Assembly: GCF_021083645.1 (NCBI RefSeq)
Contig: NZ_JAJNRQ010000004.1
Span: forward strand, 62,001-126,000
DNA length: 64,000 bases
DNA from: Schaalia sp. lx-260
GTDB lineage: Bacteria > Actinomycetota > Actinomycetes > Actinomycetales > Actinomycetaceae
Direction of reading: 5' to 3'
Numbering within the stretch: the first letter of the stretch is position 1; each line of letters opens with the position of its first letter. The translations under genes and the position numbers were made by a program. This document shows positions 1 through 64,000 of the stretch, in pieces. Below the pieces are notes generated by a model that worked only from the letters and a program-made list of their open reading frames with translations, was not told where the DNA came from and made no database searches.

Positions 1-84
1 CGAAAGGTGGAATCAGGTGGGCAGGAAGCAGGTCAACAGATTGCATATGTACATCATGGCGCACATAGGGCGGTTCCGCATACA

Positions 85-378
85 TCAGAACCACCCTATG
101 AACATGCTCTTGGAAAGATCTGTAGTATCGCTCCCTAGTTTTCTCACAGGAACCTCAAGCCCCATTCTTGAAGCTTGCCGAACTGATTCAGGAGGGCCGC
201 AGGTGTTATAGGAGGCGATCAGAACTGTTTCAGGTTTCCGCACGCTTATTTCCTTTATGTTGTTTTTGTCAGAAAAACAATGGGGAACGCAAGCGGAAAT
301 AATGATGAGAGCAACCAGAGGCACGCTCAGGATTTCACTGTCGTACTTCCAGTGATAATGCCTGAGAGTCCTCAGCAC
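85..378 (-). CDS. Hypothetical lipoprotein-like small protein, possibly frameshifted
   Basis: A 97-residue frame starts inside the 3' end of clpB. It has a basic N-terminus, a hydrophobic stretch (residues about 17-29) and a lipobox-like ISAC, so it could encode an exported lipoprotein. No family is recognised. After a shift of reading frame, another open frame runs on the same strand from about position 154 to the left window edge and contains plausible coding sequence (for example [14 protein letters not shown]). The two frames overlap between 85 and 154, so a single frameshift could join them into one longer, edge-truncated gene. It may also be only a chance ORF downstream of clpB. Confidence 0.28.
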
Positions 379-2950
379 GTGTCACCACGATGGTATCGCC
401 TTCTGTGACTTTATTTGCCAGTAGCAGACGCGCTAATGGGTCACCGATTTCGCGCTGAATAAAACGCTTCAACGGTCGTGCTCCATACGCCGGGTCATAA
501 CCACGTGAGGACACATATGCTTTCGCCGCGTCATCCACGTGTAGGGTAATCCTACGATCAGATAAACGTTTACCTAGATCAGCGACCATCAGATCAACGA
601 TGCTGTTGATTTCTTGAAGTGATAATGGGTCAAAGAAAACAATCTCATCCAGCCTATTCACAAATTCCGGTTTGAATGAGTGGCGAACGATAGCCATTGT
701 TTGTTCGCGTTTTTCTTCTTCACCTAGTACGGGGTCTGCTAAGTATTGCGAACCCAGATTCGAGGTCAAGATGAGTACAACATTACGGAAATCAACGGTA
801 CGCCCTTGACCGTCCGTTAAACGCCCATCATCAAGGACTTGAAGCAAGATATCGTAAACTTCCGGGTCAGCTTTTTCTACCTCGTCAAGAAGGACTACAC
901 AGTACGGGCGACGACGCACAGCTTCAGTGAGCTGCCCACCTTGTTCGTAGCCTACATATCCCGGAGGGGCACCGACCAGACGCGACACAGAGTGTTTCTC
1001 TGAATATTCACTCATGTCGATACGAACCATTGCACCTTCATCGTCAAAGAGGAATTCTGCGAGCGATTTTGCCAGCTCTGTTTTACCGACACCTGTTGGC
1101 CCAAGGAATAAGAATGATCCTGTTGGACGGTCAGGATCTGCGATACCGGCACGTGAACGCCTCACCGCATGTGACACTGCGGCAACGGCTTTTTCTTGTC
1201 CTATCAGCCGTTGAGCGATTACTTTTTCCATATGGAGCAATCGTTCTGTTTCTGTTTGCAATAGTTTCCCTGTCGGAATACCTGTCCACGCTTGAACAAC
1301 TTCAGCAATTTCAGTGGGACCAACTTTTTCAGCAATCATTGGTTCTGTTGCATCTGTTGTTCGCATATCCGTTGTATGCGCTTCATGTTCTTGCGCTTGA
1401 GCGATTTGACGCTCCACTGCGGGAATCTCACCATTTTGTAGGCGGCCTGCCTCGTCCCAACGGTTTTCACGAATCGCAAGGTCAAGGGCTGTACGCAGTT
1501 CATCGAGTTGGACACGTAAATCACCTACACGGTTATGTCCGGCCTTTTCAGTTTCCCATCGGGCAGTAAGGGCAGCGAGTTCTTCTTGCTCATCAGCAAG
1601 GTCAGCACGCAGTTTCATTAAACGTTCTTGTGTGGCGTTGTCTTTCCCATCTGGGTCAGATTGCGTCAGATATGATTCTTCCATCCGCAGACGATCAACG
1701 CTGCGGCGACGTTCGTCAATTTCAACGGGGCTGGAATCAAGTTCCATACGTAGACGTGAAGCTGCCTCATCAATAAGGTCAATTGCTTTATCAGGTAACT
1801 GCCTGCCTGTAATGTAGCGGTGTGACAACTGAGCAGCCGCCACGAGCGCACCATCAGAAATTGTCACTTTATGGTGCGCTTCGTATTTCGGCGCGATTCC
1901 ACGCAAAATAGCAATCGTGTCCTCAACGGATGGTTCATCGACAAATACTTGTTGGAAACGCCGTTCTAAAGCAGGGTCTTTTTCGATATTTTCTCTGTAC
2001 TCATCGAGCGTTGTCGCGCCCACCATACGCAGTTCACCGCGCGCCAGCATGGGTTTGAGCATATTACTGGCATCCATGGCACCTTCTGCTCCACCGCCTG
2101 CACCAACCACAGTGTGTAGTTCGTCAATGAAAGTAATGACTTCACCGTTGGATTGTTCGATTTCTGCGAGGACTGCTTTGAGTCGTTCCTCGAATTCGCC
2201 GCGATATTTAGCCCCTGCAACCATAGATGCTAAGTCGAGGGCTATCAGTCGTTTCTCACGCAGGGACTGCGGAATGTCACCTGCGACAATGCGTTGCGCA
2301 AGTCCTTCAACAACGGCTGTTTTACCGACACCAGGTTCACCGATAAGGACGGGATTATTTTTTGTACGTCGTGATAGTACTTGGATGACACGTCGTATCT
2401 GCGTGTCACGCCCAATAACGGGGTCTAGTTTTCCTTCACGCGCCATTTCAGTGAGGTCACGGCCGTATTTACTCAGGGCTTCATATGTTCCTTCCGGATT
2501 TGGGGAAGTCACTGGCAGTGGACGTAAATTGCGTAATGCATTTTCGAGGGCACTGACCGTTACGCCATTACGAGTAAGAATCTGACCTGCTTCGCTTGTG
2601 CTGGCTGTCAGAGCGATAAGCAGGTGTTCGGTTGATACGTACTGATCTCCGCCATCTTTTGCTCTTTTTTGCGCATCAGCAATGATGTGTGCGACATCAG
2701 TGTGGGTACGAGGCTGAGTAGTGTTTCCTATCTGTGAGGGGAGGTTGGCTAGCTCTTGTCGTACTTGCGCGCTTATGTGCTGCCGGTCCGCTCCGATTGC
2801 ATCCAGCAGGGAGAGCGCGATCCCATCATGCTGTTCCATAAGTGCGTGAAGTATATGCGTTGCTGTGACTTCTGGATTTCCTGCGCTTTGAGCACTCTGG
2901 AGGGCTGAGGCGATAGCTTGCCCTGCTTTTGTTGTGAATGTGTCAGTCAT
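335..2950 (-). CDS. clpB: ATP-dependent disaggregase ClpB
   Basis: Hsp104/ClpB-type AAA+ chaperone that pulls polypeptides out of aggregates together with DnaK/DnaJ/GrpE in the cytoplasm. The 871 residues match the family length. In order: two Clp-N repeats (about 1-145), the first AAA+ module with Walker A GEPGVGKT near residue 205, a coiled-coil middle domain (about 400-530) that separates ClpB from ClpA/C, and the second AAA+ module with GPTGVGKT near 607, followed by the C-terminal D2-small domain. The ATG at 2950 has a purine-rich ribosome-binding site (GGGGGAAAG) just upstream. A HAIR-type inverted repeat lies about 120 bases before the start, so control by HspR, encoded in this same window, is expected. 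It is monocistronic or followed only by the small doubtful frame at the left edge. Confidence 0.97.
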
Positions 2951-3069
2951 CTTTCCCCCAGTTCTGTTATCTGAGCAGTCAGAAAGAGGAATGATGAAGG
3001 TTTTTATGGGTCATATTCGATTTCTGCCTGCATGTGGGTGGTGATTTTGTATTTTCACCACATCTTCAT

Positions 3070-3096
3070 AAAGTTGAGTCTAGTACGCTCAACTTT
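3070..3096. promoter_or_regulatory. HAIR operator (HspR-binding site) of clpB
   Basis: The inverted repeat GTTGAGT-N7-GCTCAAC, extended by AAA/TTT on both sides, closely resembles the HspR consensus CTTGAGT-N7-ACTCAAG. It lies about 120 bases upstream of the clpB start and is nearly identical to the distal site in front of dnaK, sharing the spacer beginning CTAGT. Binding by the HspR of this window is inferred from the known actinobacterial regulon. Confidence 0.85.
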
Positions 3097-3176
3097 CTTT
3101 TGCATGACGAAAATATAGGCTGTGGATAGCGGAATTCTTTTCCACAAAAGAACATTCACCTATCGCAACCGACACC

Positions 3177-3232
3177 CACATACACGAATGTCACGGCAAG
3201 AACATAGTCTCACCGTGACACTCGCACACATA
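3177..3232. repeat. 56-bp hairpin repeat, copy A
   Basis: Fifty-three of 56 bases are identical to the copy at 3823-3878, in the same orientation. The element contains the inverted repeat GTCACGG ... CCGTGAC around a 16-base loop. It sits 16 bases past the stop codon of the small membrane gene on the minus strand, the same 3'-flanking position that copy B has relative to asnB. It could be a repeated 3' stabiliser or terminator hairpin (REP-like); no U-tract follows. Confidence 0.8.
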
Positions 3233-3248
3233 ACAAGCAGGTGACTCC

Positions 3249-3449
3249 TTAACGATGTTCACCTTCTACAAGTCCCCTATTTGCATACCATCGATAAATA
3301 AATGGTCGCAGGATACGCATAAGGAGCAAAGCCAGCAACAAGCTCAGCAGTAAGCGGTTAAGTAGCGCCCAATCAGAAACTATTGCGAAAAACACCTGAA
3401 AAATCATGTAAGAACCCATACTCACCATGTAAGTTACACGACGCATCAT
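3249..3449 (-). CDS. Small two-helix membrane protein, unknown function
   Basis: About 66 residues. After a short basic N-terminus there are two hydrophobic segments (roughly residues 8-24 and 29-46) and a charged C-terminal tail with Arg and Glu. The ATG at 3449 is preferred over the in-frame GTG at 3455 because AGG lies five bases upstream of it (ATAGGTGATAATG). No family is recognised. It stands alone between clpB and asnB, with a hairpin repeat directly 3' of its stop and a copy of that repeat 3' of the next gene. The protein is short, so the gene call rests mainly on the ribosome-binding site and membrane character. Confidence 0.5.
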   Translation of the reverse strand: MMRRVTYMVSMGSYMIFQVFFAIVSDWALLNRLLLSLLLALLLMRILRPFIYRWYANRGLVEGEHR

Positions 3450-3822
3450 TATCACCTATGAAAAAATTGATGAAAGAACGCTTCCAGCTATCATCGTTCC
3501 CACCGAGCAGGTTAACGAATTACTATTACACCATTCCTGAATGCTCCGATAAATCTTCGCACTATTCGCTCTATTTAGCTGATAATTAGTGTTATTCACT
3601 AAACAAAAGAACTGTAGCAAATATAGTTGAATAAAGGCGATTTTTCATCAAACCTCCACAGACACATTCACATCATAATCACGAATAATTATTAAATAAA
3701 TATTTAATTAATTCATGATTTTCGCCCACTATATCAACATACGAAACCCACGACACATTCCAGACAGGACGAAACCTAAAAAATACCTCAATGCTACACA
3801 TTGACACGCAACGATAGGCCAC
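3450..3822. other. AT-rich gene-free stretch
   Basis: Upstream region of the small membrane gene. It is visibly AT-rich, especially around 3685-3720 with runs of AATAAAT/TTTAATTAATT, and has no credible ORF on either strand. AT-richness of this kind is typical of Lsr2-bound DNA in actinobacteria, but that is only an inference. Confidence 0.5.
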
Positions 3823-3878
3823 CACATACACGAATGCCACGGCAAGAACACAGCCTCACCGTGACACTCGCACACATA
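3823..3878. repeat. 56-bp hairpin repeat, copy B
   Basis: Second copy of the element at 3177-3232, with three substitutions (all T to C on the plus strand). One change weakens the inverted repeat (GCCACGG against CCGTGAC). It lies 60 bases beyond the asnB stop codon on the minus strand. Confidence 0.8.
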
Positions 3879-3938
3879 GCGCGCCCCTAGCCGTCACCAC
3901 CCCTTATAGAGCACAGCAATAAGGACACAGCCCATCTA

Positions 3939-6686
3939 CTACATCTCATCACGATCAAAAACCACAGCCATTGGAGTTTGCTGACTGCCCTGACCCAACG
4001 GATTATCAGCAAATTGCAGCTCATAATGCTCAGCTGACAAACCCGCATGTAAACCTAAAACATTACGACCAATATCATTCGCATCCATCACGACAACCCC
4101 ATCGAAAGTATCACGGAAAGATTCAGGGACCGCCTCACGAATAATCGCAGTTAAATGCTGTGCCACTGCATCAGGATCTTTCGGTGGCAACTTCGCCGAT
4201 ACATTCGACGGATACACCGAATACTCCGTAGGACCATCAATAGCACGCACATTCGCACCTGCTAAATCGTAGAAAACACCCTTTTTACCACGAAGCTTAC
4301 CTACAACACTGCCAGCCGCAGCATACAAAATACGACCCAAACCAGCCTCATCAATTGCAAGCTGCATCGTCACTGGATCACCTAAACCAATACCAGCCGG
4401 CGTGCGCGTCACACACTTTGACAACTGTTTCGCAGCAAACGAAGGTTTCACTTCCCAAACAAACCACGAACGTCCCTGCATAATCGCAATGATTTTTTCT
4501 GAAACAGTGAGATTCCATCGGCGCCCCTGCGTAGCTACACGATCATCCTCATCACCCAAAGATTCCAAATCCTTGAAAAAATCCGTCACATAGCGCGTAA
4601 TTTCCGTGTCCATATCACTGTCCGCAGAAAACTTTTCTGTCTGCAATGGATAACGACGCGATACTGTGCCATCAGGCAAAACAATATCCAACTGCTTGCC
4701 TTCATTTGCTTCCAAAGGAGTATGCGCATCCGGCGGCAAAAACTTGCCATGCTCAGACAAATCACGCGCATCATGACCCGCATCTAAGTCAGCGCCTAAA
4801 TCGTCACTATCCAAATAGATACGCGCCCACAATTCCACATTAACTAAACGCCAGAACAGCATAGTCGAAGCATCATTACGCCCATTAATAAAATCATCAA
4901 AAGTTTTCAAAACTTCCGCTTGATTGAACCACGGACGCTGCCCAAAGGAACGCGAGGACAAAATATCAAAAATTTCACCCTTGATACGGCGGAACCATTC
5001 ATCTTCAGGAGTAGTAAAACCAATCTTATTACGACGCAAACGAATAGAATCCGGAACCAAACCTGCTACCGCTCGACGCAGTACGTTCTTATTCCAACCG
5101 GAGGTAATAATCGCCTCATCAGAAAGAGAAAAGAGGAACTTCACCGTGTCCTTGTCAAGGAAAGGCACCCGCCCTTCCAAAGAGAAACGCATAGTATTAC
5201 GGTCCTCATAGCGCAGCAGCGAAGGCAAAGAATTATGGAAAAGATCCTGAATCAGGCGCTCTTTTAAGTTATCGCGCACCACATCCATACGCTCATCCGC
5301 ATAACGCTGTGCAAAATCTTGATTAAATAACGTATGCGCATGAACCGGCCTGCGGCGACGCACCTTATCCATCGCAGTAAAACGCCCCAGACGCGCCAGA
5401 ACATCAGCGCTACGCGCCACTTCCGCCGCTAAAGCCGCATGACGACCCTGCGCGCGTAACTGTCGGAAATAGACGAAATAATACGGGATATAACCGGCCA
5501 TCATTTCATCAGCACCCTGACCATCCAAAAGTACCGTGACAGATTTCGCGGCCTCACGCATCACTACATATTGCGCATAAGGACCCGTTGAAATAGTGGG
5601 TTCTTCCTGCGTGCGCACAAAATCAACCATGTCATTTTTGAACTGGTCCGCGCTTGGGTAAATCTTATGTGCCTGCACATGCCCTTCACATGCAGCCAAA
5701 GCATCATCCACATAGCGTTCCTCATCATTGAGCGAACCTGGGAAAACAGCAGAGAAAGTATTTTGACGCGCACCCACAGCCGAAGTGGAACGATCAGCGC
5801 CTTGTGAAAGCATTTGATTAATGATGAGGGCAACTGTTGTCGAATCTAAACCACCCGATAATGAGGTGCCCACAGGAACTTCAGATTGCAAGCGTTCACG
5901 GACAGATTCTACGAGGCGTTCTTGATACTCGCGCACAGTCTCCGCGTCTAAAGGACGATTAATCTGAGCAGCGGCGCGTAATTCCTCTTTCAGGGAAGTG
6001 TATGACGAGTACTCAATACCGTCTTCACTTACCGTCACCATTTCACCTGGCATGAGACGCGTAATTCCACGGAAGAATGTGCGCGGATTATCTTCATGAA
6101 TACGGAAAGCTAAGTAGCGGTACACTGTGCGGTCATCAGCGCGACGTGCAACCAAACCGGTTGCAAGAATTGTTTTCAGTTCAGAAGCAAAGACAATATT
6201 TGGACCCTGCGTAGATGGCGCGTCCATTTGCTGTGACAAATCTGCGATGTACAGCGGCTTAATACCAAAATGGTCACGCGACAATGTGAGGACACGATCA
6301 ACGCTATCCCAAATTGCCACACCCCACATGCCATCCATACGATCAAAAAAAGCCGACCCGTACGTGGCAAAGCCTTCGAGGACTACCTCCGTGTCAGAGT
6401 CCGTTCGCATATGCACGCCTGCGGCTTCAAGTTCTGCTCTCAACGGTAAGTAGTTGTAGCATTCACCGTTGTAGATGATGGTGTAACGACCATCAGCACT
6501 TGTCATTGGCTGAGCGCCACTTTCACGTGCCAAAATCGCTAGGCGACGGTGAGAAAGTCCCACACCTTCATCAGTGAACACACCTTGACCGTCTGGCCCA
6601 CGATGACACTGACATGCATTCATTAATTCAAGAATGTCCTGTTTTAACCGAGGGTCATGACCGTAATAGCCACCGATTCCGCACAT
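3939..6686 (-). CDS. asnB: Asparagine synthetase fused to a CofE-like (F420-0:glutamate ligase-like) domain
   Basis: Residues 1-625 are a class-II glutamine-dependent asparagine synthetase. Cys2 (MCGIGG) is the glutaminase nucleophile, residues 1-210 form the glutaminase domain, and the synthetase domain carries the pyrophosphate-loop motif SGGLDS (277-282) and LEGRVPFLD near 503-511. The protein does not stop at the usual 610-650 residues. A linker (about 630-665) leads to a further 250-residue domain. That domain has SEKIIAIMQGR (729-739), an IDGPT motif (816-820), VVVMDANDIGRNVLG (864-878) and DNPLGQGSQQTP (894-905). These resemble the CofE/FbiB-type F420-0:L-glutamate ligase family and its uncharacterised relatives in bacteria that make no F420. 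The frame is continuous, so this is a true fusion as sequenced. No F420 gene is seen nearby. The second domain's substrate is unknown; an amide- or gamma-glutamyl-ligase role is inference. Confidence 0.9.
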   Translation of the reverse strand: MCGIGGYYGHDPRLKQDILELMNACQCHRGPDGQGVFTDEGVGLSHRRLAILARESGAQPMTSADGRYTIIYNGECYNYLPLRAELEAAGVHMRTDSDTEVVLEGFATYGSAFFDRMDGMWGVAIWDSVDRVLTLSRDHFGIKPLYIADLSQQMDAPSTQGPNIVFASELKTILATGLVARRADDRTVYRYLAFRIHEDNPRTFFRGITRLMPGEMVTVSEDGIEYSSYTSLKEELRAAAQINRPLDAETVREYQERLVESVRERLQSEVPVGTSLSGGLDSTTVALIINQMLSQGADRSTSAVGARQNTFSAVFPGSLNDEERYVDDALAACEGHVQAHKIYPSADQFKNDMVDFVRTQEEPTISTGPYAQYVVMREAAKSVTVLLDGQGADEMMAGYIPYYFVYFRQLRAQGRHAALAAEVARSADVLARLGRFTAMDKVRRRRPVHAHTLFNQDFAQRYADERMDVVRDNLKERLIQDLFHNSLPSLLRYEDRNTMRFSLEGRVPFLDKDTVKFLFSLSDEAIITSGWNKNVLRRAVAGLVPDSIRLRRNKIGFTTPEDEWFRRIKGEIFDILSSRSFGQRPWFNQAEVLKTFDDFINGRNDASTMLFWRLVNVELWARIYLDSDDLGADLDAGHDARDLSEHGKFLPPDAHTPLEANEGKQLDIVLPDGTVSRRYPLQTEKFSADSDMDTEITRYVTDFFKDLESLGDEDDRVATQGRRWNLTVSEKIIAIMQGRSWFVWEVKPSFAAKQLSKCVTRTPAGIGLGDPVTMQLAIDEAGLGRILYAAAGSVVGKLRGKKGVFYDLAGANVRAIDGPTEYSVYPSNVSAKLPPKDPDAVAQHLTAIIREAVPESFRDTFDGVVVMDANDIGRNVLGLHAGLSAEHYELQFADNPLGQGSQQTPMAVVFDRDEM

Positions 6687-6830
6687 ATCTTGCCGTCCTA
6701 CTCTTTTCGTCTTTCTTGTGAACTATACGGGCTGGTCAGGAAAGAACCCACTGAGCAACGCATAAATTCGGATAAAGACACCGTCATCCTAGAAGCGTCA
6801 TCTGATGATGCCAACAATATACATGGATTG

Positions 6831-7589
6831 CTACAATCTTAAACCTGCACGTATAGAATTTCGTCGCCTATTCACATGAAGCAACTTCACGACACCAACA
6901 ACAGTAACAATAATTCCACACAGTCCTACAATAGAAGCCCACACAAATGCGCGCGTACCGAAATCAAGGATATTTTCCTGAGAGTAGAAACTCATCCCCT
7001 CCAAGGTAAAACTCCCCTCACCTTCACAGGTCAGCGCGTAGCTCCCCGCCTCCAAATCATAGATCTGAAAACCTGCCATTAGTGAGGTCGTTTCCATCGG
7101 ATGCGCCACACCGTCCTGCCCTGTCATCGTGCAGGAATAGACATCAGGACGCGAAGCCGCCACAAAATACGAACCCGAAGCATCCACACTCACCATGTCA
7201 CCATTATTCAATGTACGAACAGTGGATACCTTTTCCATAAGCGAGCCATTCACCATTAATGACCCCAAGAAAACCAGAGGAGCCACAAGGAACATGACGA
7301 ACAGGCCCAACACCACAATCCACACCGAAGGAGCACGTGAAGGCAACGAGGGGCCAGAATACGCTGGAGCAGCATACAGCTGATGCCCCACGGGAACACC
7401 AGTTGGCCCACCCTGAAATTGAGGAACAGGTAACGGACCCTGCGGATTCACCTCACCATATTGAGGCCAAGGCGTTGAACCTGCACCATCATTCCCCTCA
7501 TATGTTGAAGAATGAGCCGAGGCGTGAGCACCCTCCTGTGAAGGGCTGACACGTCGGCCGTAACGTGGTTCTTCGGAAAGATCAGCCAT
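6831..7589 (-). CDS. Pro-rich membrane protein with two transmembrane segments
   Basis: The 252-residue product starts at the ATG at 7589, which has a strong ribosome-binding site (GCAGGAGG) nine bases upstream; the longer in-frame start is less likely. Residues 1-87 are disordered and rich in Pro, Gly and Ser. A transmembrane helix (89-113) is followed by a domain of about 95 residues with two cysteines (Cys153 and Cys188, possibly disulfide-bonded). A second helix (214-239) and a basic tail follow. The basic C-terminus suggests that both ends are cytoplasmic and the middle domain is outside. No family is recognised. It sits alone between asnB and clpC, both on the same strand but well separated. 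Confidence 0.7.
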   Translation of the reverse strand: MADLSEEPRYGRRVSPSQEGAHASAHSSTYEGNDGAGSTPWPQYGEVNPQGPLPVPQFQGGPTGVPVGHQLYAAPAYSGPSLPSRAPSVWIVVLGLFVMFLVAPLVFLGSLMVNGSLMEKVSTVRTLNNGDMVSVDASGSYFVAASRPDVYSCTMTGQDGVAHPMETTSLMAGFQIYDLEAGSYALTCEGEGSFTLEGMSFYSQENILDFGTRAFVWASIVGLCGIIVTVVGVVKLLHVNRRRNSIRAGLRL

Positions 7590-7831
7590 AAAAGTACGCC
7601 TCCTGCAACATGGGAATGCACATCCATTAGACCACACAATAGCGGGGAAAAGGTGAGCCGCGCAGCCTAAGAGCTACACGGCCCACACATGAGAAACGTT
7701 CACACTGTCACATCACATATGTCATATGTTCCATGCCAACAGGTGAACCTTTCTGAACCGTCAGATAAACACCAGTCGCACTGCCCGCAAAAGTATCGAC
7801 TCAATGAAAATCTGACACACCTGATTCACAT

Positions 7832-10303
7832 TCACTGACCGTTAAACGTGAATTCTCGGTCAAACCCTTCGCCGCTCACGCCGACCGTCACAACCTGCCC
7901 CGCAACAATGTCACCGAACAAAATACGCTCAGACAAAGCATCCTCAATGTCACGTTGAATCGCTCGACGCAAAGGACGCGCACCCAAAACAGGATCAAAA
8001 CCACGATCAGCTAACAAAGCGCGAGCCTCATCTGTGAGCTGAAGTTTCATATCCTGAGCTTCCATACGGATCGCAAGCTGAGCAATCATCAAATCAACGA
8101 TCTGAGTGATCTGTTCCTTCGTGAGCGGTGGGAACACGATCGTGTCATCCACACGGTTCAAAAACTCGGGACGGAAATGCTGCTTAAGTTCTTCTGCAAC
8201 TTTCGCTTTCATCCGCGAATAATCATGCGTCAAATTATCAGCAGACTGGAAGCCCGTCAGAACACCTTTATTGATATCCCGCGTCCCCAAGTTCGTTGTC
8301 ATAATGATGACAGTGTTCTTAAAGTCCACTTTACGACCCTGCGAATCAGTCAAACGACCTTCTTCAAGGATTTGCAATAGGGAGTTGAAAATATCCGGAT
8401 GCGCCTTTTCAACCTCATCAAAAAGAACAACACTGAATGGACGACGACGAACCTTCTCGGTCAACTGGCCACCTTCATCATAGCCAACATAACCCGGAGG
8501 AGCACCGAACATACGAGAAGCCGTGTGCTTTTCAGAAAATTCCGACATATCAAGCTGAATCAAAGCATCCTCATCACCAAAGAGGAACTCAGCGAGCGCT
8601 TTAGCTAACTCAGTCTTACCCACACCCGTCGGGCCAGCAAAAATGAAAGAACCACCCGGACGTTTCGGATCCTTCAAACCGGAACGTGTACGACGAATCG
8701 ACTGGGATAGTGCTTTAACAGCCTCATCCTGACCGATAACACGCTTATGCAGTTCTTCTTCCATACGCAAAAGTTTCGCGGATTCTGTTTGCGTCAACTT
8801 AAAGACTGGAATACCGGTAGACATCGCCAAAACCTCAGCGATTTCATCTTCCGTTACCTCAGCAAGCTCATCAGAAGCCCCGCCCTTCCATGCTTCCTCT
8901 TTATTTTGACGTTCCTGCGTTAAAGAGGACTCTTCATCACGCAACGAAGCAGCTTTTTCAAAGTCCTGATCGTCGATAGCTGATTCTTTTTCACGACGAA
9001 CCTGCGCGATCTTCTCATCCAATTCACGTAACTCCGGTGGCGCAGTCATACGCGCAATATGCATACGCGCCCCAGCCTCATCCATCAGATCAATGGCTTT
9101 GTCCGGCAAGAAACGATCTGAAATATACCTGTCAGCAAGCTCCGCAGCTGCTTCAATTGCCCCATCAGTGATAATCACACGATGATGAGCTTCGTAACGA
9201 TCCCGCAGCCCTTTCAAAATCCCCGTGGTTTCAGCAACGGAAGGTTCTTCCACTTTCACAGGCTGGAAACGACGTTCCAAAGCAGCATCTTTTTCAATGT
9301 ACTTACGGTACTCATCGTTTGTTGTTGCACCGATAGTTTGAAGCTCACCACGGGCAAGCATAGGCTTTAACATCTGAGCCGCATCAATTGAACCTTCAGC
9401 AGCACCTGCACCAACCAACGTATGAATCTCGTCGATAAACAAAATAATGTCACCGCGTGTGCGGATTTCTTTCAGAACCTTCTTTAAGCGTTCCTCAAAG
9501 TCACCGCGATAACGTGAACCCGCTACCAAAGAACCCATATCCAATGAGTAAATCTGTTTATTCTTAATGGTTTCAGGGACATCACCATGAACAATTGCTT
9601 GCGCTAAACCTTCAACAACCGCTGTCTTACCAACACCAGGTTCACCAATGAGGACAGGGTTATTTTTTGTGCGCCGTGAAAGAACCTGCATGACACGTTC
9701 CATCTCAGTACGGCGACCAATAACGGGGTCCAGCTTGTTTTCACGGGCAGCCTGCGTAAGATTCCGTCCAAATTGTTCAAGAATCGCAGAATTAGCGCGC
9801 TCTGGTCCTGATGCTACTCCGCCACCTACGCCTACACTTTCGCGGCCTTCACCATCAGTAGCACGCTGGTATCCGGACAACAGTTGAATCACTGTCTCAC
9901 GTAACTTACTTAAGTCAACATCAAGCTTTGCTAACACCTCAGCAGCAACACCTTCGCCTTCTTTGAGCAAGCCCAATAAAAGGTGTTCCGTCCCAATGTA
10001 ATTGTGTCCTAGTTGCAAGGCTTCACGTAAAGATAATTCAAAAACACGTTTCGCACGTGGAGTGAAAGGAATATGCCCTTCCACTGGCTTTTGACCTTCA
10101 CCAATTGCGTCAATCACGGCAGCGCGCACATCGTCACGCTTCACCTCAACCATCTCTAAAGCTTTCGCAGCAACCCCTTCACCTTCAGTGATGAGGCCCA
10201 GCAGTAAATGCTCAGTTCCAATGTAATTATGGTTCAGGCTTCGCGCTTCATCCTGCGCGAGGACGACAACTCGCCGCGCTCGGTCAGTAAACCTTTCAAA
10301 CAT
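7832..10303 (-). CDS. clpC: ClpC ATPase, unfoldase partner of ClpP
   Basis: AAA+ unfoldase that feeds substrates to the ClpP protease. At 823 residues it has two Clp-N repeats (about 1-145), the first AAA+ module with GEPGVGKT near residue 210, a short central segment with a UVR-like motif ([12 protein letters not shown]), and the second AAA+ module with GPTGVGKT near 550. The short linker in place of a long coiled-coil domain distinguishes it from clpB in this window. The ATG at 10303 is chosen because the protein then begins [10 protein letters not shown], as in other ClpC proteins, with GGAAGG before it. In many actinobacteria clpC is controlled by ClgR. The upstream region has short inverted repeats (GCGCT/AGCGC at 10351-10368), but I cannot match them to a ClgR box. 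Confidence 0.96.
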
Positions 10304-10566
10304 GATGTGCCCTTCCCCTCTCAACTATGTCAGCTTTTCTGAGCCACATAGCGCTGTTTATATAGCGCCTCAGTGATATGCAGATACGTTCCGACACTTT
10401 CATTGATTACAAGCCTAAAGGTCCGCGCACATTGATGCGTCCGTGTTCACCCAGAGCGTGAAAAGAACACCCTACATGCACACATCACTGCCACTCGTGT
10501 ATCGACAAAGCTATACCGGCAAGGAACACATCACTGCGGTCACGCCCGCAGGCCACCAGCCACAAC

Positions 10567-10992
10567 TCACGCTTCAACAAGCAAAGTAAACGGCCCATCA
10601 TTTACTAAAGACACATCCATCATCGCGCCAAAACGCCCCGTTTCTACATGTAAACCACGGTCCCGTAACCCACGGACAACGGCCTGCACCAAAGGCTCCG
10701 CATAGTGACTTGGCGCAGCATGGCTCCACGAAGGACGACGGCCTTTACGAGTATCCCCATACAATGTGAATTGACTGACGACAAGTACAGGCGCTCCAGC
10801 ATCTTGGAGGGATACTTCACCCTCTAATATCCTTAATTCCGCTATTTTCCGTACAATCGTGTCAACCTGAGCAGGCCCATCCGTATGCGTCACGCCAATA
10901 AGAGCAAGCACACCGGCACTTTCAATTGCCCCAACAACTTGCCCATCTACTGTCACACTCGCCTGCTTCACACGTTGCAATACAGCCCGCAT
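10567..10992 (-). CDS. dtd: D-aminoacyl-tRNA deacylase
   Basis: Hydrolyses D-aminoacyl-tRNAs (and glycyl-tRNA(Ala)) to protect translation from the wrong stereoisomer. The 141 residues are the normal size. It begins [15 protein letters not shown] and has the SQFTLYGDT motif (about 73-81) and the active-site NDGPFT segment near the C-terminus (about 131-136). It starts three bases after the ygfZ stop, so the two are almost certainly cotranscribed with the upstream genes on the minus strand. The ribosome-binding site is probably the GGGGG run overlapping the end of ygfZ. Confidence 0.95.
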
Positions 10993-10995
10993 AAT

Positions 10996-12180
10996 TTACT
11001 GACCCCCTGAGGCGGCAACGACACCGCCTCCGCCAAGAGCTGGAGTATCAGGACGACGTAAAAGCGGATTACGTAAATTCGCGCCTGGCCGCTCACGTGG
11101 AGACACTGACGATTTCCCATCCAAGGGGACAATCAGTTCCTGCGCTGCTGCTACACCATCAATATCAAGTACTGCATCTGCAGGCACATTACGCGCAATG
11201 ACAGCAAGAGCAATCGGACCCATATCGGCATGACGTGCTGATGATGTCACTCGCCCAACGACACGCCCCCCGAAAGTGATACGCGCTCCCGAAGCGGGCA
11301 GATCCCCTCGGAAACCGTCAAGTTGCAAGAAAACACAACGACGAGGTGGCCGCCCTAAGTTCAGGACACGGGCCACAGATTCTTGACCGCGATAACAACC
11401 TTTCTTGGTGTGAACGGCTGTCCGTAACCAGTCCAGTTCTGCCGGGATAGTGCGTTCATCAACTTCGGAGGCAATATCAGGTTTCCATGCAGCTACTCGC
11501 ATCGCATTCCATGCAAGAAAACCAGCCGGCCGTCTTTTCTGGCCTGCTGCAATCCACTCATGCGCAAAAGTGTGCGCAGCATCTTGGGTGACAACATGAA
11601 TCATCATGTGTAGGCCACTGGCCGGATGATCGCCAGAAAAGTAGGAAGCGCCTCCATCAAGGACACCTGGCCACGGGTCTTCCCACGTCATCAGGTAGCC
11701 AGCACAGTCCGTGATTGCTTCGCGCGAGCGCTTATGAGCCGTTGAAAATAGGCGAATATCTTCACGGATACACACGTGTACGCGGAGCATGAACTGCATA
11801 GAAATTAGCCACTGAGCCAGTTTTTCCGCGTGAGAACGAGCGGTAATGAGCCACGTATTTTCGCCGTCATCCAGTGCGGCAGCCGCATATTCAATGTGAC
11901 CATTCGGGTCCAGAATCAGTATTTCCCGTGAATCTCCCGGACCCATTCCTGTGACATTTTGAGAAGCCAACGAGGTCAACCACGTCTGTCGGTCAGGCCC
12001 GCTCACAACAACAGCTGCAAGGTCTAAACGGTCAAGAATGCCTTCCCCTGCTTCAATTGCCCATTGTTCACCTGAAGGATCACCAAAATGTAAGGGAATA
12101 CCTACGGTTATTTCTGCAGCATCATCACATACTATCTGCGGATGAGCGTGAAAAACTGTGCGTGGAATGTTCAATGTCAT
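10996..12180 (-). CDS. ygfZ: YgfZ/GcvT-like folate-binding protein
   Basis: Member of the YgfZ (IscA-associated, Fe-S cluster repair) family, which shares the aminomethyltransferase fold and uses tetrahydrofolate. The diagnostic KKGCYRGQE motif with its conserved Cys lies near residue 265. The 394-residue length is slightly above the family average because of a Pro/Arg-rich C-terminal tail. It follows the nitrobindin-like gene by three bases and precedes dtd by three bases. The neighbourhood of YgfZ with a nitrobindin/FABP-like gene is a known actinobacterial arrangement. Confidence 0.92.
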   Translation of the reverse strand: MTLNIPRTVFHAHPQIVCDDAAEITVGIPLHFGDPSGEQWAIEAGEGILDRLDLAAVVVSGPDRQTWLTSLASQNVTGMGPGDSREILILDPNGHIEYAAAALDDGENTWLITARSHAEKLAQWLISMQFMLRVHVCIREDIRLFSTAHKRSREAITDCAGYLMTWEDPWPGVLDGGASYFSGDHPASGLHMMIHVVTQDAAHTFAHEWIAAGQKRRPAGFLAWNAMRVAAWKPDIASEVDERTIPAELDWLRTAVHTKKGCYRGQESVARVLNLGRPPRRCVFLQLDGFRGDLPASGARITFGGRVVGRVTSSARHADMGPIALAVIARNVPADAVLDIDGVAAAQELIVPLDGKSSVSPRERPGANLRNPLLRRPDTPALGGGGVVAASGGQ

Positions 12181-12183
12181 TTT

Positions 12184-12951
12184 TTAGCGTTCCAATGTCG
12201 GTGAGGTGGAAAATCCTGCGGTGTTTGTGTGTTCTGTGCCTGATGTGGCAGGAGCAGCATATGCTTCCTCAGGTTCTTCAGATATGCGCATAAGGCGGCC
12301 TGATAGTTCCACCGCAACTTCTGCGCCTGCGCGTGTACATTCCTGTGTCCACATCATTTCACCATTCACAAGCCCATACATCCGCCCTAGGTGCGTAATG
12401 TCATCAGCCTGCGGTGCGCGCGCGATCGCATCAGAAACAAGCTGTACTCGCGGACCCACAGACACACCGGCCCAAAGCGTGCCCAGCCCTGTTGTTGTCG
12501 CACTCGTTCCCATCAGTTCTCTGGGAGCGTACTGCCCAGGAGCAAGCGTTGTTACATCAACTTGTCCGGGAAGTAAGTGAATATAGGATGTTTCTTCCCA
12601 TAGAATGTCACTTTCGTCCATAAGGCTCAAAGCTGTATGCGCATCCCATACGGGGTCAATACTCATACCTTCACGTACCTGCGCGTAACGAATTGTTGTT
12701 GTCATACGCATGTAGTCGCCAACGATGTCGCATCGAATTTCTTCTATCACAGGCTGGTCGTCTGATGCCTCAGGATCGTTTTCCTCATTGGCGTGTTCTG
12801 CTTCCCCTGCTTGTGCGCGAGGGGAGGTTTGCGCGGGCGCGGATGTGTCGGTGAGGAATTGGGCGCTATACATTCCCCAGCCTTTCCATGAACCAAGCAT
12901 CCATGCAAGAGGCGCAAGACTCGCAGGCAGATTATCTGGAATTACCATCAT
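12184..12951 (-). CDS. Nitrobindin-like (FABP/THAP4-type) protein
   Basis: The N-terminal segment LAPLAWMLGSWKGWGMY matches the start of the nitrobindin-like beta-barrel family (formerly DUF1794), whose members bind heme or other small hydrophobic ligands. Homologues begin shortly before that motif, so the ATG at 12951 is preferred to the upstream TTG at 12996. A TACCCT hexamer seven bases before this ATG could be a -10 for leaderless transcription. An acidic linker of about 35 residues is inserted after the first strands, and the C-terminal 30 residues look disordered. I cannot locate the proximal heme histidine with confidence, so heme binding is unproven. It lies directly before ygfZ with a three-base gap. 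Confidence 0.75.
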   Translation of the reverse strand: MMVIPDNLPASLAPLAWMLGSWKGWGMYSAQFLTDTSAPAQTSPRAQAGEAEHANEENDPEASDDQPVIEEIRCDIVGDYMRMTTTIRYAQVREGMSIDPVWDAHTALSLMDESDILWEETSYIHLLPGQVDVTTLAPGQYAPRELMGTSATTTGLGTLWAGVSVGPRVQLVSDAIARAPQADDITHLGRMYGLVNGEMMWTQECTRAGAEVAVELSGRLMRISEEPEEAYAAPATSGTEHTNTAGFSTSPTLER

Positions 12952-13044
12952 GACTACTAGGGTACCCAGTACAGGAATAATCGCCACGCGAGCCAATACA
13001 CCTACAACCGGCCTGTGTTTTACCTTCGTGTGGTTTTGTCAGGT

Positions 13045-14046
13045 TTAACCGAGGCGGATCAAAGCATAGATCGGGAATGTGGCGGTTAAGAAAATAAGTG
13101 CTCCGATAGCTGCTGCGCGAGAGGTGCTACTGGCCCACCGTTCAGCAAATAAGCGGTCAATTACTGTGACAACAACAGCGACAGTGCCACCAAGGAGTAC
13201 ACCTAAAATCACAACTCCAACATGAAGTGACGTACCTGCGCCGAAAGAAAGTACATGCATTACCGCGTTGATCCGTGAGGTTTGGACTGCTTGAGCAAAA
13301 AACATCATTGAACCTATACCTGCGGCGATAGTGCAGGTAAAACAGCAGAGGACATTAATCCACTGGCGAGAGCCTAAACGCATTGCCCATGAAGCAGTAA
13401 TCACTGTAAAAGCAGTGAAGGGAATAGCGAAAGCCCACCGCGGTGACACGCTCATTCCGGTCCAAGTTGAGCCACTCATTGCGATAAGGAGACCTGTTAC
13501 TGAAGCCACGATTGTCGCGGTTGTTGCTTGCGTAGGCCATGTGGGGCTAAATCCGACATGTGTTGATATGCGCTTAGTGCCTGCGGATTCTCCACGTGAA
13601 AAAACCTGTGAATGATCTATGGGACGTGGGGCACTTAAAACCTCAGCAATAAGTACAAGGACTACAAGGAGCGCCGTTAATAGTGTGATCCAATAGAGGT
13701 CTTTCACTACAGATACCGCGACATTGGACACAAGCGCACCAAAAACAATACCTGCCTGACCAAAGACAGATGTGGGGGTGCCTGTCAGTTGCGGCCATTG
13801 CAGTGCTAAAAGAATGGCTGCTAGGACAGGTATGGTCAACATGAGCCAGTGCCCGTTCGAGATAATCGAGGTGAGGGCAGCTACTATGCTCAGCACAGTT
13901 ACTGTCATCGGGCCAGCAGTTGCTGGGCGGATGAGGGTTGTGTGAATAAATGATTTTTTGTGCGCCTGAGCACGGGCACGACGAGAAATACCTATTTCGG
14001 CCTGCATATTTTCGGGCAGGACCTTCCGTGTATCATCCGCTTCCAC
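13045..14046 (-). CDS. Polytopic membrane protein, unknown function
   Basis: 333 residues with a basic cytoplasmic N-terminus and about nine to ten hydrophobic helices spread from residue 45 to the end, separated by short loops. A longer polar loop at about 138-170 is rich in Ser and Arg. I recognise no transporter signature. It begins with GTG; no ribosome-binding site is visible, but TAAAGAT lies six bases upstream, which fits leaderless transcription. It heads a minus-strand run with the nitrobindin-like gene, ygfZ and dtd. A structured element lies about 100 bases upstream. Confidence 0.75.
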   Translation of the reverse strand: MEADDTRKVLPENMQAEIGISRRARAQAHKKSFIHTTLIRPATAGPMTVTVLSIVAALTSIISNGHWLMLTIPVLAAILLALQWPQLTGTPTSVFGQAGIVFGALVSNVAVSVVKDLYWITLLTALLVVLVLIAEVLSAPRPIDHSQVFSRGESAGTKRISTHVGFSPTWPTQATTATIVASVTGLLIAMSGSTWTGMSVSPRWAFAIPFTAFTVITASWAMRLGSRQWINVLCCFTCTIAAGIGSMMFFAQAVQTSRINAVMHVLSFGAGTSLHVGVVILGVLLGGTVAVVVTVIDRLFAERWASSTSRAAAIGALIFLTATFPIYALIRLG

Positions 14047-14052
14047 GTATGT

Positions 14053-14058
14053 ATCTTT
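14053..14058 (-). promoter_or_regulatory. Candidate -10 of the 13045-14046 gene
   Basis: AAAGAT, or TAAAGA in the shifted register, sits six bases before the GTG start with no ribosome-binding site between them. This matches the spacing seen at thrC, cysS, hemH and others in the window. Confidence 0.4.
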
Positions 14059-14145
14059 ACATAGGTATGCGCTTGTTTTCGTTTATTCTCCACAAAATTT
14101 TTTCCCAGTGAGCATTCACGCATATATCGTCGTAAGATAGGCAGG

Positions 14146-14224
14146 CACCGAGTCGCTAAGCCCCGGGCTCCACACTCTGCCGCTACGAGCGGCCTTCGCG
14201 CCGACAGGCGCTTTCGGCTCGGTG
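14146..14224. ncRNA. Candidate structured RNA with cloverleaf-like fold
   Basis: A closing stem CACCGAG/CTCGGTG (14146-14152 with 14218-14224) encloses three small hairpins: AGCC-CCG-GGCT (14159-14169), GCCGCT-ACG-AGCGGC (14179-14193) and GCGCC-GACA-GGCGC (14198-14211). On the plus strand it is followed at once by TTTTTCTTCTTT, as at an intrinsic terminator. On the minus strand it would lie in the 5' leader of the membrane gene at 13045-14046. The 7-bp closing stem and three arms recall a tRNA, but the loops are far too short and no T-loop sequence is present. It could be a small RNA, a cis-regulatory leader, or an elaborate terminator. No known RNA family is recognised. Confidence 0.45.
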
Positions 14225-14343
14225 TTTTTCTTCTTTACTGTGAAGTTCTCCGTACACGATCCCCGATTACAGGATGTCTGTCACGCTTTTTCTGCGCTGA
14301 GTAGTTGCTTTTGTTTTATCAGGTTGCATTGTTTATACAGCAA

Positions 14344-14373
14344 TGCGCTCACCGCAGTTTTACGGTGAGCGCA
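14344..14373 (-). terminator. Strong hairpin downstream of purA
   Basis: TGCGCTCACCG/CGGTGAGCGCA forms an 11-bp perfect stem with an 8-base loop beginning 17 bases after the purA stop. A second small hairpin (GCATTG/CAATGC, 14326-14346) overlaps it. No U-run follows, so it may protect or pause the transcript rather than terminate it cleanly. Confidence 0.55.
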
Positions 14374-14389
14374 CAGAAAATGAGTTTTC

Positions 14390-15673
14390 TTAAGCGAAGA
14401 TCGGTGTCCGCACGATTGTTGCTTCGCGTCCTGGTCCTACGCCGATAGAGGAAATACGGCAATTGCATAGTTCCTCTAAACGTTCCACATATGCGCGCGC
14501 ATTCACTGGCAGGTCCTCGTAGCGACGTATCCCTGTGATGTCTTCAGTCCACCCAGGCATTTCCTCGTATACGGGAATAGCGTGGTGGAATGAGGTTTGA
14601 TCCATTGGCATTTCATTCATGCGAACGCCATCAACGTCGTATGCCACGCATACGGGGATTGTGTCGTATCCGGTGAGGACATCGAGTTTCGTCAAGCAAA
14701 TATCTGTTAATCCGTTGATGCGAGCAGCGTAGCGAACTACCACGGCATCAAACCAGCCGCAACGGCGAGGACGTCCGGTTGTTACACCGAATTCTCTGCC
14801 TTTTCCACGGAGTGCTTGCCCTATTTCATTTGTCAGTTCTGTGGGGAAAGGACCTTCACCAACACGTGTCGTATAGGCTTTGGCCACGCCAACAACCGCA
14901 TCAATACGAGTGGGGCCAACACCTGTGCCTGTCAATGCGCCGCCGGCAGTCGGATTTGATGAGGTGACGAAAGGATAGGTGCCGTGGTCAATGTCAAGCA
15001 TTGTGGCTTGTCCTCCTTCAAAGAGGACAGTTTTTCCTTCGTCGAGGGCTTTGTTTACCACATATGATGCGTCAACAACCATAGGTCGAATCCGGTCCGC
15101 GTAGGAGAGGAGTTCTTCCACTACGGTATCTGGATTGATGGGTTGGGCTCCGAAGGCCTCTAAGGTTGTGTTCTTCCCAGACAGTGCGCTGTGTACTTTT
15201 TGTCGCAAAATGGATGGGTCGAAAAGGTCTTGTATGCGGATACCGATACGGTTCATTTTGTCGGCGTATGTGGGGCCGATTCCGCGACCAGTGGTGCCAA
15301 TTTGCCGTTCACCTAATGATTTTTCGGTGACGCGATCCATGATGCGGTTGTAGCTGGGGATGATATGAGCGTTGGCAGAGATAAGTAATCGTGATACGTC
15401 CACACCGCGCGATGTCATTTCTTCGAGTTCTTGGAAAAGAACTTCAAGGTCAACGACGACCCCGTTACCAATAACTGGTGTGACTCCTTGCGAAAGGATA
15501 CCTGCTGGAAGGAGGTGAAGTGCGTATTTTTCTTTACCTATGACAACTGTATGACCTGCGTTATTACCGCCGTTGAATTTTACGACCACATCTGTCCGTT
15601 GACCTAATTGATCTGTGGCTTTACCTTTGCCTTCATCGCCCCATTGAGCTCCGAGCACGATCACCGCTGGCAT
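14390..15673 (-). CDS. purA: Adenylosuccinate synthetase
   Basis: Catalyses the GTP-dependent condensation of IMP and aspartate, the first committed step to AMP. At 427 residues it is of family length. The N-terminus [18 protein letters not shown] carries the GTP-binding GDEGKGK loop with the catalytic Asp, and NNAGHTVV (38-45) holds the catalytic His. The ATG at 15673 is chosen because AGGAG precedes it by six bases and the protein then starts like its homologues. The upstream in-frame ATG would add 15 unrelated residues. It stands alone, with a strong hairpin after its stop. Confidence 0.97.
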
Positions 15674-15828
15674 GGTGGTTCTCCTGTTTAACCGATTCTG
15701 CGTAATATGCCTCGGCACAACGCAGGCAGAACGGTGGTTCTACCTCATGAATTGTAGTCGAGAAATACTGCGAACGCTGCCAGTAAAAGTGATGTGCGTG
15801 TAAGTCACGTCATGCACAGTTATGCGTA

Positions 15829-16137
15829 TTATTCAGAAATATCATTCTGTTTTGAGGGGCGGCCACGTGAACGCAGGGGCGCGGCTGTATATTCGCGTCC
15901 GGCTTGTGTGAGAGCACGTCGCAAAATAATTTCAATCTGCGCATTCACTGACCTTAGTTCGTCAGATGCCCATTTTGCCAGAGCGTCATGAACAAAAGGA
16001 TCTAATCGCAGGAGGATACTTTTTCGCGTGTTCTTTTGCGTATGTGGGCGCTGGTCTTCCTTGGCTTTTTCAGGCAAGGAAGCGGGCGATAACAGTTGTT
16101 CTTTGTCATCGCCGCGCCCTTTTATTTTGTCGCTCAC
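15829..16137 (-). CDS. Arc-like ribbon-helix-helix DNA-binding protein
   Basis: 102 residues. The segment about 39-75 (KSILLRLDPFVHDALAKWAS, then a second helix ending ILRRAL) has the beta-strand plus two-helix pattern of an Arc/MetJ ribbon-helix-helix. It is flanked by disordered, highly charged tails. The GTG start at 16137 has AGGAG seven bases upstream and lies 11 bases after the SPFH gene, so both form one transcript. In actinobacteria such a small RHH protein often follows an SPFH gene. It may autoregulate, perhaps through the palindrome before the SPFH gene, but that is inference. Confidence 0.85.
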   Translation of the reverse strand: MSDKIKGRGDDKEQLLSPASLPEKAKEDQRPHTQKNTRKSILLRLDPFVHDALAKWASDELRSVNAQIEIILRRALTQAGREYTAAPLRSRGRPSKQNDISE

Positions 16138-16148
16138 TCCATCTCCTG

Positions 16149-17099
16149 TCAGGAGTACAAAGAGCCAGCATTAATAACTGGGGTTGTGTTTTGTTCAGAG
16201 CAGAGGACAACAAGGAGGTTGGATACCATCTGCGCTTTTCGTTCATCATCAAGGGTCACAATGTCGTCTTGTTCAAGGCGTTTCAGTGCTTGATCGACCA
16301 TTGTTACTGCACCTTCGACGATTTGTTCTCGCGCAGCGATTACCGCACCTGCTTGTTGGCGTTGCAACATTGCTTGCGCGATTTCAGGGGCATAGGCCAA
16401 GGACGATATGCGTACTTCGACAATTTCAAGACCTGCCATAGAAACACGTGCTGATAGTTCTGCAGCTAGCTCTGCGGAAACGATATCAGTTCCACCGCGT
16501 AGCGATGTTTCACCTGGGCCAGGTTCGTCGTAGGGGTGAATGGTTGCGACGTGCCGGAGCGCTGCTTCTGATTGGGTGTGAATAAATTCTTCATATTTTT
16601 CAACAGAGTAAACTGCTCGGGCTGTGTCAGCTACTTTCCATACCACGATTGCTGCAATGTTAATAGGGTTACCATCGAGGTCATTTACTTTGAGTTCTTG
16701 AGTTTCAAAGTTGCGTATTTTAACGGATACTTTCTTTCCGGTGGTTAAAGGCGGAACCCATACAAGACCTGTGCGGCGAACAGTGCCAATGTAGCGTCCG
16801 AAGAATTGTCGGACACTGGTTTGTCCTGGGGAAACTATATCCAGTGATGTCAGACCAAAAAGCAGGACAACACCAAAAACTACAGCCGAGAGAGCGAAAT
16901 AAGTTCCCGCCACAGATTCATCTGTCTCTGTAGCTTGTACAGCCATGATAAATCCGTAGATGCTGCCTGCAAGTAAAGTTAAAACAAGCAGAAGGAACAC
17001 GAAAGACAAACCTGAACCGTAGCTAAGTGCAGGTTTTTCAATGATTTCACCATCAGTGGTGCGTATTTGCATTGTCTGAACTTTTTGTTTGTTCATCAT
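16149..17099 (-). CDS. SPFH/Band 7 (stomatin-like) membrane protein
   Basis: 316 residues. Two adjacent hydrophobic segments (about 28-50 and 62-83) anchor the N-terminus. They are followed by an SPFH/Band 7 domain (about 85-250) with typical phrases such as [20 protein letters not shown] and [14 protein letters not shown], and a short alpha-helical tail rich in Ala, Gln and Glu. Such proteins assemble into large membrane cages that organise membrane domains or associated proteases. The specific partner here is unknown. The ATG at 17099 has AGGAAAG in front. It is cotranscribed with the RHH gene. Confidence 0.92.
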
Positions 17100-17151
17100 C
17101 TTTTCTTTCCTCTAAGAGAGGCCGTATACGCTCTGGGCGTCAAAACCTCTT

Positions 17152-17176
17152 AAGTGATATATATATGATATCACTT
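17152..17176. promoter_or_regulatory. Palindrome upstream of the SPFH gene
   Basis: AAGTGATAT and ATATCACTT form a 9-bp inverted repeat around a 7-base AT loop, about 50 bases upstream of the SPFH start codon. It could be an operator. On the plus strand a run of seven T follows, so it might instead act as an intrinsic terminator for plus-strand transcripts. Confidence 0.5.
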
Positions 17177-17192
17177 TTTTTATGAAAGAAAA

Positions 17193-17218
17193 CCCGACGG
17201 CATTCACACACCGTCGGG
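17193..17218 (-). terminator. Intrinsic terminator of rlmB
   Basis: CCCGACGG/CCGTCGGG forms an 8-bp GC-rich stem with a 10-base loop 14 bases after the rlmB stop. In the minus direction it is followed by TTTTCTTTC. Confidence 0.85.
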
Positions 17219-17232
17219 CACACACTGCAACG

Positions 17233-18216
17233 TCACCCCTCATGCGCACGGCGCACTGACATTACCTCATATAAAGCAATACCCGTAGCCACCGCAGCAT
17301 TCAAAGACTCCACCACCGAAGAAATCGGGATTGACACCACCTGATCGCATTTTTCACGCACTAAACGCGATAAACCTGAACCCTCAGCACCAGTAACTAC
17401 AACCAAAGGAAGCGTCGCCAACTCCAAATCACGTAGCTCAACATCACCGCCGCCATCAAGTCCAACAACAAAGAAACCTGCACGTTTACAGTCCTCTAAA
17501 GCACGCACCAAATTCGTTGCGCGAGCTACAGGCACATGCGCAGCAGCCCCTGCCGATACCTTCCACGCAGTCGTCGTCACACCCGCACTCCGACGCTCAG
17601 GCAAAATCAGACCATCCGCACCAAAAGCACCGGCACTACGCAAAACCGCCCCCACATTATGCGGATCTGTCACCTGATCTAAAGCAACCAACAAAGGCGC
17701 ATTCACCTGCTGAACAGAATCAGCAATAAGATCAGCAACATCACTGTACTCGTAGGCAGGAACCTCCACAGCAACACCCTGATGAACAGCACCATCAGTT
17801 GCCACATCCAGATCACGACGTGTCACCTCATACACGGGCGCGCCTAAAGCCGTAGCCTGACGAACGACTTCCTCTACACGATCATCTTTCACATTCCCCA
17901 TCACGAAAACACGCGACAACGGAACACCGGCACGTACAGCCTCGGCCACCGGATTACGACCAGCAATAAGCTCATACCCCTCGGGCACCTTAATCGATGA
18001 CTTCGCACGAGCACGAGCAATCGCGGCTTCTTGAGCTTCACGTTTTTCACGCGCAATCTTACGTTTATGCGCCGGATGATATGTCCGATCTTCAGCTTTC
18101 GGAGTCGGCCCTCGCCCCTCTAAACGCCGTCGCGAATGACCTCCCGTACCAACCGTCGCCCCTTTCTTTGAGCCAGGTTTACGTACCGCACCGCGACGCC
18201 CATCATTACCCGCCAT
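17233..18216 (-). CDS. rlmB: 23S rRNA (guanosine-2'-O)-methyltransferase RlmB-like
   Basis: SpoU/TrmH-family 2'-O-methyltransferase, of the type that modifies Gm2251 in 23S rRNA. Of 327 residues, the first 75 are a Lys/Arg/Gly-rich tail common in actinobacterial members. The substrate-binding domain starts at GRNPVAEAVR. The SPOUT domain has DQVTDPHNVGAVLRSAGAFG, GAEGSGLSRL and the C-terminal IPISSVVESLNAAVA motifs that form the knotted SAM site. The ATG at 18216 has GGAG eight bases upstream; the longer frame adds a Cys-rich segment unlike homologues. It lies just downstream of cysS, a conserved actinobacterial pair. Confidence 0.94.
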   Translation of the reverse strand: MAGNDGRRGAVRKPGSKKGATVGTGGHSRRRLEGRGPTPKAEDRTYHPAHKRKIAREKREAQEAAIARARAKSSIKVPEGYELIAGRNPVAEAVRAGVPLSRVFVMGNVKDDRVEEVVRQATALGAPVYEVTRRDLDVATDGAVHQGVAVEVPAYEYSDVADLIADSVQQVNAPLLVALDQVTDPHNVGAVLRSAGAFGADGLILPERRSAGVTTTAWKVSAGAAAHVPVARATNLVRALEDCKRAGFFVVGLDGGGDVELRDLELATLPLVVVTGAEGSGLSRLVREKCDQVVSIPISSVVESLNAAVATGIALYEVMSVRRAHEG

Positions 18217-18342
18217 TACTACACTCCTACTCCCACAAGTACACGCAATAACACAACAATTCAGCTTAATAGCATAAAGCTGACCTACCTGCACGCGCAG
18301 ACAAAAACCGACACGATATTGCCCACAACACGCATATTTACC

Positions 18343-19806
18343 CTAAGCCAAATGCCAAGAGGCTCCTTCACGCCCATCTTCAACCACAATACCTGCAGCA
18401 GCTAAACGATCACGTAATTCGTCAGCACGCGCCCAATCCTTCTGTGCGCGAGCCTGAGCACGATCAGCCATAGTTGCTTCAACCAGCGCCGCCAAAACTT
18501 CAGCGCCCCTATCAGTCACGCCAAGGCAAGCCTCGGCACTATTTGTTGAAGCATTCCACTGATCGCAAGCCGGATCACACCCCCACACATCAAGCATGGA
18601 ACGCACATACAGTTGCGCTCGACGTACCGCTTCCACATCCCCATCATTGAGGGCCACATTCCCCTGCTTCATGTACTCATACACCACAGCAAGAGCGCCT
18701 GCCACATTCAAATCATCATTCATCGCATCAGTAAAAGCACGCGGCAAATCCTCTGGCGTTAATGAACACACCTCCGTTTCTGGAATACGACCAGCCACCT
18801 CAATTGTGCGCGCAACAAAACCAGAAAATTTTGCCCATGCCGAAGCTGCCGCAGGTAAAGTTTGCGGCCCCCATTCGATAGCGGAACGATGATGCACCGT
18901 TGACAGCGCCCACCTGATGACTACGGCAGGATAATCGCGTGTCAAAGAATCCAAGGACAACACATTTCCCAAGGATTTACTCATTTTTTCACCGTGAGTA
19001 GTCACCCACGCATTGTGAACCCACAGGCGCGCATAATTCCACCCGGCCCCGTGTGATTGAGCCTGCTCATTTTCATGGTGAGGGAAACGCAAATCAATGC
19101 CTCCACCATGAATATCAAATTCTTCACCCAGGTAATGACAAGCCATTGCTGAACATTCAAGGTGCCATCCCGGACGACCTCGCCCCCATGGTGAATCCCA
19201 TGAAGCCGTTTCTGGCTCAGATGTTTTTGCTGCTTTCCACAAGGCAAAATCACGCGGGTCACGTTTACCTGCTTCACGTGAAGAATCAATCTGAGCAGGA
19301 TCTTCTGTGGTGAGCATATCCTCAAGACGCTGACGAGTTAAAGAACCATAGTCTGAAAGCGAACGCACATCGAAATACACATTATTTTGACCATCAGCAT
19401 AGGCATGTCCACGATCAATAAGACGCTGAATCAAAGCAATCTGCTGGGGGATATGCCCTGTTGCTCGTGGCTCATATGTCGGTGGAATCACCCCCAGAGC
19501 ACGGTAAGCTGCCGCAAATTCCTGTTCAAAACGGTAAGCCCATGCCCACCATTGCCAGTCTGCTTCCTCCGATTTCATGAGGATTTTATCGTCAATATCG
19601 GTGACATTACGTACATATGTCACCTCGTAGCCACTGCGCTTCAACCAGCGAATCAGAGTATCGAAGGCCACAGCGCTACGCAGGTGCCCTACATGCGGCG
19701 AACCTTGAACCGTCGCACCACATAAGTAAATTCCTACATGTTCTGGACGTATCGGACGAAGCGGTTGGAGCTGAGCGGTTCGTGAGTCGTACATGTGTAA
19801 CGTCAT
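18343..19806 (-). CDS. cysS: Cysteinyl-tRNA synthetase
   Basis: Class-I aminoacyl-tRNA synthetase, 487 residues. The zinc-binding YLCGATVQGSPHVGHLRS includes the HIGH-equivalent HVGH and the first zinc Cys. ECSAMACHYLGEEFDIHGGG carries the other zinc ligands, and KMSKSLGN is the KMSKS loop. The start at 19806 is supported by a TACGAT hexamer six bases before the ATG, consistent with a leaderless transcript. I take it as CysS rather than the mycothiol enzyme MshC because it has the full-length C-terminal helical domain. Confidence 0.95.
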   Translation of the reverse strand: MTLHMYDSRTAQLQPLRPIRPEHVGIYLCGATVQGSPHVGHLRSAVAFDTLIRWLKRSGYEVTYVRNVTDIDDKILMKSEEADWQWWAWAYRFEQEFAAAYRALGVIPPTYEPRATGHIPQQIALIQRLIDRGHAYADGQNNVYFDVRSLSDYGSLTRQRLEDMLTTEDPAQIDSSREAGKRDPRDFALWKAAKTSEPETASWDSPWGRGRPGWHLECSAMACHYLGEEFDIHGGGIDLRFPHHENEQAQSHGAGWNYARLWVHNAWVTTHGEKMSKSLGNVLSLDSLTRDYPAVVIRWALSTVHHRSAIEWGPQTLPAAASAWAKFSGFVARTIEVAGRIPETEVCSLTPEDLPRAFTDAMNDDLNVAGALAVVYEYMKQGNVALNDGDVEAVRRAQLYVRSMLDVWGCDPACDQWNASTNSAEACLGVTDRGAEVLAALVEATMADRAQARAQKDWARADELRDRLAAAGIVVEDGREGASWHLA

Positions 19807-19812
19807 AGGTCC

Positions 19813-19818
19813 ATCGTA
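19813..19818 (-). promoter_or_regulatory. Candidate -10 of cysS (leaderless)
   Basis: TACGAT precedes the cysS ATG by six bases. No ribosome-binding site is present, which suggests that transcription starts at or next to the start codon. Confidence 0.5.
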
Positions 19819-19945
19819 ATAGGCTCAGCACTGCCCACGTGTATCAGCCAGATGAATCGGACATATGATACACAAACTCAACTAATACGCCTACATAGTG
19901 ACAACGGAGAGGACACCCCGCCGCACTATCAGCGGTAAGCGGACC

Positions 19946-21469
19946 TTAGTTTCGGCCCTCATAGCTAAGGGAAGATACCTCATGATGTTCACTTGGTTGA
20001 GGAAAGGCACGCACATGTGTACGCACAAGCTCTTTTAACTTTTCCACATCATTTGGCATATCTGTCACTTTTTGTGGAGCATCCTCAATACCCAAAAAAC
20101 GCTGCGGCATGGGCGGAACTTCACCGATTGCTTCAGCAACTGTGTCCGCAAATTTCACAGGTAATGCTGTTTCCATCACGACAAGTGGCGTATCCACGTG
20201 GGCCACCCATTGTTTTGCCACATGCACACCGTCAGCCGTATGAGTATCCAATAAATACCCACTGTTTTTGTAGACCTGACGTATTTGTGTCACGCGATCA
20301 GCATGACCTGAAGAACCTGACACGAAACCCCACGTGTCACGCAGTGAAGCAAATTCTGGAGTATCTGACAGATCAAAAAAGCCCTGAGTCGTCAAGGACG
20401 CACCGAAAAGATCAGCAACACGCTCAGCGTCACGATGGAGCATATCCCACACAAAACGCTCAAAATTTGACGCTTTTGAAATATCCATAGACGGTGACGA
20501 GGTGGCAAGGGTATCTGCTGATGAACGAACCCTGTACACGCCCGTACGGAAAAATTCGTCAAGAACATCATTTTCATTTGTTGCCACAATTAACGTATCG
20601 AGCGGGAGTCCCATCGAGCGCGCAATATGAGCAGCACATACGTTACCGAAGTTACCTGAAGGCACACAGACACTGATTTTCTGCTGATTCGGATGGGTTC
20701 CCCTTGCAAGTGCTACCTGTTCCGATACGCGAATCCATGTCGCCACGTAGTACACAACTTGAGCAACCAGGCGCGCCCAGTTAATTGAATTCACCGCGCC
20801 TATGTGCCATTCGGCTTTGAAATCCGCATCCATGTTGAGGGATTTGACGAGGTCTTGGCAGTCATCAAATACTCCGTCAACCGCGACGTTCACAATATTG
20901 TCATCCATCAGGGAAAACATTTGTGCTCGTTGGAAAGGAGTCATCCTACCTGCTGGAGTCAACATGACGACGGATAATCCGGCGCGTCCACGCAACGCAT
21001 ATTCAGCAGCCGAACCTGTGTCACCACTGGTGGCTCCGACAATGGTGAGCCAACTATTCCTGCGTGTGAGTTCATATTCAAAGAGTTCACCTAAAAGCTG
21101 CATAGCCATATCTTTGAAAGCCGCTGTCGGCCCTTCAGATAGGTGTGAGAGCCACAGGCCGTCTCCGAGGTCTGTCACGGGCACGATATCCGGTGTAGAA
21201 AATGTCGGGGTACGGTAGGCCCGTTCGCATATTCCTACAAGATCCTCAGTTGGAATATCGTCGATAAATAACGAGAGGACACGTGCCGCTAAAGCAGCAT
21301 AGCCTTCCTCATTCAAAGTGGTACGCCACTGCGCGAGTATTTCTTCGGTGATCGTCGGGTAGTCCACCGGCATGTATAAACCGCCATCTGGAGCAAGTCC
21401 CATCAGCAAAATATCACTGAAGCTCATGGTGGGCGTATCTGTTGCTGAACGAGTTGAAAGGTAACGCAC
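19946..21469 (-). CDS. thrC: Threonine synthase
   Basis: PLP enzyme converting O-phosphohomoserine to threonine. 507 residues, the longer class also found in E. coli and yeast. The N-terminal domain MRYLSTRSATDTPTMSFSD is typical, and the PLP lysine lies in HLSEGPTAAFKDMAMQ (about residue 117). GATSGDTGSAAEYALRG and SGNFGNVCA bind the phosphate. The GTG at 21469 is supported by TAGAAT exactly six bases upstream. It is followed after about 140 bases by cysS. Confidence 0.95.
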   Translation of the reverse strand: MRYLSTRSATDTPTMSFSDILLMGLAPDGGLYMPVDYPTITEEILAQWRTTLNEEGYAALAARVLSLFIDDIPTEDLVGICERAYRTPTFSTPDIVPVTDLGDGLWLSHLSEGPTAAFKDMAMQLLGELFEYELTRRNSWLTIVGATSGDTGSAAEYALRGRAGLSVVMLTPAGRMTPFQRAQMFSLMDDNIVNVAVDGVFDDCQDLVKSLNMDADFKAEWHIGAVNSINWARLVAQVVYYVATWIRVSEQVALARGTHPNQQKISVCVPSGNFGNVCAAHIARSMGLPLDTLIVATNENDVLDEFFRTGVYRVRSSADTLATSSPSMDISKASNFERFVWDMLHRDAERVADLFGASLTTQGFFDLSDTPEFASLRDTWGFVSGSSGHADRVTQIRQVYKNSGYLLDTHTADGVHVAKQWVAHVDTPLVVMETALPVKFADTVAEAIGEVPPMPQRFLGIEDAPQKVTDMPNDVEKLKELVRTHVRAFPQPSEHHEVSSLSYEGRN

Positions 21470-21475
21470 AGAGCG

Positions 21476-21481
21476 ATTCTA
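21476..21481 (-). promoter_or_regulatory. Candidate -10 of thrC (leaderless)
   Basis: TAGAAT, one base from the TATAAT consensus, lies six bases before the GTG start of thrC with no ribosome-binding site in between. Confidence 0.55.
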
Positions 21482-21569
21482 TCGGTGGAGTCTCACTTGT
21501 TGTTGAGTGTTTCATGCAAGGCCCATTCGTGCCCTCGCACGTCGTAGTGTCGCTACGAAAAAGAAGCCG

Positions 21570-21575
21570 TAGGCT
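21570..21575 (+). promoter_or_regulatory. Candidate -10 of ispF (leaderless)
   Basis: TAGGCT lies six bases before the ispF ATG. The same hexamer at the same spacing precedes the hydrolase gene at 48003. Confidence 0.5.
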
Positions 21576-21581
21576 TGAGGT

Positions 21582-22163
21582 ATGAGCGACTCTTTATCCA
21601 CTGACTTATCCGATATGTCACCTGCAGAGCCTTTTTTTCCTTTCCGAACGGGACAGGCATGTGACGTTCACGCTTTTGCTAAGGATCACGCTTCTGAGCG
21701 CCCGCTGATGCTTGCATGTTTACAGTGGCCCGATGAAACACCACTGTCGGGACATTCAGATGCAGATGTTGCAGCACATGCTTTATGTGATGCGATTCTT
21801 GCAGCCTGTGGACTGGGTGAATTAGGAACTGTTTTCGGTACAGACCGTCCGCAGTGGGCGAATGCCAGTGGAGAAACTTTTATGCGTGAGGTCATGCGTA
21901 TGGCGCATGATGCGGGCTGGCGCCTTGGAAATGCTACTGTTCAAATTATCGGTAAACGTCCGCGTATGGCTGCTCGTCTACCTGAAGCATGTCAGCGCAT
22001 GAGCAGTATTGTCGGCGCACCGGTTTCTGTTAGTGCAACGACAACAGACGGATTAGGTTTTACTGGCCGTGGTGATGGTTTGGCAGCGATCGCTAATGTC
22101 CTCGTATTTCGTAAAGACTTTCTTGGGGCTAACTTGTCAGGTTTCGGAGGCGTATCACAATAG
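21582..22163 (+). CDS. ispF: 2-C-methyl-D-erythritol 2,4-cyclodiphosphate synthase
   Basis: Fifth enzyme of the MEP isoprenoid pathway, a zinc-dependent trimer. 193 residues, about 30 longer than usual at the N-terminus. The metal site is visible as CDVHAF near residue 27 and [17 protein letters not shown] near 55. [18 protein letters not shown] is the C-terminal signature. The gene stands alone on the plus strand, divergent from thrC and away from ispD, which is about 2 kb further on. The start is supported by the TAGGCT hexamer six bases upstream. Confidence 0.95.
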
Positions 22164-22258
22164 CTGTACGCTCACCGGCGTACGTAAGACTGCCCAGACA
22201 AAAAGGGTCCTGCTTTGGGGAATAGATGCACGTATTTTCGCATTTAGGCCGCACACGT

Positions 22259-22291
22259 GGTGGGTGCGCGAAAAACTCTCGCACACCCACC
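22259..22291. terminator. Hairpin between convergent ispF and MFS genes
   Basis: GGTGGGTG(C)GCGA pairs with TCGC(A)CACCCACC with one mismatch, about 95 bases after the ispF stop and 47 bases beyond the end of the convergent gene. There is no clear U-run on either strand. Confidence 0.5.
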
Positions 22292-22337
22292 GAAGGAAAG
22301 CAGTTCGGATATGTCAGTTTGTTCCGAGATTTTCCTT

Positions 22338-23744
22338 TTAATTCGTCGTTTCTGAGGTCTTTCCTGCGTGCCGTTCAGATTCATCGAAGTGATCTAAATG
22401 TGCTTCTTCGACTTTGACAGGCAGTATCAGTAGTAAGCCTGCCAGTAAAATCAAAGCGATGCCAAGGACACCCCAGTGCGTGTATTCTCCGCCAGGATTG
22501 ACTATTTCACCTACTGTTAATGCCAGTAAGTACATGGCGGGTGCAAGGAAGGAAACAGCTCGGCCTGTTGTAGCGTAGAGGCCGAAAATTTCACCTTCAC
22601 GTCCCTCGGGAATCATACGAGCCAGCAGGGAACGTGACGCAGATTGGACAGGGCCAACGAAAATACACAGGATAAGGCCAAGAATCCAAAACACTATCGG
22701 ACCGTTAGCGTAGAATACGAAAATCCCTGTACCTGACAGTGTCATTGCGATAAGGGATGTGACGATAACTTTTTTGGGACCAAATTTGTCGTCTAAAGCT
22801 CCAAAGGCGATAGTCGCTAAACCTGCGACCACATTTGACGCGATCGCAAAAATCATCACATCGCTGGCAGTGAAGTGGAAAGTTGTTTTCGCAATAATTG
22901 CGCCATATGTGAATGTTCCTGCCAGGCCGTCACGAAAGACCGCTGAGGCGATCAGGAAAAACAGGGTATGCGGAGCGACTTTCTTAAGGTTCCGCACGGT
23001 TTTCCACAGTAAACGGTAGGACTGTATGAGGCTTTCGCGCCCTTCTTGAGCATCAGGTTGTTCCACATGCACATGGCGCGGTTTTGGTGATCGGATAATG
23101 ACAGGTAAAGCAAAAATCGTGAATTGTGCGGCTGCCACGAGCATAGCGACACGAATATTCATGTCATTTTCAGTGGTTACACCAAACCAACCAACTTCGG
23201 GGGCTATGAATCCGACATAGATAATGAGGAGGAGGACAATCCCACCAATATAGCCGGCCCCCCAGCCAAAACCTGAAATGCGACCCATATCTTCTTTGCG
23301 GGCAATATGGTTCAGCATGGCGTTGTAGTTAACAGAGGCAAATTCAAAGAATATGTTGCCTAAGCCTAGTAGGAGCACACCCAACCACAGTGCGTTGATG
23401 GGTCCAAGTGGACTATTGGGGTACACGAAATACATGGCGAGCATACATACAACGACAAGGCCTGTAAACCATCCGAGGAGTACCCCGCCTTTGCCTCGTC
23501 TGTCTGCGCGTTGACCGGTAATTGGCGCAAGTAAAGCGATGACGAGGCCCGCAACTGTCAAACCAATGGACAGGTACCGTGATGCTGTAGCTCCGTCAGT
23601 GAATTTTCCGTCACTGGTCAGGTAGGTAGTGAACACAAAAGTTGTAGCGACAGCGTTAAATGCTGCTGATCCCCAGTCCCACATTGCCCATTCAATAACG
23701 GGGCGGGTCAGAAGTTTTCTGTGTTTTACAGTGTGATCTGACAT
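22338..23744 (-). CDS. MFS transporter of the Atg22-like/UMF1 type
   Basis: 468 residues with about 12 transmembrane helices. The N-terminal EWAMWDWGSAAFNAVATTFVF and the pattern LGNIFFEFASVNYNAMLNHIA followed by GRISGFGWGAGYIGG are characteristic of the Atg22-like branch of the major facilitator superfamily. Its bacterial members are uncharacterised exporters or amino-acid transporters; the substrate cannot be told here. The ATG at 23744 has an ideal AGGAGG six bases upstream, so the longer frame starting at 23783 is rejected. It is convergent with ispF. Confidence 0.88.
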   Translation of the reverse strand: MSDHTVKHRKLLTRPVIEWAMWDWGSAAFNAVATTFVFTTYLTSDGKFTDGATASRYLSIGLTVAGLVIALLAPITGQRADRRGKGGVLLGWFTGLVVVCMLAMYFVYPNSPLGPINALWLGVLLLGLGNIFFEFASVNYNAMLNHIARKEDMGRISGFGWGAGYIGGIVLLLIIYVGFIAPEVGWFGVTTENDMNIRVAMLVAAAQFTIFALPVIIRSPKPRHVHVEQPDAQEGRESLIQSYRLLWKTVRNLKKVAPHTLFFLIASAVFRDGLAGTFTYGAIIAKTTFHFTASDVMIFAIASNVVAGLATIAFGALDDKFGPKKVIVTSLIAMTLSGTGIFVFYANGPIVFWILGLILCIFVGPVQSASRSLLARMIPEGREGEIFGLYATTGRAVSFLAPAMYLLALTVGEIVNPGGEYTHWGVLGIALILLAGLLLILPVKVEEAHLDHFDESERHAGKTSETTN

Positions 23745-23871
23745 GTATCCTCCTCGGATATTGATGTCGTTGACATCCTTCACGTGTCTTTACTCAACAG
23801 CGCGCACAGTCACGTCGATATAGGGACATGCGCATACACATGTTGCGTGCACACACGCATATTACGTGTTG

Positions 23872-24630
23872 TCACTGTTTGAGTATCAGTTCCGCTAACG
23901 CAAGATCGATACTAGTGGTGATTTTCATTGCCTGTAAATCACCCGTAACAACGTGGACAGTTCCTCCCATCGCTTCCACTAGTGCTGCATCATCTGTTGC
24001 AGCGGTCATTTCATTATGAGAAAGTTCAGCACCATACTCGTGAGCTCGACGTATTGTCGCCCAGGTAAAGCCTTGTGGCGTTTGAATTGCAACCATGCAA
24101 CGACGTTCAGGTGTCGCTGTCACCACTCGTGGTACGTCATCGGCTGCAGAAGGTCGATCCACCATTTTTAATGTGTCTGTGACAGGCATAGCAGGAATCA
24201 CGGCTTCGTACCCTTGGCGTACTGCCGTGATAACACGGGTAATCACGTCAGTAGGAGTTAAGCAACGGGCTGCATCATGTATGAGAATCACCGTATCATC
24301 TTGTAATTCATCACCGCATGTACGTGCGAGGTTGCTTATTGCGGCCAATCCTCGCCCAACAGAGGCTTGGCGCGATTGTGAGGCTCCTACGACAATGTGA
24401 ACTTGCGTGTCGGTTCCTGGTACATGGTTTTCCGGAAAAACAGCGCGAAAATCGTCATACGCTTCCGGGGGGGCTGTAATGACGATACCTGCAATACCAG
24501 CGTGAGCGAGTCCACGTGCCGCGCGTAGAACAAGCGGCTGACCGACTAAAGGAATAAGAGCTTTAGGAAGAGTATTTCCTAGGCGCTTACCTGCACCCGC
24601 GGCTGTCAGCACCGCATAAGCGCGTGTCAT
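23872..24630 (-). CDS. ispD: 2-C-methyl-D-erythritol 4-phosphate cytidylyltransferase
   Basis: Third MEP-pathway enzyme, transferring CMP to methylerythritol phosphate. 252 residues starting MTRAYAVLTAAGAGKRLG, where the glycine/basic loop binds CTP. ILIHDAARCLTP and a C-terminal CMVAIQTPQGF segment are further signatures. The ATG at 24630 lies one base after the carD stop (TGATATG), so translation is coupled to carD. The longer upstream frame lies inside carD and is rejected. carD followed by ispD is a conserved actinobacterial pair. Confidence 0.95.
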   Translation of the reverse strand: MTRAYAVLTAAGAGKRLGNTLPKALIPLVGQPLVLRAARGLAHAGIAGIVITAPPEAYDDFRAVFPENHVPGTDTQVHIVVGASQSRQASVGRGLAAISNLARTCGDELQDDTVILIHDAARCLTPTDVITRVITAVRQGYEAVIPAMPVTDTLKMVDRPSAADDVPRVVTATPERRCMVAIQTPQGFTWATIRRAHEYGAELSHNEMTAATDDAALVEAMGGTVHVVTGDLQAMKITTSIDLALAELILKQ

Positions 24631-24631
24631 A

Positions 24632-25186
24632 TCAGTTGTCGTCACCTGAATGTGGTGCGTCAGTGTCAGCGTCGTCTGTATCGAGGTCCGGCATGATGAT
24701 TTGTCCTTCTGCGAGGATTTCATCAAGGCGGATAGCAGCAGCCGCTTTGTCGATACCGCGCGCAAGGGCAAGTTCAGAGGTTAAGATTTGGCGCGCTTTT
24801 GTGAGCATGCGTTTTTCACCGGTTGACAGTTTCTTTTGGTCGTCACGGCGCGTCAGGTCACGGACTACCTCTGAGACACGAACAATGTCGCCTGTCGCAA
24901 TTTTTTCTTGATTTGCTTTGTAGCGTCGTGACCAATTTGTTGGTTCTTCAACGTAGGGGGAACGAAGAACTGAAAGGACTTCCTCTAAGCCGTCCTCATC
25001 AACCACGTCGCGCACGCCGACAAGATCAACATTTTCTGCGGGTACTTGAATGGTGAGGTCACCTTGACTGACACGCAAAGTCAGGTAGGTCCTTTCTTCA
25101 CCGCGGATTTTGCGGATCGAAATTTCTTCGATCGTGGCTGCACCGTGATGTGGATACACAACGGTCTGACCGATGGCGAACGACAT
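24632..25186 (-). CDS. carD: CarD/CdnL-type RNA polymerase-binding regulator
   Basis: 184 residues. The Tudor-like RNA polymerase-interacting domain is at 1-60 ([22 protein letters not shown]). The helical C-terminal half ends in an acidic tail and contains the conserved Trp ([14 protein letters not shown]). CarD stabilises the open promoter complex, especially at rRNA promoters, and is essential in mycobacteria. The ATG at 25186 has GGGAG about six bases upstream. It forms an operon with ispD. Confidence 0.95.
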
Positions 25187-25319
25187 TGGAGCTCCCTGCG
25201 CATATAGACAACAGCGTATTCATACTACCATTTGCTGTGCTTTAAGAGGCAGTGTGCACATTTTCCGGAATATTTACCCCGCTTTTTCGCTGTATCACAC
25301 ACTCCACCTCATAAAAAGA

Positions 25320-25350
25320 GGGCAGGGCACATATGATATGCACCCTGCCC
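25320..25350 (-). terminator. Intrinsic terminator of gpmA
   Basis: GGGCAGGG/CCCTGCCC forms an 8-bp stem (longer with partial pairing in the loop), followed in the minus direction by TCTTTTTAT. It is about 75 bases beyond the gpmA stop. Confidence 0.85.
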
Positions 25351-25426
25351 TGTAGTATCTGTCGCCCTGAGGGCATCGACCATAGTCTTAGCTATCGGTC
25401 CGTCTCAGCGCCTTCCAGACGAGGTC

Positions 25427-26164
25427 TTACTTACCTTGATTCGCAACTGCCGCAATCTTTGCTTCAGCTTCAGGATCAAGGTAGCGGCCACCTTTCTTTA
25501 CAGGTTGCAAAGTTTCCTCATCCAATTCATAAACCAACGGGATACCGGTGGGAATATTGACACCAGCGATTTCATCGTCGGAAATCTGATCGAGGTGCTT
25601 GACGATAGCGCGTAATGAGTTACCGTGGGCAGCGATCATTACTGTCTTTCCTGTGCGAATTTCAGGAACAATTGTTTCTTCCCAGTACGGCAACAGGCGT
25701 TCGAGCACGTCTTTTAGACATTCGGTGCTTGGGATCTGTTCACCTGCATAACGCGGGTCGCTGTCTTGAGAAAATTCTGATCCCAGTTCAATTGCCGGCG
25801 GTGGCACATCGTAGGAACGACGCCACAGCATGAATTGCTCATCACCGTATTCGTCACGGATTTCCTTTTTATTCTTCCCTTGCAAAGCACCGTAGTGACG
25901 TTCGTTGAGACGCCAGTGGCGTTGCACGGGGATCCAGTGACGATCAGCCGCATCAAGAGCCAGGTTCGCTGTCATGATTGCACGGCGAAGCATAGAGGTG
26001 AACAGAATATCCGGTAGGACACCTGCTTCCTTCAGGAATTCACCGCCGCGAGCAGCTTCTGCTCGTCCTTTTTCTGAGAGAGGAACATCCACCCAACCGG
26101 TGAATAAGTTCTTTGCATTCCATTCGCTTTCGCCGTGGCGAAGCAGCACTAATGTATAAGTCAC
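25427..26164 (-). CDS. gpmA: 2,3-bisphosphoglycerate-dependent phosphoglycerate mutase
   Basis: Glycolytic/gluconeogenic enzyme interconverting 3- and 2-phosphoglycerate through a phospho-histidine. The 245 residues are normal. [12 protein letters not shown] carries the catalytic His, [15 protein letters not shown] follows, and [11 protein letters not shown] holds the second His. The GTG at 26164 ([11 protein letters not shown]) is chosen because homologues start there and GAGGAG lies upstream. The longer frame has an unrelated N-terminus. It is monocistronic, with a clear terminator after it. Confidence 0.95.
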
Positions 26165-26293
26165 GATCAGTATTCTCCTCTGTATCGTCGGTATTGTCTT
26201 AGGGCACAAGGCCCACTAGGGCATACACATATCATCACGGGAGGCTATTCCTCCCACATAAAGGCACGATATACCGTAAAACCTCAAAAATGG

Positions 26294-26617
26294 TTAGGCG
26301 TTTTCAGCGTGATACTGGCTCACTAATTCCGCAGGGATACGTCCACGTTCACTCACAGCGATCCCTCGCTTTTTCGCCCATGCGCGCACCTCGGCACTTA
26401 AACCGGGGACAGCAGTAACGCCAGATGTTCTGCGACGCTGACGGCCGCCGATACGACGTCCCGCAGCAATCCATTCATCTAACGTTTTCTTCATACGCGC
26501 GAGGTTTTCCTCAGAAAGGTCAATTTCGTAATCAATTCCATCAAAAGAAAAAGAAACTGTACGCTGAGCTTCCGCTCCATCCATATCGTCAATAAGAATT
26601 ACTTTTGTTTTCTTCAT
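26294..26617 (-). CDS. lsr2: Lsr2 nucleoid-associated protein
   Basis: 107 residues. The N-terminal oligomerisation domain begins MKKTKVILIDDMDG with VSFSFDGIDYEIDLSEEN. A Lys/Arg-rich linker follows, then the C-terminal DNA-binding domain (VRAWAKKRGIAVSERGRIP) with the RGR-type AT-hook motif that inserts in the minor groove of AT-rich DNA. Lsr2 is the actinobacterial functional equivalent of H-NS and silences AT-rich, often foreign, genes. The region directly upstream is itself strongly AT-rich, so autoregulation is plausible but unproven. Confidence 0.96.
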   Translation of the reverse strand: MKKTKVILIDDMDGAEAQRTVSFSFDGIDYEIDLSEENLARMKKTLDEWIAAGRRIGGRQRRRTSGVTAVPGLSAEVRAWAKKRGIAVSERGRIPAELVSQYHAENA

Positions 26618-27143
26618 GAGCGCCTCACTTTGTGACCAAAACAGAAAAGTATCCGCAGTACACCAGACATGTTTATTCTAATATAAAAGAACTTGACAGC
26701 GAACTTATAAAGAAAATATTAAAGCGTTTTATACCTCACTTATATGAGCAGAATAAAGTGAAAGTTAAATAATTTCCTTCATTCGATTCACCTCTTTAAT
26801 TCTGCTCCTTAACTTTTCCTATGAAAGAGAAATAATTGACTGAAGAAGAAAATAAAATTGATTCTGGCCTGCGGAAAAATTGAAACTTAACTCATACTTT
26901 GTCTGCTTGAGCATCTGAAATTATCAATTGCCACTTTCTTTTTCTTCACTAAACCTGTAAATTAACTTCACTGAAACGATTACTACAGCGCAAGAACACA
27001 AAATTCTTGCTTAAACAAAGGCGAATAGGACTTTACGGATTCTCATTCCACACTATTGCACCTAGACTCATAGACAATGCCTGCGCTCAGGCCACACGTC
27101 CCCGCCCTCCCCCACACACAGAAAGCTCAGAAGGAAGAAAATC
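26618..27143. other. AT-rich gene-free region between lsr2 and marR
   Basis: About 525 bases with no credible ORF on either strand and base composition clearly more AT-rich than the flanking genes, with many A and T runs (for example 26690-26790). It must hold the divergent promoters of lsr2 and marR. It is a natural candidate for Lsr2 binding. I see no repeat or RNA gene in it. Confidence 0.5.
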
Positions 27144-27602
27144 ATGAACTCCGATATTCCGGGTTGCCCTTGGGAAACATGTTTTTCAACTACCACACGA
27201 CTTGCCCTTCGATTAGAAAATGAACTCAAGAAAAAAAGTTCACTCAGCCTGCCTGAATACAATGTCCTCCTGCATACCGAACGCGCAGGGAAAAATGGGA
27301 TTCGTTTAGGAATGTTGGCCCGTAGCGTTGTTTTCAGTCCTTCACGTTTAACTCATACTCTGCATCGACTCGTTGAACGCGGCTACATCACGCGCACACT
27401 GTGTTCGCAAGACAAAAGAGGCGGCATCATTACACTCACACGTGCAGGAAATGCCGCTCTACGCAAAGCAACATCCCATCACGCAGATCTGCTGAAAAAA
27501 CTGCTGCTTGATGACATGACTCCGGAAGAAAGCGCTGTTTTTGAGAAAGTTTTCCAGCGCATTAGGCAACGGCTAGATGAGGAAGAATTCAGCACTTTCT
27601 AA
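27144..27602 (+). CDS. MarR-family transcriptional regulator
   Basis: 152 residues with the winged helix-turn-helix arrangement of MarR. An N-terminal dimerisation helix leads to LSLPEYNVLLHTERAG, the recognition part SPSRLTHTLHRLVERGYI and the wing around CSQDKRGGIITLTRAG. A C-terminal helix pair follows, ending in an acidic tail. The ATG at 27144 has AAGGAAG upstream. Its target is unknown. The convergent neighbour is a ferrochelatase gene, and both sit next to the AT-rich stretch, which suggests possible joint acquisition. Confidence 0.88.
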   Translation: MNSDIPGCPWETCFSTTTRLALRLENELKKKSSLSLPEYNVLLHTERAGKNGIRLGMLARSVVFSPSRLTHTLHRLVERGYITRTLCSQDKRGGIITLTRAGNAALRKATSHHADLLKKLLLDDMTPEESAVFEKVFQRIRQRLDEEEFSTF

Positions 27603-27681
27603 ATAGCATTGCCTACTTTCTTATTACTCTCAGGCAGGGCATCACCATTGCTACGGAGTAGCTGCATGCTTAGGAAGTAGG

Positions 27682-27711
27682 CAACCTAAGGCAGCAGCAC
27701 CCAACCTAAGG
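27682..27711. repeat. Pair of 10-bp direct repeats between marR and hemH
   Basis: CAACCTAAGG occurs twice, 20 bases apart. On the other strand this reads CCTTAGGTTG, which resembles a half-site of DtxR/IdeR iron-regulator boxes (TTAGGTTAG...). In addition TTGCCTACTT (27609-27618) and AAGTAGGCAA (27675-27684) form a distant inverted repeat. The location between the 3' ends of two convergent genes is odd for an operator. Confidence 0.4.
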
Positions 27712-27754
27712 TATAAGTGGTCCGCAAACGCGTGAATATCCTGCTTTCGCCCGC

Positions 27755-28813
27755 TTATTTGTTGTTCAACCAGCCTGCTGTGCCCTGCCGTATTTGTTCA
27801 GCAAGAGTAGCAACAGCACCCTTTGATCCATTCCCCCAAGGAATATAGTGAAATTCTGTGCCACCGGCTTCATAGAAGGCCTGTCGGTTCAGCTCATTTA
27901 TTTCTTCTAAGGTTTCCAAACAATCTGCCATAAATCCTGGACAGATCACATCAAGACGCCCTTTGTATGTGCACCCTAATTCTTTGACCGTATCAATCGT
28001 TGCTGGACCCACCCATTCCGCACGCCCAAAAACAGATTGATAGGTTCGCATAATAGCTTCTCGGGGCAAACGCAGACGTTCCGCAAGAAGGTCGTAGGTT
28101 TCCTCACATTCGCTTGGGTAGGGATCACCTAGATCACGCATTGCCACAGGGATTGAATGGAAAGATAAAATCAGTCGATCTCCTGCATCAAAATGAGGGC
28201 GACCATGTTCTTGCCAATGAGCTTCAATTGCTTGAGCTAAAGCCTCAATATATTCAGAGGCTCCTTGGAAGCTACGGATTGTGCGTATTTCCATTTGATC
28301 TCGTGCAGATAACGCCCAACGCGCTACCTCGTCATACACAGTCCCTACCGTACTGGCTGCGTACTGTGGATAGGCTGACAAGATAAGGACTTTTCTGCAT
28401 CCTGCATTGTATATGCGGGTGAGTTCGTCCTTGATGGAAGGATTTCCGTAGCGCATGGCAATGCGTATATTGAGCTGCTCACCAAAAATGCGTTGAAGTT
28501 GCTCTGCTTGTTCTTGCGTGCCGCGCATAAGTGGGGAACCGTCCTCTGTCCAAATACTGCGGTATTGAGGGGCGATCATACGCGGACGAAAAGGAAGGAT
28601 GAAGGTTTCAAGAATCATTTTCCACAGCAAAGGCCGCATCTCAACAACACGCGGGTCGCTCAGGAATTCACGTAGGAAAGTTCGTATAGCTGAGGGCGTA
28701 GGAGCTTCAGGGGTGCCAAGATTAATAAGGAGAAGCGTCGGTCGTGTCTGCATTGACGTTTCCGAAATAGCTGGAGTCTGCGAATTTTCTGACACTGTAC
28801 TCACGTTCGTCAT
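27755..28813 (-). CDS. hemH: Ferrochelatase, protoporphyrin (proteobacterial-like) type
   Basis: Inserts Fe2+ into a porphyrin as the last step of heme synthesis. 352 residues. The N-terminal region LLLINLGTPEAPTPSAIRTF and YRSIWTEDGSPL, the metal-site His in LSFHSIPVAMRDLGDPYPSEC, and VICPGFMADCLETLEEI near the C-terminus closely resemble gammaproteobacterial protoporphyrin ferrochelatases. Most actinobacteria instead have the coproporphyrin ferrochelatase with a quite different sequence (starting like LLLSFGGPEGP). A 20-residue disordered leader precedes the domain. The ATG at 28813 has TAAAGT six bases upstream and no ribosome-binding site. No other heme gene is in the window. Confidence 0.92.
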   Translation of the reverse strand: MTNVSTVSENSQTPAISETSMQTRPTLLLINLGTPEAPTPSAIRTFLREFLSDPRVVEMRPLLWKMILETFILPFRPRMIAPQYRSIWTEDGSPLMRGTQEQAEQLQRIFGEQLNIRIAMRYGNPSIKDELTRIYNAGCRKVLILSAYPQYAASTVGTVYDEVARWALSARDQMEIRTIRSFQGASEYIEALAQAIEAHWQEHGRPHFDAGDRLILSFHSIPVAMRDLGDPYPSECEETYDLLAERLRLPREAIMRTYQSVFGRAEWVGPATIDTVKELGCTYKGRLDVICPGFMADCLETLEEINELNRQAFYEAGGTEFHYIPWGNGSKGAVATLAEQIRQGTAGWLNNK

Positions 28814-28819
28814 AACCTG

Positions 28820-28825
28820 ACTTTA
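28820..28825 (-). promoter_or_regulatory. Candidate -10 of hemH (leaderless)
   Basis: TAAAGT lies exactly six bases before the hemH ATG, repeating the spacing seen at thrC and cysS. Confidence 0.5.
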
Positions 28826-28999
28826 GCGGAAGTTGTGTACAAAACATGAACTAGCGCACTCTTTTAGAGCTTTTTCCTTATCCTCAGGCCTATTTCCTCA
28901 GATTCTATACCAAGAGGTGCAGAGGTTTTAGAAAAGAAATACATGCGAAAAAAGTGTCAGAAAATATTTCTTTCAATGTGACAAAGCAAAATAAAGCAA

Positions 29000-29021
29000 G
29001 GGCCCGACCGATGTCGGACCC
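29000..29021 (-). terminator. Intrinsic terminator of the bS22 gene
   Basis: GGGTCCGAC/GTCGGGCCC forms a 9-bp stem with one G-U pair and a 4-base loop, followed in the minus direction by TTGCTTTATTTTG. It lies about 45 bases after the stop. Confidence 0.8.
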
Positions 29022-29064
29022 CTGAATATGTGTCATTGACGGACAGTATTCGCCCGTCACGCGC

Positions 29065-29163
29065 TCACTTCTTATTGCGACGCTGATGACGAGTTTTACG
29101 AAGCAGTTTACGGTGCTTCTTCTTTGCCATACGCTTACGGCGCTTCTTAATGACGGAGCCCAT
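29065..29163 (-). CDS. Small ribosomal subunit protein bS22 (AURKAIP1/COX24 domain)
   Basis: A 32-residue, extremely basic protein ([19 protein letters not shown], then [13 protein letters not shown]). It matches the tiny actinobacterial ribosomal protein first seen in mycobacterial 30S structures, where it lies near the decoding centre. The ATG at 29163 has a strong GGGAGGG ribosome-binding site five bases upstream, and an intrinsic terminator follows the gene. It sits downstream of the BldC-like gene on the same strand, the usual actinobacterial arrangement. Confidence 0.93.
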
Positions 29164-29248
29164 TGGGTCCCTCCCTCGAATCGTTGGATGTATACGGCAA
29201 GGTTTACCGTAATGAGGTCACGTGCCAATAAGCACATTCCCCAATATC

Positions 29249-29467
29249 TTACCCCTCAGTACCAAAAGCTCGTGTATCAGTTTGTTCAGCCAAACCTGCA
29301 TGAAGTAACTGATTCACAACAACCTCGGGTACACGGAAACTCTTTCCCACCCGAATTGCCGGCATTTCGCCGCTATGAATGAGCCTATACACTGTCATCC
29401 GCGATACGCGCATGACATCCGCCACCTCGGACACCGTCATGAGACGAGGAGCAGACTTGTGTTCCAT
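29249..29467 (-). CDS. BldC-like/excisionase-family helix-turn-helix protein
   Basis: 72 residues with a single MerR-type helix-turn-helix: LMTVSEVADVMRVSRMTVYRLIHSGEMPAIRVGKSFRVPEVVV. This arrangement is shared by BldC, which binds head-to-tail on direct repeats, and by phage excisionases. The location next to bS22 and the absence of integrase or phage genes argue for a chromosomal BldC-like regulator. The ATG at 29467 has GGGAG six bases upstream and is preferred to the GTG at 29488. Confidence 0.85.
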   Translation of the reverse strand: MEHKSAPRLMTVSEVADVMRVSRMTVYRLIHSGEMPAIRVGKSFRVPEVVVNQLLHAGLAEQTDTRAFGTEG

Positions 29468-29685
29468 TGATGACTCCCATTGTGGCACGAGGCGTTCGGC
29501 TCTCCTGCCGTCCTTGTTTCAACCTCAAGGATAATAATAACGGGCACAGGTACCTCAAATGCAACTTTGTTCACACAAATCTCAATAGAATCTTTTATCA
29601 CACTGCTATTCACAATAAAAGACAACGCGACTTAGGATACATGTGAAGCACTCATAATTTTCCAATGCCACGAACTAGGTAAGCT

Positions 29686-31113
29686 ATGGCCGATTCCACG
29701 CACACCTCTCACAGCAGAGCTCACACACGCAAACAACATCCTTTGCCTGTGTCCTATGTGCAGATCCTACGTACCTGGATCGCAAAACGTGCGCGAAATG
29801 CACCAGCCCGCTTAGCTATCGGAGTCTTTGCGCTGATCGTCACTTTCATCACGCTTTTACTCAGTTTGCCTATATCTTCAACAGGTAACCAACCCCTCGC
29901 ATTTGTTGACATCCTCTTTACCGCAGTATCTGCGGTCTGCGTCACCGGTCTGACCACGGTTGACACAGCAACCCAATGGACCACTTTCGGACAAGCAGTT
30001 ATTGCACTTGGTGTCATGGTTGGCGGACTCGGTGTGATGACCCTCGCTTCCATACTCGGCGTTGCTGTTTCACGCCATCTGGGACTCACTCAAAGAATGT
30101 TGGCCGCCGCCGAAACCAAACAAGACAATATGAGCAAATTATCCCGCCTGCTCATCGCCGTCGTTGTCACCTCGTTAACTGCTGAAATCATACTTTTTGC
30201 GGTATTTTTCCCCAGATTCCTCACATTAGGCACACTGACCCCTCTCGAATCCGCATGGCAAGCACTTTTCATGGCAATCTCTGTTTTCAATAACGCAGGA
30301 TTCGTTATCCTCGTCGGCGGTCTTGGCCCCTTCGTCTCAGACTGGTGGATGCTTTTCCCCATCATCCTAGGCACAATGGTTGGGGCTGTTGGCTTTCCCG
30401 TGATTTTGGATCTTTCCTCTCACTGGCGCACACCTCACAAATGGTCGCTCCACACGAAACTCACTCTGTCGGTCTACCTCACCCTAGCCTTCGTGGGAAC
30501 TCTCATGCTGGCCCTCAGCGAATGGACAAATCCTGAAACCCTCGCACAAGCCGACATACCCACCAAAACCCTCAACATCTTGCTTGCAGGTGTCAACAGT
30601 CGTTCTTCTGGACTCTCAGCACTCGATGTGGGAGTCATGCGACCACATACACATTTCGTTCAAGACATACTCATGATGATCGGCGGAGGCTCCGCTTCAA
30701 CTGCCGGCGGAATCAAAGTGACAACTTTTGCGGTTCTGCTCCTCGCAGTTATCGCAGAAGCACGCGGTGATCGTGACATTGAAACTTTCGGGCGCCGCAT
30801 CCCCATTTCAGTTGTACGTTTAGCTGTTGCGGTCACGCTTATGGGTATTGCCCTCGTGTCGATTTCTGTCGTCATTTTGCTGTCCATGACGAACTACACC
30901 CTCGACGTCATCCTCTTTGAATCTGTTTCCGCATTCGCAACCGTCGGCTTATCCACCGGCATCACAGCAACCCTGCCAGCCGGAGCCAAATACGTTCTGG
31001 CCTTACTTATGTTCGCAGGCCGTACAGGAACAGTGACAATGGCCGCGGCCTTTGCTGTACGTGAACGCTCACGCCTCATACGTATGCCAGAAGAACGCCC
31101 TATCATCGGCTAA
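29686..31113 (+). CDS. ktrB: KtrB/TrkH-type potassium channel subunit
   Basis: 475 residues. A basic N-terminal tail (1-40) is followed by the repeated M1-P-M2 units of the Ktr/Trk/HKT superfamily. The first selectivity-filter loop is visible as VSAVCVTGLTTVD (about residue 81-93). The later ones are FNNAGF (about 203-208), NSRSSGLSALD (about 304-314) and FATVGLSTGIT (about 416-426). AGGT lies six bases before the ATG at 29686. The cytoplasmic regulatory subunit KtrA follows after about 60 bases. The pair imports K+ with Na+ or H+, gated by nucleotide and, in many Gram-positives, c-di-AMP. Confidence 0.94.
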   Translation: MADSTHTSHSRAHTRKQHPLPVSYVQILRTWIAKRARNAPARLAIGVFALIVTFITLLLSLPISSTGNQPLAFVDILFTAVSAVCVTGLTTVDTATQWTTFGQAVIALGVMVGGLGVMTLASILGVAVSRHLGLTQRMLAAAETKQDNMSKLSRLLIAVVVTSLTAEIILFAVFFPRFLTLGTLTPLESAWQALFMAISVFNNAGFVILVGGLGPFVSDWWMLFPIILGTMVGAVGFPVILDLSSHWRTPHKWSLHTKLTLSVYLTLAFVGTLMLALSEWTNPETLAQADIPTKTLNILLAGVNSRSSGLSALDVGVMRPHTHFVQDILMMIGGGSASTAGGIKVTTFAVLLLAVIAEARGDRDIETFGRRIPISVVRLAVAVTLMGIALVSISVVILLSMTNYTLDVILFESVSAFATVGLSTGITATLPAGAKYVLALLMFAGRTGTVTMAAAFAVRERSRLIRMPEERPIIG

Positions 31114-31161
31114 AGTAACTCATACGAGCAGCGTACTTATTCACATAAACACAGAAAATGG

Positions 31162-31167
31162 GACAAT
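31162..31167 (+). promoter_or_regulatory. Candidate -10 of ktrA (leaderless)
   Basis: GACAAT sits six bases before the ktrA ATG, with no ribosome-binding site visible. The gene may have its own promoter in addition to read-through from ktrB. Confidence 0.35.
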
Positions 31168-31173
31168 ACACCT

Positions 31174-31842
31174 ATGACAGAAGAAAAAACGCTGGCATCT
31201 GGCACACTCGTCATTGGTCTTGGCCGCTTTGGATCAGCAGTGGCATTGACCCTGGAAAAAATGGGCTACGAAATTCTCGCTGTCGAAAAAGACGCTCGAC
31301 GTGTCCGCCAATTTACCGGGCGTTTCCCACTGGTCGAAGCTGATGCCTCCTCAATGGAAGCACTTGACCAGATCGGAGCAAAAGAATTTCGCAGTGCAGT
31401 TGTCGGCATCGGCACATCACTTGAAGCTTCTGTTTTAATCACCGCGAACCTCGTTGATTTAGGAATACCTAACATATGGGCTAAAGCAATTTCGCGCGAG
31501 CACGGCAGAATTTTGCGACGAATCGGCGCTCATCACGTTGTATATCCCGAATTTGATGCCGGACAACGCACAGCACACCTGGTCGGTGGGCGCATGAAAG
31601 ACTACATCGAAATGGAAAAAAACGGCTTCGCCATTATGAAGCTGCATCCACCAAAAGAAGTTCAAGGTTTTTCTTTGGCAGAACTCGATTTACGTGGACG
31701 ATACGGCGTAAATGTGCTGGGCGTTTTGCGTCCTGGTGAACCTTTTGAATATGCCACATCACGGACACGTATTGAAGCTGAGGACTTAATTATTGTGTCC
31801 GGTGATTCTGATTTACTTGAACACTTTGCGCATCGCCCCTAA
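31174..31842 (+). CDS. ktrA: KtrA/TrkA-type RCK regulatory subunit
   Basis: 222 residues. The RCK_N Rossmann domain at 1-140 shows the nucleotide-binding GLGRFGSAVALTLEKMG and the acidic end of strand 2 (AVEKDARRV). The RCK_C domain follows (about 145-220). It forms the octameric cytoplasmic ring that gates KtrB in response to ATP/ADP. In Firmicutes the RCK_C domain also binds c-di-AMP. The c-di-AMP synthase gene disA lies less than 2 kb downstream, so the same control is an attractive inference here. Confidence 0.93.
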   Translation: MTEEKTLASGTLVIGLGRFGSAVALTLEKMGYEILAVEKDARRVRQFTGRFPLVEADASSMEALDQIGAKEFRSAVVGIGTSLEASVLITANLVDLGIPNIWAKAISREHGRILRRIGAHHVVYPEFDAGQRTAHLVGGRMKDYIEMEKNGFAIMKLHPPKEVQGFSLAELDLRGRYGVNVLGVLRPGEPFEYATSRTRIEAEDLIIVSGDSDLLEHFAHRP

Positions 31843-31935
31843 AGGTAGCTGTTTCCTGCCACGCAACAGCAGCAATCTGCATAAGAAGCGTTCCTTGCTT
31901 TCCTTACCTGTGCTCCAGATGTAGGTGCGAGGTTT

Positions 31936-31941
31936 TAGAGT
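31936..31941 (+). promoter_or_regulatory. Candidate -10 of radA (leaderless)
   Basis: TAGAGT lies six bases before the radA ATG, with no ribosome-binding site between. Confidence 0.5.
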
Positions 31942-31947
31942 GGAATC

Positions 31948-33324
31948 ATGGCCAAAGAAAAAACAAGCTACCGATGTACTGAATGTGGATGGACATCCCC
32001 AAAATGGTGTGGGCAATGCCGTGAATGTCACGCATGGGGCACCGTAGAAGAAGCGCTGCCTGTGGGCAGTGAACCCTCAGTACCAACAGCGCGAACGCCA
32101 CTTCATCCTGCTGTTCCTATTGCACAGGTTGATGCACAGTATGCTGCTTTCCTGCCAACAGGTGAAAGCGAAGTAGATCGCGTTCTTGGTGGCGGTATTG
32201 TCCGCGGCGCTGTCATTTTATTGGCCGGTGAACCAGGGGTCGGTAAATCTACCTTGCTCCTGGAAGTAGCTGCACGATGCGCACGCCACAGTCGCTTACA
32301 TCAAGAAGGACCAGTCTTATACGTCACCGGCGAAGAATCCGCCTCGCAGGTCCGTTTACGCGCTGAACGTATCGGAGCATTCGATGACGCGCTATTACTG
32401 TCAGATGACAATGATCTACCCACACTTTTAGGCCATATTGAACAAGTGAATCCTTCACTTGTGATTATCGATTCCGTTCAAACTATCCACGCCCCTCATA
32501 CAGAAGGCACAACCGGTGGAACCACACAGGTACGTGCTGTAGCTTCCGCTATTATTCGAGTGGCAAAAACACGGAATTTACCTGTGCTCCTCGTTGGTCA
32601 TGTCACAAAAGACGGAGGAATCGCAGGGCCTCGCGTTTTAGAACATTTAGTTGATGTGGTCTGTCAATGCGAAGGTGATCGCCATTCACGTCTGCGCCTA
32701 TTACGCTCCGTTAAAAATCGTTACGGACCTACCGATGAGGTTGGTTGTTTTGAACTCACTGAAACAGGTATGACGGGCCTACCTGACCCGTCTGGATTAT
32801 TTCTTTCGCAAGGAAGCCCCGCCGTAGCTGGTTCATGCGTCACCATTTCTTTGGAAGGACGCCGCCCTATACCCACAGAAATTCAATCACTTGTAGCAGC
32901 AAGCGCAGCTGCTTCACCTAGGCGCGCCACATCAGGGGTCGATCATTCACGTGTCGCTATGATTTTGGCCGTACTTCACGCACGTTTAGGTATTGACACA
33001 TCAACATGCGATGTGTACGTATCAACTGTGGGCGGAGCCCGCCTCAATGAACCTGCCGCAGATTTAGCAACAGCGGTTGCTATCGCTTCGGCTACTCGTA
33101 ATGCCATTCCTCATCACCGGCAAGTCATCATTGGCGAAGTAGGACTCACAGGGGAAGTACGTCCGTGTACAGGAACCAGTCAGCGACTCCAAGAAGCCGC
33201 ACGTCTCGGATTTACTCGCGCCATTATCCCAGCAACTGGTACCGAAGATATTCGACCAATCGAAGGTATGGATCTGTTCACGGTTTCTGACTTGAAAACT
33301 GCTATTAACGTCGCCCTGACGTAA
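31948..33324 (+). CDS. radA: DNA repair protein RadA (Sms)
   Basis: Hexameric helicase promoting branch migration during homologous recombination. 458 residues. The N-terminal zinc finger is CTECGWTSPKWCGQC (about 10-24). The RecA-like ATPase follows with Walker A GEPGVGKST (about 92-100), then the RadA-specific KNRYG motif (about 255) and a C-terminal Lon-protease-like domain. disA follows by 37 bases on the same strand. The radA-disA pair is a long-known arrangement that links the DNA-scanning c-di-AMP synthase to recombination. Confidence 0.96.
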   Translation: MAKEKTSYRCTECGWTSPKWCGQCRECHAWGTVEEALPVGSEPSVPTARTPLHPAVPIAQVDAQYAAFLPTGESEVDRVLGGGIVRGAVILLAGEPGVGKSTLLLEVAARCARHSRLHQEGPVLYVTGEESASQVRLRAERIGAFDDALLLSDDNDLPTLLGHIEQVNPSLVIIDSVQTIHAPHTEGTTGGTTQVRAVASAIIRVAKTRNLPVLLVGHVTKDGGIAGPRVLEHLVDVVCQCEGDRHSRLRLLRSVKNRYGPTDEVGCFELTETGMTGLPDPSGLFLSQGSPAVAGSCVTISLEGRRPIPTEIQSLVAASAAASPRRATSGVDHSRVAMILAVLHARLGIDTSTCDVYVSTVGGARLNEPAADLATAVAIASATRNAIPHHRQVIIGEVGLTGEVRPCTGTSQRLQEAARLGFTRAIIPATGTEDIRPIEGMDLFTVSDLKTAINVALT

Positions 33325-33361
33325 TATCAGGGTAGGAAATTCACACACAGGGAGTAAGCAC

Positions 33362-34432
33362 ATGACCTCTGACACTTCAACGTTAAGAAGCGTGCTTCAA
33401 GCAGTTGCCCCTGGCACTGCATTACGCGAAGGTTTGGAACGTATTAAACGTTCACGTACAGGCGCACTTATCGTCCTTGGTTACTCCCCTGAAGTTGAAG
33501 CAATCTGTACGGGCGGTTTCGACTTGGATATTCCTTTCACCGCTTCACGACTGCGCGAACTAGCAAAAATGGATGGCGCTGTCGTTATCGATAGTGAAAA
33601 TTGGCGTATCCGTAAAGCAAATGTTCAGCTCATGCCAGATTCAAGTATCCCAACAGATGAATCAGGTATGCGACACAGGGCAGCCCAACGCACAGCCCGT
33701 CACCTTGGTTTACCCGTTTTGTCACTTTCTTCCTCAATGAAGATGATTTCCATTTACGTAGGTACACATCATCATCTGGTTGAAGAACCTGAAGCGCTGC
33801 TTGCACGCGCAAACCTCGCTGTCGATACACTCGACCGTTACACTCAGCGTCTCGACGAAGTCCTCCAAACACTCACTGTCCTCGAAATGCGTGATGCAGC
33901 AACTATCCGTGACGTAGCAACCGTCTTGCAACGCATGGAAATGATTCGACGTATCACCACAGAAATTAACGAATACCTTGAAGAACTCGGTTCAAGCGGT
34001 CGTTTACTTGCTCTCCAAGTCGATGATCTTGTGCGCGGCTCTGCCTCTGAACGCGCCCTCGTGCTTCGTGATTATGTACGGGATCCTGAAACTTTACATA
34101 TCACTGAGCAACGCCTATCCGAATTAACCGGAGACAAACTCGTTGATTTATCCGCAATTGCCAATGTGCTTGGGCTGAGTGTTTTTGACGTGTCAGACCT
34201 TGATCGCACGATCTTGCCGCGCGGCATACGTGCTCTTTCCTTAGTGCCTCGTCTGCCCTGGTCTGTCATTAAAGAAGTATCAGCCCACTGGTCTACCCTC
34301 GCGGAATTACGCGACGCAAGTACTGAAGAACTTCAAGCAATCGAAGGTATTGGCCCCTACCGGGCAAAACTCATTCAAGAATCACTTGAAAATCAATACG
34401 CCCTTGCGTCCACCGGCATTGTCGGATGGTAA
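33362..34432 (+). CDS. disA: DNA integrity scanning diadenylate cyclase DisA
   Basis: Makes c-di-AMP from two ATP and slows when it meets branched DNA. 356 residues. The DAC domain (1-145) has the catalytic MDGAVVI (about 70-76) and GMRHRAA (about 102-108) motifs. A helical spine domain follows, then a C-terminal helix-hairpin-helix DNA-binding domain (IEGIGPYRAKLI near 332). The ATG has GGGAG seven bases upstream. Transcribed with radA. The nearest likely effector of its product in this window is the KtrAB potassium importer. Confidence 0.96.
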   Translation: MTSDTSTLRSVLQAVAPGTALREGLERIKRSRTGALIVLGYSPEVEAICTGGFDLDIPFTASRLRELAKMDGAVVIDSENWRIRKANVQLMPDSSIPTDESGMRHRAAQRTARHLGLPVLSLSSSMKMISIYVGTHHHLVEEPEALLARANLAVDTLDRYTQRLDEVLQTLTVLEMRDAATIRDVATVLQRMEMIRRITTEINEYLEELGSSGRLLALQVDDLVRGSASERALVLRDYVRDPETLHITEQRLSELTGDKLVDLSAIANVLGLSVFDVSDLDRTILPRGIRALSLVPRLPWSVIKEVSAHWSTLAELRDASTEELQAIEGIGPYRAKLIQESLENQYALASTGIVGW

Positions 34433-34504
34433 AGTCGCACCCTTCCCTTAAAGAATCGCATGAAGCTGCTTGTGCGTACTTCCCTATGCTTCACCGGATA
34501 GTGC

Positions 34505-35152
34505 TCACTTCACTTCAAAATACACATCAGAACCTACAGGTGCCTGTCCATCATGCACCTGAACATGGTACGCCCCCGCAGGAGCCGTATCAGGTGTCCC
34601 ATCGCTGTCACTGTCATAGGCAGAACACCCTGCGTAACGGCGTCCATCCCACATGAGAGTCCCCTCCCACGTGGTACCCACACTTAATAACAAAGGAGTT
34701 GAATCCGCCTCGTCTTTTTCACAGGTACGACCATCAAAAACGACTTCTGTACCACTGGAAATTACTGCTGAATAACGATTCTTTTGGAGCACACACGCGG
34801 TTTGCCCTTTATTTGTCAAACGGAAAACTACTTTCTCACCAGTGCCAACCGTAGTTTCTTGCGCAACAGTTTCAACTGTCACATCCGCGGCTTGACAGGA
34901 CGGCACAGTAATACGACCATCAGCGCCCACAATCCCATCAGGAGTCCTTTCCTCCATCATCCCCACTGATGATTGAGCAGCCTCTGATTGCACATGTAAA
35001 CGACTAAAATACGCACGCGCCGCAACAACAGTCCACCAAATAGCTGCCCCCACAAGCGCGATAATGACAAGCAGCGCAATGCCCGTAATAATTCGACGAG
35101 GCCACAAATTCGTATGACGGCGTTTTTTTCGTGAAGCACCTGAATGACCCAT
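34505..35152 (-). CDS. Membrane-anchored extracytoplasmic protein, unknown function
   Basis: 215 residues. A basic N-terminus (SRKKRRH) precedes one transmembrane helix (about 20-45), so the rest lies outside the membrane. The exported part has an all-beta look, with three cysteines near 118, 145 and 176 that could form a disulfide. It resembles the small beta-sandwich domains of actinobacterial DUF4232-like proteins, but I cannot assign it firmly. The ATG has GGAGGG eight bases upstream. It sits after the DUF3180 gene at the end of the folate cluster, convergent with disA. Confidence 0.7.
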   Translation of the reverse strand: MGHSGASRKKRRHTNLWPRRIITGIALLVIIALVGAAIWWTVVAARAYFSRLHVQSEAAQSSVGMMEERTPDGIVGADGRITVPSCQAADVTVETVAQETTVGTGEKVVFRLTNKGQTACVLQKNRYSAVISSGTEVVFDGRTCEKDEADSTPLLLSVGTTWEGTLMWDGRRYAGCSAYDSDSDGTPDTAPAGAYHVQVHDGQAPVGSDVYFEVK

Positions 35153-35202
35153 AAAACCAACCCTCCCTCGTTTAACGCGTACATGTGAACAAAATACACG
35201 CC

Positions 35203-35697
35203 TTATGACGGTGTTTTTGGCGGGTAATTCCCCATACGCGAAGCCGAAGCCTCCGAGTCATCATCTGTGTCAACCACACACCAGCGTTCCACTATTCCCG
35301 CACAAACCGCGCAGACAAGAGCTGAGATCCCCACAACCAGAGCAACAATTCCGCAATAACGCATATAGTCAGAATCCATCCGCGCCAGCATTATCGCAGC
35401 CATTCCGAAAAAAACGCCCACCGTTGAACACGAAACATAAGTGGTTGCACGAGCCAATGCTGCTGAGCGAGCCGCAGCAATTGGCCTCATCCACGTTGGC
35501 TTACGCGCGCGTAAACGCCGAATATGGAATCCAAGGTAAAGAAGCAGCCCAGACAATACGGCAAAAAAGATCGCTAAGAAAAAAGTTGGCTGGAAAGGTG
35601 AGCCCCCCAAACGAATAACACCGAGGACAACAACAGCCCCGCACACCGTTGCAACTGCAACAATGAGAGCTAAAAGGCTCACCTTTACAGGTTTCAC
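35203..35697 (-). CDS. DUF3180 family membrane protein
   Basis: 164 residues with four hydrophobic segments (about 5-27, 39-57, 87-106 and 118-140), a basic loop (RRLRARKPTW) after the second, and an acidic C-terminal tail. Actinobacterial genomes regularly carry such a DUF3180 gene right after folK; its function is unknown. The GTG start overlaps the stop of folBK by four bases (GTGA), so translation is coupled to the folate gene. Confidence 0.88.
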   Translation of the reverse strand: MKPVKVSLLALIVAVATVCGAVVVLGVIRLGGSPFQPTFFLAIFFAVLSGLLLYLGFHIRRLRARKPTWMRPIAAARSAALARATTYVSCSTVGVFFGMAAIMLARMDSDYMRYCGIVALVVGISALVCAVCAGIVERWCVVDTDDDSEASASRMGNYPPKTPS

Positions 35698-37916
35698 CGC
35701 GTATTCTCCTCATCACGAATCACGGGGAACTGACCGGTCACAGTGGGACGTACCGTTACTGAACGGCGAAGCAGCGGAGGAACCGTATCCTCATGCTGAC
35801 GTGGGCCACGTGAAATTTCTGCGGGAAGGTCTGGAACAAGGCGCGAGTAACGGGCAGAAGATGCAGCAGATTCCTCTGCCGCATGACTTTCATCATGATG
35901 ATCTGCATGATGTTCTGCAGGGTCCTCATCAATAATGCGAACCTGAGCTGAAGCAAAATCCCAGCGAGGTAACTCTGTTGCTGGTTTTACTGCAGAACGC
36001 CCCTGAGCCGCAGCCCTTTTAGCAGCATTAGACCGTGAAATCCAGCCGGGAAGTTGCATGGTCTTTTCATCAGTGGCCCGCACATTCGCTGTCTCTCGTA
36101 TGCGCGTTGTATCCTCAACGTCGGCTGGTATGCGGGCAAGATTCTCCTCATCGGCAGCATGAATCTCAGTTCCAGCATGAGTGAGCGCCGGTTCATCTGT
36201 ATCAATAGATTCTTGAGGCAAAGCCAGCAGATCCGCTATGCTACGTCGCTGCACCACAGGTTCTGTGTGACGAGTGCTTTGCTCGCTTTTGTTGTCGGAT
36301 ACGCGGGTTTCACTTTTCGCGGGCTCCGCACCACAGGCGTCAAAAGTTTGCTGCTTATACTCGGTTTCACGTGTGGATTCGTGTGCTGCATACTCTTGCG
36401 CAGGAAAAGAGGGGACCTGCTCAGCAGTCCATTTATTCTCTGGAATCACATACTCATCAGCATAAAAATCTGATTCATACGGCTGCGCTGCAGACGTTAG
36501 CGCCTCTGGGCAGTCCTGCTGTACGTGCGAGCGCTCACGGTGATGGCCCGAACCAGGTTGTGACCATTTCTGCCATAAAGCACGCCATACCTGATCGTCA
36601 CGATCATCTGAAGGCGCTAAGCCTACTCTTGACGATTCGGGAAGTAATTCCACGCGGCTTGGCAGTACCGTCGGCGGTAAAATATTCATCTGCGGCACAG
36701 TAAGTGGTGGAACAGCGGCAGATACCGACTCAGGGCCAGCATGAGGTATCCCACCTGTAGGACCGGCAGATCCCACAAGATTTTCAGGTGCTGGATCTTC
36801 AATATGCGCACAAGATTTATCTGTCGTTTCCTTTTGCGCATGAATACCAACAGTAAGCGCACCATCCCCTGTCCCATCGTGAACAGAGTCCAGATAAGCC
36901 TGAGAATCTGCAAGAACCGTTTCTGATTCTTCCAGCCAATCTTCAATGGCATCCACAATTCCAGAACGATCCTGCGTTAAGGGTAATAGGTCAGCCACTC
37001 GACCGTGCCCCACCAGTACAGCGTCCGGATCAGCTAAAAGCCACGGTGCAAGAACGAAAGCGCGGCCAAAAGCACGTGGATGCGGGAGCTGCAGGTCAGC
37101 CTCGTGAATATGTTCCTCACCGTACTGGATCAGATCAATGTCAACTGTGCGTGGGCCCCAACGTTCCTCACGGAGCCGCCCATAGTTTTGCTCGATACGT
37201 AAAGTCGTATCAAGAAGTTCCCGTGCGCTTAGCGTCGTGCGGATCAGGAGGACCGCATTCCAGTGGTCTTCTTGTGCTGCTTGCCCTGCCATTAAAACAG
37301 GATGGGTGCGCAGTAGCGGTGAAATTTCAATAATTTCAATGTGAGGGTGTTCAATCAGATCTTCAATGACGTAACGCAAAGTTAAAGGAACATTCCCGAC
37401 ATTCCCACCTAAAGCAAGAACCGCATCTGTCCACATGAGCGGGGAATGTGTAGGCGCAGATGCCTTCCGTCGAGGCGGTGATAACTCAGCAGGAGCATCT
37501 GAAATTGCGTCTGCGTGTTGAGGTGTGGATTCTCTGTGACCTACAGGGACGTGACCGCGTGTTAATGTCACCGCAATATCAGAAAAACGCGCATTAATTG
37601 GTGCCTCAGGTTTATGTACAGTGACTTGAGCGCCCACTACCCGCGGGTAGGTCATTACGGCCTCAGCAATGCGACCCGCAAGAGTTTCAATCAACCGAAC
37701 TGATGGCCCTTGGATCATCTGAATCACCATATGAGCCACATCCGCGTATGACACCGTATCTGCAAGATCATCACTACCAACGGCGCGCGACACATCAACC
37801 CACATGGAAACATCCACGCGGAAAAGCTGCGGTTGTTTCTGTTCTTGCGGTAAAACACCGTGGATGCCTTCAGCGCTCACACCTGTCAATGTGATGACAT
37901 CAAGCCTGTCCGTCAT
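35694..37916 (-). CDS. folK: FolB-FolK fusion: dihydroneopterin aldolase / HPPK with long disordered tail
   Basis: Two consecutive folate-pathway enzymes in one chain. Residues 1-120 are dihydroneopterin aldolase ([20 protein letters not shown]). Residues 163-330 are 6-hydroxymethyl-7,8-dihydropterin pyrophosphokinase, with ALGGNVGN and the signature GPRTVDIDLI (254-263). The remaining 400 residues (about 340-740) are low-complexity, acidic and Pro/Ala/Thr-rich with no recognisable domain. That doubles the usual 300-450-residue length of such fusions. The ATG at 37916 has GGAGG eight bases before it and overlaps folP by 17 bases. DUF3180 follows with a four-base overlap. Confidence 0.93.
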   Translation of the reverse strand: MTDRLDVITLTGVSAEGIHGVLPQEQKQPQLFRVDVSMWVDVSRAVGSDDLADTVSYADVAHMVIQMIQGPSVRLIETLAGRIAEAVMTYPRVVGAQVTVHKPEAPINARFSDIAVTLTRGHVPVGHRESTPQHADAISDAPAELSPPRRKASAPTHSPLMWTDAVLALGGNVGNVPLTLRYVIEDLIEHPHIEIIEISPLLRTHPVLMAGQAAQEDHWNAVLLIRTTLSARELLDTTLRIEQNYGRLREERWGPRTVDIDLIQYGEEHIHEADLQLPHPRAFGRAFVLAPWLLADPDAVLVGHGRVADLLPLTQDRSGIVDAIEDWLEESETVLADSQAYLDSVHDGTGDGALTVGIHAQKETTDKSCAHIEDPAPENLVGSAGPTGGIPHAGPESVSAAVPPLTVPQMNILPPTVLPSRVELLPESSRVGLAPSDDRDDQVWRALWQKWSQPGSGHHRERSHVQQDCPEALTSAAQPYESDFYADEYVIPENKWTAEQVPSFPAQEYAAHESTRETEYKQQTFDACGAEPAKSETRVSDNKSEQSTRHTEPVVQRRSIADLLALPQESIDTDEPALTHAGTEIHAADEENLARIPADVEDTTRIRETANVRATDEKTMQLPGWISRSNAAKRAAAQGRSAVKPATELPRWDFASAQVRIIDEDPAEHHADHHDESHAAEESAASSARYSRLVPDLPAEISRGPRQHEDTVPPLLRRSVTVRPTVTGQFPVIRDEENTR

Positions 37917-38760
37917 GGCAGACACCTCCGGTTTTTTCTTGGCCCATAGACCTCACACATGCGACATGAGCAGGAACATCATGGACACGTACTCCCCACA
38001 CCCCATGTTTTGCCACACGAGCCGTGATATCCACAGTTGCCTCATCGCGATCTGCGATAGGTGACAAAGAAAGGAAACGCTTACGTGATGCCCCTATAAG
38101 GACAGGGTACCCCAGAGCACATAAACGATCTGTTTGATGAACAATTTCCCAGCACTGTTCATTCGTTAAAGAAAAACCTAAACCGGGGTCCACGATGATA
38201 CGGTCTTGCGGGACACCTGCTTCACATGCGGCCTCAATTTGCTGGAGTACACGTGAAAGGACTGTAGCGACCACATCATGACCATGATCAAAAGTCTCAT
38301 TCGGATCGCCAGGTAGAGCATGGAAACGTTGGATAACGTAGGCACATTCTGAGTGGGCGACCGTGGTATTCATATCTGAATCCCACATGCCACCAGATAC
38401 GTCATTAATAATTGCAACCCCTGCTTGAGCACAGCGACGCGCTGTTTCTGCGTGCAACGTGTCAACTGACACAACGACACCTGCATTCACAAGATGGGTC
38501 ACGACTTCACGTATGCGGTCCCATTCTTCGCCTGGTGTGATTCGAGTCGAATGCGGGCGGGTAGATTCCCCTCCGATGTCAATAAGGTCAGCTCCCGCTT
38601 CTAACATTTCATAAGCGTGATCCAGTGCTCGTGAGTGTTCTGCCCAACGGCCACCATCAGAAAACGAATCCGGCGTTAAATTCAAAATACCCATCACCAG
38701 TGTTCTCCCCGTGGGCACGGTAAGCCCATGAGGTAATCGCAGGAGCGGATATTTACTCAC
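37900..38760 (-). CDS. folP: Dihydropteroate synthase
   Basis: Condenses hydroxymethyl-dihydropterin pyrophosphate with p-aminobenzoate; the sulfonamide target. The 286 residues show [18 protein letters not shown] (about 20-37), the signature [10 protein letters not shown] (about 57-66) and the phosphate-binding GASRKRFL near the C-terminus. The GTG start at 38760 overlaps the folE stop as GTGA. The longer frame upstream lies inside folE and is rejected. It is central to the folE-folP-folBK operon. Confidence 0.95.
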
Positions 38761-39326
38761 CGAGGACCACCTAGTACGAGCGACATCATTTCTGCACGTG
38801 TGGCAGCGTCTTTCATTATGCCTCGTAGTGCCGATGTGACCGTTGAAGATCCCGGTTTGTTGATGCCACGCATTGCCATGCACATGTGCTCTGCTTCAAT
38901 GACAACTATGACACCTTGAGGTGTCAGTACCTCATCAATAGCCTGAGCAATCTGCGCGGTGAGTCGTTCTTGCACTTGTGGCCGACGCGCGTAGCCTTCA
39001 ACTACTCGCGCCAGTTTTGACAAACCCGTTACTCGACCGTGTGAAGGAATATAGCCAACATGTGCACGACCATAGAAAGGCAAAAAGTGATGCTCACACA
39101 CCGAATGGAAAGGGATGTCGCGGACAAGGACTAGTTCATCTGTTCCTGTTTCAAAAACTGTGCTCAGATGTTCACGTGGATCTTCTTCAAGTCCTTTGAG
39201 TAGTTCTTTCCACGCACGACCCATCCGGGCAGGAGTGTCCCGCAGACCGTCACGAGCAGGGTCTTCCCCTACCGCTTCCAGTAGTTGACGCATTGCATCG
39301 ACTACTGCCTCCTCGTTGTAGGCCAC
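38757..39326 (-). CDS. folE: GTP cyclohydrolase I
   Basis: First step of folate synthesis, turning GTP into dihydroneopterin triphosphate. 189 residues. The zinc-site motif [20 protein letters not shown] (about 75-94) supplies Cys and His ligands, and the second zinc Cys lies in [11 protein letters not shown]. The GTG start shares its G with the TAG stop of ftsH (TAGTG), and the stop overlaps the start of folP. It is therefore translated within a tightly coupled ftsH-folE-folP-folBK transcript. Confidence 0.96.
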
Positions 39327-41377
39327 TATTCCCCCTCAGGAGTCGCATGAGGTGTTTCTGACGGTTCAGAAGGAAGGTTCGCTTCCTCTGTCTGAAGGTG
39401 TGCTTCAGATTCAGCTATGTCGTCTTTTTCAGAATGTGCGCTCACTGGGTTCCCTAGAACAGCTCCTGGGATTGCTGCCTCAGATAGGTAATTCCATACT
39501 GGACGATCCGGCTGTTTACGAACCGCTGTGAATATTTCTTTCAGCGCTGTTTCGTCCAGTGTTTCTTCTTCTAGGAGGCGCTGTGACAGCGTATCCAAAA
39601 CATCGCGGTTACGTGTGAGGATTTCCCATGCTTCACGTGTCGCGTTATCCAGGAGTAGGCGAACTTCTTCGTCAATGATTGTCGCAATCGTTTCTGAGGT
39701 ACCGCGTCCTTGGGCTTGGCCCTGATTATGAGCAAATGGGTCAGTATCCGAGGAACCGAGTTTCACATTACCGACACGCGAGGACATCCCGTAGTCTGTC
39801 ACCATTGCTCGTGCTGATTCTGTGGCTTTTTGAATGTCATTTGCCGCACCGGTTGACGGGTCACGGAACACGATTTCTTCAGCAACACGACCACCCATGC
39901 TGTACACGAGATTGTCCAATAGTTGGTTGCGTGTACGAGAGTAACGGTCTTCTGTTGGCATCACCATGGTGTAGCCCAAAGCGCGGCCGCGCGGCAAAAT
40001 CGTCACCTTTGTCACCGGATCGGTGTAGTTCAAAGCCGCTGCACACAAGGCGTGTCCGGCTTCATGGTAGGCGGTCACCGCTTTATCGTGATCGTTCATG
40101 ACACGTGTACGTTTCTGAGGACCAGCAATCACACGATCAATAGCTTCATCAATGGCGCGATTGTCAATAAGGTCCGCGTGAGAACGCGCTGTCAACAAAG
40201 CTGCTTCATTGAGTACGTTGGCGAGGTCCGCTCCGGTAAAACCTGGGGTACGTTTTGCGATCTGGCGTAGGTCTACGTCCTCAGTCATGGGTTTACCGGC
40301 CGCATGTACTTTCAGGATTGCTTCACGCCCCTTCAGATCAGGGGCTTCAACAGCGATTTGCCTATCGAAACGGCCTGGACGCAGTAAAGCTGGGTCCAGA
40401 ACGTCAGGACGGTTCGTTGCGGCAATCAAAATGACATTTGCACGGTTGTCGAAGCCATCAAGTTCAACAAGAAGCTGATTGAGGGTTTGTTCGCGTTCAT
40501 CGTTACCGCCGCCAAAACCGGAACCACGGTGACGACCAACCGCATCAATTTCGTCAATAAAGATAATCGCTGGAGCCGCTTTCTTTGCTTGACCAAATAG
40601 GTCACGCACACGCAGCGCACCCATACCAACATACAGTTCAAGGAATTCTGAACCAGAGATAGAAAAGAACGGTGCATGTGCTTCACCGGCAACCGCTTTC
40701 GCAAGCAGTGTTTTACCTGTTCCCGGAGGACCGTACAACAAAACGCCCCTGGGAATTTTGGCACCTACACGTTGGAATTTTTCTGGTGAAGACAAAAACT
40801 CGCGTATTTCCTCAAGTTCTTCAACAGCTTCATCTGCACCTGCAACGTCACCAAAGGTAATGTCTGGACGTTCTTGGTTGACTTCACGAATCTTGGATTG
40901 GCCGAAAGCATCCATCATTCGGCCTCCACCCCAACGGCGCATCAGGAACCAGAATGCTCCAACAAGGATGATGATGGGCACTAGTGTTTGCACCATTGCG
41001 GATAGGAAGGATGTCTGAGGGTACAGGGTGTTCCATCCGCGTGCGGGTTCAAGTTTCGTTACAGTCGATACCAGTTCTTCGCTTTGAATACGTGCGTAAC
41101 TGAAAGTGATGGAGCGTCCTAAGTTACGATCTTGGTCGCCGAGGCCAGTTGATTTATGAGTCCAGTCAGCGGTGAGCCGAACAACGACTTGCTGAGTTCC
41201 CTCGTTAATATCAACGCGTTCAACCGTGTCGCTTGTGAGTATTTCAAGACCTTCTGATGTATCAACTGATCGCGGCTGAAACCACGCCCATGCAACCCAG
41301 GCACCCATCGACAAAATCAGCAGGGGCACGAGTACCCATGCCCAGTTCACTCGCTTCTTTTTTGCGTTTTCCGTCAC
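39326..41377 (-). CDS. ftsH: Membrane AAA+ zinc metalloprotease FtsH
   Basis: 683 residues. Two transmembrane helices (about 12-32 and 128-146) bracket an extracytoplasmic domain. The AAA+ module has Walker A GPPGTGKT (about 214) and the second-region-of-homology arginines. The peptidase domain has the zinc motif HEAGH (about 436-440). The acidic C-terminal tail of about 50 residues is disordered. The GTG at 41377 has AGGA upstream. FtsH degrades damaged membrane proteins and selected regulators. Its position between hpt and folE is conserved in actinobacteria. Confidence 0.96.
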
Positions 41378-41396
41378 GACAATCCTTTATTGAGTT

Positions 41397-41951
41397 TCAG
41401 CCACCATACACATGCGGTGCCAACGTACCGACAAAAGGCAGATGACGGTAGTTTTCAGCGTAATCTAAGCCATATCCGACAACGAATTCATTCGGAATTT
41501 CAAAACCGACGTAGGCGACATCAACTTCCACTTTTGCGGCTTCTGGTTTACGCAGCATAGTGGCAATCTGTACTGATGCTGCTCCGCGTGATTCTAAGTT
41601 TTTCCGTAACCATGACAGTGTTAAACCGGAGTCAATGATGTCTTCAACGATCAGCACATGTTTACCATGAACGTCGTTATCTAGATCTTTGAGGATACGT
41701 ACGACACCTGAAGATTTTGTGCCTGAACCGTAGGAGGACACAGCCATCCAGTCCATTTTTAATGGAGTATGAATTTTACGGGATAAATCCGCCATCACCA
41801 TGATAGCTCCACGTAAAACACCTACCAGCAAAATTTCACGACCAACATAGTCACGGTCAATTTCTGCTGCCATTTCAGTTAAACGCTGATCCAGTTCAGC
41901 TTCGTCAACGAGGATGCTTTTCAGATCCTGTCCCATATCGGTTGCGTCCAC
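41397..41951 (-). CDS. hpt: Hypoxanthine phosphoribosyltransferase
   Basis: Purine salvage enzyme converting hypoxanthine (and guanine) with PRPP to the nucleotide. 184 residues with the PRPP-binding signature VLIVEDIIDSGLTL (about 98-111) and the flexible loop SSYGSGTKSSG (about 71-81). The GTG at 41951 is chosen because AGGAAAG stands seven to eight bases upstream; the ATG at 41936 lacks one. It lies between tilS and ftsH on the same strand. Confidence 0.95.
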   Translation of the reverse strand: MDATDMGQDLKSILVDEAELDQRLTEMAAEIDRDYVGREILLVGVLRGAIMVMADLSRKIHTPLKMDWMAVSSYGSGTKSSGVVRILKDLDNDVHGKHVLIVEDIIDSGLTLSWLRKNLESRGAASVQIATMLRKPEAAKVEVDVAYVGFEIPNEFVVGYGLDYAENYRHLPFVGTLAPHVYGG

Positions 41952-42017
41952 CGCGTTTCTTTCCTCTCTGCTGTACGGATCACAGAATGTTCTGGGTCCT
42001 CACAACACTATTCTGTT

Positions 42018-43445
42018 CTAGCGTGCCACATTTCCATGCCTTGATGCATGGCATAGATCGTTTACGGGCGATTCACCACATTTCAAATAGGCTTTTTTCC
42101 CTTTACCGTATCGGTCGATGACGACTCCTGGTAGATGCAATGGTCCTTGACCATGCCACTGTTTCACCAAATCCACAGCTTGTCGAATATGCGTTGAGGA
42201 TAGCTGGCCTGCGCGTGCTCCGCCCTCTAATAAGAACAGCCTGACAACTCGTGCAAGAACAGCATATGGCAGGTTTTTCACAGCGGATACACTCAAAATA
42301 TACGTGTTGTTTTTACTTAAATTCAGTCCTGTAGCATATGTTTTGTCAGATATTTCTTGCACTGCGCAGTCACATTCAGGTTGATCTGTATTAGGGGATG
42401 GGTCGCCTGATTTATCCCATTCGGGCATATGTGTTTCAGGGGCAGATTCCAGTGGTTGAGTCGAAAAATTATGAGGCGTTAGTGCTGGTCTTTCGCAATT
42501 ACCCGAGTGCGAGTGCGCATCATGTTGCAGATCCGACATGTGTGAAATATGAGGCATGTGCTCAAAATCTTCTTGACCTATATGGCGCACTTCACGTAAA
42601 GCGTTACGGTATTCATGCCATGCCCACTGCGTCAAGGCATCGTCATCATCAGCAGCATTCGCAGCAGTTCTAGCAAGGGCCTGCGTCACATCTTGACCTA
42701 AAGCACGGTTGAGCAGGGGTAAAACATCTGCTCGCACGGCCGCTCGACGTAAAGGAGAACCATCACGAGTTTTCCATGGTCCGTCCGGAAAATTCGAGGG
42801 GTCTTCCACCCACGGGATCCCTAAAGTCTTAACCGCTTCACGAATAATCTCACGCCTGACCCCTAAAAAAGGGCGCACCCACACGCCATCTTTCCCATAG
42901 CGACACGCATCCATTGCACGTAACGACCCTGTGCCAGAGCCTCTGGCTAAACGCAGAATCACTGTTTCGGCTTGATCGTCAAGGGTGTGTCCCAGAAAAA
43001 TTGGAACGCAGGAGCCACCTTCTTGTTCATGTATGCGCGCGGCATAGTCAATAAGGGCCGCTCTACGTCCTTGGCGAGCAGCAGCTTCTGGTCCGCCTTC
43101 CTGCGCCATGTTGATATGACATATATGAGCGTACGCGCCTAGCTGTCTGGCTTGCGCACATACGCGTTCAGCTTCTGCGGATGATTCAGCACGAACACCA
43201 TGATCGACTGTCAATGTGTGCACATGCAGTCCTGCCCGCATTCCCGCATCAAGAGTGGCCACGGTGAGTGCTGTCGAGTCAGCGCCACCGGAAAAACCTA
43301 CAAGAACAGCTTTCGCTCCCTCTTTTTTCATCTGTTGAATATACGGGCGTACAGCAAGACTGATTTCTCTCACCGCACCACGAGGTTGAGGGCCTATGAG
43401 GGTAACTGCCTGACTCAAAGGCCGTGCGTGTTGTTCAACCCACAC
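42018..43445 (-). CDS. tilS: tRNA(Ile)-lysidine synthase with central insertion
   Basis: Modifies C34 of the AUA-decoding tRNA(Ile) with lysine, using ATP. The N-terminal PP-loop domain has GFSGGADSTAL near residue 51-61 and GHTLDDQAETVILRLARGSG. The C-terminal part includes LSSTHIRQAVDLVKQWHGQG. Between them, after DDDDALTQWAWHEY, an insertion of about 80 residues rich in His, Ser, Pro and Asp (starting near HISHMSDLQHD) has no counterpart in the usual enzyme. The start is uncertain. I take GTG at 43445 (GGGGG upstream, ten-base overlap with the gene before); ATG at 43472 is the alternative. Confidence 0.9.
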   Translation of the reverse strand: MWVEQHARPLSQAVTLIGPQPRGAVREISLAVRPYIQQMKKEGAKAVLVGFSGGADSTALTVATLDAGMRAGLHVHTLTVDHGVRAESSAEAERVCAQARQLGAYAHICHINMAQEGGPEAAARQGRRAALIDYAARIHEQEGGSCVPIFLGHTLDDQAETVILRLARGSGTGSLRAMDACRYGKDGVWVRPFLGVRREIIREAVKTLGIPWVEDPSNFPDGPWKTRDGSPLRRAAVRADVLPLLNRALGQDVTQALARTAANAADDDDALTQWAWHEYRNALREVRHIGQEDFEHMPHISHMSDLQHDAHSHSGNCERPALTPHNFSTQPLESAPETHMPEWDKSGDPSPNTDQPECDCAVQEISDKTYATGLNLSKNNTYILSVSAVKNLPYAVLARVVRLFLLEGGARAGQLSSTHIRQAVDLVKQWHGQGPLHLPGVVIDRYGKGKKAYLKCGESPVNDLCHASRHGNVAR

Positions 43446-44289
43446 GTCGCCCCCACATATCAGGTTGCGCATATTCAGCCACGGTAGGCAAGTTTGCTAC
43501 GTCCCGTAAAAGTTCCGGAAGCATTCGCGCCGCCACCACGTAATCTGCGAAATTTTGTGTACGTTCACATATCACGCTGATGTCGGGTGGTGGGGTCAGT
43601 ATTTTACGGAGGACATGTAGTCGCGCTGCTTCATTATGTTTTTTGTCGTAGTGGCGCAACCATTGGCATGAAGGCATATCAACAGGTGTGAGCGCATCCA
43701 TTGAAGCGTAAGCCAAGGCGTCTGAAAGGAAAATGAAATGCGCAAGCTCATGTGTTGTATCGGGGAGCGCACTCATTAAATGAATGAGGTATTCGATGAG
43801 GTGTGGCGCGTATATGTGGTGTGTAGCAGTAAGTGCTGTGCGTAGGGACACCCATCGGCACCAGTCGTTTTGGTCAAGCTGAAATTGTTGTGCTTGAGTA
43901 AAAATGTTCGGTGCGACAAGTACACGTGTATTTCGGGTCATATCCCATATGCCAGTCACATGGCGCATAGTTGTACGCCCCCACAGGGCTGTCTTATATA
44001 AAGCCGTTGGGCGTATGTTAAGGCTCTGGCCTGTAACTAGTTGACGTAAAGCTGTGAAACACACGGTTGCGGCAGCTCGTCGTTCAACGATTTCAATGGG
44101 AGATTTGATGACTGTGGAAGCTGCTTCAGGTAGGTGACTTAAACGCTGCACGTAGGGTTTGACCCATTCATCTGTGCGCCGTAGTCTGCGAACAACAGCA
44201 GCCGCTGTCGGAGCCGTTACATGCGGTCCCGATGGTAGGGAAGCGATCATGAATCGCATGAAAACGTCGTCCGCGCAGTCAGTACTCAT
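43435..44289 (-). CDS. DUF2342 (zincin-like) family protein lacking the HExxH motif
   Basis: Position between dacB and tilS, together with RVLVAPNIF and LDQNDWCRWVSL, identifies the actinobacterial DUF2342 / F420-biosynthesis-associated putative zinc metalloprotease family. In normal members the sequence continues LHEVTHRVQF, with HExxH as the zinc site. Here it continues LRTALTATHHIY, so all three zincin residues at those positions (H, E and H) are gone. At 284 residues it is also shorter than most members. It is therefore most likely a non-catalytic remnant or a protein with a new role. TAAACT lies six bases before the ATG, and AGGAAC could serve as ribosome-binding site. Confidence 0.75.
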   Translation of the reverse strand: MSTDCADDVFMRFMIASLPSGPHVTAPTAAAVVRRLRRTDEWVKPYVQRLSHLPEAASTVIKSPIEIVERRAAATVCFTALRQLVTGQSLNIRPTALYKTALWGRTTMRHVTGIWDMTRNTRVLVAPNIFTQAQQFQLDQNDWCRWVSLRTALTATHHIYAPHLIEYLIHLMSALPDTTHELAHFIFLSDALAYASMDALTPVDMPSCQWLRHYDKKHNEAARLHVLRKILTPPPDISVICERTQNFADYVVAARMLPELLRDVANLPTVAEYAQPDMWGRRVG

Positions 44290-44427
44290 GTTCCTAGTTT
44301 AGTGTCCTTTAAGGAAAGTCTCACTGCAGTTTTCATTGCACCATTAATAACTTCCGTACATGCGAGGGCAAAATAACGGTGTGCCTACCGGAATTCTGTC
44401 GGCATTCCGTGTGGCGTGCCAATACGT

Positions 44428-45810
44428 TTATAAGTTCGAGAGTTCGTGTAAAAATTCGTCAATGTGAGGTCGTGTCGTCACAGCTTCATTGCGCGGTACG
44501 TCATCATTTCCGAGGGCAAAAATCAGCAAGCGCCCTGAGGTTGTGGTGAGGACTCCAGCCATTGACACGGTTTTACCGAGCGTTCCTGTTTTTGCCTGCA
44601 CATTTGCGCGAGTGTTTTCTGATTGTAAGCGTGAGGTGAGTGTCCCTGAAACGCCTGCGATGGGTAGTGAACGCACGAGGTTGGCAACTGCCGGCGTTTT
44701 GTGTTCACGAACAGAATCGAAAATAGTAGCAATTAGTGTATCTGCGCTTACTCGATCGTTTTCAGATAAACCTGAGCAGTCGTCTAAGTGAATACCTTGT
44801 GTGGGAATTCCTGCATTTTGGAGGGTTAAGATCAGAGTGCTTACAGCGCCAGAGTAGGAAGTTTCTGCCCCTATTGTTCGTGCAGTTAAACGACAGTACT
44901 GGTCAGCAAGCGTGTTATCTGATTGCTCTAACATGTACCGTATTTGCTGTGCTTGTGTTGCTGATTCTATGCGAGCGACTTCGTATGTGTTTTCTGGAGG
45001 AGCAGCTTCACTTATCATTTCGACAGTGATGCCTGCTGCACGCAGATAGTCAGCGAAAAGAGTAGCCACCGTAGCGGCAGGGGCACTATAGAATGCATTT
45101 TCTTGACCATCAATACGACCAGCGTCAACCGCAAAAGCTGCGACATGTCCTTCGTAGTCACCGGAGTTTTGTTGATCCCATGTATTCAAGTGTGATGGTC
45201 CAGTAAAAGGCTGAGGAGCCCAGTACAGTTGCACTGCATTCACACCGTTGTTGTTCAGGGCGGCTATTGTTTTTCCCGCAAGGTCAGCCACGCCTGCCTG
45301 TCCATTGACTGCGTCTGGGTTTCCTGTTCCTGCTCCAAGGAGAAGGTCACCTTGTCCCCATAGGTATAGGTTTGTTCCTTCACGGGATACGCCTGTTGCT
45401 AATCGCTGGGAGGGGGATAGATGCGTTAAAGCGGCGTATGCGGTGAGAATTTTTGTGACTGAGGCGGGGGTGTGTGCTTGGGAAGTATTTTTTTCTAGCA
45501 GGGTTTCACCTGTCGTTGCATCGACTATTTTGGCCCAGCTTTTCCAGCCACCTTCGGCTGCGGCTGCTTCATTTTTTTGCCATAAGTGTTCTAGCTGTTT
45601 TGGATCGACAGGGTTGCCTTCTGTGGCTTTCCATTGGACGTTTTGATTCTTTTCCACATGTGGGAGTGCGGGCGGCGCTGCGGGACTGACAGCCTGTGAG
45701 AAAGTGAGAAAACCGGGGACACGATCGTATAGATCTGCCACCACATAGCCGACGGTCGCAAATAATAGCGCTGTAACGCTTAGAATCACCATGACGGCTT
45801 TATGTCTCAC
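44428..45810 (-). CDS. dacB: D-alanyl-D-alanine carboxypeptidase/endopeptidase (PBP4 type)
   Basis: 460 residues of the S13 peptidase family, acting on cell-wall peptides outside the membrane. One N-terminal hydrophobic helix (about 8-28) serves as signal/anchor. The penicillin-binding triads are SVTK (active-site serine, in HTPASVTKILTAYA), the SDN motif in EQSDNTLADQYC and KTG in VQAKTGTLGKT. The GTG at 45810 is chosen because a perfect AGGAGG stands six bases upstream. The TTG further up would place that AGGAGG inside the gene. Divergent from ppa; followed by the DUF2342 gene. Confidence 0.94.
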   Translation of the reverse strand: MRHKAVMVILSVTALLFATVGYVVADLYDRVPGFLTFSQAVSPAAPPALPHVEKNQNVQWKATEGNPVDPKQLEHLWQKNEAAAAEGGWKSWAKIVDATTGETLLEKNTSQAHTPASVTKILTAYAALTHLSPSQRLATGVSREGTNLYLWGQGDLLLGAGTGNPDAVNGQAGVADLAGKTIAALNNNGVNAVQLYWAPQPFTGPSHLNTWDQQNSGDYEGHVAAFAVDAGRIDGQENAFYSAPAATVATLFADYLRAAGITVEMISEAAPPENTYEVARIESATQAQQIRYMLEQSDNTLADQYCRLTARTIGAETSYSGAVSTLILTLQNAGIPTQGIHLDDCSGLSENDRVSADTLIATIFDSVREHKTPAVANLVRSLPIAGVSGTLTSRLQSENTRANVQAKTGTLGKTVSMAGVLTTTSGRLLIFALGNDDVPRNEAVTTRPHIDEFLHELSNL

Positions 45811-45918
45811 GGGTTTCCTCCTCAATATGATGGTAGGTAATCACAATAGTGTAGATGTAGGCATTAACCGACTCTGTGCCACCCTTGTGGCGGCGCAAGC
45901 CCAACTGAGGAGTGCATT

Positions 45919-46428
45919 GTGGAGTTTGACGTGACAATCGAGATTCCTAAAGGGAATCGAAATAAATATGAAATCGATCATAAAACGGGTCGTATTCGAC
46001 TTGATCGTATGTTATTCACATCAACACGTTACCCCGATGACTATGGATTCATTGATGACACGCTTGGCGAGGACGGAGATCCTTTAGATGCTCTGGTCCT
46101 GTTGGAAGAACCAACTTTCCCCGGATGCGTGATCCGTTGCCGCGCATTAGGTATGTTCCGTATGCGCGATGAGAAAGGCGGTGACGATAAGGTTTTATGC
46201 GTTCCAGCCTCAGATCAACGTGCGTCGTGGAGAACAGAGATTGAGGACGTGTCAGAGTTCCATCGCCTTGAAATTCAGCATTTCTTCGAGGTGTATAAGG
46301 ACTTGGAGCCGGGTAAATCAGTTGAGGGTGCTCACTGGGTAGGCCGTGAGGAGGCGGAAGCAGAAATTCGTCGCTCATATGAACGTCTGAAAGAGGCTGA
46401 GGCCAGCGGTGAACTCGATCATCATTAA
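45919..46428 (+). CDS. ppa: Inorganic pyrophosphatase
   Basis: Family-I soluble pyrophosphatase, 169 residues. It shows the metal-binding signature in [15 protein letters not shown] (about 52-66), with the preceding YPDDYGFI. The GTG at 45919 has GAGGAG seven to eight bases upstream. It drives biosynthetic reactions by removing pyrophosphate. Divergent from dacB, with a very strong hairpin after the stop. Confidence 0.96.
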
Positions 46429-46461
46429 TACTGGCTTATCTTACGTGAGTTGAGCATATGC

Positions 46462-46497
46462 ATGTGTGGGGAGTGCCTTTCGGCACTCCCCACACAT
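46462..46497. terminator. Bidirectional terminator between ppa and the NlpC/P60 gene
   Basis: ATGTGTGGGGAGTGCC and its exact complement form a 16-bp perfect stem with a TTTC loop. It lies 34 bases after the ppa stop and 35 bases beyond the end of the convergent gene. Confidence 0.9.
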
Positions 46498-46532
46498 TTT
46501 CACTGTGTATTTAATGGGATAAGTATTGAGAG

Positions 46533-47789
46533 TCAGTATCGAACGACGTAGGGTGCAGGATTGCCCCATATAGGAGTCGCATGGAGACTCATTCCCGGCA
46601 TAGGAGCCTCAATCATCTGACCATTACCAATGTAAATAGCAACATGGTGGTAGTAGCTTGGTCCGCCCCAGAAAATCAAATCGCCAGGCTGTTTTTGACC
46701 GTAAGGGATCTTTGTTCCTGCAAAGTATTGGTCTGTTGCACCACGAGGAACTGACACACCTTGAGAACGGAATGCTTGCTGAACCAGACCCGAGCAATCG
46801 TAGCCGTTAGGTCCGTTGCCGCCCCAAATGTACGGTAAGCCAACTTTGGACCAAGCGAATGCGATCACACCAGCGGCAACACCTGAGCTTGAAACCGGTC
46901 TGCTAGGTGCAGGGGGGTTCCATGCGGGAGCGCTCGGCGCATATGCTGCAGCGGCTTGGCGTGCAGCCTCAGCTTGACGTGCGGCTTCGGCTTGGCGAGC
47001 TGCTTCTGCTTGGCGTGCAGCCTCAGCCTGACGAGCTGCTTCGGCCGCAGCAGCGGCTTGACGTTCTGCCTCTAAAGCAGCTTCGCGTTCTTGAATCAGC
47101 TCAACCGTTGTATTTTGTTTCTTTGCGAGTTCTTCAACCAAAACCTGCTTACGCATATCCATTTCGTTGCGAACAGCAAGGGCTTGATCGTAAGCGGCTT
47201 GAGCTTCAGATGCGCGCTGGGATACAAGATCAACAGCATCTTGTTGTTTTTCAACAGCACGATCAGCGACCCCGCGCATTACCTGAGCGACCTGTTCAAG
47301 TGCAGCAACTTCCTGCATCCGGCTATCTGCCTGATGGGAAACGTTTTTGATCGTGGTCTGTTTAGTTTCAACAGAACGTAAACCATCAGCTTCTAAATAG
47401 GGGCTCAGGGAATCTAAAGGTGAACCACCCTCACGATATGCAGTGACAGCAACGGAAGCAATACGTGTTTTCGCTTGGTCAAAATCTGCCTGAGCTTTAT
47501 TTGCGTCAGCTTGCGCAGCCTCAGCTGTTGCTTTCGCGTCGTCAAGGACTTGCATCGCGCTATTGTATTGCTCGGTCACGGCAGCTGATTTACGTCCGGC
47601 TTCTTCTGCGCGAGCAGCGACATTTGCAAGCTCTACTTCAATTTGTGCAACGGACATTTTCGCTGCTTCTTCTGCAGCTTTTGCCCGATTAATGTCATCT
47701 TCCGACGGTGTTGCTTGCGCGAGGCTCGGAAGCGCAATAAAAGAAGCAGTTATGAGCGCGGCAAGGGCCATACGTCGAGTACGCTTCAC
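46533..47789 (-). CDS. Secreted NlpC/P60 peptidoglycan endopeptidase (RipA-like)
   Basis: 418 residues. A Sec signal peptide (1-26, cleavage after AQA) is followed by a long coiled coil (about 30-240). Then come five copies of the hexapeptide AARQAE (about 244-275), a Pro-rich linker (about 285-300) and a C-terminal NlpC/P60 domain (about 303-418). Its catalytic Cys is in YDCSGLVQQAF and His in YYHHVAIYIGNG. Such enzymes cut peptidoglycan stem peptides during daughter-cell separation; the coiled coil usually holds the enzyme inactive. The GTG at 47789 has TATGGT six bases upstream. Slippage in the repeat could vary linker length. Confidence 0.93.
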   Translation of the reverse strand: MKRTRRMALAALITASFIALPSLAQATPSEDDINRAKAAEEAAKMSVAQIEVELANVAARAEEAGRKSAAVTEQYNSAMQVLDDAKATAEAAQADANKAQADFDQAKTRIASVAVTAYREGGSPLDSLSPYLEADGLRSVETKQTTIKNVSHQADSRMQEVAALEQVAQVMRGVADRAVEKQQDAVDLVSQRASEAQAAYDQALAVRNEMDMRKQVLVEELAKKQNTTVELIQEREAALEAERQAAAAAEAARQAEAARQAEAARQAEAARQAEAARQAAAAYAPSAPAWNPPAPSRPVSSSGVAAGVIAFAWSKVGLPYIWGGNGPNGYDCSGLVQQAFRSQGVSVPRGATDQYFAGTKIPYGQKQPGDLIFWGGPSYYHHVAIYIGNGQMIEAPMPGMSLHATPIWGNPAPYVVRY

Positions 47790-47795
47790 TGTCTC

Positions 47796-47801
47796 ACCAT
47801 A
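47796..47801 (-). promoter_or_regulatory. Candidate -10 of the NlpC/P60 gene (leaderless)
   Basis: TATGGT lies six bases before the GTG start. GGTGAG overlaps it and could act as a weak ribosome-binding site instead. Confidence 0.4.
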
Positions 47802-47990
47802 CTTTCTGCTCTTGTTTAGTCAATATCAAAAACCACTATTGACTCTAATTCATCACTCGTCACTTACGCAATAAATATCCACATTATTAACATTTGTCAC
47901 ACCTGTAACATCCTGATCTTTTTCGCACACGCTTCACACTTCATACTGTTCTTCCGCCCCTCACAACACGCATTTTTCACCGAAAACACG

Positions 47991-47996
47991 TAGGCT
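47991..47996 (+). promoter_or_regulatory. Candidate -10 of the hydrolase gene (leaderless)
   Basis: TAGGCT lies six bases before the GTG start codon, identical in sequence and spacing to the element before ispF. Confidence 0.5.
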
Positions 47997-48002
47997 AAAA
48001 GC

Positions 48003-49151
48003 GTGACTCGCACCTCAAAGACACATCAGAACGACAGTACACAAGAAAACACAACCCCCACATCGCAGAACCACATTGACGTTATGCGACCGTGGGGAAA
48101 TGACGGCCCCCCACCCGTCAACGCATGGCGCGAAGACATCCTCGGCCCACAATTCGAGTCACGCACACTAGAACTACTCCCCGACGACGAAGGCGAATGC
48201 CCCGCCACACTCATCCGACACGTCCCCACCTGGGACCCAGATAATCCCGTGACCACTCCCCTACGCTTCGTTGCCCTCTACATTCACGGACGCAATGACT
48301 ACTTCTTTCAACCCGAACTTGCCCACTGCATCGCCGCAGCACAAGGCGCGTTCTACGCTCTCGACCTCAGAAAATATGGGCGCTCCCTGCGCCCAGGACA
48401 AACCATCGGCTACGTTGACACCCTTGTAACATACGATGAGGACATCAGCGAAGCCCTTGAAATCATCCGCACAGAAGTCGGATCACTTCCGCTCGTCCTC
48501 ATCGGACACTCAACCGGAGGCCTACTTGCCACCCTATGGGCCTACCGACATCCTGGAGCAGTTGCTGGACTCATCCTCAACTCCGCATGGCTAGAAATGC
48601 ACACCATGGCCTCTATGCGACCGGCTGCGCAACACGTACTCGGCACAATCGCCTCATACAAACCCACATGGGAAGTCCCTTCCGGAGACGGCAACGACTA
48701 CTACTCACGTTCCCTCCTCGGCGGATGGGCAGAATCAGGATTTGACCTCCCTGATGACCTACAGCCCTACGAGGACGATCCAGCAATCAAAGGATGGGAT
48801 TACGTCACCGAATGGAAACGACCCCAGAGCTACCCAATTTTTGCCGCATGGTTAGACGCTATTTTGACCGGACACAGCCTCATTGAAAAATCTGTTCACC
48901 TTGACTGCCCCGTTTTATCAATGATGTCCACATCCTCATACTTCTCACACGTGTGGGCGCCCGAAGTCTTTCGCTCAGATATTGTCCTCGATGCCAACAT
49001 CATCGCTGAACGCTCAACACATTTAAGCCCACTGGTCACCATCGCCCGTTTCCCAGGCAGACACGACCTTTTCCTATCCGATCCGCCTGTACGCACACAA
49101 GTATGGGACACCATGACACGCTGGCTCACCACATTCGTCGCAGGGAAATAA
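48003..49151 (+). CDS. Alpha/beta hydrolase (serine aminopeptidase S33 / monoglyceride-lipase-like)
   Basis: 382 residues. The nucleophile elbow GHSTGG (about residue 168) follows VALYIHGRNDYFFQPELA, where HGR supplies the oxyanion region. A late His in PGRHDLFLSD (about 350) completes the likely triad. The layout matches the lysophospholipase/monoglyceride-lipase branch, which acts on lipids or esters. No signal peptide is present, so it is cytoplasmic. The first 25 residues are hydrophilic and probably disordered. The GTG start has no ribosome-binding site but a TAGGCT hexamer six bases upstream. The true substrate cannot be deduced. Confidence 0.87.
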   Translation: MTRTSKTHQNDSTQENTTPTSQNHIDVMRPWGNDGPPPVNAWREDILGPQFESRTLELLPDDEGECPATLIRHVPTWDPDNPVTTPLRFVALYIHGRNDYFFQPELAHCIAAAQGAFYALDLRKYGRSLRPGQTIGYVDTLVTYDEDISEALEIIRTEVGSLPLVLIGHSTGGLLATLWAYRHPGAVAGLILNSAWLEMHTMASMRPAAQHVLGTIASYKPTWEVPSGDGNDYYSRSLLGGWAESGFDLPDDLQPYEDDPAIKGWDYVTEWKRPQSYPIFAAWLDAILTGHSLIEKSVHLDCPVLSMMSTSSYFSHVWAPEVFRSDIVLDANIIAERSTHLSPLVTIARFPGRHDLFLSDPPVRTQVWDTMTRWLTTFVAGK

Positions 49152-49208
49152 AACACCACGCCAGAACCTTAAAAGCCCCCTCGACTGGCAATATGCGTAT
49201 TCCCTATA

Positions 49209-50492
49209 TCAATGACGAGCCGGATATTCACGAGAACGAGCAGGCCTACGCCGACGTTCACGTATGCGTTCCCTATTGACTTCCTCCACAGAATCCTTCA
49301 AAGAAGGACCCCTACGATCCGCAATATGTAAATGTTCCCAACCATTAACCGATGGTAAACCCAACGCAATCATTGCTTCATCAGGTGTACGGAAAACAGA
49401 GGGACCAAAATGCAACATGCCATCCGTTCCCAAAACAAATCCCGATGGAATACCCGTATCAGGATGAGACTTCAACAGCACGTCCTCACCAATTATCCGC
49501 GCAAGAGCACGTAAACCTTCCTTATCACACTTCAGTAAGGAAACATCCACTGCGAACGCACTGTCAGCATTTCCCTGAGCGGCACGATCTGAAAAATCCT
49601 GACGATCAACCGACGAATACGACGCAGCATCCGCTAAACGCGCAGCTTGAAGGCCCTCATCCTGATGTGAGCGCAAATCAGAAAGCACTTCCCGTCCATA
49701 CCGGCGGCTCCTAAGGGGCACCTGCGCTTGTGTCTGAGCTGAAAGAACAAAAGAATCAGGGCGGCGTGGTGCATCAGGCTGCGAGATACGAATATGCGGA
49801 TCTACAGATGACACCTGTGGTGATACATGCTCCGGTTTTGCAGGCGCAGGCACTTCAGGCGCGCGCTCAGATGCAGAAATACTTGGTACCTGACTGCTGC
49901 GCCCAGATAACACATACGGCGCATGACCATAAATTCGAGAACCCACCGTAGCAACTTCCAAGAAAGTCCTACCATTAGTCATCTGACGGAAAGACATCTC
50001 ATGGACTTCCACACCGGAAGTAGCCAGAACATCCAACGCTGGACGCACAGATTCATCAATCGAAGCAACCACCATAACTAAACGCGGTCCTGAACCCGCA
50101 GACGGTGGCATAGATTCCTTAAAACGCGCCCAACCGGATTTGAAACCCTCAATGTCACCAGGATATTCCTGCGCTAAATCTGACCACGACAAAGCCGCGG
50201 TATGCGCCAAACGTGACAGTGACGAAATAAGAACATCCGAATCTAAATGCTGCACAACCTCAACAGAAACAACCTGACCTGTCGCATCTAAAGCAATCAG
50301 TCGCGGAGTTGGCTCACTTTCATCTCCATGCGATACCGCATCGTCCCATGTAATAGGGAATAAAGGCCGCGAAACAATTTCTAAAACTTGTGAACACACA
50401 GCCCGGACAACCTCAGGAGTCACACCCCCCGGAACATTACGTCCAAATTGGGCAGGAATAAGACGACCCTCGTCAAACTCGAATAGAGCCAT
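49209..50492 (-). CDS. Putative nuclease-like protein with RAMA-like C-terminal domain
   Basis: 427 residues starting at the ATG at 50492, which has GAGGAG six bases upstream. The N-terminal third has a strand-rich region RLIALDATGQVVSVEVVQHLDS that recalls the core of PD-(D/E)XK proteins, but the exact catalytic residues are not certain. A disordered, Pro/Ser-rich middle (about 205-310) follows. The last domain (about 320-405) has SGFVLGTDGMLHFGPSVFRTPDEA and NGWEHL, a pattern reminiscent of RAMA domains found beside adenine-methylase and restriction proteins. It ends in a strongly basic Arg-rich tail. Assignment is tentative. It is divergent from the FAD/Fe-S gene, about 100 bases away. Confidence 0.55.
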   Translation of the reverse strand: MALFEFDEGRLIPAQFGRNVPGGVTPEVVRAVCSQVLEIVSRPLFPITWDDAVSHGDESEPTPRLIALDATGQVVSVEVVQHLDSDVLISSLSRLAHTAALSWSDLAQEYPGDIEGFKSGWARFKESMPPSAGSGPRLVMVVASIDESVRPALDVLATSGVEVHEMSFRQMTNGRTFLEVATVGSRIYGHAPYVLSGRSSQVPSISASERAPEVPAPAKPEHVSPQVSSVDPHIRISQPDAPRRPDSFVLSAQTQAQVPLRSRRYGREVLSDLRSHQDEGLQAARLADAASYSSVDRQDFSDRAAQGNADSAFAVDVSLLKCDKEGLRALARIIGEDVLLKSHPDTGIPSGFVLGTDGMLHFGPSVFRTPDEAMIALGLPSVNGWEHLHIADRRGPSLKDSVEEVNRERIRERRRRPARSREYPARH

Positions 50493-50580
50493 CATGCTCT
50501 CCTCATCCTCAATACACCCACGGCTGAACCATTGTCCCATATTGAAGTGGACACTGCGGACACTCACACCTACACCAATG

Positions 50581-50587
50581 TAAGAAT
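50581..50587 (+). promoter_or_regulatory. Candidate -10 of the FAD/Fe-S gene (leaderless)
   Basis: TAAGAAT ends six bases before the ATG at 50594. No ribosome-binding site is present. Confidence 0.4.
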
Positions 50588-50593
50588 CTACAT

Positions 50594-53500
50594 ATGGACC
50601 CGATCGAGCCTGGTAGCCCCCTGAGCACAGATCAACGTACCTTCATTGACATCTTACGGCTTCGCATTACAGGAGAAGTCGACTCATCAACAGGCACACG
50701 CGCACGCTATTCCACGGACGCTGGAAACTATCGAATTCCCCCCTTAGCCGTTGTTTTCCCTCAACACGTAGATGATGTGCTTATTGCACTTGAATGCGCT
50801 CGCACACATCAGATTCCTGTCACTTCACGAGGCGGTGGCACCTCATGCGCTGGAAACGCAATCGGCCCAGGCATCGTCATTGACTTCACACGGCATATGA
50901 ACCGTGTCCTACATATCGACCCTGAAAACCGTACAGCAATTGTTGAACCCGGCTGCATACAAACCACCCTCCAAGCTGCTGCAGCACCCTACGGTTTGCG
51001 TTTTGGCCCTGATCCTTCCAGTCATAATCGTGCAAGTATCGGCGGAATGGTCGGCAATAATGCGTGTGGGCCTCATGCAACAGCCTGGGGTCGTACAGCC
51101 GACAACGTCATATCACTCGACTGCATTGACGGTCATGGGAGGCGTTTCACGGCGCACACATCACATGCCTCGGATATACCTGAAGTTCCTGGGCTCGCGC
51201 AGCTCATTGACTCTCATCTTGCAATTATTCGCCGCGAACTAGGGACCTTCGGCAGGCAAGTATCCGGCTATTCCCTAGAACACCTCACCCCTGAAAAACG
51301 CCGAAATCTAGCAGCAATGCTCGTTGGTACTGAAGGAACACTTGTCACAATCCTGTCAGTTACCGTTGCTTTAGTTCCCGTGCCTACAGCGCCAGTTTTA
51401 GTGGCATTAGGGTATGCGGATATGATTCAGGCCGCCGATGATGTTCCTACTGTGCTCGCGCATAAGCCGCTTGCCGTCGAAGGAATGGACGCTCGCCTTG
51501 TCGATGTTGTTCGACAGCACCGCGGACCGGGGGCCGTACCTGAACTGCCAGAGGGAACCGGCTGGCTTTTGTGCGAAGTCGGCGGCGAGAATCCTGAAGA
51601 TTCTTTAGCGCGCGCACATGCGTTGGCCGCTGATGCCCACACACATGCGACTGCTATTTACCCTCCGGGAACCCAAGCGTCAGCTTTATGGCGGATTCGC
51701 GCAGACGGAGCAGGCCTTGGTGGACGCACACCCTATGATTCGCTGACAGGCAAGGGCGGCGAACAAGCGTGGCCAGGTTTTGAGGACGCGGCCGTGCCTC
51801 CTGCACGTTTAGGATCCTATTTACGTGATTTCACAGCTCTCATGCAACGCTATGGCATTGATGGCTTACTGTACGGGCATTTCGGTGATGGGTGTGTTCA
51901 TGTGCGCCTGAACATGCCTTTAGCAGATGAAGCGGGGGTTGCTCATTCGCGGCGTTTCCTCGAAGAATCAGCAGCTTTATGCGCTTCTCATGGTGGTTCT
52001 GTTTCGGGAGAACACGGCGATGGCCGCGCGCGTTCAGAGTTGCTGCGTTTTATGTATTCACCGGATCTTTTAGATCTTTTTGCGCAGGTCAAGCATCTTT
52101 TCGATTCGCAGAATTTACTTAATCCAGGGGTTTTAACCGCACCTATGGACAAAGCCCATGCCTCTCAACGTTTGCACGCTCGTACTCACGCTGCCTCCGT
52201 GGAACATACACGTAATCTGCACCCTGACATTGATCCGCTTGATCGTTATTTACGTCGTCCTAAGGCCCGTCCAATACTTGCCGACAACGGTTTCGCCTTC
52301 CGTGAAGACCACGGCGATTTCACCCAAGCAATCCACCGTTGCACAGGCGTAGGTAAATGCCGTGCAGATATCTCAGGGTCTTTCATGTGCCCATCGTATA
52401 AAGCGAGCCGTCATGAAAAAGATGTGACTCGTGGCCGTGCGCGCATACTTCAAGATGCAGCAAATGGGCAGCTCATTGCGCGTATTGATTCGCCAGAGGT
52501 CCTCGAAGCACTCGATTTATGCCTCGCATGTAAAGCGTGTTCTTCTGATTGTCCTGCCGGTGTTGACATGGCGAAGTACCGTTCTGAAGTTCTTTTTCGA
52601 CGGTATCGTGGGCGTATGCGGCCCCTTTCTCATTGGACTTTAGGGTGGCTGCCACGCTGGACACGTCTGAGCGCACGGGTCCCTGGTCTTGCTGCGATCA
52701 GTAACATGGTGATGAAAAATAATCTGATACGTCGCAGTATTTTTTCGCTTATTGGTTTAGATACGAGGCGACCTATGCCTTCCCTGCAATCGGGGACTTT
52801 TACGCGCTGGGCACGACGACGTGGTTTGGATTCGTGTGTGCCTCAAGTCGAGCACGCGTCCGTGGATGAGGGACAGGAAGTTTCGCAGTCTGACTACTGT
52901 GGTGAAGCTCAGTCGTATGTGCGTGCTTCACGTTTTGTTGTGGTCTGGGCGGATTCGTTCTCGCAGACTCTTGATGATGCGGGAGCTCGGGCAGTGGTGA
53001 GCGTGTTAGAAGCTCAAGGTTTCCACGTAATTATTCCTGAGGATGCGTGTTGTGGTCTTACGTGGATTACTACTGGGCAACTAACTGGCGCAAAGAAACG
53101 TCTGACGCATTTGCTTGGAGTACTCGCACCTTTTGCTGCTAACGGTATTCCTATTGTTGGGGTGGAGCCGTCTTGTACAGCTGTTTTACGTGATGATTTA
53201 TTGGATTTGTTACCGGATGATCCACGTTCTGCTCTGGTGAGTGGGGCTGTTAAAACTTTAGCGGAAGTGTTGACGCATATTCCGAAGGCCGAACGTCGCC
53301 TGCCTGATTTGTCAGGTATTGAGGTGATCGCGCAGCCTCATTGCCATCATTATTCTGTGATGGGTTGGTCCCATGATCGGGAGCTATTGGAAAGTTTAGG
53401 CGCGCAGGTCACAATTATGGAAGGCTGTTGTGGTCTTGCAGGTAATTTCGGGATGGAGCGCGGTCATTACGATATGTCAGTTGCTGTGGCGGAGCACTCT

Positions 53501-53650
53501 TTACTGCCGACGCTTCGTTCCCACCCTCAGGCCGTGTATTTAGCTGATGGTTTTTCATGTCGCACACAGGCACAGCAACTTGCTGGGCGAGGGGGAATTC
53601 ATTTGGCTCATCTGTTGGCGCAGGGTTTCCAGAAAACAGCTTCCACGTGA
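50594..53650 (+). CDS. FAD-linked oxidase / Fe-S oxidoreductase fusion (D-lactate or glycolate dehydrogenase-like)
   Basis: 1018 residues joining a GlcD-type and a GlpC-type protein. The N-terminal PCMH flavin domain (about 40-260) shows TSRGGGTSCAGNAIGPG and IGGMVGNNACGPHATAWGRT. A C-terminal oxidase domain follows with YGHFGDGCVHVRLN and SGEHGDGRARSELL. Two 4Fe-4S clusters are bound by CTGVGKCRAD...CPSY and CLACKACSSDCPAG (about 640-650). Two cysteine-rich CCG motifs (CCGLTW and CCGLAGNFG) coordinate the last cluster. It probably oxidises a 2-hydroxy acid and passes electrons to quinone or an electron-transfer partner. The substrate is not determined by sequence. No transporter or lct regulator is adjacent. 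Confidence 0.92.
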   Translation: MDPIEPGSPLSTDQRTFIDILRLRITGEVDSSTGTRARYSTDAGNYRIPPLAVVFPQHVDDVLIALECARTHQIPVTSRGGGTSCAGNAIGPGIVIDFTRHMNRVLHIDPENRTAIVEPGCIQTTLQAAAAPYGLRFGPDPSSHNRASIGGMVGNNACGPHATAWGRTADNVISLDCIDGHGRRFTAHTSHASDIPEVPGLAQLIDSHLAIIRRELGTFGRQVSGYSLEHLTPEKRRNLAAMLVGTEGTLVTILSVTVALVPVPTAPVLVALGYADMIQAADDVPTVLAHKPLAVEGMDARLVDVVRQHRGPGAVPELPEGTGWLLCEVGGENPEDSLARAHALAADAHTHATAIYPPGTQASALWRIRADGAGLGGRTPYDSLTGKGGEQAWPGFEDAAVPPARLGSYLRDFTALMQRYGIDGLLYGHFGDGCVHVRLNMPLADEAGVAHSRRFLEESAALCASHGGSVSGEHGDGRARSELLRFMYSPDLLDLFAQVKHLFDSQNLLNPGVLTAPMDKAHASQRLHARTHAASVEHTRNLHPDIDPLDRYLRRPKARPILADNGFAFREDHGDFTQAIHRCTGVGKCRADISGSFMCPSYKASRHEKDVTRGRARILQDAANGQLIARIDSPEVLEALDLCLACKACSSDCPAGVDMAKYRSEVLFRRYRGRMRPLSHWTLGWLPRWTRLSARVPGLAAISNMVMKNNLIRRSIFSLIGLDTRRPMPSLQSGTFTRWARRRGLDSCVPQVEHASVDEGQEVSQSDYCGEAQSYVRASRFVVVWADSFSQTLDDAGARAVVSVLEAQGFHVIIPEDACCGLTWITTGQLTGAKKRLTHLLGVLAPFAANGIPIVGVEPSCTAVLRDDLLDLLPDDPRSALVSGAVKTLAEVLTHIPKAERRLPDLSGIEVIAQPHCHHYSVMGWSHDRELLESLGAQVTIMEGCCGLAGNFGMERGHYDMSVAVAEHSLLPTLRSHPQAVYLADGFSCRTQAQQLAGRGGIHLAHLLAQGFQKTAST

Positions 53651-53728
53651 TTTTCGGGTAAATACTCAGTTCTGTATCTGATCTTTAATTTATAAGCCTG
53701 ACTTTTATCCGGTAACCCTATTTTTAGC

Positions 53729-53767
53729 AGAAAGGCCGGCGTTGGGCGTACCAACACCGGCCTTTCT
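53729..53767. terminator. Bidirectional terminator between the FAD/Fe-S gene and ppdK
   Basis: AGAAAGGCCGG(C)GTTGG pairs with CCAAC(A)CCGGCCTTTCT around a 5-base loop, with U-rich ends on both strands. It separates two convergent genes. Confidence 0.9.
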
Positions 53768-53787
53768 TCGCCTATTTCAGCGTGTTA

Positions 53788-56499
53788 TCAGTCAGCGATA
53801 TCCGCGACAACAACAGCGCGCCCTGCTTCCAGACGTGCAACTGGCACACGGAATGGTGAGCATGACACGTAATCTAAACCAACCTCATGGAAGAAGTGGA
53901 TTGAGAGCGGATCGCCACCGTGTTCACCGCACACGCCCAGCTTAATGTTGGGCTTTGTGGAGCGGGCACGACGCACGCCTTCGGCTACGACAGTGCCAAC
54001 ACCATGAACATCGATGGATTCAAATGGGCTGACACCGAAAATGCCGGCTTCAATGTATTCGGGGAAGAAAACGCCTTCAACGTCATCGCGCGAGAAGCCC
54101 CACACGGTCTGAGTCAGGTCATTTGTACCGAAACTGAAGAAGTCAGCTTCTTCAGCGAGGTCTTCTGCGGTCATTGCTGCTCGTGGAAGTTCAATCATTG
54201 CACCAATGGTTACGCCCGACAGGTCTACACCTGCTTCTTCGGCAACCTGAGCGATAATTGATTCGCCTTCTTCACGGATAAGCTGAAGTTCACGCACAGA
54301 ACCAACCAACGGAACCATGATTTCTGGACGTGGGCTCAGGCCGCGAGCAACCAGTTCTGCCGCTGCTTCGCACAGAGCACGCATTTGCAAAGCAAAGAGG
54401 CCCGGCAGGTAGATCCCCAGACGCACGCCACGTAAACCAAGCATGGGGTTTTGTTCGTGGAAACGACGAACTGTTGCCAGCATTTCTTCGTCGGCTGGAT
54501 CTGCTGAACCTGTTGCTTTTGCTACGGCAACCTTAACTTCCAGTTCCGACAGGGAAGGTAAGAACTCGTGTAATGGCGGGTCGATGAGTCGAACTGTCAT
54601 CGCTTTTCCATCCATTACTTCAAGCATTTGCAGGAAGTCTTGCTTGGATAATTTCTCAAGCTCATCGAAGGCAGAGCGGCGTTCCTGTGAGCCTGCCTCA
54701 GATAGGATGGCGCGTTCCACAAGCGGACGACGAGCACCCAAGAACATGTGCTCTGTACGGCACAGGCCGATGCCTTCTGCACCAAATTCAATGGCGCGAC
54801 GTGAATCTTCAGGGGTGTCAGCATTTGCGCGCACACGCAGGCGGCGCACAGAATCCGCATGTGTCAGCAGCTTATGTACCGCGTTGATGAGTTCCGCTGT
54901 TCCTTCATCATCGCCAGCCACAGCCAGACCTGCTTCCAGTCCATGTGTGAGGTAGGTGGTCACAGGTGAATCAGTCACCGGAACATCTCCGTAGAAGATT
55001 TCACCGGTCTGACCATCAATAGCGATGGTGTCTGCACCTGTGAGGACGCGGCCGCCCACTGTCACGGTTCCTGCTTCAGCGTCAATATCAAGTGCTTCAG
55101 CACCGCATACACAGGTCTTGCCCATGCCGCGTGCCACAACAGCAGCGTGAGAGGTTTTACCGCCACGAGCAGTAAGCACACCTTCGGCTGCAACCATGCC
55201 GGGGAGGTCATCTGGGTTTGTTTCACGGCGAACAAGCACGCACTTCACACCAGCTTGGGCTGCGGCCTCAGCTTGCACATTGTCGAAAACAATACGTCCC
55301 ACAGCTGCGCCTGGGGAAGCGGCCATGCCTTTTGCAATCAGTTCCTTTGGTGCCGAGGCATCGAACTGGGGGAACATGAGCTGAGTGAGCTGATCGCCGG
55401 TGACGCGTGTTAGAGCCTCATCACGGGTGATGAGTTTTTCGTCAACAAGCTGGATTGCTACGCGGAAGGCAGCCGCAGCGGTACGTTTACCTACGCGAGT
55501 CTGTAGCATCCACAGCTTTCCACGTTCCACTGTGAATTCGATGTCGCATAGATCGCGGTAGTGTGTTTCGAGTTTACGCATAATGCCACGTAATTCGTCG
55601 TACACTTCTTTGTTACGTTCACCGAGAGCCGACAGTGGCAAGGTATTACGGATACCGGCCACGACATCTTCGCCTTGCGCGTTTTCTAAGTAGTCGCCGT
55701 AAACACCAGAATGTCCGGTGGAGGGGTCACGTGTGAAGCACACGCCTGTGCCGGAGTCTTGTCCCATATTGCCGAAAACCATGGTGCAGATATTTACTGC
55801 TGTCCCAAGGTCATGTGGAATACGTTCACGACGACGATAGATACGTGCGCGTTCTGTGTTCCACGAACGGAAAACAGCTTCGATTGCGAGGTCCATTTGG
55901 ACACGAGGATCTTGTGGGAATGGGCTACCGGTTGCTTCAAGAACGATCTTCTTGAATGTGTCAACCAGTTCACGCAGGTCATCGGCAGTTAGATCAACGT
56001 CTGCTGTGACGCCGCGTTGTGCTTTCAGGGAATCTAATGCGTGTGAGAACAGTTCGCCTTCAATGTCCATCACGGTTTTACCGAACATTTGGATGAGGCG
56101 ACGGTAGGAGTCCCATGCAAAACGTTCATTTTGAGCTACTTGGGCGAGGCCGTGTACGGATTCGTCATTCAAACCAATGTTGAGGACTGTTTCCATCATG
56201 CCGGGCATAGAGAATTTTGCGCCTGAGCGAACAGAAACGAGCAGTGGATCTGCGGCATCACCTAAGCGGCGACCCATGTGGTCTTCTACACGACGTAGTG
56301 CAGTTGTTACTTCTGTTTCAAGGCTTTCTGGGACGCAGCCTTCCCGCAGGTAGGCTCGACATGCCTGCGTGGAGATAGTAAATCCGGGGGGCACCGGTAA
56401 TCCCAGTTTCGTCATTTCAGCTAGGTTTGCTCCCTTACCACCTAGCAGGTCTTTCATTGACTTATCGCCTTCGGAGAAGTCATACACGTACTTGACCAT
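53788..56499 (-). CDS. ppdK: Pyruvate, phosphate dikinase
   Basis: Interconverts pyruvate, ATP and phosphate with PEP, AMP and pyrophosphate through a phospho-histidine. 903 residues. The ATP-grasp N-terminal domain begins MVKYVYDFSEGDKSMKDLLGGKGANLAEM. The swivelling phospho-His domain has GGKTSHAAVVARGMGKTCVCG (His near residue 458). The TIM-barrel C-terminal domain has GTNDLTQTVWGFSRDD and the catalytic Cys in LGVCGEHGGDP. The ATG at 56499 is chosen because the protein then starts like its homologues; GAGGAC lies close upstream. Monocistronic between the terminator and the hspR region. Confidence 0.96.
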   Translation of the reverse strand: MVKYVYDFSEGDKSMKDLLGGKGANLAEMTKLGLPVPPGFTISTQACRAYLREGCVPESLETEVTTALRRVEDHMGRRLGDAADPLLVSVRSGAKFSMPGMMETVLNIGLNDESVHGLAQVAQNERFAWDSYRRLIQMFGKTVMDIEGELFSHALDSLKAQRGVTADVDLTADDLRELVDTFKKIVLEATGSPFPQDPRVQMDLAIEAVFRSWNTERARIYRRRERIPHDLGTAVNICTMVFGNMGQDSGTGVCFTRDPSTGHSGVYGDYLENAQGEDVVAGIRNTLPLSALGERNKEVYDELRGIMRKLETHYRDLCDIEFTVERGKLWMLQTRVGKRTAAAAFRVAIQLVDEKLITRDEALTRVTGDQLTQLMFPQFDASAPKELIAKGMAASPGAAVGRIVFDNVQAEAAAQAGVKCVLVRRETNPDDLPGMVAAEGVLTARGGKTSHAAVVARGMGKTCVCGAEALDIDAEAGTVTVGGRVLTGADTIAIDGQTGEIFYGDVPVTDSPVTTYLTHGLEAGLAVAGDDEGTAELINAVHKLLTHADSVRRLRVRANADTPEDSRRAIEFGAEGIGLCRTEHMFLGARRPLVERAILSEAGSQERRSAFDELEKLSKQDFLQMLEVMDGKAMTVRLIDPPLHEFLPSLSELEVKVAVAKATGSADPADEEMLATVRRFHEQNPMLGLRGVRLGIYLPGLFALQMRALCEAAAELVARGLSPRPEIMVPLVGSVRELQLIREEGESIIAQVAEEAGVDLSGVTIGAMIELPRAAMTAEDLAEEADFFSFGTNDLTQTVWGFSRDDVEGVFFPEYIEAGIFGVSPFESIDVHGVGTVVAEGVRRARSTKPNIKLGVCGEHGGDPLSIHFFHEVGLDYVSCSPFRVPVARLEAGRAVVVADIAD

Positions 56500-56786
56500 C
56501 GGGTCCTCATCTTCCGTTATCTTGCTGGCGGTCCTTCCTCGGACCGTTCGCTCAGATTCTAGCAAGTTAAGGACCTAAGTCACCATTTATTGAAGGGTAT
56601 TGTGAGCTTTTTTCGTTTATTTCACAAGGAAAAATACCTGATGATGGCCTGTAATGATCGTGTTCGACAGTTCATACCGAGCGTCACAGCATATATGACG
56701 CTCGCGTCCGGTGTTACAGGTTCATATATGGTGATTTTTCTCTGAAAAAACGGGTACTCAGCGTAATATTTCAAGGCTTTGGCCGT

Positions 56787-57371
56787 TTATGAATCAACGA
56801 CGACAACATGCCCTTCAAGAACGTGAACCTGTGCAGGAGCAGGTTCAATGACCGCACGAATACGCCGATTGCGAGGAATATACGTGTAGCCTCGCATATC
56901 ACCTTGCCAGCGTGTGAGTTGTAGGGCAACAGGTGTATCACTTGGGGTGGTATCCTGTTCGCCTGTATCCACGAAAGAACGTTCACCTCGTCGCAGTTGA
57001 CGTACACGCCCTGTAGCGGATGCCGCAAAGACGCGGTTGCGACGTTCTTCCAGTTCAGCGAGGCGCTCGTGTAAATGATCGCGTTCAGCTTCTAGCTGTT
57101 CAACGCGACGTTCTAAATCAAGAATCCGGCGGATGCCTTCAAGGTTGATACCTTCTTGTTGGCTTAAATGCTGGATTTGTCGTAGACGCTGAATATCACG
57201 GCTTGTGTAGCGTCGCCCACGGCCTTGAGTGCGTGCAGGAATAACTAGGCCTAATCGGTCGTACTGTCGCAGAGTCTGCGGATGCATACCTGCAAGTTCG
57301 GCTGCCACCGAAATGACGAAAGTTAAAGTGGGGTCATCCTGATAGTGCGAGCTATTCCTTGCACGCACCAT
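56787..57371 (-). CDS. hspR: HspR, MerR-type heat-shock repressor
   Basis: 194 residues. The MerR helix-turn-helix and wing are at about 17-60 (TFVISVAAELAGMHPQTLRQYDRLGLVIPARTQGRGRRYTSRDI). A coiled-coil helix follows (RRVEQLEAERDHLHERLAELEE, about 86-110). The 80-residue beta-rich C-terminal extension is longer than in many HspR proteins. HspR binds HAIR repeats and uses DnaK as co-repressor. It is the last gene of dnaK-grpE-dnaJ-hspR, starting three bases after the dnaJ stop, so it closes its own feedback loop. Matching operators stand before dnaK and clpB. Confidence 0.95.
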   Translation of the reverse strand: MVRARNSSHYQDDPTLTFVISVAAELAGMHPQTLRQYDRLGLVIPARTQGRGRRYTSRDIQRLRQIQHLSQQEGINLEGIRRILDLERRVEQLEAERDHLHERLAELEERRNRVFAASATGRVRQLRRGERSFVDTGEQDTTPSDTPVALQLTRWQGDMRGYTYIPRNRRIRAVIEPAPAQVHVLEGHVVVVDS

Positions 57372-57373
57372 CG

Positions 57374-58447
57374 TCAGTTCACATCCTCGGCAGACGCAAA
57401 GTTGTCGCGCACGTGAGGATTATCGAAAATATCCGCAAGCGCTTTGTAGCGTTCGCGTTGTTTTTCCGTCAATTCTGTAGGTATCTGGATACGTAAAATG
57501 ACAACAAGATCACCAACGGATTCCTTGGTTGTGACGCCGGCTCCGCTGATGGGTATTTCAGTTCCTGAGGAGGATCCTGCAGGCACTGTCACGGTATGCA
57601 TTGCGCCATCAAAATCAGGGACGGTAATTTCTGCTCCAAGTAAGGCTTCTGAAACTGTAACAGGAACTGTTATCTGCAGGTCATTTCCGTTGCGGGTATA
57701 GCGGGCATCGGGACGCACATGCACTGTGAGCAGTAGGTCGCCTGCAGTGCCGCCGTTGCGTCCTGCTTTTCCTTTTCCAGATAGCTTGAGTGTTTGGCCG
57801 TCTTTCACGCCTGCCGGTATGCGGGTGGATATGTGGCGCCCCCCCACTTTCATCCGCACGGTCGCACCTTCAAGGGATTGACGTAATGACAGTGTGGTTG
57901 TGGCTTTCAGGTTCTCACCACGAATAGGTTCTGGCCTGGGTTGTGTGTAGGAACCCGTTTGTGCACCAAAGGGCATTCCTTGACTAAAAGGGGTATTTCC
58001 CCCTGTTTGTCCTGCGAAAGACCCAAAATTTGTCCCATGTGAGCCGCTGGAAAAAAACGACTCAAATATGTTGCCGTAATCAGCACTGTTTGCACCAGAG
58101 TTACCGAATTGCGTCCGTGAACGCCCTGAGCCACCGAAAATAGAACCAAAAAGATCCTCAAAACCGGCTGCACCTGCCCCGCCTGGGCCTGCAGAAAAAC
58201 GCGCTCCTCCGCCGGCCATTGCTCGTAAGGCATCGTATTGCTGTCGTTGCTCTTTATCGGATAAAACGGCGTATGCTTCACCGATTTCTTTGAAACGTTC
58301 TTCGGCTTTTGTATCACCTGGATTTTGGTCAGGATGCCAGGTGCGCGCAAGTTTACGGTATGCCTTTTTAATGGCAGCAGCGTCAGCGTCTTTCGCTACA
58401 CCTAAAATCGAGTAGAAATCTTTATTCAACCAATCTTGACCACCCAC
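57374..58447 (-). CDS. dnaJ: DnaJ-type chaperone without zinc finger (CbpA-like)
   Basis: 357 residues. The J domain (about 9-75) has the HPD motif in [12 protein letters not shown] Gly/Phe-rich region (about 80-165) is followed by the two beta-sandwich substrate-binding domains and a C-terminal dimerisation helix. There is no cysteine anywhere, so the CxxCxGxG zinc finger of classical DnaJ is missing and this is a type-II (CbpA-like) J protein. As the only J gene of this operon it is the likely DnaK partner. The GTG at 58447 has AGGAGG about nine bases upstream. Confidence 0.93.
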
Positions 58448-58553
58448 TGCACGTCACCTCCTGAGTAGTGTTTTGTTACTGAACCTTTTGTAATCGCGCA
58501 TATCCGCACGAGGCGGATAAATATTCCCTTGCTCTCGTGTCGAAAACGGGGTT

Positions 58554-59198
58554 CTACTGCGGGTTATCAACAAGGACTTTAACTGGGCGCAGCACTTTTT
58601 CGCCGTGTCGGTATCCTGGTTGAAGTACCTGAGCAACAACAGGGTGATCTACTGCGTCATTTGTTTGGGCCATCAAGGCTTCGTGTACGAGGGGGTCAAA
58701 GTCATCCCCAACTTGTCCGAAACGTTCAACATGGAAACGCGCAGAAAGGGTTTCCTCTAATTTTGCAGCGATAGCGGCAAAAGGCCCTTCAACAAGGTCA
58801 CCAGCTTCACGAGCAGCATGAATATCATCAAGGACAGGTATGAGCGCTTCGATAACATCCGCTTTCCCGTTTTCACGTGTCTGACCTGCGGATTCCTTTG
58901 AGCGCCGAACATAGCCAGCATATTCCTGATCGAGGTTGTAGAGGGAAGCATGAGCGCGGGCAAGCTGGTCTTCAAGATCCGAAATTTGCGCTAACGCTGA
59001 GCTTAGCTCGCTGTCTTCCACACGTTCCTCGAACTCTGACATGTCCACCGTGTCCGCATTTTCTGCTGGTGAAGTTGCAGCGTCAGTTTCATCTAAGGGG
59101 AACGAAAAGTGATCTTCTCCCATAGAAATATCCTGGTCAGGTAGTGCGTCCTCCTCGTGTTTTTGAGGTTGCGCATCGTGTGGCACCTGTTCAGTCAC
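58554..59198 (-). CDS. grpE: Nucleotide exchange factor GrpE
   Basis: Releases ADP from DnaK. 214 residues. An acidic, disordered N-terminal tail (about 1-60) is followed by a long dimerising coiled coil (SSALAQISDLEDQLARAHAS, about 65-105) and the C-terminal beta domain (VERFGQVGDDFDPLVHEALM and VAQVLQPGYRHGEKVLRPVKV). The start is GTG at 59198, with a GGTG motif about seven bases upstream. Separated from dnaK by about 180 bases that hold two stem-loops, and from dnaJ by about 100 bases. Confidence 0.94.
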   Translation of the reverse strand: MTEQVPHDAQPQKHEEDALPDQDISMGEDHFSFPLDETDAATSPAENADTVDMSEFEERVEDSELSSALAQISDLEDQLARAHASLYNLDQEYAGYVRRSKESAGQTRENGKADVIEALIPVLDDIHAAREAGDLVEGPFAAIAAKLEETLSARFHVERFGQVGDDFDPLVHEALMAQTNDAVDHPVVAQVLQPGYRHGEKVLRPVKVLVDNPQ

Positions 59199-59274
59199 GT
59201 TTATTCACCATCCTATTTGCCGTGTGAACTGTTATCGCGCAGTCTGACCTGCATATAACTCTGGTTATGTGTGA

Positions 59275-59319
59275 GGGACTGCTGTGTCCGTGAGTATCAC
59301 ACGTGGCACAGCAGTTCCC
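59275..59319. other. Stem-loop in the dnaK-grpE gap, proximal to grpE
   Basis: GGGACTGCTGTG pairs with CACAGCAG(T)TCCC with one bulge. On the plus strand TTTCTTTT follows, while on the coding strand no U-run does. A role in mRNA stability or processing between dnaK and grpE is possible. Confidence 0.55.
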
Positions 59320-59333
59320 TTTCTTTTCAGAGT

Positions 59334-59367
59334 ACCCCTACGTAACCACCGCAAGGCGAGTAGGGGT
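59334..59367. other. Stem-loop just downstream of dnaK
   Basis: ACCCCTAC and GTAGGGGT form an 8-bp stem with an 18-base loop that begins 10 bases past the dnaK stop. No U-run follows on the coding strand, which is compatible with partial termination or 3' protection that keeps dnaK levels above those of grpE. Confidence 0.5.
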
Positions 59368-59376
59368 GCAGCTGAT

Positions 59377-61227
59377 TCACTTATTTTCGTCTTCGTCCAC
59401 AACTTCGGCGTCGATGACTTCATCTTCAGCTTGAGCAGAAGCCCCCTCAGCTGCTGAAGCATTTTCTGCTGCTTGCTGTGCCTGGTAGATTTCTTGTCCA
59501 ATCTTCATACCAGATTCGTTGAGTTTATTCACCGCAGCTTTAACAGCTTCAATGTCGTCACCCTTGAGAGCTTCTTTCACAGCGTCCACGTCAGCTTGAA
59601 CCGTCGAACGGGTGTCTTCGCTGATCTTGTCGGCGTTGTCTTTCAGCAGTTTTTCCATGGAGTATGCGGCATGTTCAGCACCGTTACGGGTTTCAGCGTC
59701 TTCACGACGCTTCTTATCTTCGGCGGCGTGTTCTTCCGCTTCACGTACCATGCGATCAATGTCTTCCTTTGGCAAAGCGGAGCCGCCTGTAATAGTCACA
59801 GACTGTTCCTTACCTGTGCCGCGGTCCTTAGCGGAAACATGCACGATACCGTTTGCGTCAATGTCAAATGTGACTTCAATCTGCGGGACACCGCGTGGTG
59901 CTGGGGCAATACCGGATAGTTCAAAGGTGCCAAGCAGCTTGTTGTCTCGAGCAAATTCACGTTCACCTTGGTAAACCTGAATAAGTACGGAAGGTTGACC
60001 ATCTTGAGCAGTGGAGAATACTTCGGAGGCTTTGGTCGGGATCGCAGTGTTGCGATCAATGAGTTTCGTCATAAGGCCACCCTCGGTTTCAATGCCCAAG
60101 GAAAGCGGGGTCACGTCAATCAGGAGCACGTCTTTACGGTCACCCTTGATAACACCGGCTTGAAGCGCAGCGCCTACTGCGACAACTTCATCAGGATTAA
60201 CGCCCTTATTCGGTTCACGTCCGCCGGTTAGTTCTTTCACAACTTCAGTGACTGCTGGCATACGGGTTGAGCCACCAACGAGAACCACATGGTCGATGTC
60301 TGACACTTTAATTCCCGCGTCACGAATAACATCGTGGAATGGTTTCTTGGTGCGGTCAATGAGGTCCGCAGTCATTTCTTCAAATTTGGCGCGAGTGAGT
60401 GATTCATCCAAGTGAATTGGGCCGTCAGCCGTCATTGACAAGTATTGCAGTGAAATATTTGTGCTGGTTGCGCTGGACAATTCTTTCTTTGCTTGTTCAG
60501 CTGCTTCTTTCAAGCGTTGCAGGGCCACAGGGTCCTTGGATAGGTCTGCACCTGTCTTGGTTTTCACCTGCTGAATCAGCCAGTCAACAATGCGTTGATC
60601 CCAGTCGTCGCCGCCCAGTCGGTTGTCACCGGCAGTGGCGCGTACCTGAATTGTGGAGAATCCGTCGTCATCCTTACCGATTTCCAGTAGGGATACGTCG
60701 AATGTGCCGCCACCTAAGTCGAAAACAAGGATTAATTCGTCCTCTTTGCCTTTTTCGAGTCCGTAGGCAAGGGCTGCTGCGGTTGGTTCGTTAACGATAC
60801 GCTGCACGTTCAGGCCGGCGATCTGACCTGCGTCCTTTGTGGCCTGACGCTGCGCATCGTTGAAGTATGCAGGAACAGTGATGACAGCGTCAGTAACGGC
60901 TTCACCGAGGTATTCTTCTGCGTCTCGTTTGAGTTTGGTGAGGATACGGGCAGAAATTTCCTGCGGGGTGTATGCCTTATCGTCGATGCTGACAGTCCAG
61001 TCTGTGCCGATGTGGCGCTTTACTGATGAAATTGTGCGGTCAACATTTGTCACGGCTTGTCGTTTAGCGATTTCACCTACGAGGACTTCACCTGTTTTCG
61101 AGAAGGCGACAACTGAGGGCGTGGTGCGCATACCTTCAGCGTTTGCAATGATGGTGGGTTCGCCACCTTCTAGGACGGCGATAGCAGAGTTTGTGGTTCC
61201 AAGATCGATGCCTACTGCACGTGACAT
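59377..61227 (-). CDS. dnaK: Chaperone DnaK (Hsp70)
   Basis: 616 residues. The actin-like ATPase domain starts [18 protein letters not shown], with [16 protein letters not shown] near 170 and [12 protein letters not shown] near 310. The hydrophobic linker ([15 protein letters not shown]) leads to the substrate-binding beta domain and helical lid, ending in an acidic tail. The ATG at 61227 has AAAGGAAC five bases upstream; the longer frame adds 21 unrelated residues. First gene of dnaK-grpE-dnaJ-hspR. Two HAIR operators lie 70-155 bases upstream, so HspR repression is well supported. Confidence 0.98.
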
Positions 61228-61295
61228 TGAAGTTCCTTTCGTCTTGCCTGGTATTCCAGTCAATTCGGCGGGTAAGTGTAAGACACTCACTCATT

Positions 61296-61316
61296 CTTGA
61301 GTCTGATGGACTCAAT
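61296..61316. promoter_or_regulatory. HAIR operator 1 of the dnaK operon
   Basis: CTTGAGT-N7-ACTCAAT differs from the HspR consensus CTTGAGT-N7-ACTCAAG only in the last base. It lies about 70 bases before the dnaK start codon. Confidence 0.9.
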
Positions 61317-61355
61317 TTTAGATGTCCCGCTTTGTGTCCGCAAGTTGAAAACCTC

Positions 61356-61382
61356 AAAGTTGAGCCTAGTGGACTCAACTTT
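61356..61382. promoter_or_regulatory. HAIR operator 2 of the dnaK operon
   Basis: AAAGTTGAGC-N7-ACTCAACTTT is a near-perfect inverted repeat of the HAIR type, 60 bases from operator 1 and similar to the clpB site in both arms and spacer. A further half-site (TTGAGTCAA) lies close to 61390. Confidence 0.88.
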
Positions 61383-61549
61383 ATTTCTCTTTGAGTCAAT
61401 CACCTGACGTATGACCTGCACTTTTGCTCCCTCAACACACCCATAAAATCCCGCATCAAACTAGCGGTAACCGTCAAAAAGCACCCATTAGCACTTTCTC
61501 ACACAAAATAACTTCACAGCTCCGCAGCAAATATGACACGATCACAGGT

Positions 61550-62821
61550 ATGCACTGTCCGCATTGGGAAGAACACACATGCACTTCTTGCACATATCTT
61601 GAAATCCCTATGCCCACCCAAATACGCGCAAAAGAAAAACGGGTACGGCAAACCCTTTCTGCACTCCCCTATGCTCAGACAATTACATGGCTTCCAAGCG
61701 CCACATCCGCGCACACAGGTTTCCGCACAAAAGCAAAACTCGTTGTCGGCGGCACACCACGCCGCCCAACTCTTGGCATACTCGGCCCTCATAAAAACAC
61801 TATTGACCTGCCCCAATGCCAGATTCAGCATCCAGCTATCACACAAGCAATTCCCGCCCTCAAACGTTTCATTCGCCTGGTCAAACTTCAGCCCTACAAC
61901 ATCACTCAAAGAAAAGGCGAACTGAAATATATCCACCTGATCGTCGGCACCCACGATCAACTCATGATCCGTTTTGTCTTGCGCAGCCGCGACATGGTGA
62001 GCAATATACGGACAGCGTTGACCGAACTGCGCACACTCATTCCTCAAGCCACAGTTATCACAGCAAATATTCACCCCCAACACGCCGCCACCGTTGAAGG
62101 AACGGATGAAATTATCCTCACCCGCCTCACTGCTTTACCTCTCACCATTGGTGGGCTTGATTTATTCCTGAGTCCCGGCTCATTCGTCCAAACAAATACG
62201 GATATAGCAGGACAGTTGTACCAGCAAGTTCGCATGTGGGCGACACATCCTCTTCACGCATCCCACACTTCACATTCCGATGAGCCAACCAAAAAAACAC
62301 CTGCACATACGCCTCGCACACTATGGGATTTGTACTGTGGGATCGGCGGCTTTGCCCTTCACTGCGCATACGCCGGAATTGAACATGTCACCGGAATTGA
62401 ACTGTCACGTGAGGCTATACAATCCGCACGCTTGGCGGCACGCACAGCAGGTTTTGGACGAACACGCAGTAATTTCATTACCGCTGATGCGACACAATGG
62501 GCACTTACCCAAGAAAAGGCGATATATCCGGATGTATTGATCGTTAATCCTCCTCGACGAGGAATCGGTCCCGAACTGTCACAGTGGATTAATTCCAGTG
62601 AAATTCAGCGAGTCATTTATTCTTCATGCAACCCCGAAACTTTGGCAAAAGACCTGCATAATATGCCAAATTATCAGGTTGATTCTGGCCGTATTTTTGA
62701 CATGTTCCCCCACACAAATCATGTTGAGACAGCATGTGTGCTGTCACGACGTTCATCATTACAGGTGACAAACACAGAAACTACTACCGAGGAAAAGAAA
62801 TGTTTGATGTCACTCGCTTAG
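61550..62821 (+). CDS. rlmC: 23S rRNA (uracil(747)-C5)-methyltransferase RlmC
   Basis: The ATG at 61550 gives a 423-residue protein whose sequence follows E. coli RlmC closely. A cysteine cluster CPHWEEHTCTSC together with a later Cys in LPQCQ ligates the Fe-S cluster. GFRTKAKLVVGG and QRKGELKYIHL follow. The SAM-binding DLYCGIGGFALHCA, the NPPRRGIG motif and the catalytic Cys in VIYSSCNPETLAKD complete the fold. The final 25 residues extend past the usual end and overlap the next gene by 22 bases. The longer upstream frame is unrelated and rejected. Divergent from dnaK. Confidence 0.93.
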   Translation: MHCPHWEEHTCTSCTYLEIPMPTQIRAKEKRVRQTLSALPYAQTITWLPSATSAHTGFRTKAKLVVGGTPRRPTLGILGPHKNTIDLPQCQIQHPAITQAIPALKRFIRLVKLQPYNITQRKGELKYIHLIVGTHDQLMIRFVLRSRDMVSNIRTALTELRTLIPQATVITANIHPQHAATVEGTDEIILTRLTALPLTIGGLDLFLSPGSFVQTNTDIAGQLYQQVRMWATHPLHASHTSHSDEPTKKTPAHTPRTLWDLYCGIGGFALHCAYAGIEHVTGIELSREAIQSARLAARTAGFGRTRSNFITADATQWALTQEKAIYPDVLIVNPPRRGIGPELSQWINSSEIQRVIYSSCNPETLAKDLHNMPNYQVDSGRIFDMFPHTNHVETACVLSRRSSLQVTNTETTTEEKKCLMSLA

Positions 62822-63405
62822 AGTGGATCAGGGAACCTAGCAAGTACCACATAAGTCCTGAACGTATTGAAATTACTACTCTTGCGCACACAGATTTATG
62901 GCAGCGCACGTACTATCACTTCAGAAATGACAACGCGCCCGTATTGCAAATGAAAACATCGGAAAAATATTTTTCATTTGTCGTTCAGACTCATTTTGAC
63001 ACTCAGCATCGTTTCGACCAATGCGGCGTCGTTATGTACTTGGACAGCGAGAACTGGATCAAAGGCTCCATAGAATACGAAAATGAGGATTTTCAACATC
63101 TTGGCAGTGTTGTCACTAATCATGGGTACTCAGATTGGGCAACCACAGCGATTGATGCTTCTGTGAAATCCATGTGGTACCGCTTAAGTCGCAGGGAACA
63201 GGATTTTTGTATTGAATGTTCCGTTGACGGTATTACCTTCACACAGATGAGGATATGTCACATGTGGGAAGCACAGGATGAAATTTCCTTTGGAATCTAC
63301 GCGTGTAGCCCTGAAGATTCTTCTTTCACAGCGACTTTTACGCACATGGATATAACCGAATGTCGCTGGCTTGCACATGACGGGCAGCAACCCGACAAGG
63401 AATAA
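62800..63405 (+). CDS. DUF1349 domain protein
   Basis: 201 residues with the all-beta jelly-roll pattern of DUF1349/YesU-like proteins: FSFVVQTHFDTQHRFDQCGVVMYLDSENWIKGSIEYEN followed by DWATTAIDA and a late FGIYACSPEDSSFTATFTHM. These proteins are related to concanavalin-like lectin folds and often occur in carbohydrate loci; their function is unknown. GAGGAAAAGAA precedes the ATG at 62800, and the first codons overlap rlmC by 22 bases, so translation is coupled. No sugar gene is nearby. Confidence 0.88.
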   Translation: MFDVTRLEWIREPSKYHISPERIEITTLAHTDLWQRTYYHFRNDNAPVLQMKTSEKYFSFVVQTHFDTQHRFDQCGVVMYLDSENWIKGSIEYENEDFQHLGSVVTNHGYSDWATTAIDASVKSMWYRLSRREQDFCIECSVDGITFTQMRICHMWEAQDEISFGIYACSPEDSSFTATFTHMDITECRWLAHDGQQPDKE

Positions 63406-63734
63406 GCTTCGTGCACCTACTGGATTGCACGGACGCTCAGCGCCTAGTGTCACGCCAAAACACCCCACATTCAGCGTATTGACCGTATGTTTCTTGAATG
63501 TACGATCGTTAATTCACAGGTTCTACATGGGATTTTCGTAGGCTGTCACTGCGTCAGCAGGGTGTGTTATTCACGGCTGACATATCCAGCCGCCTGTATC
63601 AGTAAATTTCATCGTTTACTGGCTCTGTTATATACAGCCTACATACGCTGTTATATACGAGATTCTCGTAAACCGAATGTGACCTCTAACGAATGGGCAG
63701 ATACTTTCACAGGTTATTCATAGTTACGTCATAA
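63406..63734. other. Gene-free stretch before the GtrA-like gene
   Basis: About 330 bases without a credible gene; the one long plus-strand frame has an unlikely, cysteine-rich product. TGTTATATAC occurs twice near 63630-63660, 22 bases apart. Nothing else is recognised. Confidence 0.45.
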
Positions 63735-64000
63735 ATGGCACATAAAAGCGCTGCGCACACTCAAAGTATGCAAAAAACAACGGGTATTCACAGCATATGC
63801 GTCAGCGCACAAACAGTGGTGCATCGTATCGCTCGACCTGTGCGCTACCTGGCTTCATCGTTGTCATCGACGGCTGCCGAATACACTATTTTGCTTACCT
63901 TGAATGCAATAACAGGTGGGGTTTTCGTGCCGGTAGTCATTGCACGGACTATTTCGTGCACAATTAATTACCTGATGAATAGGAAAGTTTTTACCTCGCA
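63735..64000 (+). CDS. GtrA-like membrane protein, 3' end cut by the window
   Basis: An open frame runs from ATG 63735, or alternatively ATG 63768, to the window edge. After a polar start, two hydrophobic segments are visible. The second carries ARTISCTINYLMNRKVF, matching the conserved region of the first half of GtrA-like (PF04138-type) four-helix proteins. These move lipid-linked sugars across membranes or accompany cell-wall glycosyltransferases. Only about 85 residues are present; the rest lies outside. The start choice is uncertain because no ribosome-binding site is seen. Confidence 0.75.
   Translation, partial: MAHKSAAHTQSMQKTTGIHSICVSAQTVVHRIARPVRYLASSLSSTAAEYTILLTLNAITGGVFVPVVIARTISCTINYLMNRKVFTS

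Follow-up and report, generated by a model that had tools for sequence, protein, structure and literature searches.

In-frame fusion of one AsnB clade to a predicted remote relative of CofE, with repeated decay of the AsnB half

The chemistry of the F420 ligase CofE proceeds through an acyl phosphate, which is then attacked by the amine of glutamate, the nucleophile being an amino acid and not ammonia; a long hairpin of the enzyme touches F420 (PMC10861534). The family to which CofE belongs is broader than F420 biosynthesis: the CT611 protein of Chlamydia, a member of COG1478, complements a folC mutant of E. coli (PMC1971073; PMC5041015), and because it replaces folC there, COG1478 is a family that acts also on acceptors other than F420. 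Among the AsnB-type amidotransferases, the absence of the aspartate-binding Arg of the E. coli type serves as a criterion for the mDAP-amidating type (PMC8554201). The open-licence literature searched on the fusion, PF01996 and COG1478 describes neither the architecture reported here, nor the AsnB clade involved in it, nor the decay of its AsnB half.

The window analyzed here, a stretch of 64,000 nucleotides from Schaalia sp. lx-260 (contig NZ_JAJNRQ010000004.1, positions 62,001 to 126,000), encodes a protein in which an AsnB-type amidotransferase is joined to a CofE-like domain (Table 1). According to the ORF list and the translation, the gene starts with ATG and runs through 915 codons with zero internal stops, all on the minus strand, which agrees with the preliminary description of an uninterrupted frame comprising an AsnB with Cys2 and SGGLDS followed by a CofE-like part. 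The chance of 273 extra open codons past the AsnB part, calculated from base composition, is ~4e-6. The possibility raised earlier, that a stop codon between the domains had been missed, is excluded because dozens of independent assemblies contain the same fused frame; the fusion is not an assembly error. Horizontal import of the fused gene, judged by composition, was considered and rejected, as the gene (48% GC) differs little in composition from the window as a whole (50%). A gene for a membrane protein adjoins the fused gene both in the window (6831-7637, minus strand) and in genome G095 (L061:3902-4726); its product has a low-complexity N-terminus and no Pfam match, and a similar one is present in G554.

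Table 1. Features of the fused gene and protein (positions in the window; residue numbers of the 915-aa protein), and the fused proteins that have lost AsnB catalysis
Feature	Position	Strand	Basis
Fused gene, AsnB-type amidotransferase + CofE-like domain, 915 aa	3939..6686	minus	single open frame
Cys2, glutaminase nucleophile, N-terminal once Met is removed	6681..6683	minus	translation; aligned with E. coli AsnB C1
GATase_7 glutamine amidotransferase domain, residues 46-175	6162..6551	minus	Pfam PF13537, E 1.6e-37
Asparagine-synthase-type ATP-dependent domain, residues 254-622	4821..5927	minus	Pfam PF00733, E 2.9e-63
SGGLDS pyrophosphate loop, residues 277-282	5841..5858	minus	translation and alignment
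Acidic linker, residues 631-660, 30 residues, stop-free	4707..4796	minus	sequence
Predicted CofE-like (PF01996-related) domain, residues 661-915	3942..4706	minus	Pfam, family profile, AF2 fold
Asp817, invariant in 42/42 family members, aligned with CofE Asp109	4236..4238	minus	profile alignment
Asp868, invariant in 42/42, aligned with CofE Asp150	4083..4085	minus	profile alignment
Family signature DNPLGQ....TP, residues 894-905 (N895, P896, T904, P905 invariant)	3972..4007	minus	family alignment
AsnB-dead genomes: G720, G910, G591, G618, G576, G698, G814, G707, G743, G642			
AsnB-dead loci: L142, L143, L146, L147, L153, L158, L166, L168, L170, L176			

Residues 1-630 of the fused protein constitute a complete AsnB-type amidotransferase. 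Both the GATase_7 and the Asn_synthase domains score far above the Pfam cut-offs, TIGR01536 is matched with 373 bits (cut-off 267), and the glutaminase residues C1, R49, N74 and D98 (E. coli numbering) are all present together with the SGGxDS motif. In the alignment, the E. coli-type aspartate-binding Arg, which the AsnBs that amidate mDAP or D-Asp also lack, is replaced by Ser/Thr, and Glu348 is replaced by Gln. These substitutions were rejected as a proof that the AsnB half does not synthesize Asn, and they leave its substrate unsettled, since the Arg is absent from every actinobacterial AsnB compared and Gln348 is found also in other AsnB clades.

A tree of 38 AsnBs groups the AsnB halves of the fused proteins into one clade (support 100/100), with Gln at the position of E. 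coli Glu348 in 10 of the 10 members compared. The phylum sample (396 genomes) contains five members of this clade, all scoring >930 bits and all fused or adjacent to a CofE-like domain; the next-best AsnB in this sample reaches 474 bits, which leaves a gap of ~460 bits. In the order sample (198 genomes), nine of the ten clade members are in-frame fusions; the remaining one, in genome G618, is a gene of its own. Thus, the AsnB clade is nearly always accompanied by the CofE-like domain. The domain itself was found in 55 of 396 genomes of the order, 40 of which carry it in frames of at least 800 codons, 13 alone, and 2 in a cut or split form. All 13 stand-alone forms of the order sample belong to a single family (f5), and further ones are present in Oscillospiraceae, Fusibacter and other Clostridia, as well as in coriobacterial lineages and others within the phylum. 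Within the genus of Schaalia sp. lx-260, an AsnB of the fused type occurs in 2 of 35 genomes, both times as a long frame; since the other 33 genomes show no AsnB match at E 1e-30, the fused gene is an accessory one and not the housekeeping asparagine synthetase of the genus. The unfused state is shown by an adjacent pair in G389 (L060:6380-6500), where a single TAA ends asnB and the CofE-like gene begins, in the same frame, with the ATG that follows immediately. Fusion, gene adjacency and the single AsnB clade together back the functional tie for which the preliminary description had suggested surveying fused and stand-alone forms alongside asnB. No conserved operon was found around fused or stand-alone genes among ~40 loci, and the neighborhoods name no pathway.

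The C-terminal ~250 residues are predicted to be a remote relative of CofE, an assignment that is secure because the family profile, the aligned relatives and the AlphaFold2 (AF2) model agree. Residues 726-853 match PF01996 (F420_ligase) with an E-value of 0.0058 when the whole protein is searched and 3.6e-4 with the C-terminal part. The resemblance to PF01996 noted earlier holds at the level of the family, but the window domain alone (20.5-20.7 bits) stays below the gathering cut-off of 25: all 16 aligned family members (the window protein and 15 relatives) match PF01996 at E <= 0.1 (best 1.8e-13), and the profile-profile comparison confidently linked the 42-member family to genuine actinobacterial CofE (E 1.2e-12, probability 98%). 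The score against the CofE equivalog TIGR01916 is 12.9 bits for the window domain, compared with a cut-off of 180.65. Searches of the PDB with phmmer using the C-terminal domain gave no sequence match, and a profile search of the domain reached CofE at E 0.16 only. The AF2 model of the C-terminal domain (pLDDT 83) retrieved from the PDB, with Foldseek, CofE structures only as top matches (E 1e-7), and VIA-align superposed it on CofE over 185 residues (Z 13.5, rmsd 3.5; next unrelated chain 4.9), so that the superposition proposed in the preliminary description bears out the assignment. The full-length AF2 model (pLDDT 52, pTM 0.37) leaves the AsnB half unmodelled, and the contact between the domains is not readable from it.

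The two invariant Asp residues of the family, Asp817 and Asp868, were matched to the metal ligands of A. fulgidus CofE, Asp109 and Asp150, in a region where the alignment is of moderate confidence. A segment of ~22-25 residues of CofE, located after the second Asp and before the C-terminal strand, is missing from the CofE-like family; it may be the F420-contacting hairpin, and its absence is in keeping with the loss of F420 contacts. The SKxEGR motif and the ADE helix, part of the surroundings of the CofE active site, are altered, and the domain might therefore bind without ligating. In one sub-branch (L037, L038, L039), IDD and DCSYVAS replace IDG and DANDxG, and the metal site is possibly changed. 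The distant CofE-like domains at L041, L042 and L045 are preceded in frame by TPR-type-looking repeats, possibly another fusion partner.

Comparison of the two halves revealed a repeated decay of one of them. Cys2 and SGGxDS are kept in 36 of 46 complete fused proteins and are both lost in the other 10 (Table 1), which form a natural series of pseudo-enzymes, while the CofE-like motifs are intact in all 46. Mapped onto the tree built from the CofE-like halves, the decayed state requires six changes, of which at least four are forced by well-supported branches. Between intact proteins, the identities of the AsnB and the CofE-like halves are 91/92, 94/90, 86/86 and 82/84%; for close pairs involving decay they are 59/90, 50/77, 56/89 and 45/71%. 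That the decayed half has stayed open does not prove that it functions, since any stop within it would also remove the ligase. In genomes G910, G591 and G707, the AsnB profile finds nothing further at E 1e-20, and G618 encodes, besides an AsnB-dead fused protein (L147), an AsnB of the clade that is intact and unfused (L164:1423-3381), an apparent division of labor. Judged from these sequences, the CofE-like half seems able to function in the absence of AsnB catalysis; it is the constrained half, probably the one that matters. The repeated decay of the AsnB half beside an intact CofE-like half is a new observation.

We propose, with a probability of about 0.55, that the CofE-like domain is a two-metal, nucleotide-dependent ligase with a non-F420 acceptor, to which the half from the AsnB clade contributes a linked, separable and optional amidation. 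The putative ligase would phosphorylate the carboxylate of a small acceptor and then couple an amino acid to it, and the glutamine-dependent AsnB half would amidate a carboxylate of the same pathway; this last step would be optional and repeatedly lost, the two activities being linked yet separable. We infer the ligase activity of the domain, the order of the steps and the acceptor alike. As for F420 itself, none of its genes had been visible in the window, and the whole genome (99.9% complete) likewise gave no match to the cofD and cofG profiles; it is for this one genome that the earlier statement, that the group lives in bacteria making no F420, was examined. More tentatively, the fusion could carry out an undescribed step, in which a widespread, F420-independent branch of the CofE family tails or ligates a new acceptor (a cofactor, a dipeptide or a wall precursor) while borne on an AsnB scaffold that, in several lineages, is becoming a pseudo-enzyme.

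The preliminary description suggested that this protein could be a channelling enzyme, with ammonia passing from AsnB to the ligase. Channelling of ammonia or asparagine between two active sites of an obligatory bifunctional enzyme would agree with the in-frame fusion in many genomes and with the 36 proteins in which both halves are intact; its obligatory form is unsupported, because AsnB catalysis is lost in 10 of 46 proteins and the CofE-like half is kept. Genomes with no other AsnB-profile match, the separate AsnB of G618 and the common stand-alone ligase genes likewise speak against it, as does the amino-acid nucleophile of CofE (PMC10861534). Channelling as a general mechanism is thus largely refuted by the decayed proteins, and we regard it as very improbable. 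A folate-type γ-glutamyl ligase, i.e. a second dihydrofolate or folylpolyglutamate synthase similar to Chlamydia FolC2, is suggested by the complementation of E. coli folC by CT611 (PMC1971073), but it is improbable as well: Schaalia sp. lx-260 has a canonical FolC (342 bits, over the cut-off), which led us to reject the replacement of a missing FolC in this organism, and no folate gene lies beside the fused gene at the loci examined.

An enzyme of peptidoglycan precursors, whose CofE-like half would add an acidic amino acid to the stem or the cross-bridge and whose AsnB half would amidate it, on the model of the D-Asp ligase and AsnH of lactococci, is unlikely, though it has several neighborhoods in its favor. 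AsnB-type enzymes amidate mDAP (PMC8554201) or the D-Asp of the cross-bridge (PMC3885529); in a coriobacterial genome (L070), a stand-alone gene lies 285 bp downstream of a natural MurT-GatD fusion (L070:4371-7528; 725 aa, with MurT_C, Mur_ligase_M and GATase_3); the adjacent pair of G389 sits within a sepF-yggT-divIVA-lspA division cluster; and at L155 and L156 the fused gene directly precedes dapA. However, most neighborhoods give no such hint (ruv/pdxT, guaA, atpC), and the 10 AsnB-dead genomes retain the ligase half. The ligase with a non-F420 acceptor and an optional amidation remains our preferred reading.

This CofE-family branch of Actinomycetota and Clostridia is one whose annotation would tend toward asparagine synthase or F420 ligase, and the fusion ties it to one AsnB clade. 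The natural AsnB-dead versions provide a ready genetic test of the role of each half, and carriers that can be cultivated and manipulated would make the branch directly testable.

Compared with CofE and the N-terminal domain of FbiB (PF01996, COG1478, TIGR01916), the CofE-like domain shares the predicted fold, the Asp pair of the metal site and the order of motifs; it differs by an identity of only ~20%, by scores far under the TIGR01916 cut-off, by a C-terminal part shorter by ~25 residues, and by a host genome without a cofD or cofG match. Chlamydia FolC2 (CT611) is likewise a COG1478 member from an organism without F420, likened here by family and not by sequence comparison, but it belongs to a folate cluster and stands in for a FolC that is lacking, whereas the fused gene has no folate cluster around it and coexists with FolC. 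The known AsnB types (TIGR01536; the mDAP-amidating AsnB/LtsA; AsnH; N-acetylglutaminylglutamine amidotransferase) have Cys2, the glutaminase residues, SGGxDS and the Asn_synthase domain in common with the AsnB half, which is distinguished from them by its own clade, the DGQ(GA/AG)DE and GPYAQ-like motifs, and a CofE-like partner in nearly every case. The D-Asp ligase of L. lactis and L. casei has a fold other than that of CofE, and the substrate on which it and AsnH act is the wall; what the fused gene would share with this pair is the pathway idea only, i.e. that of an amino-acid ligase and an AsnB-type amidase serving one pathway.
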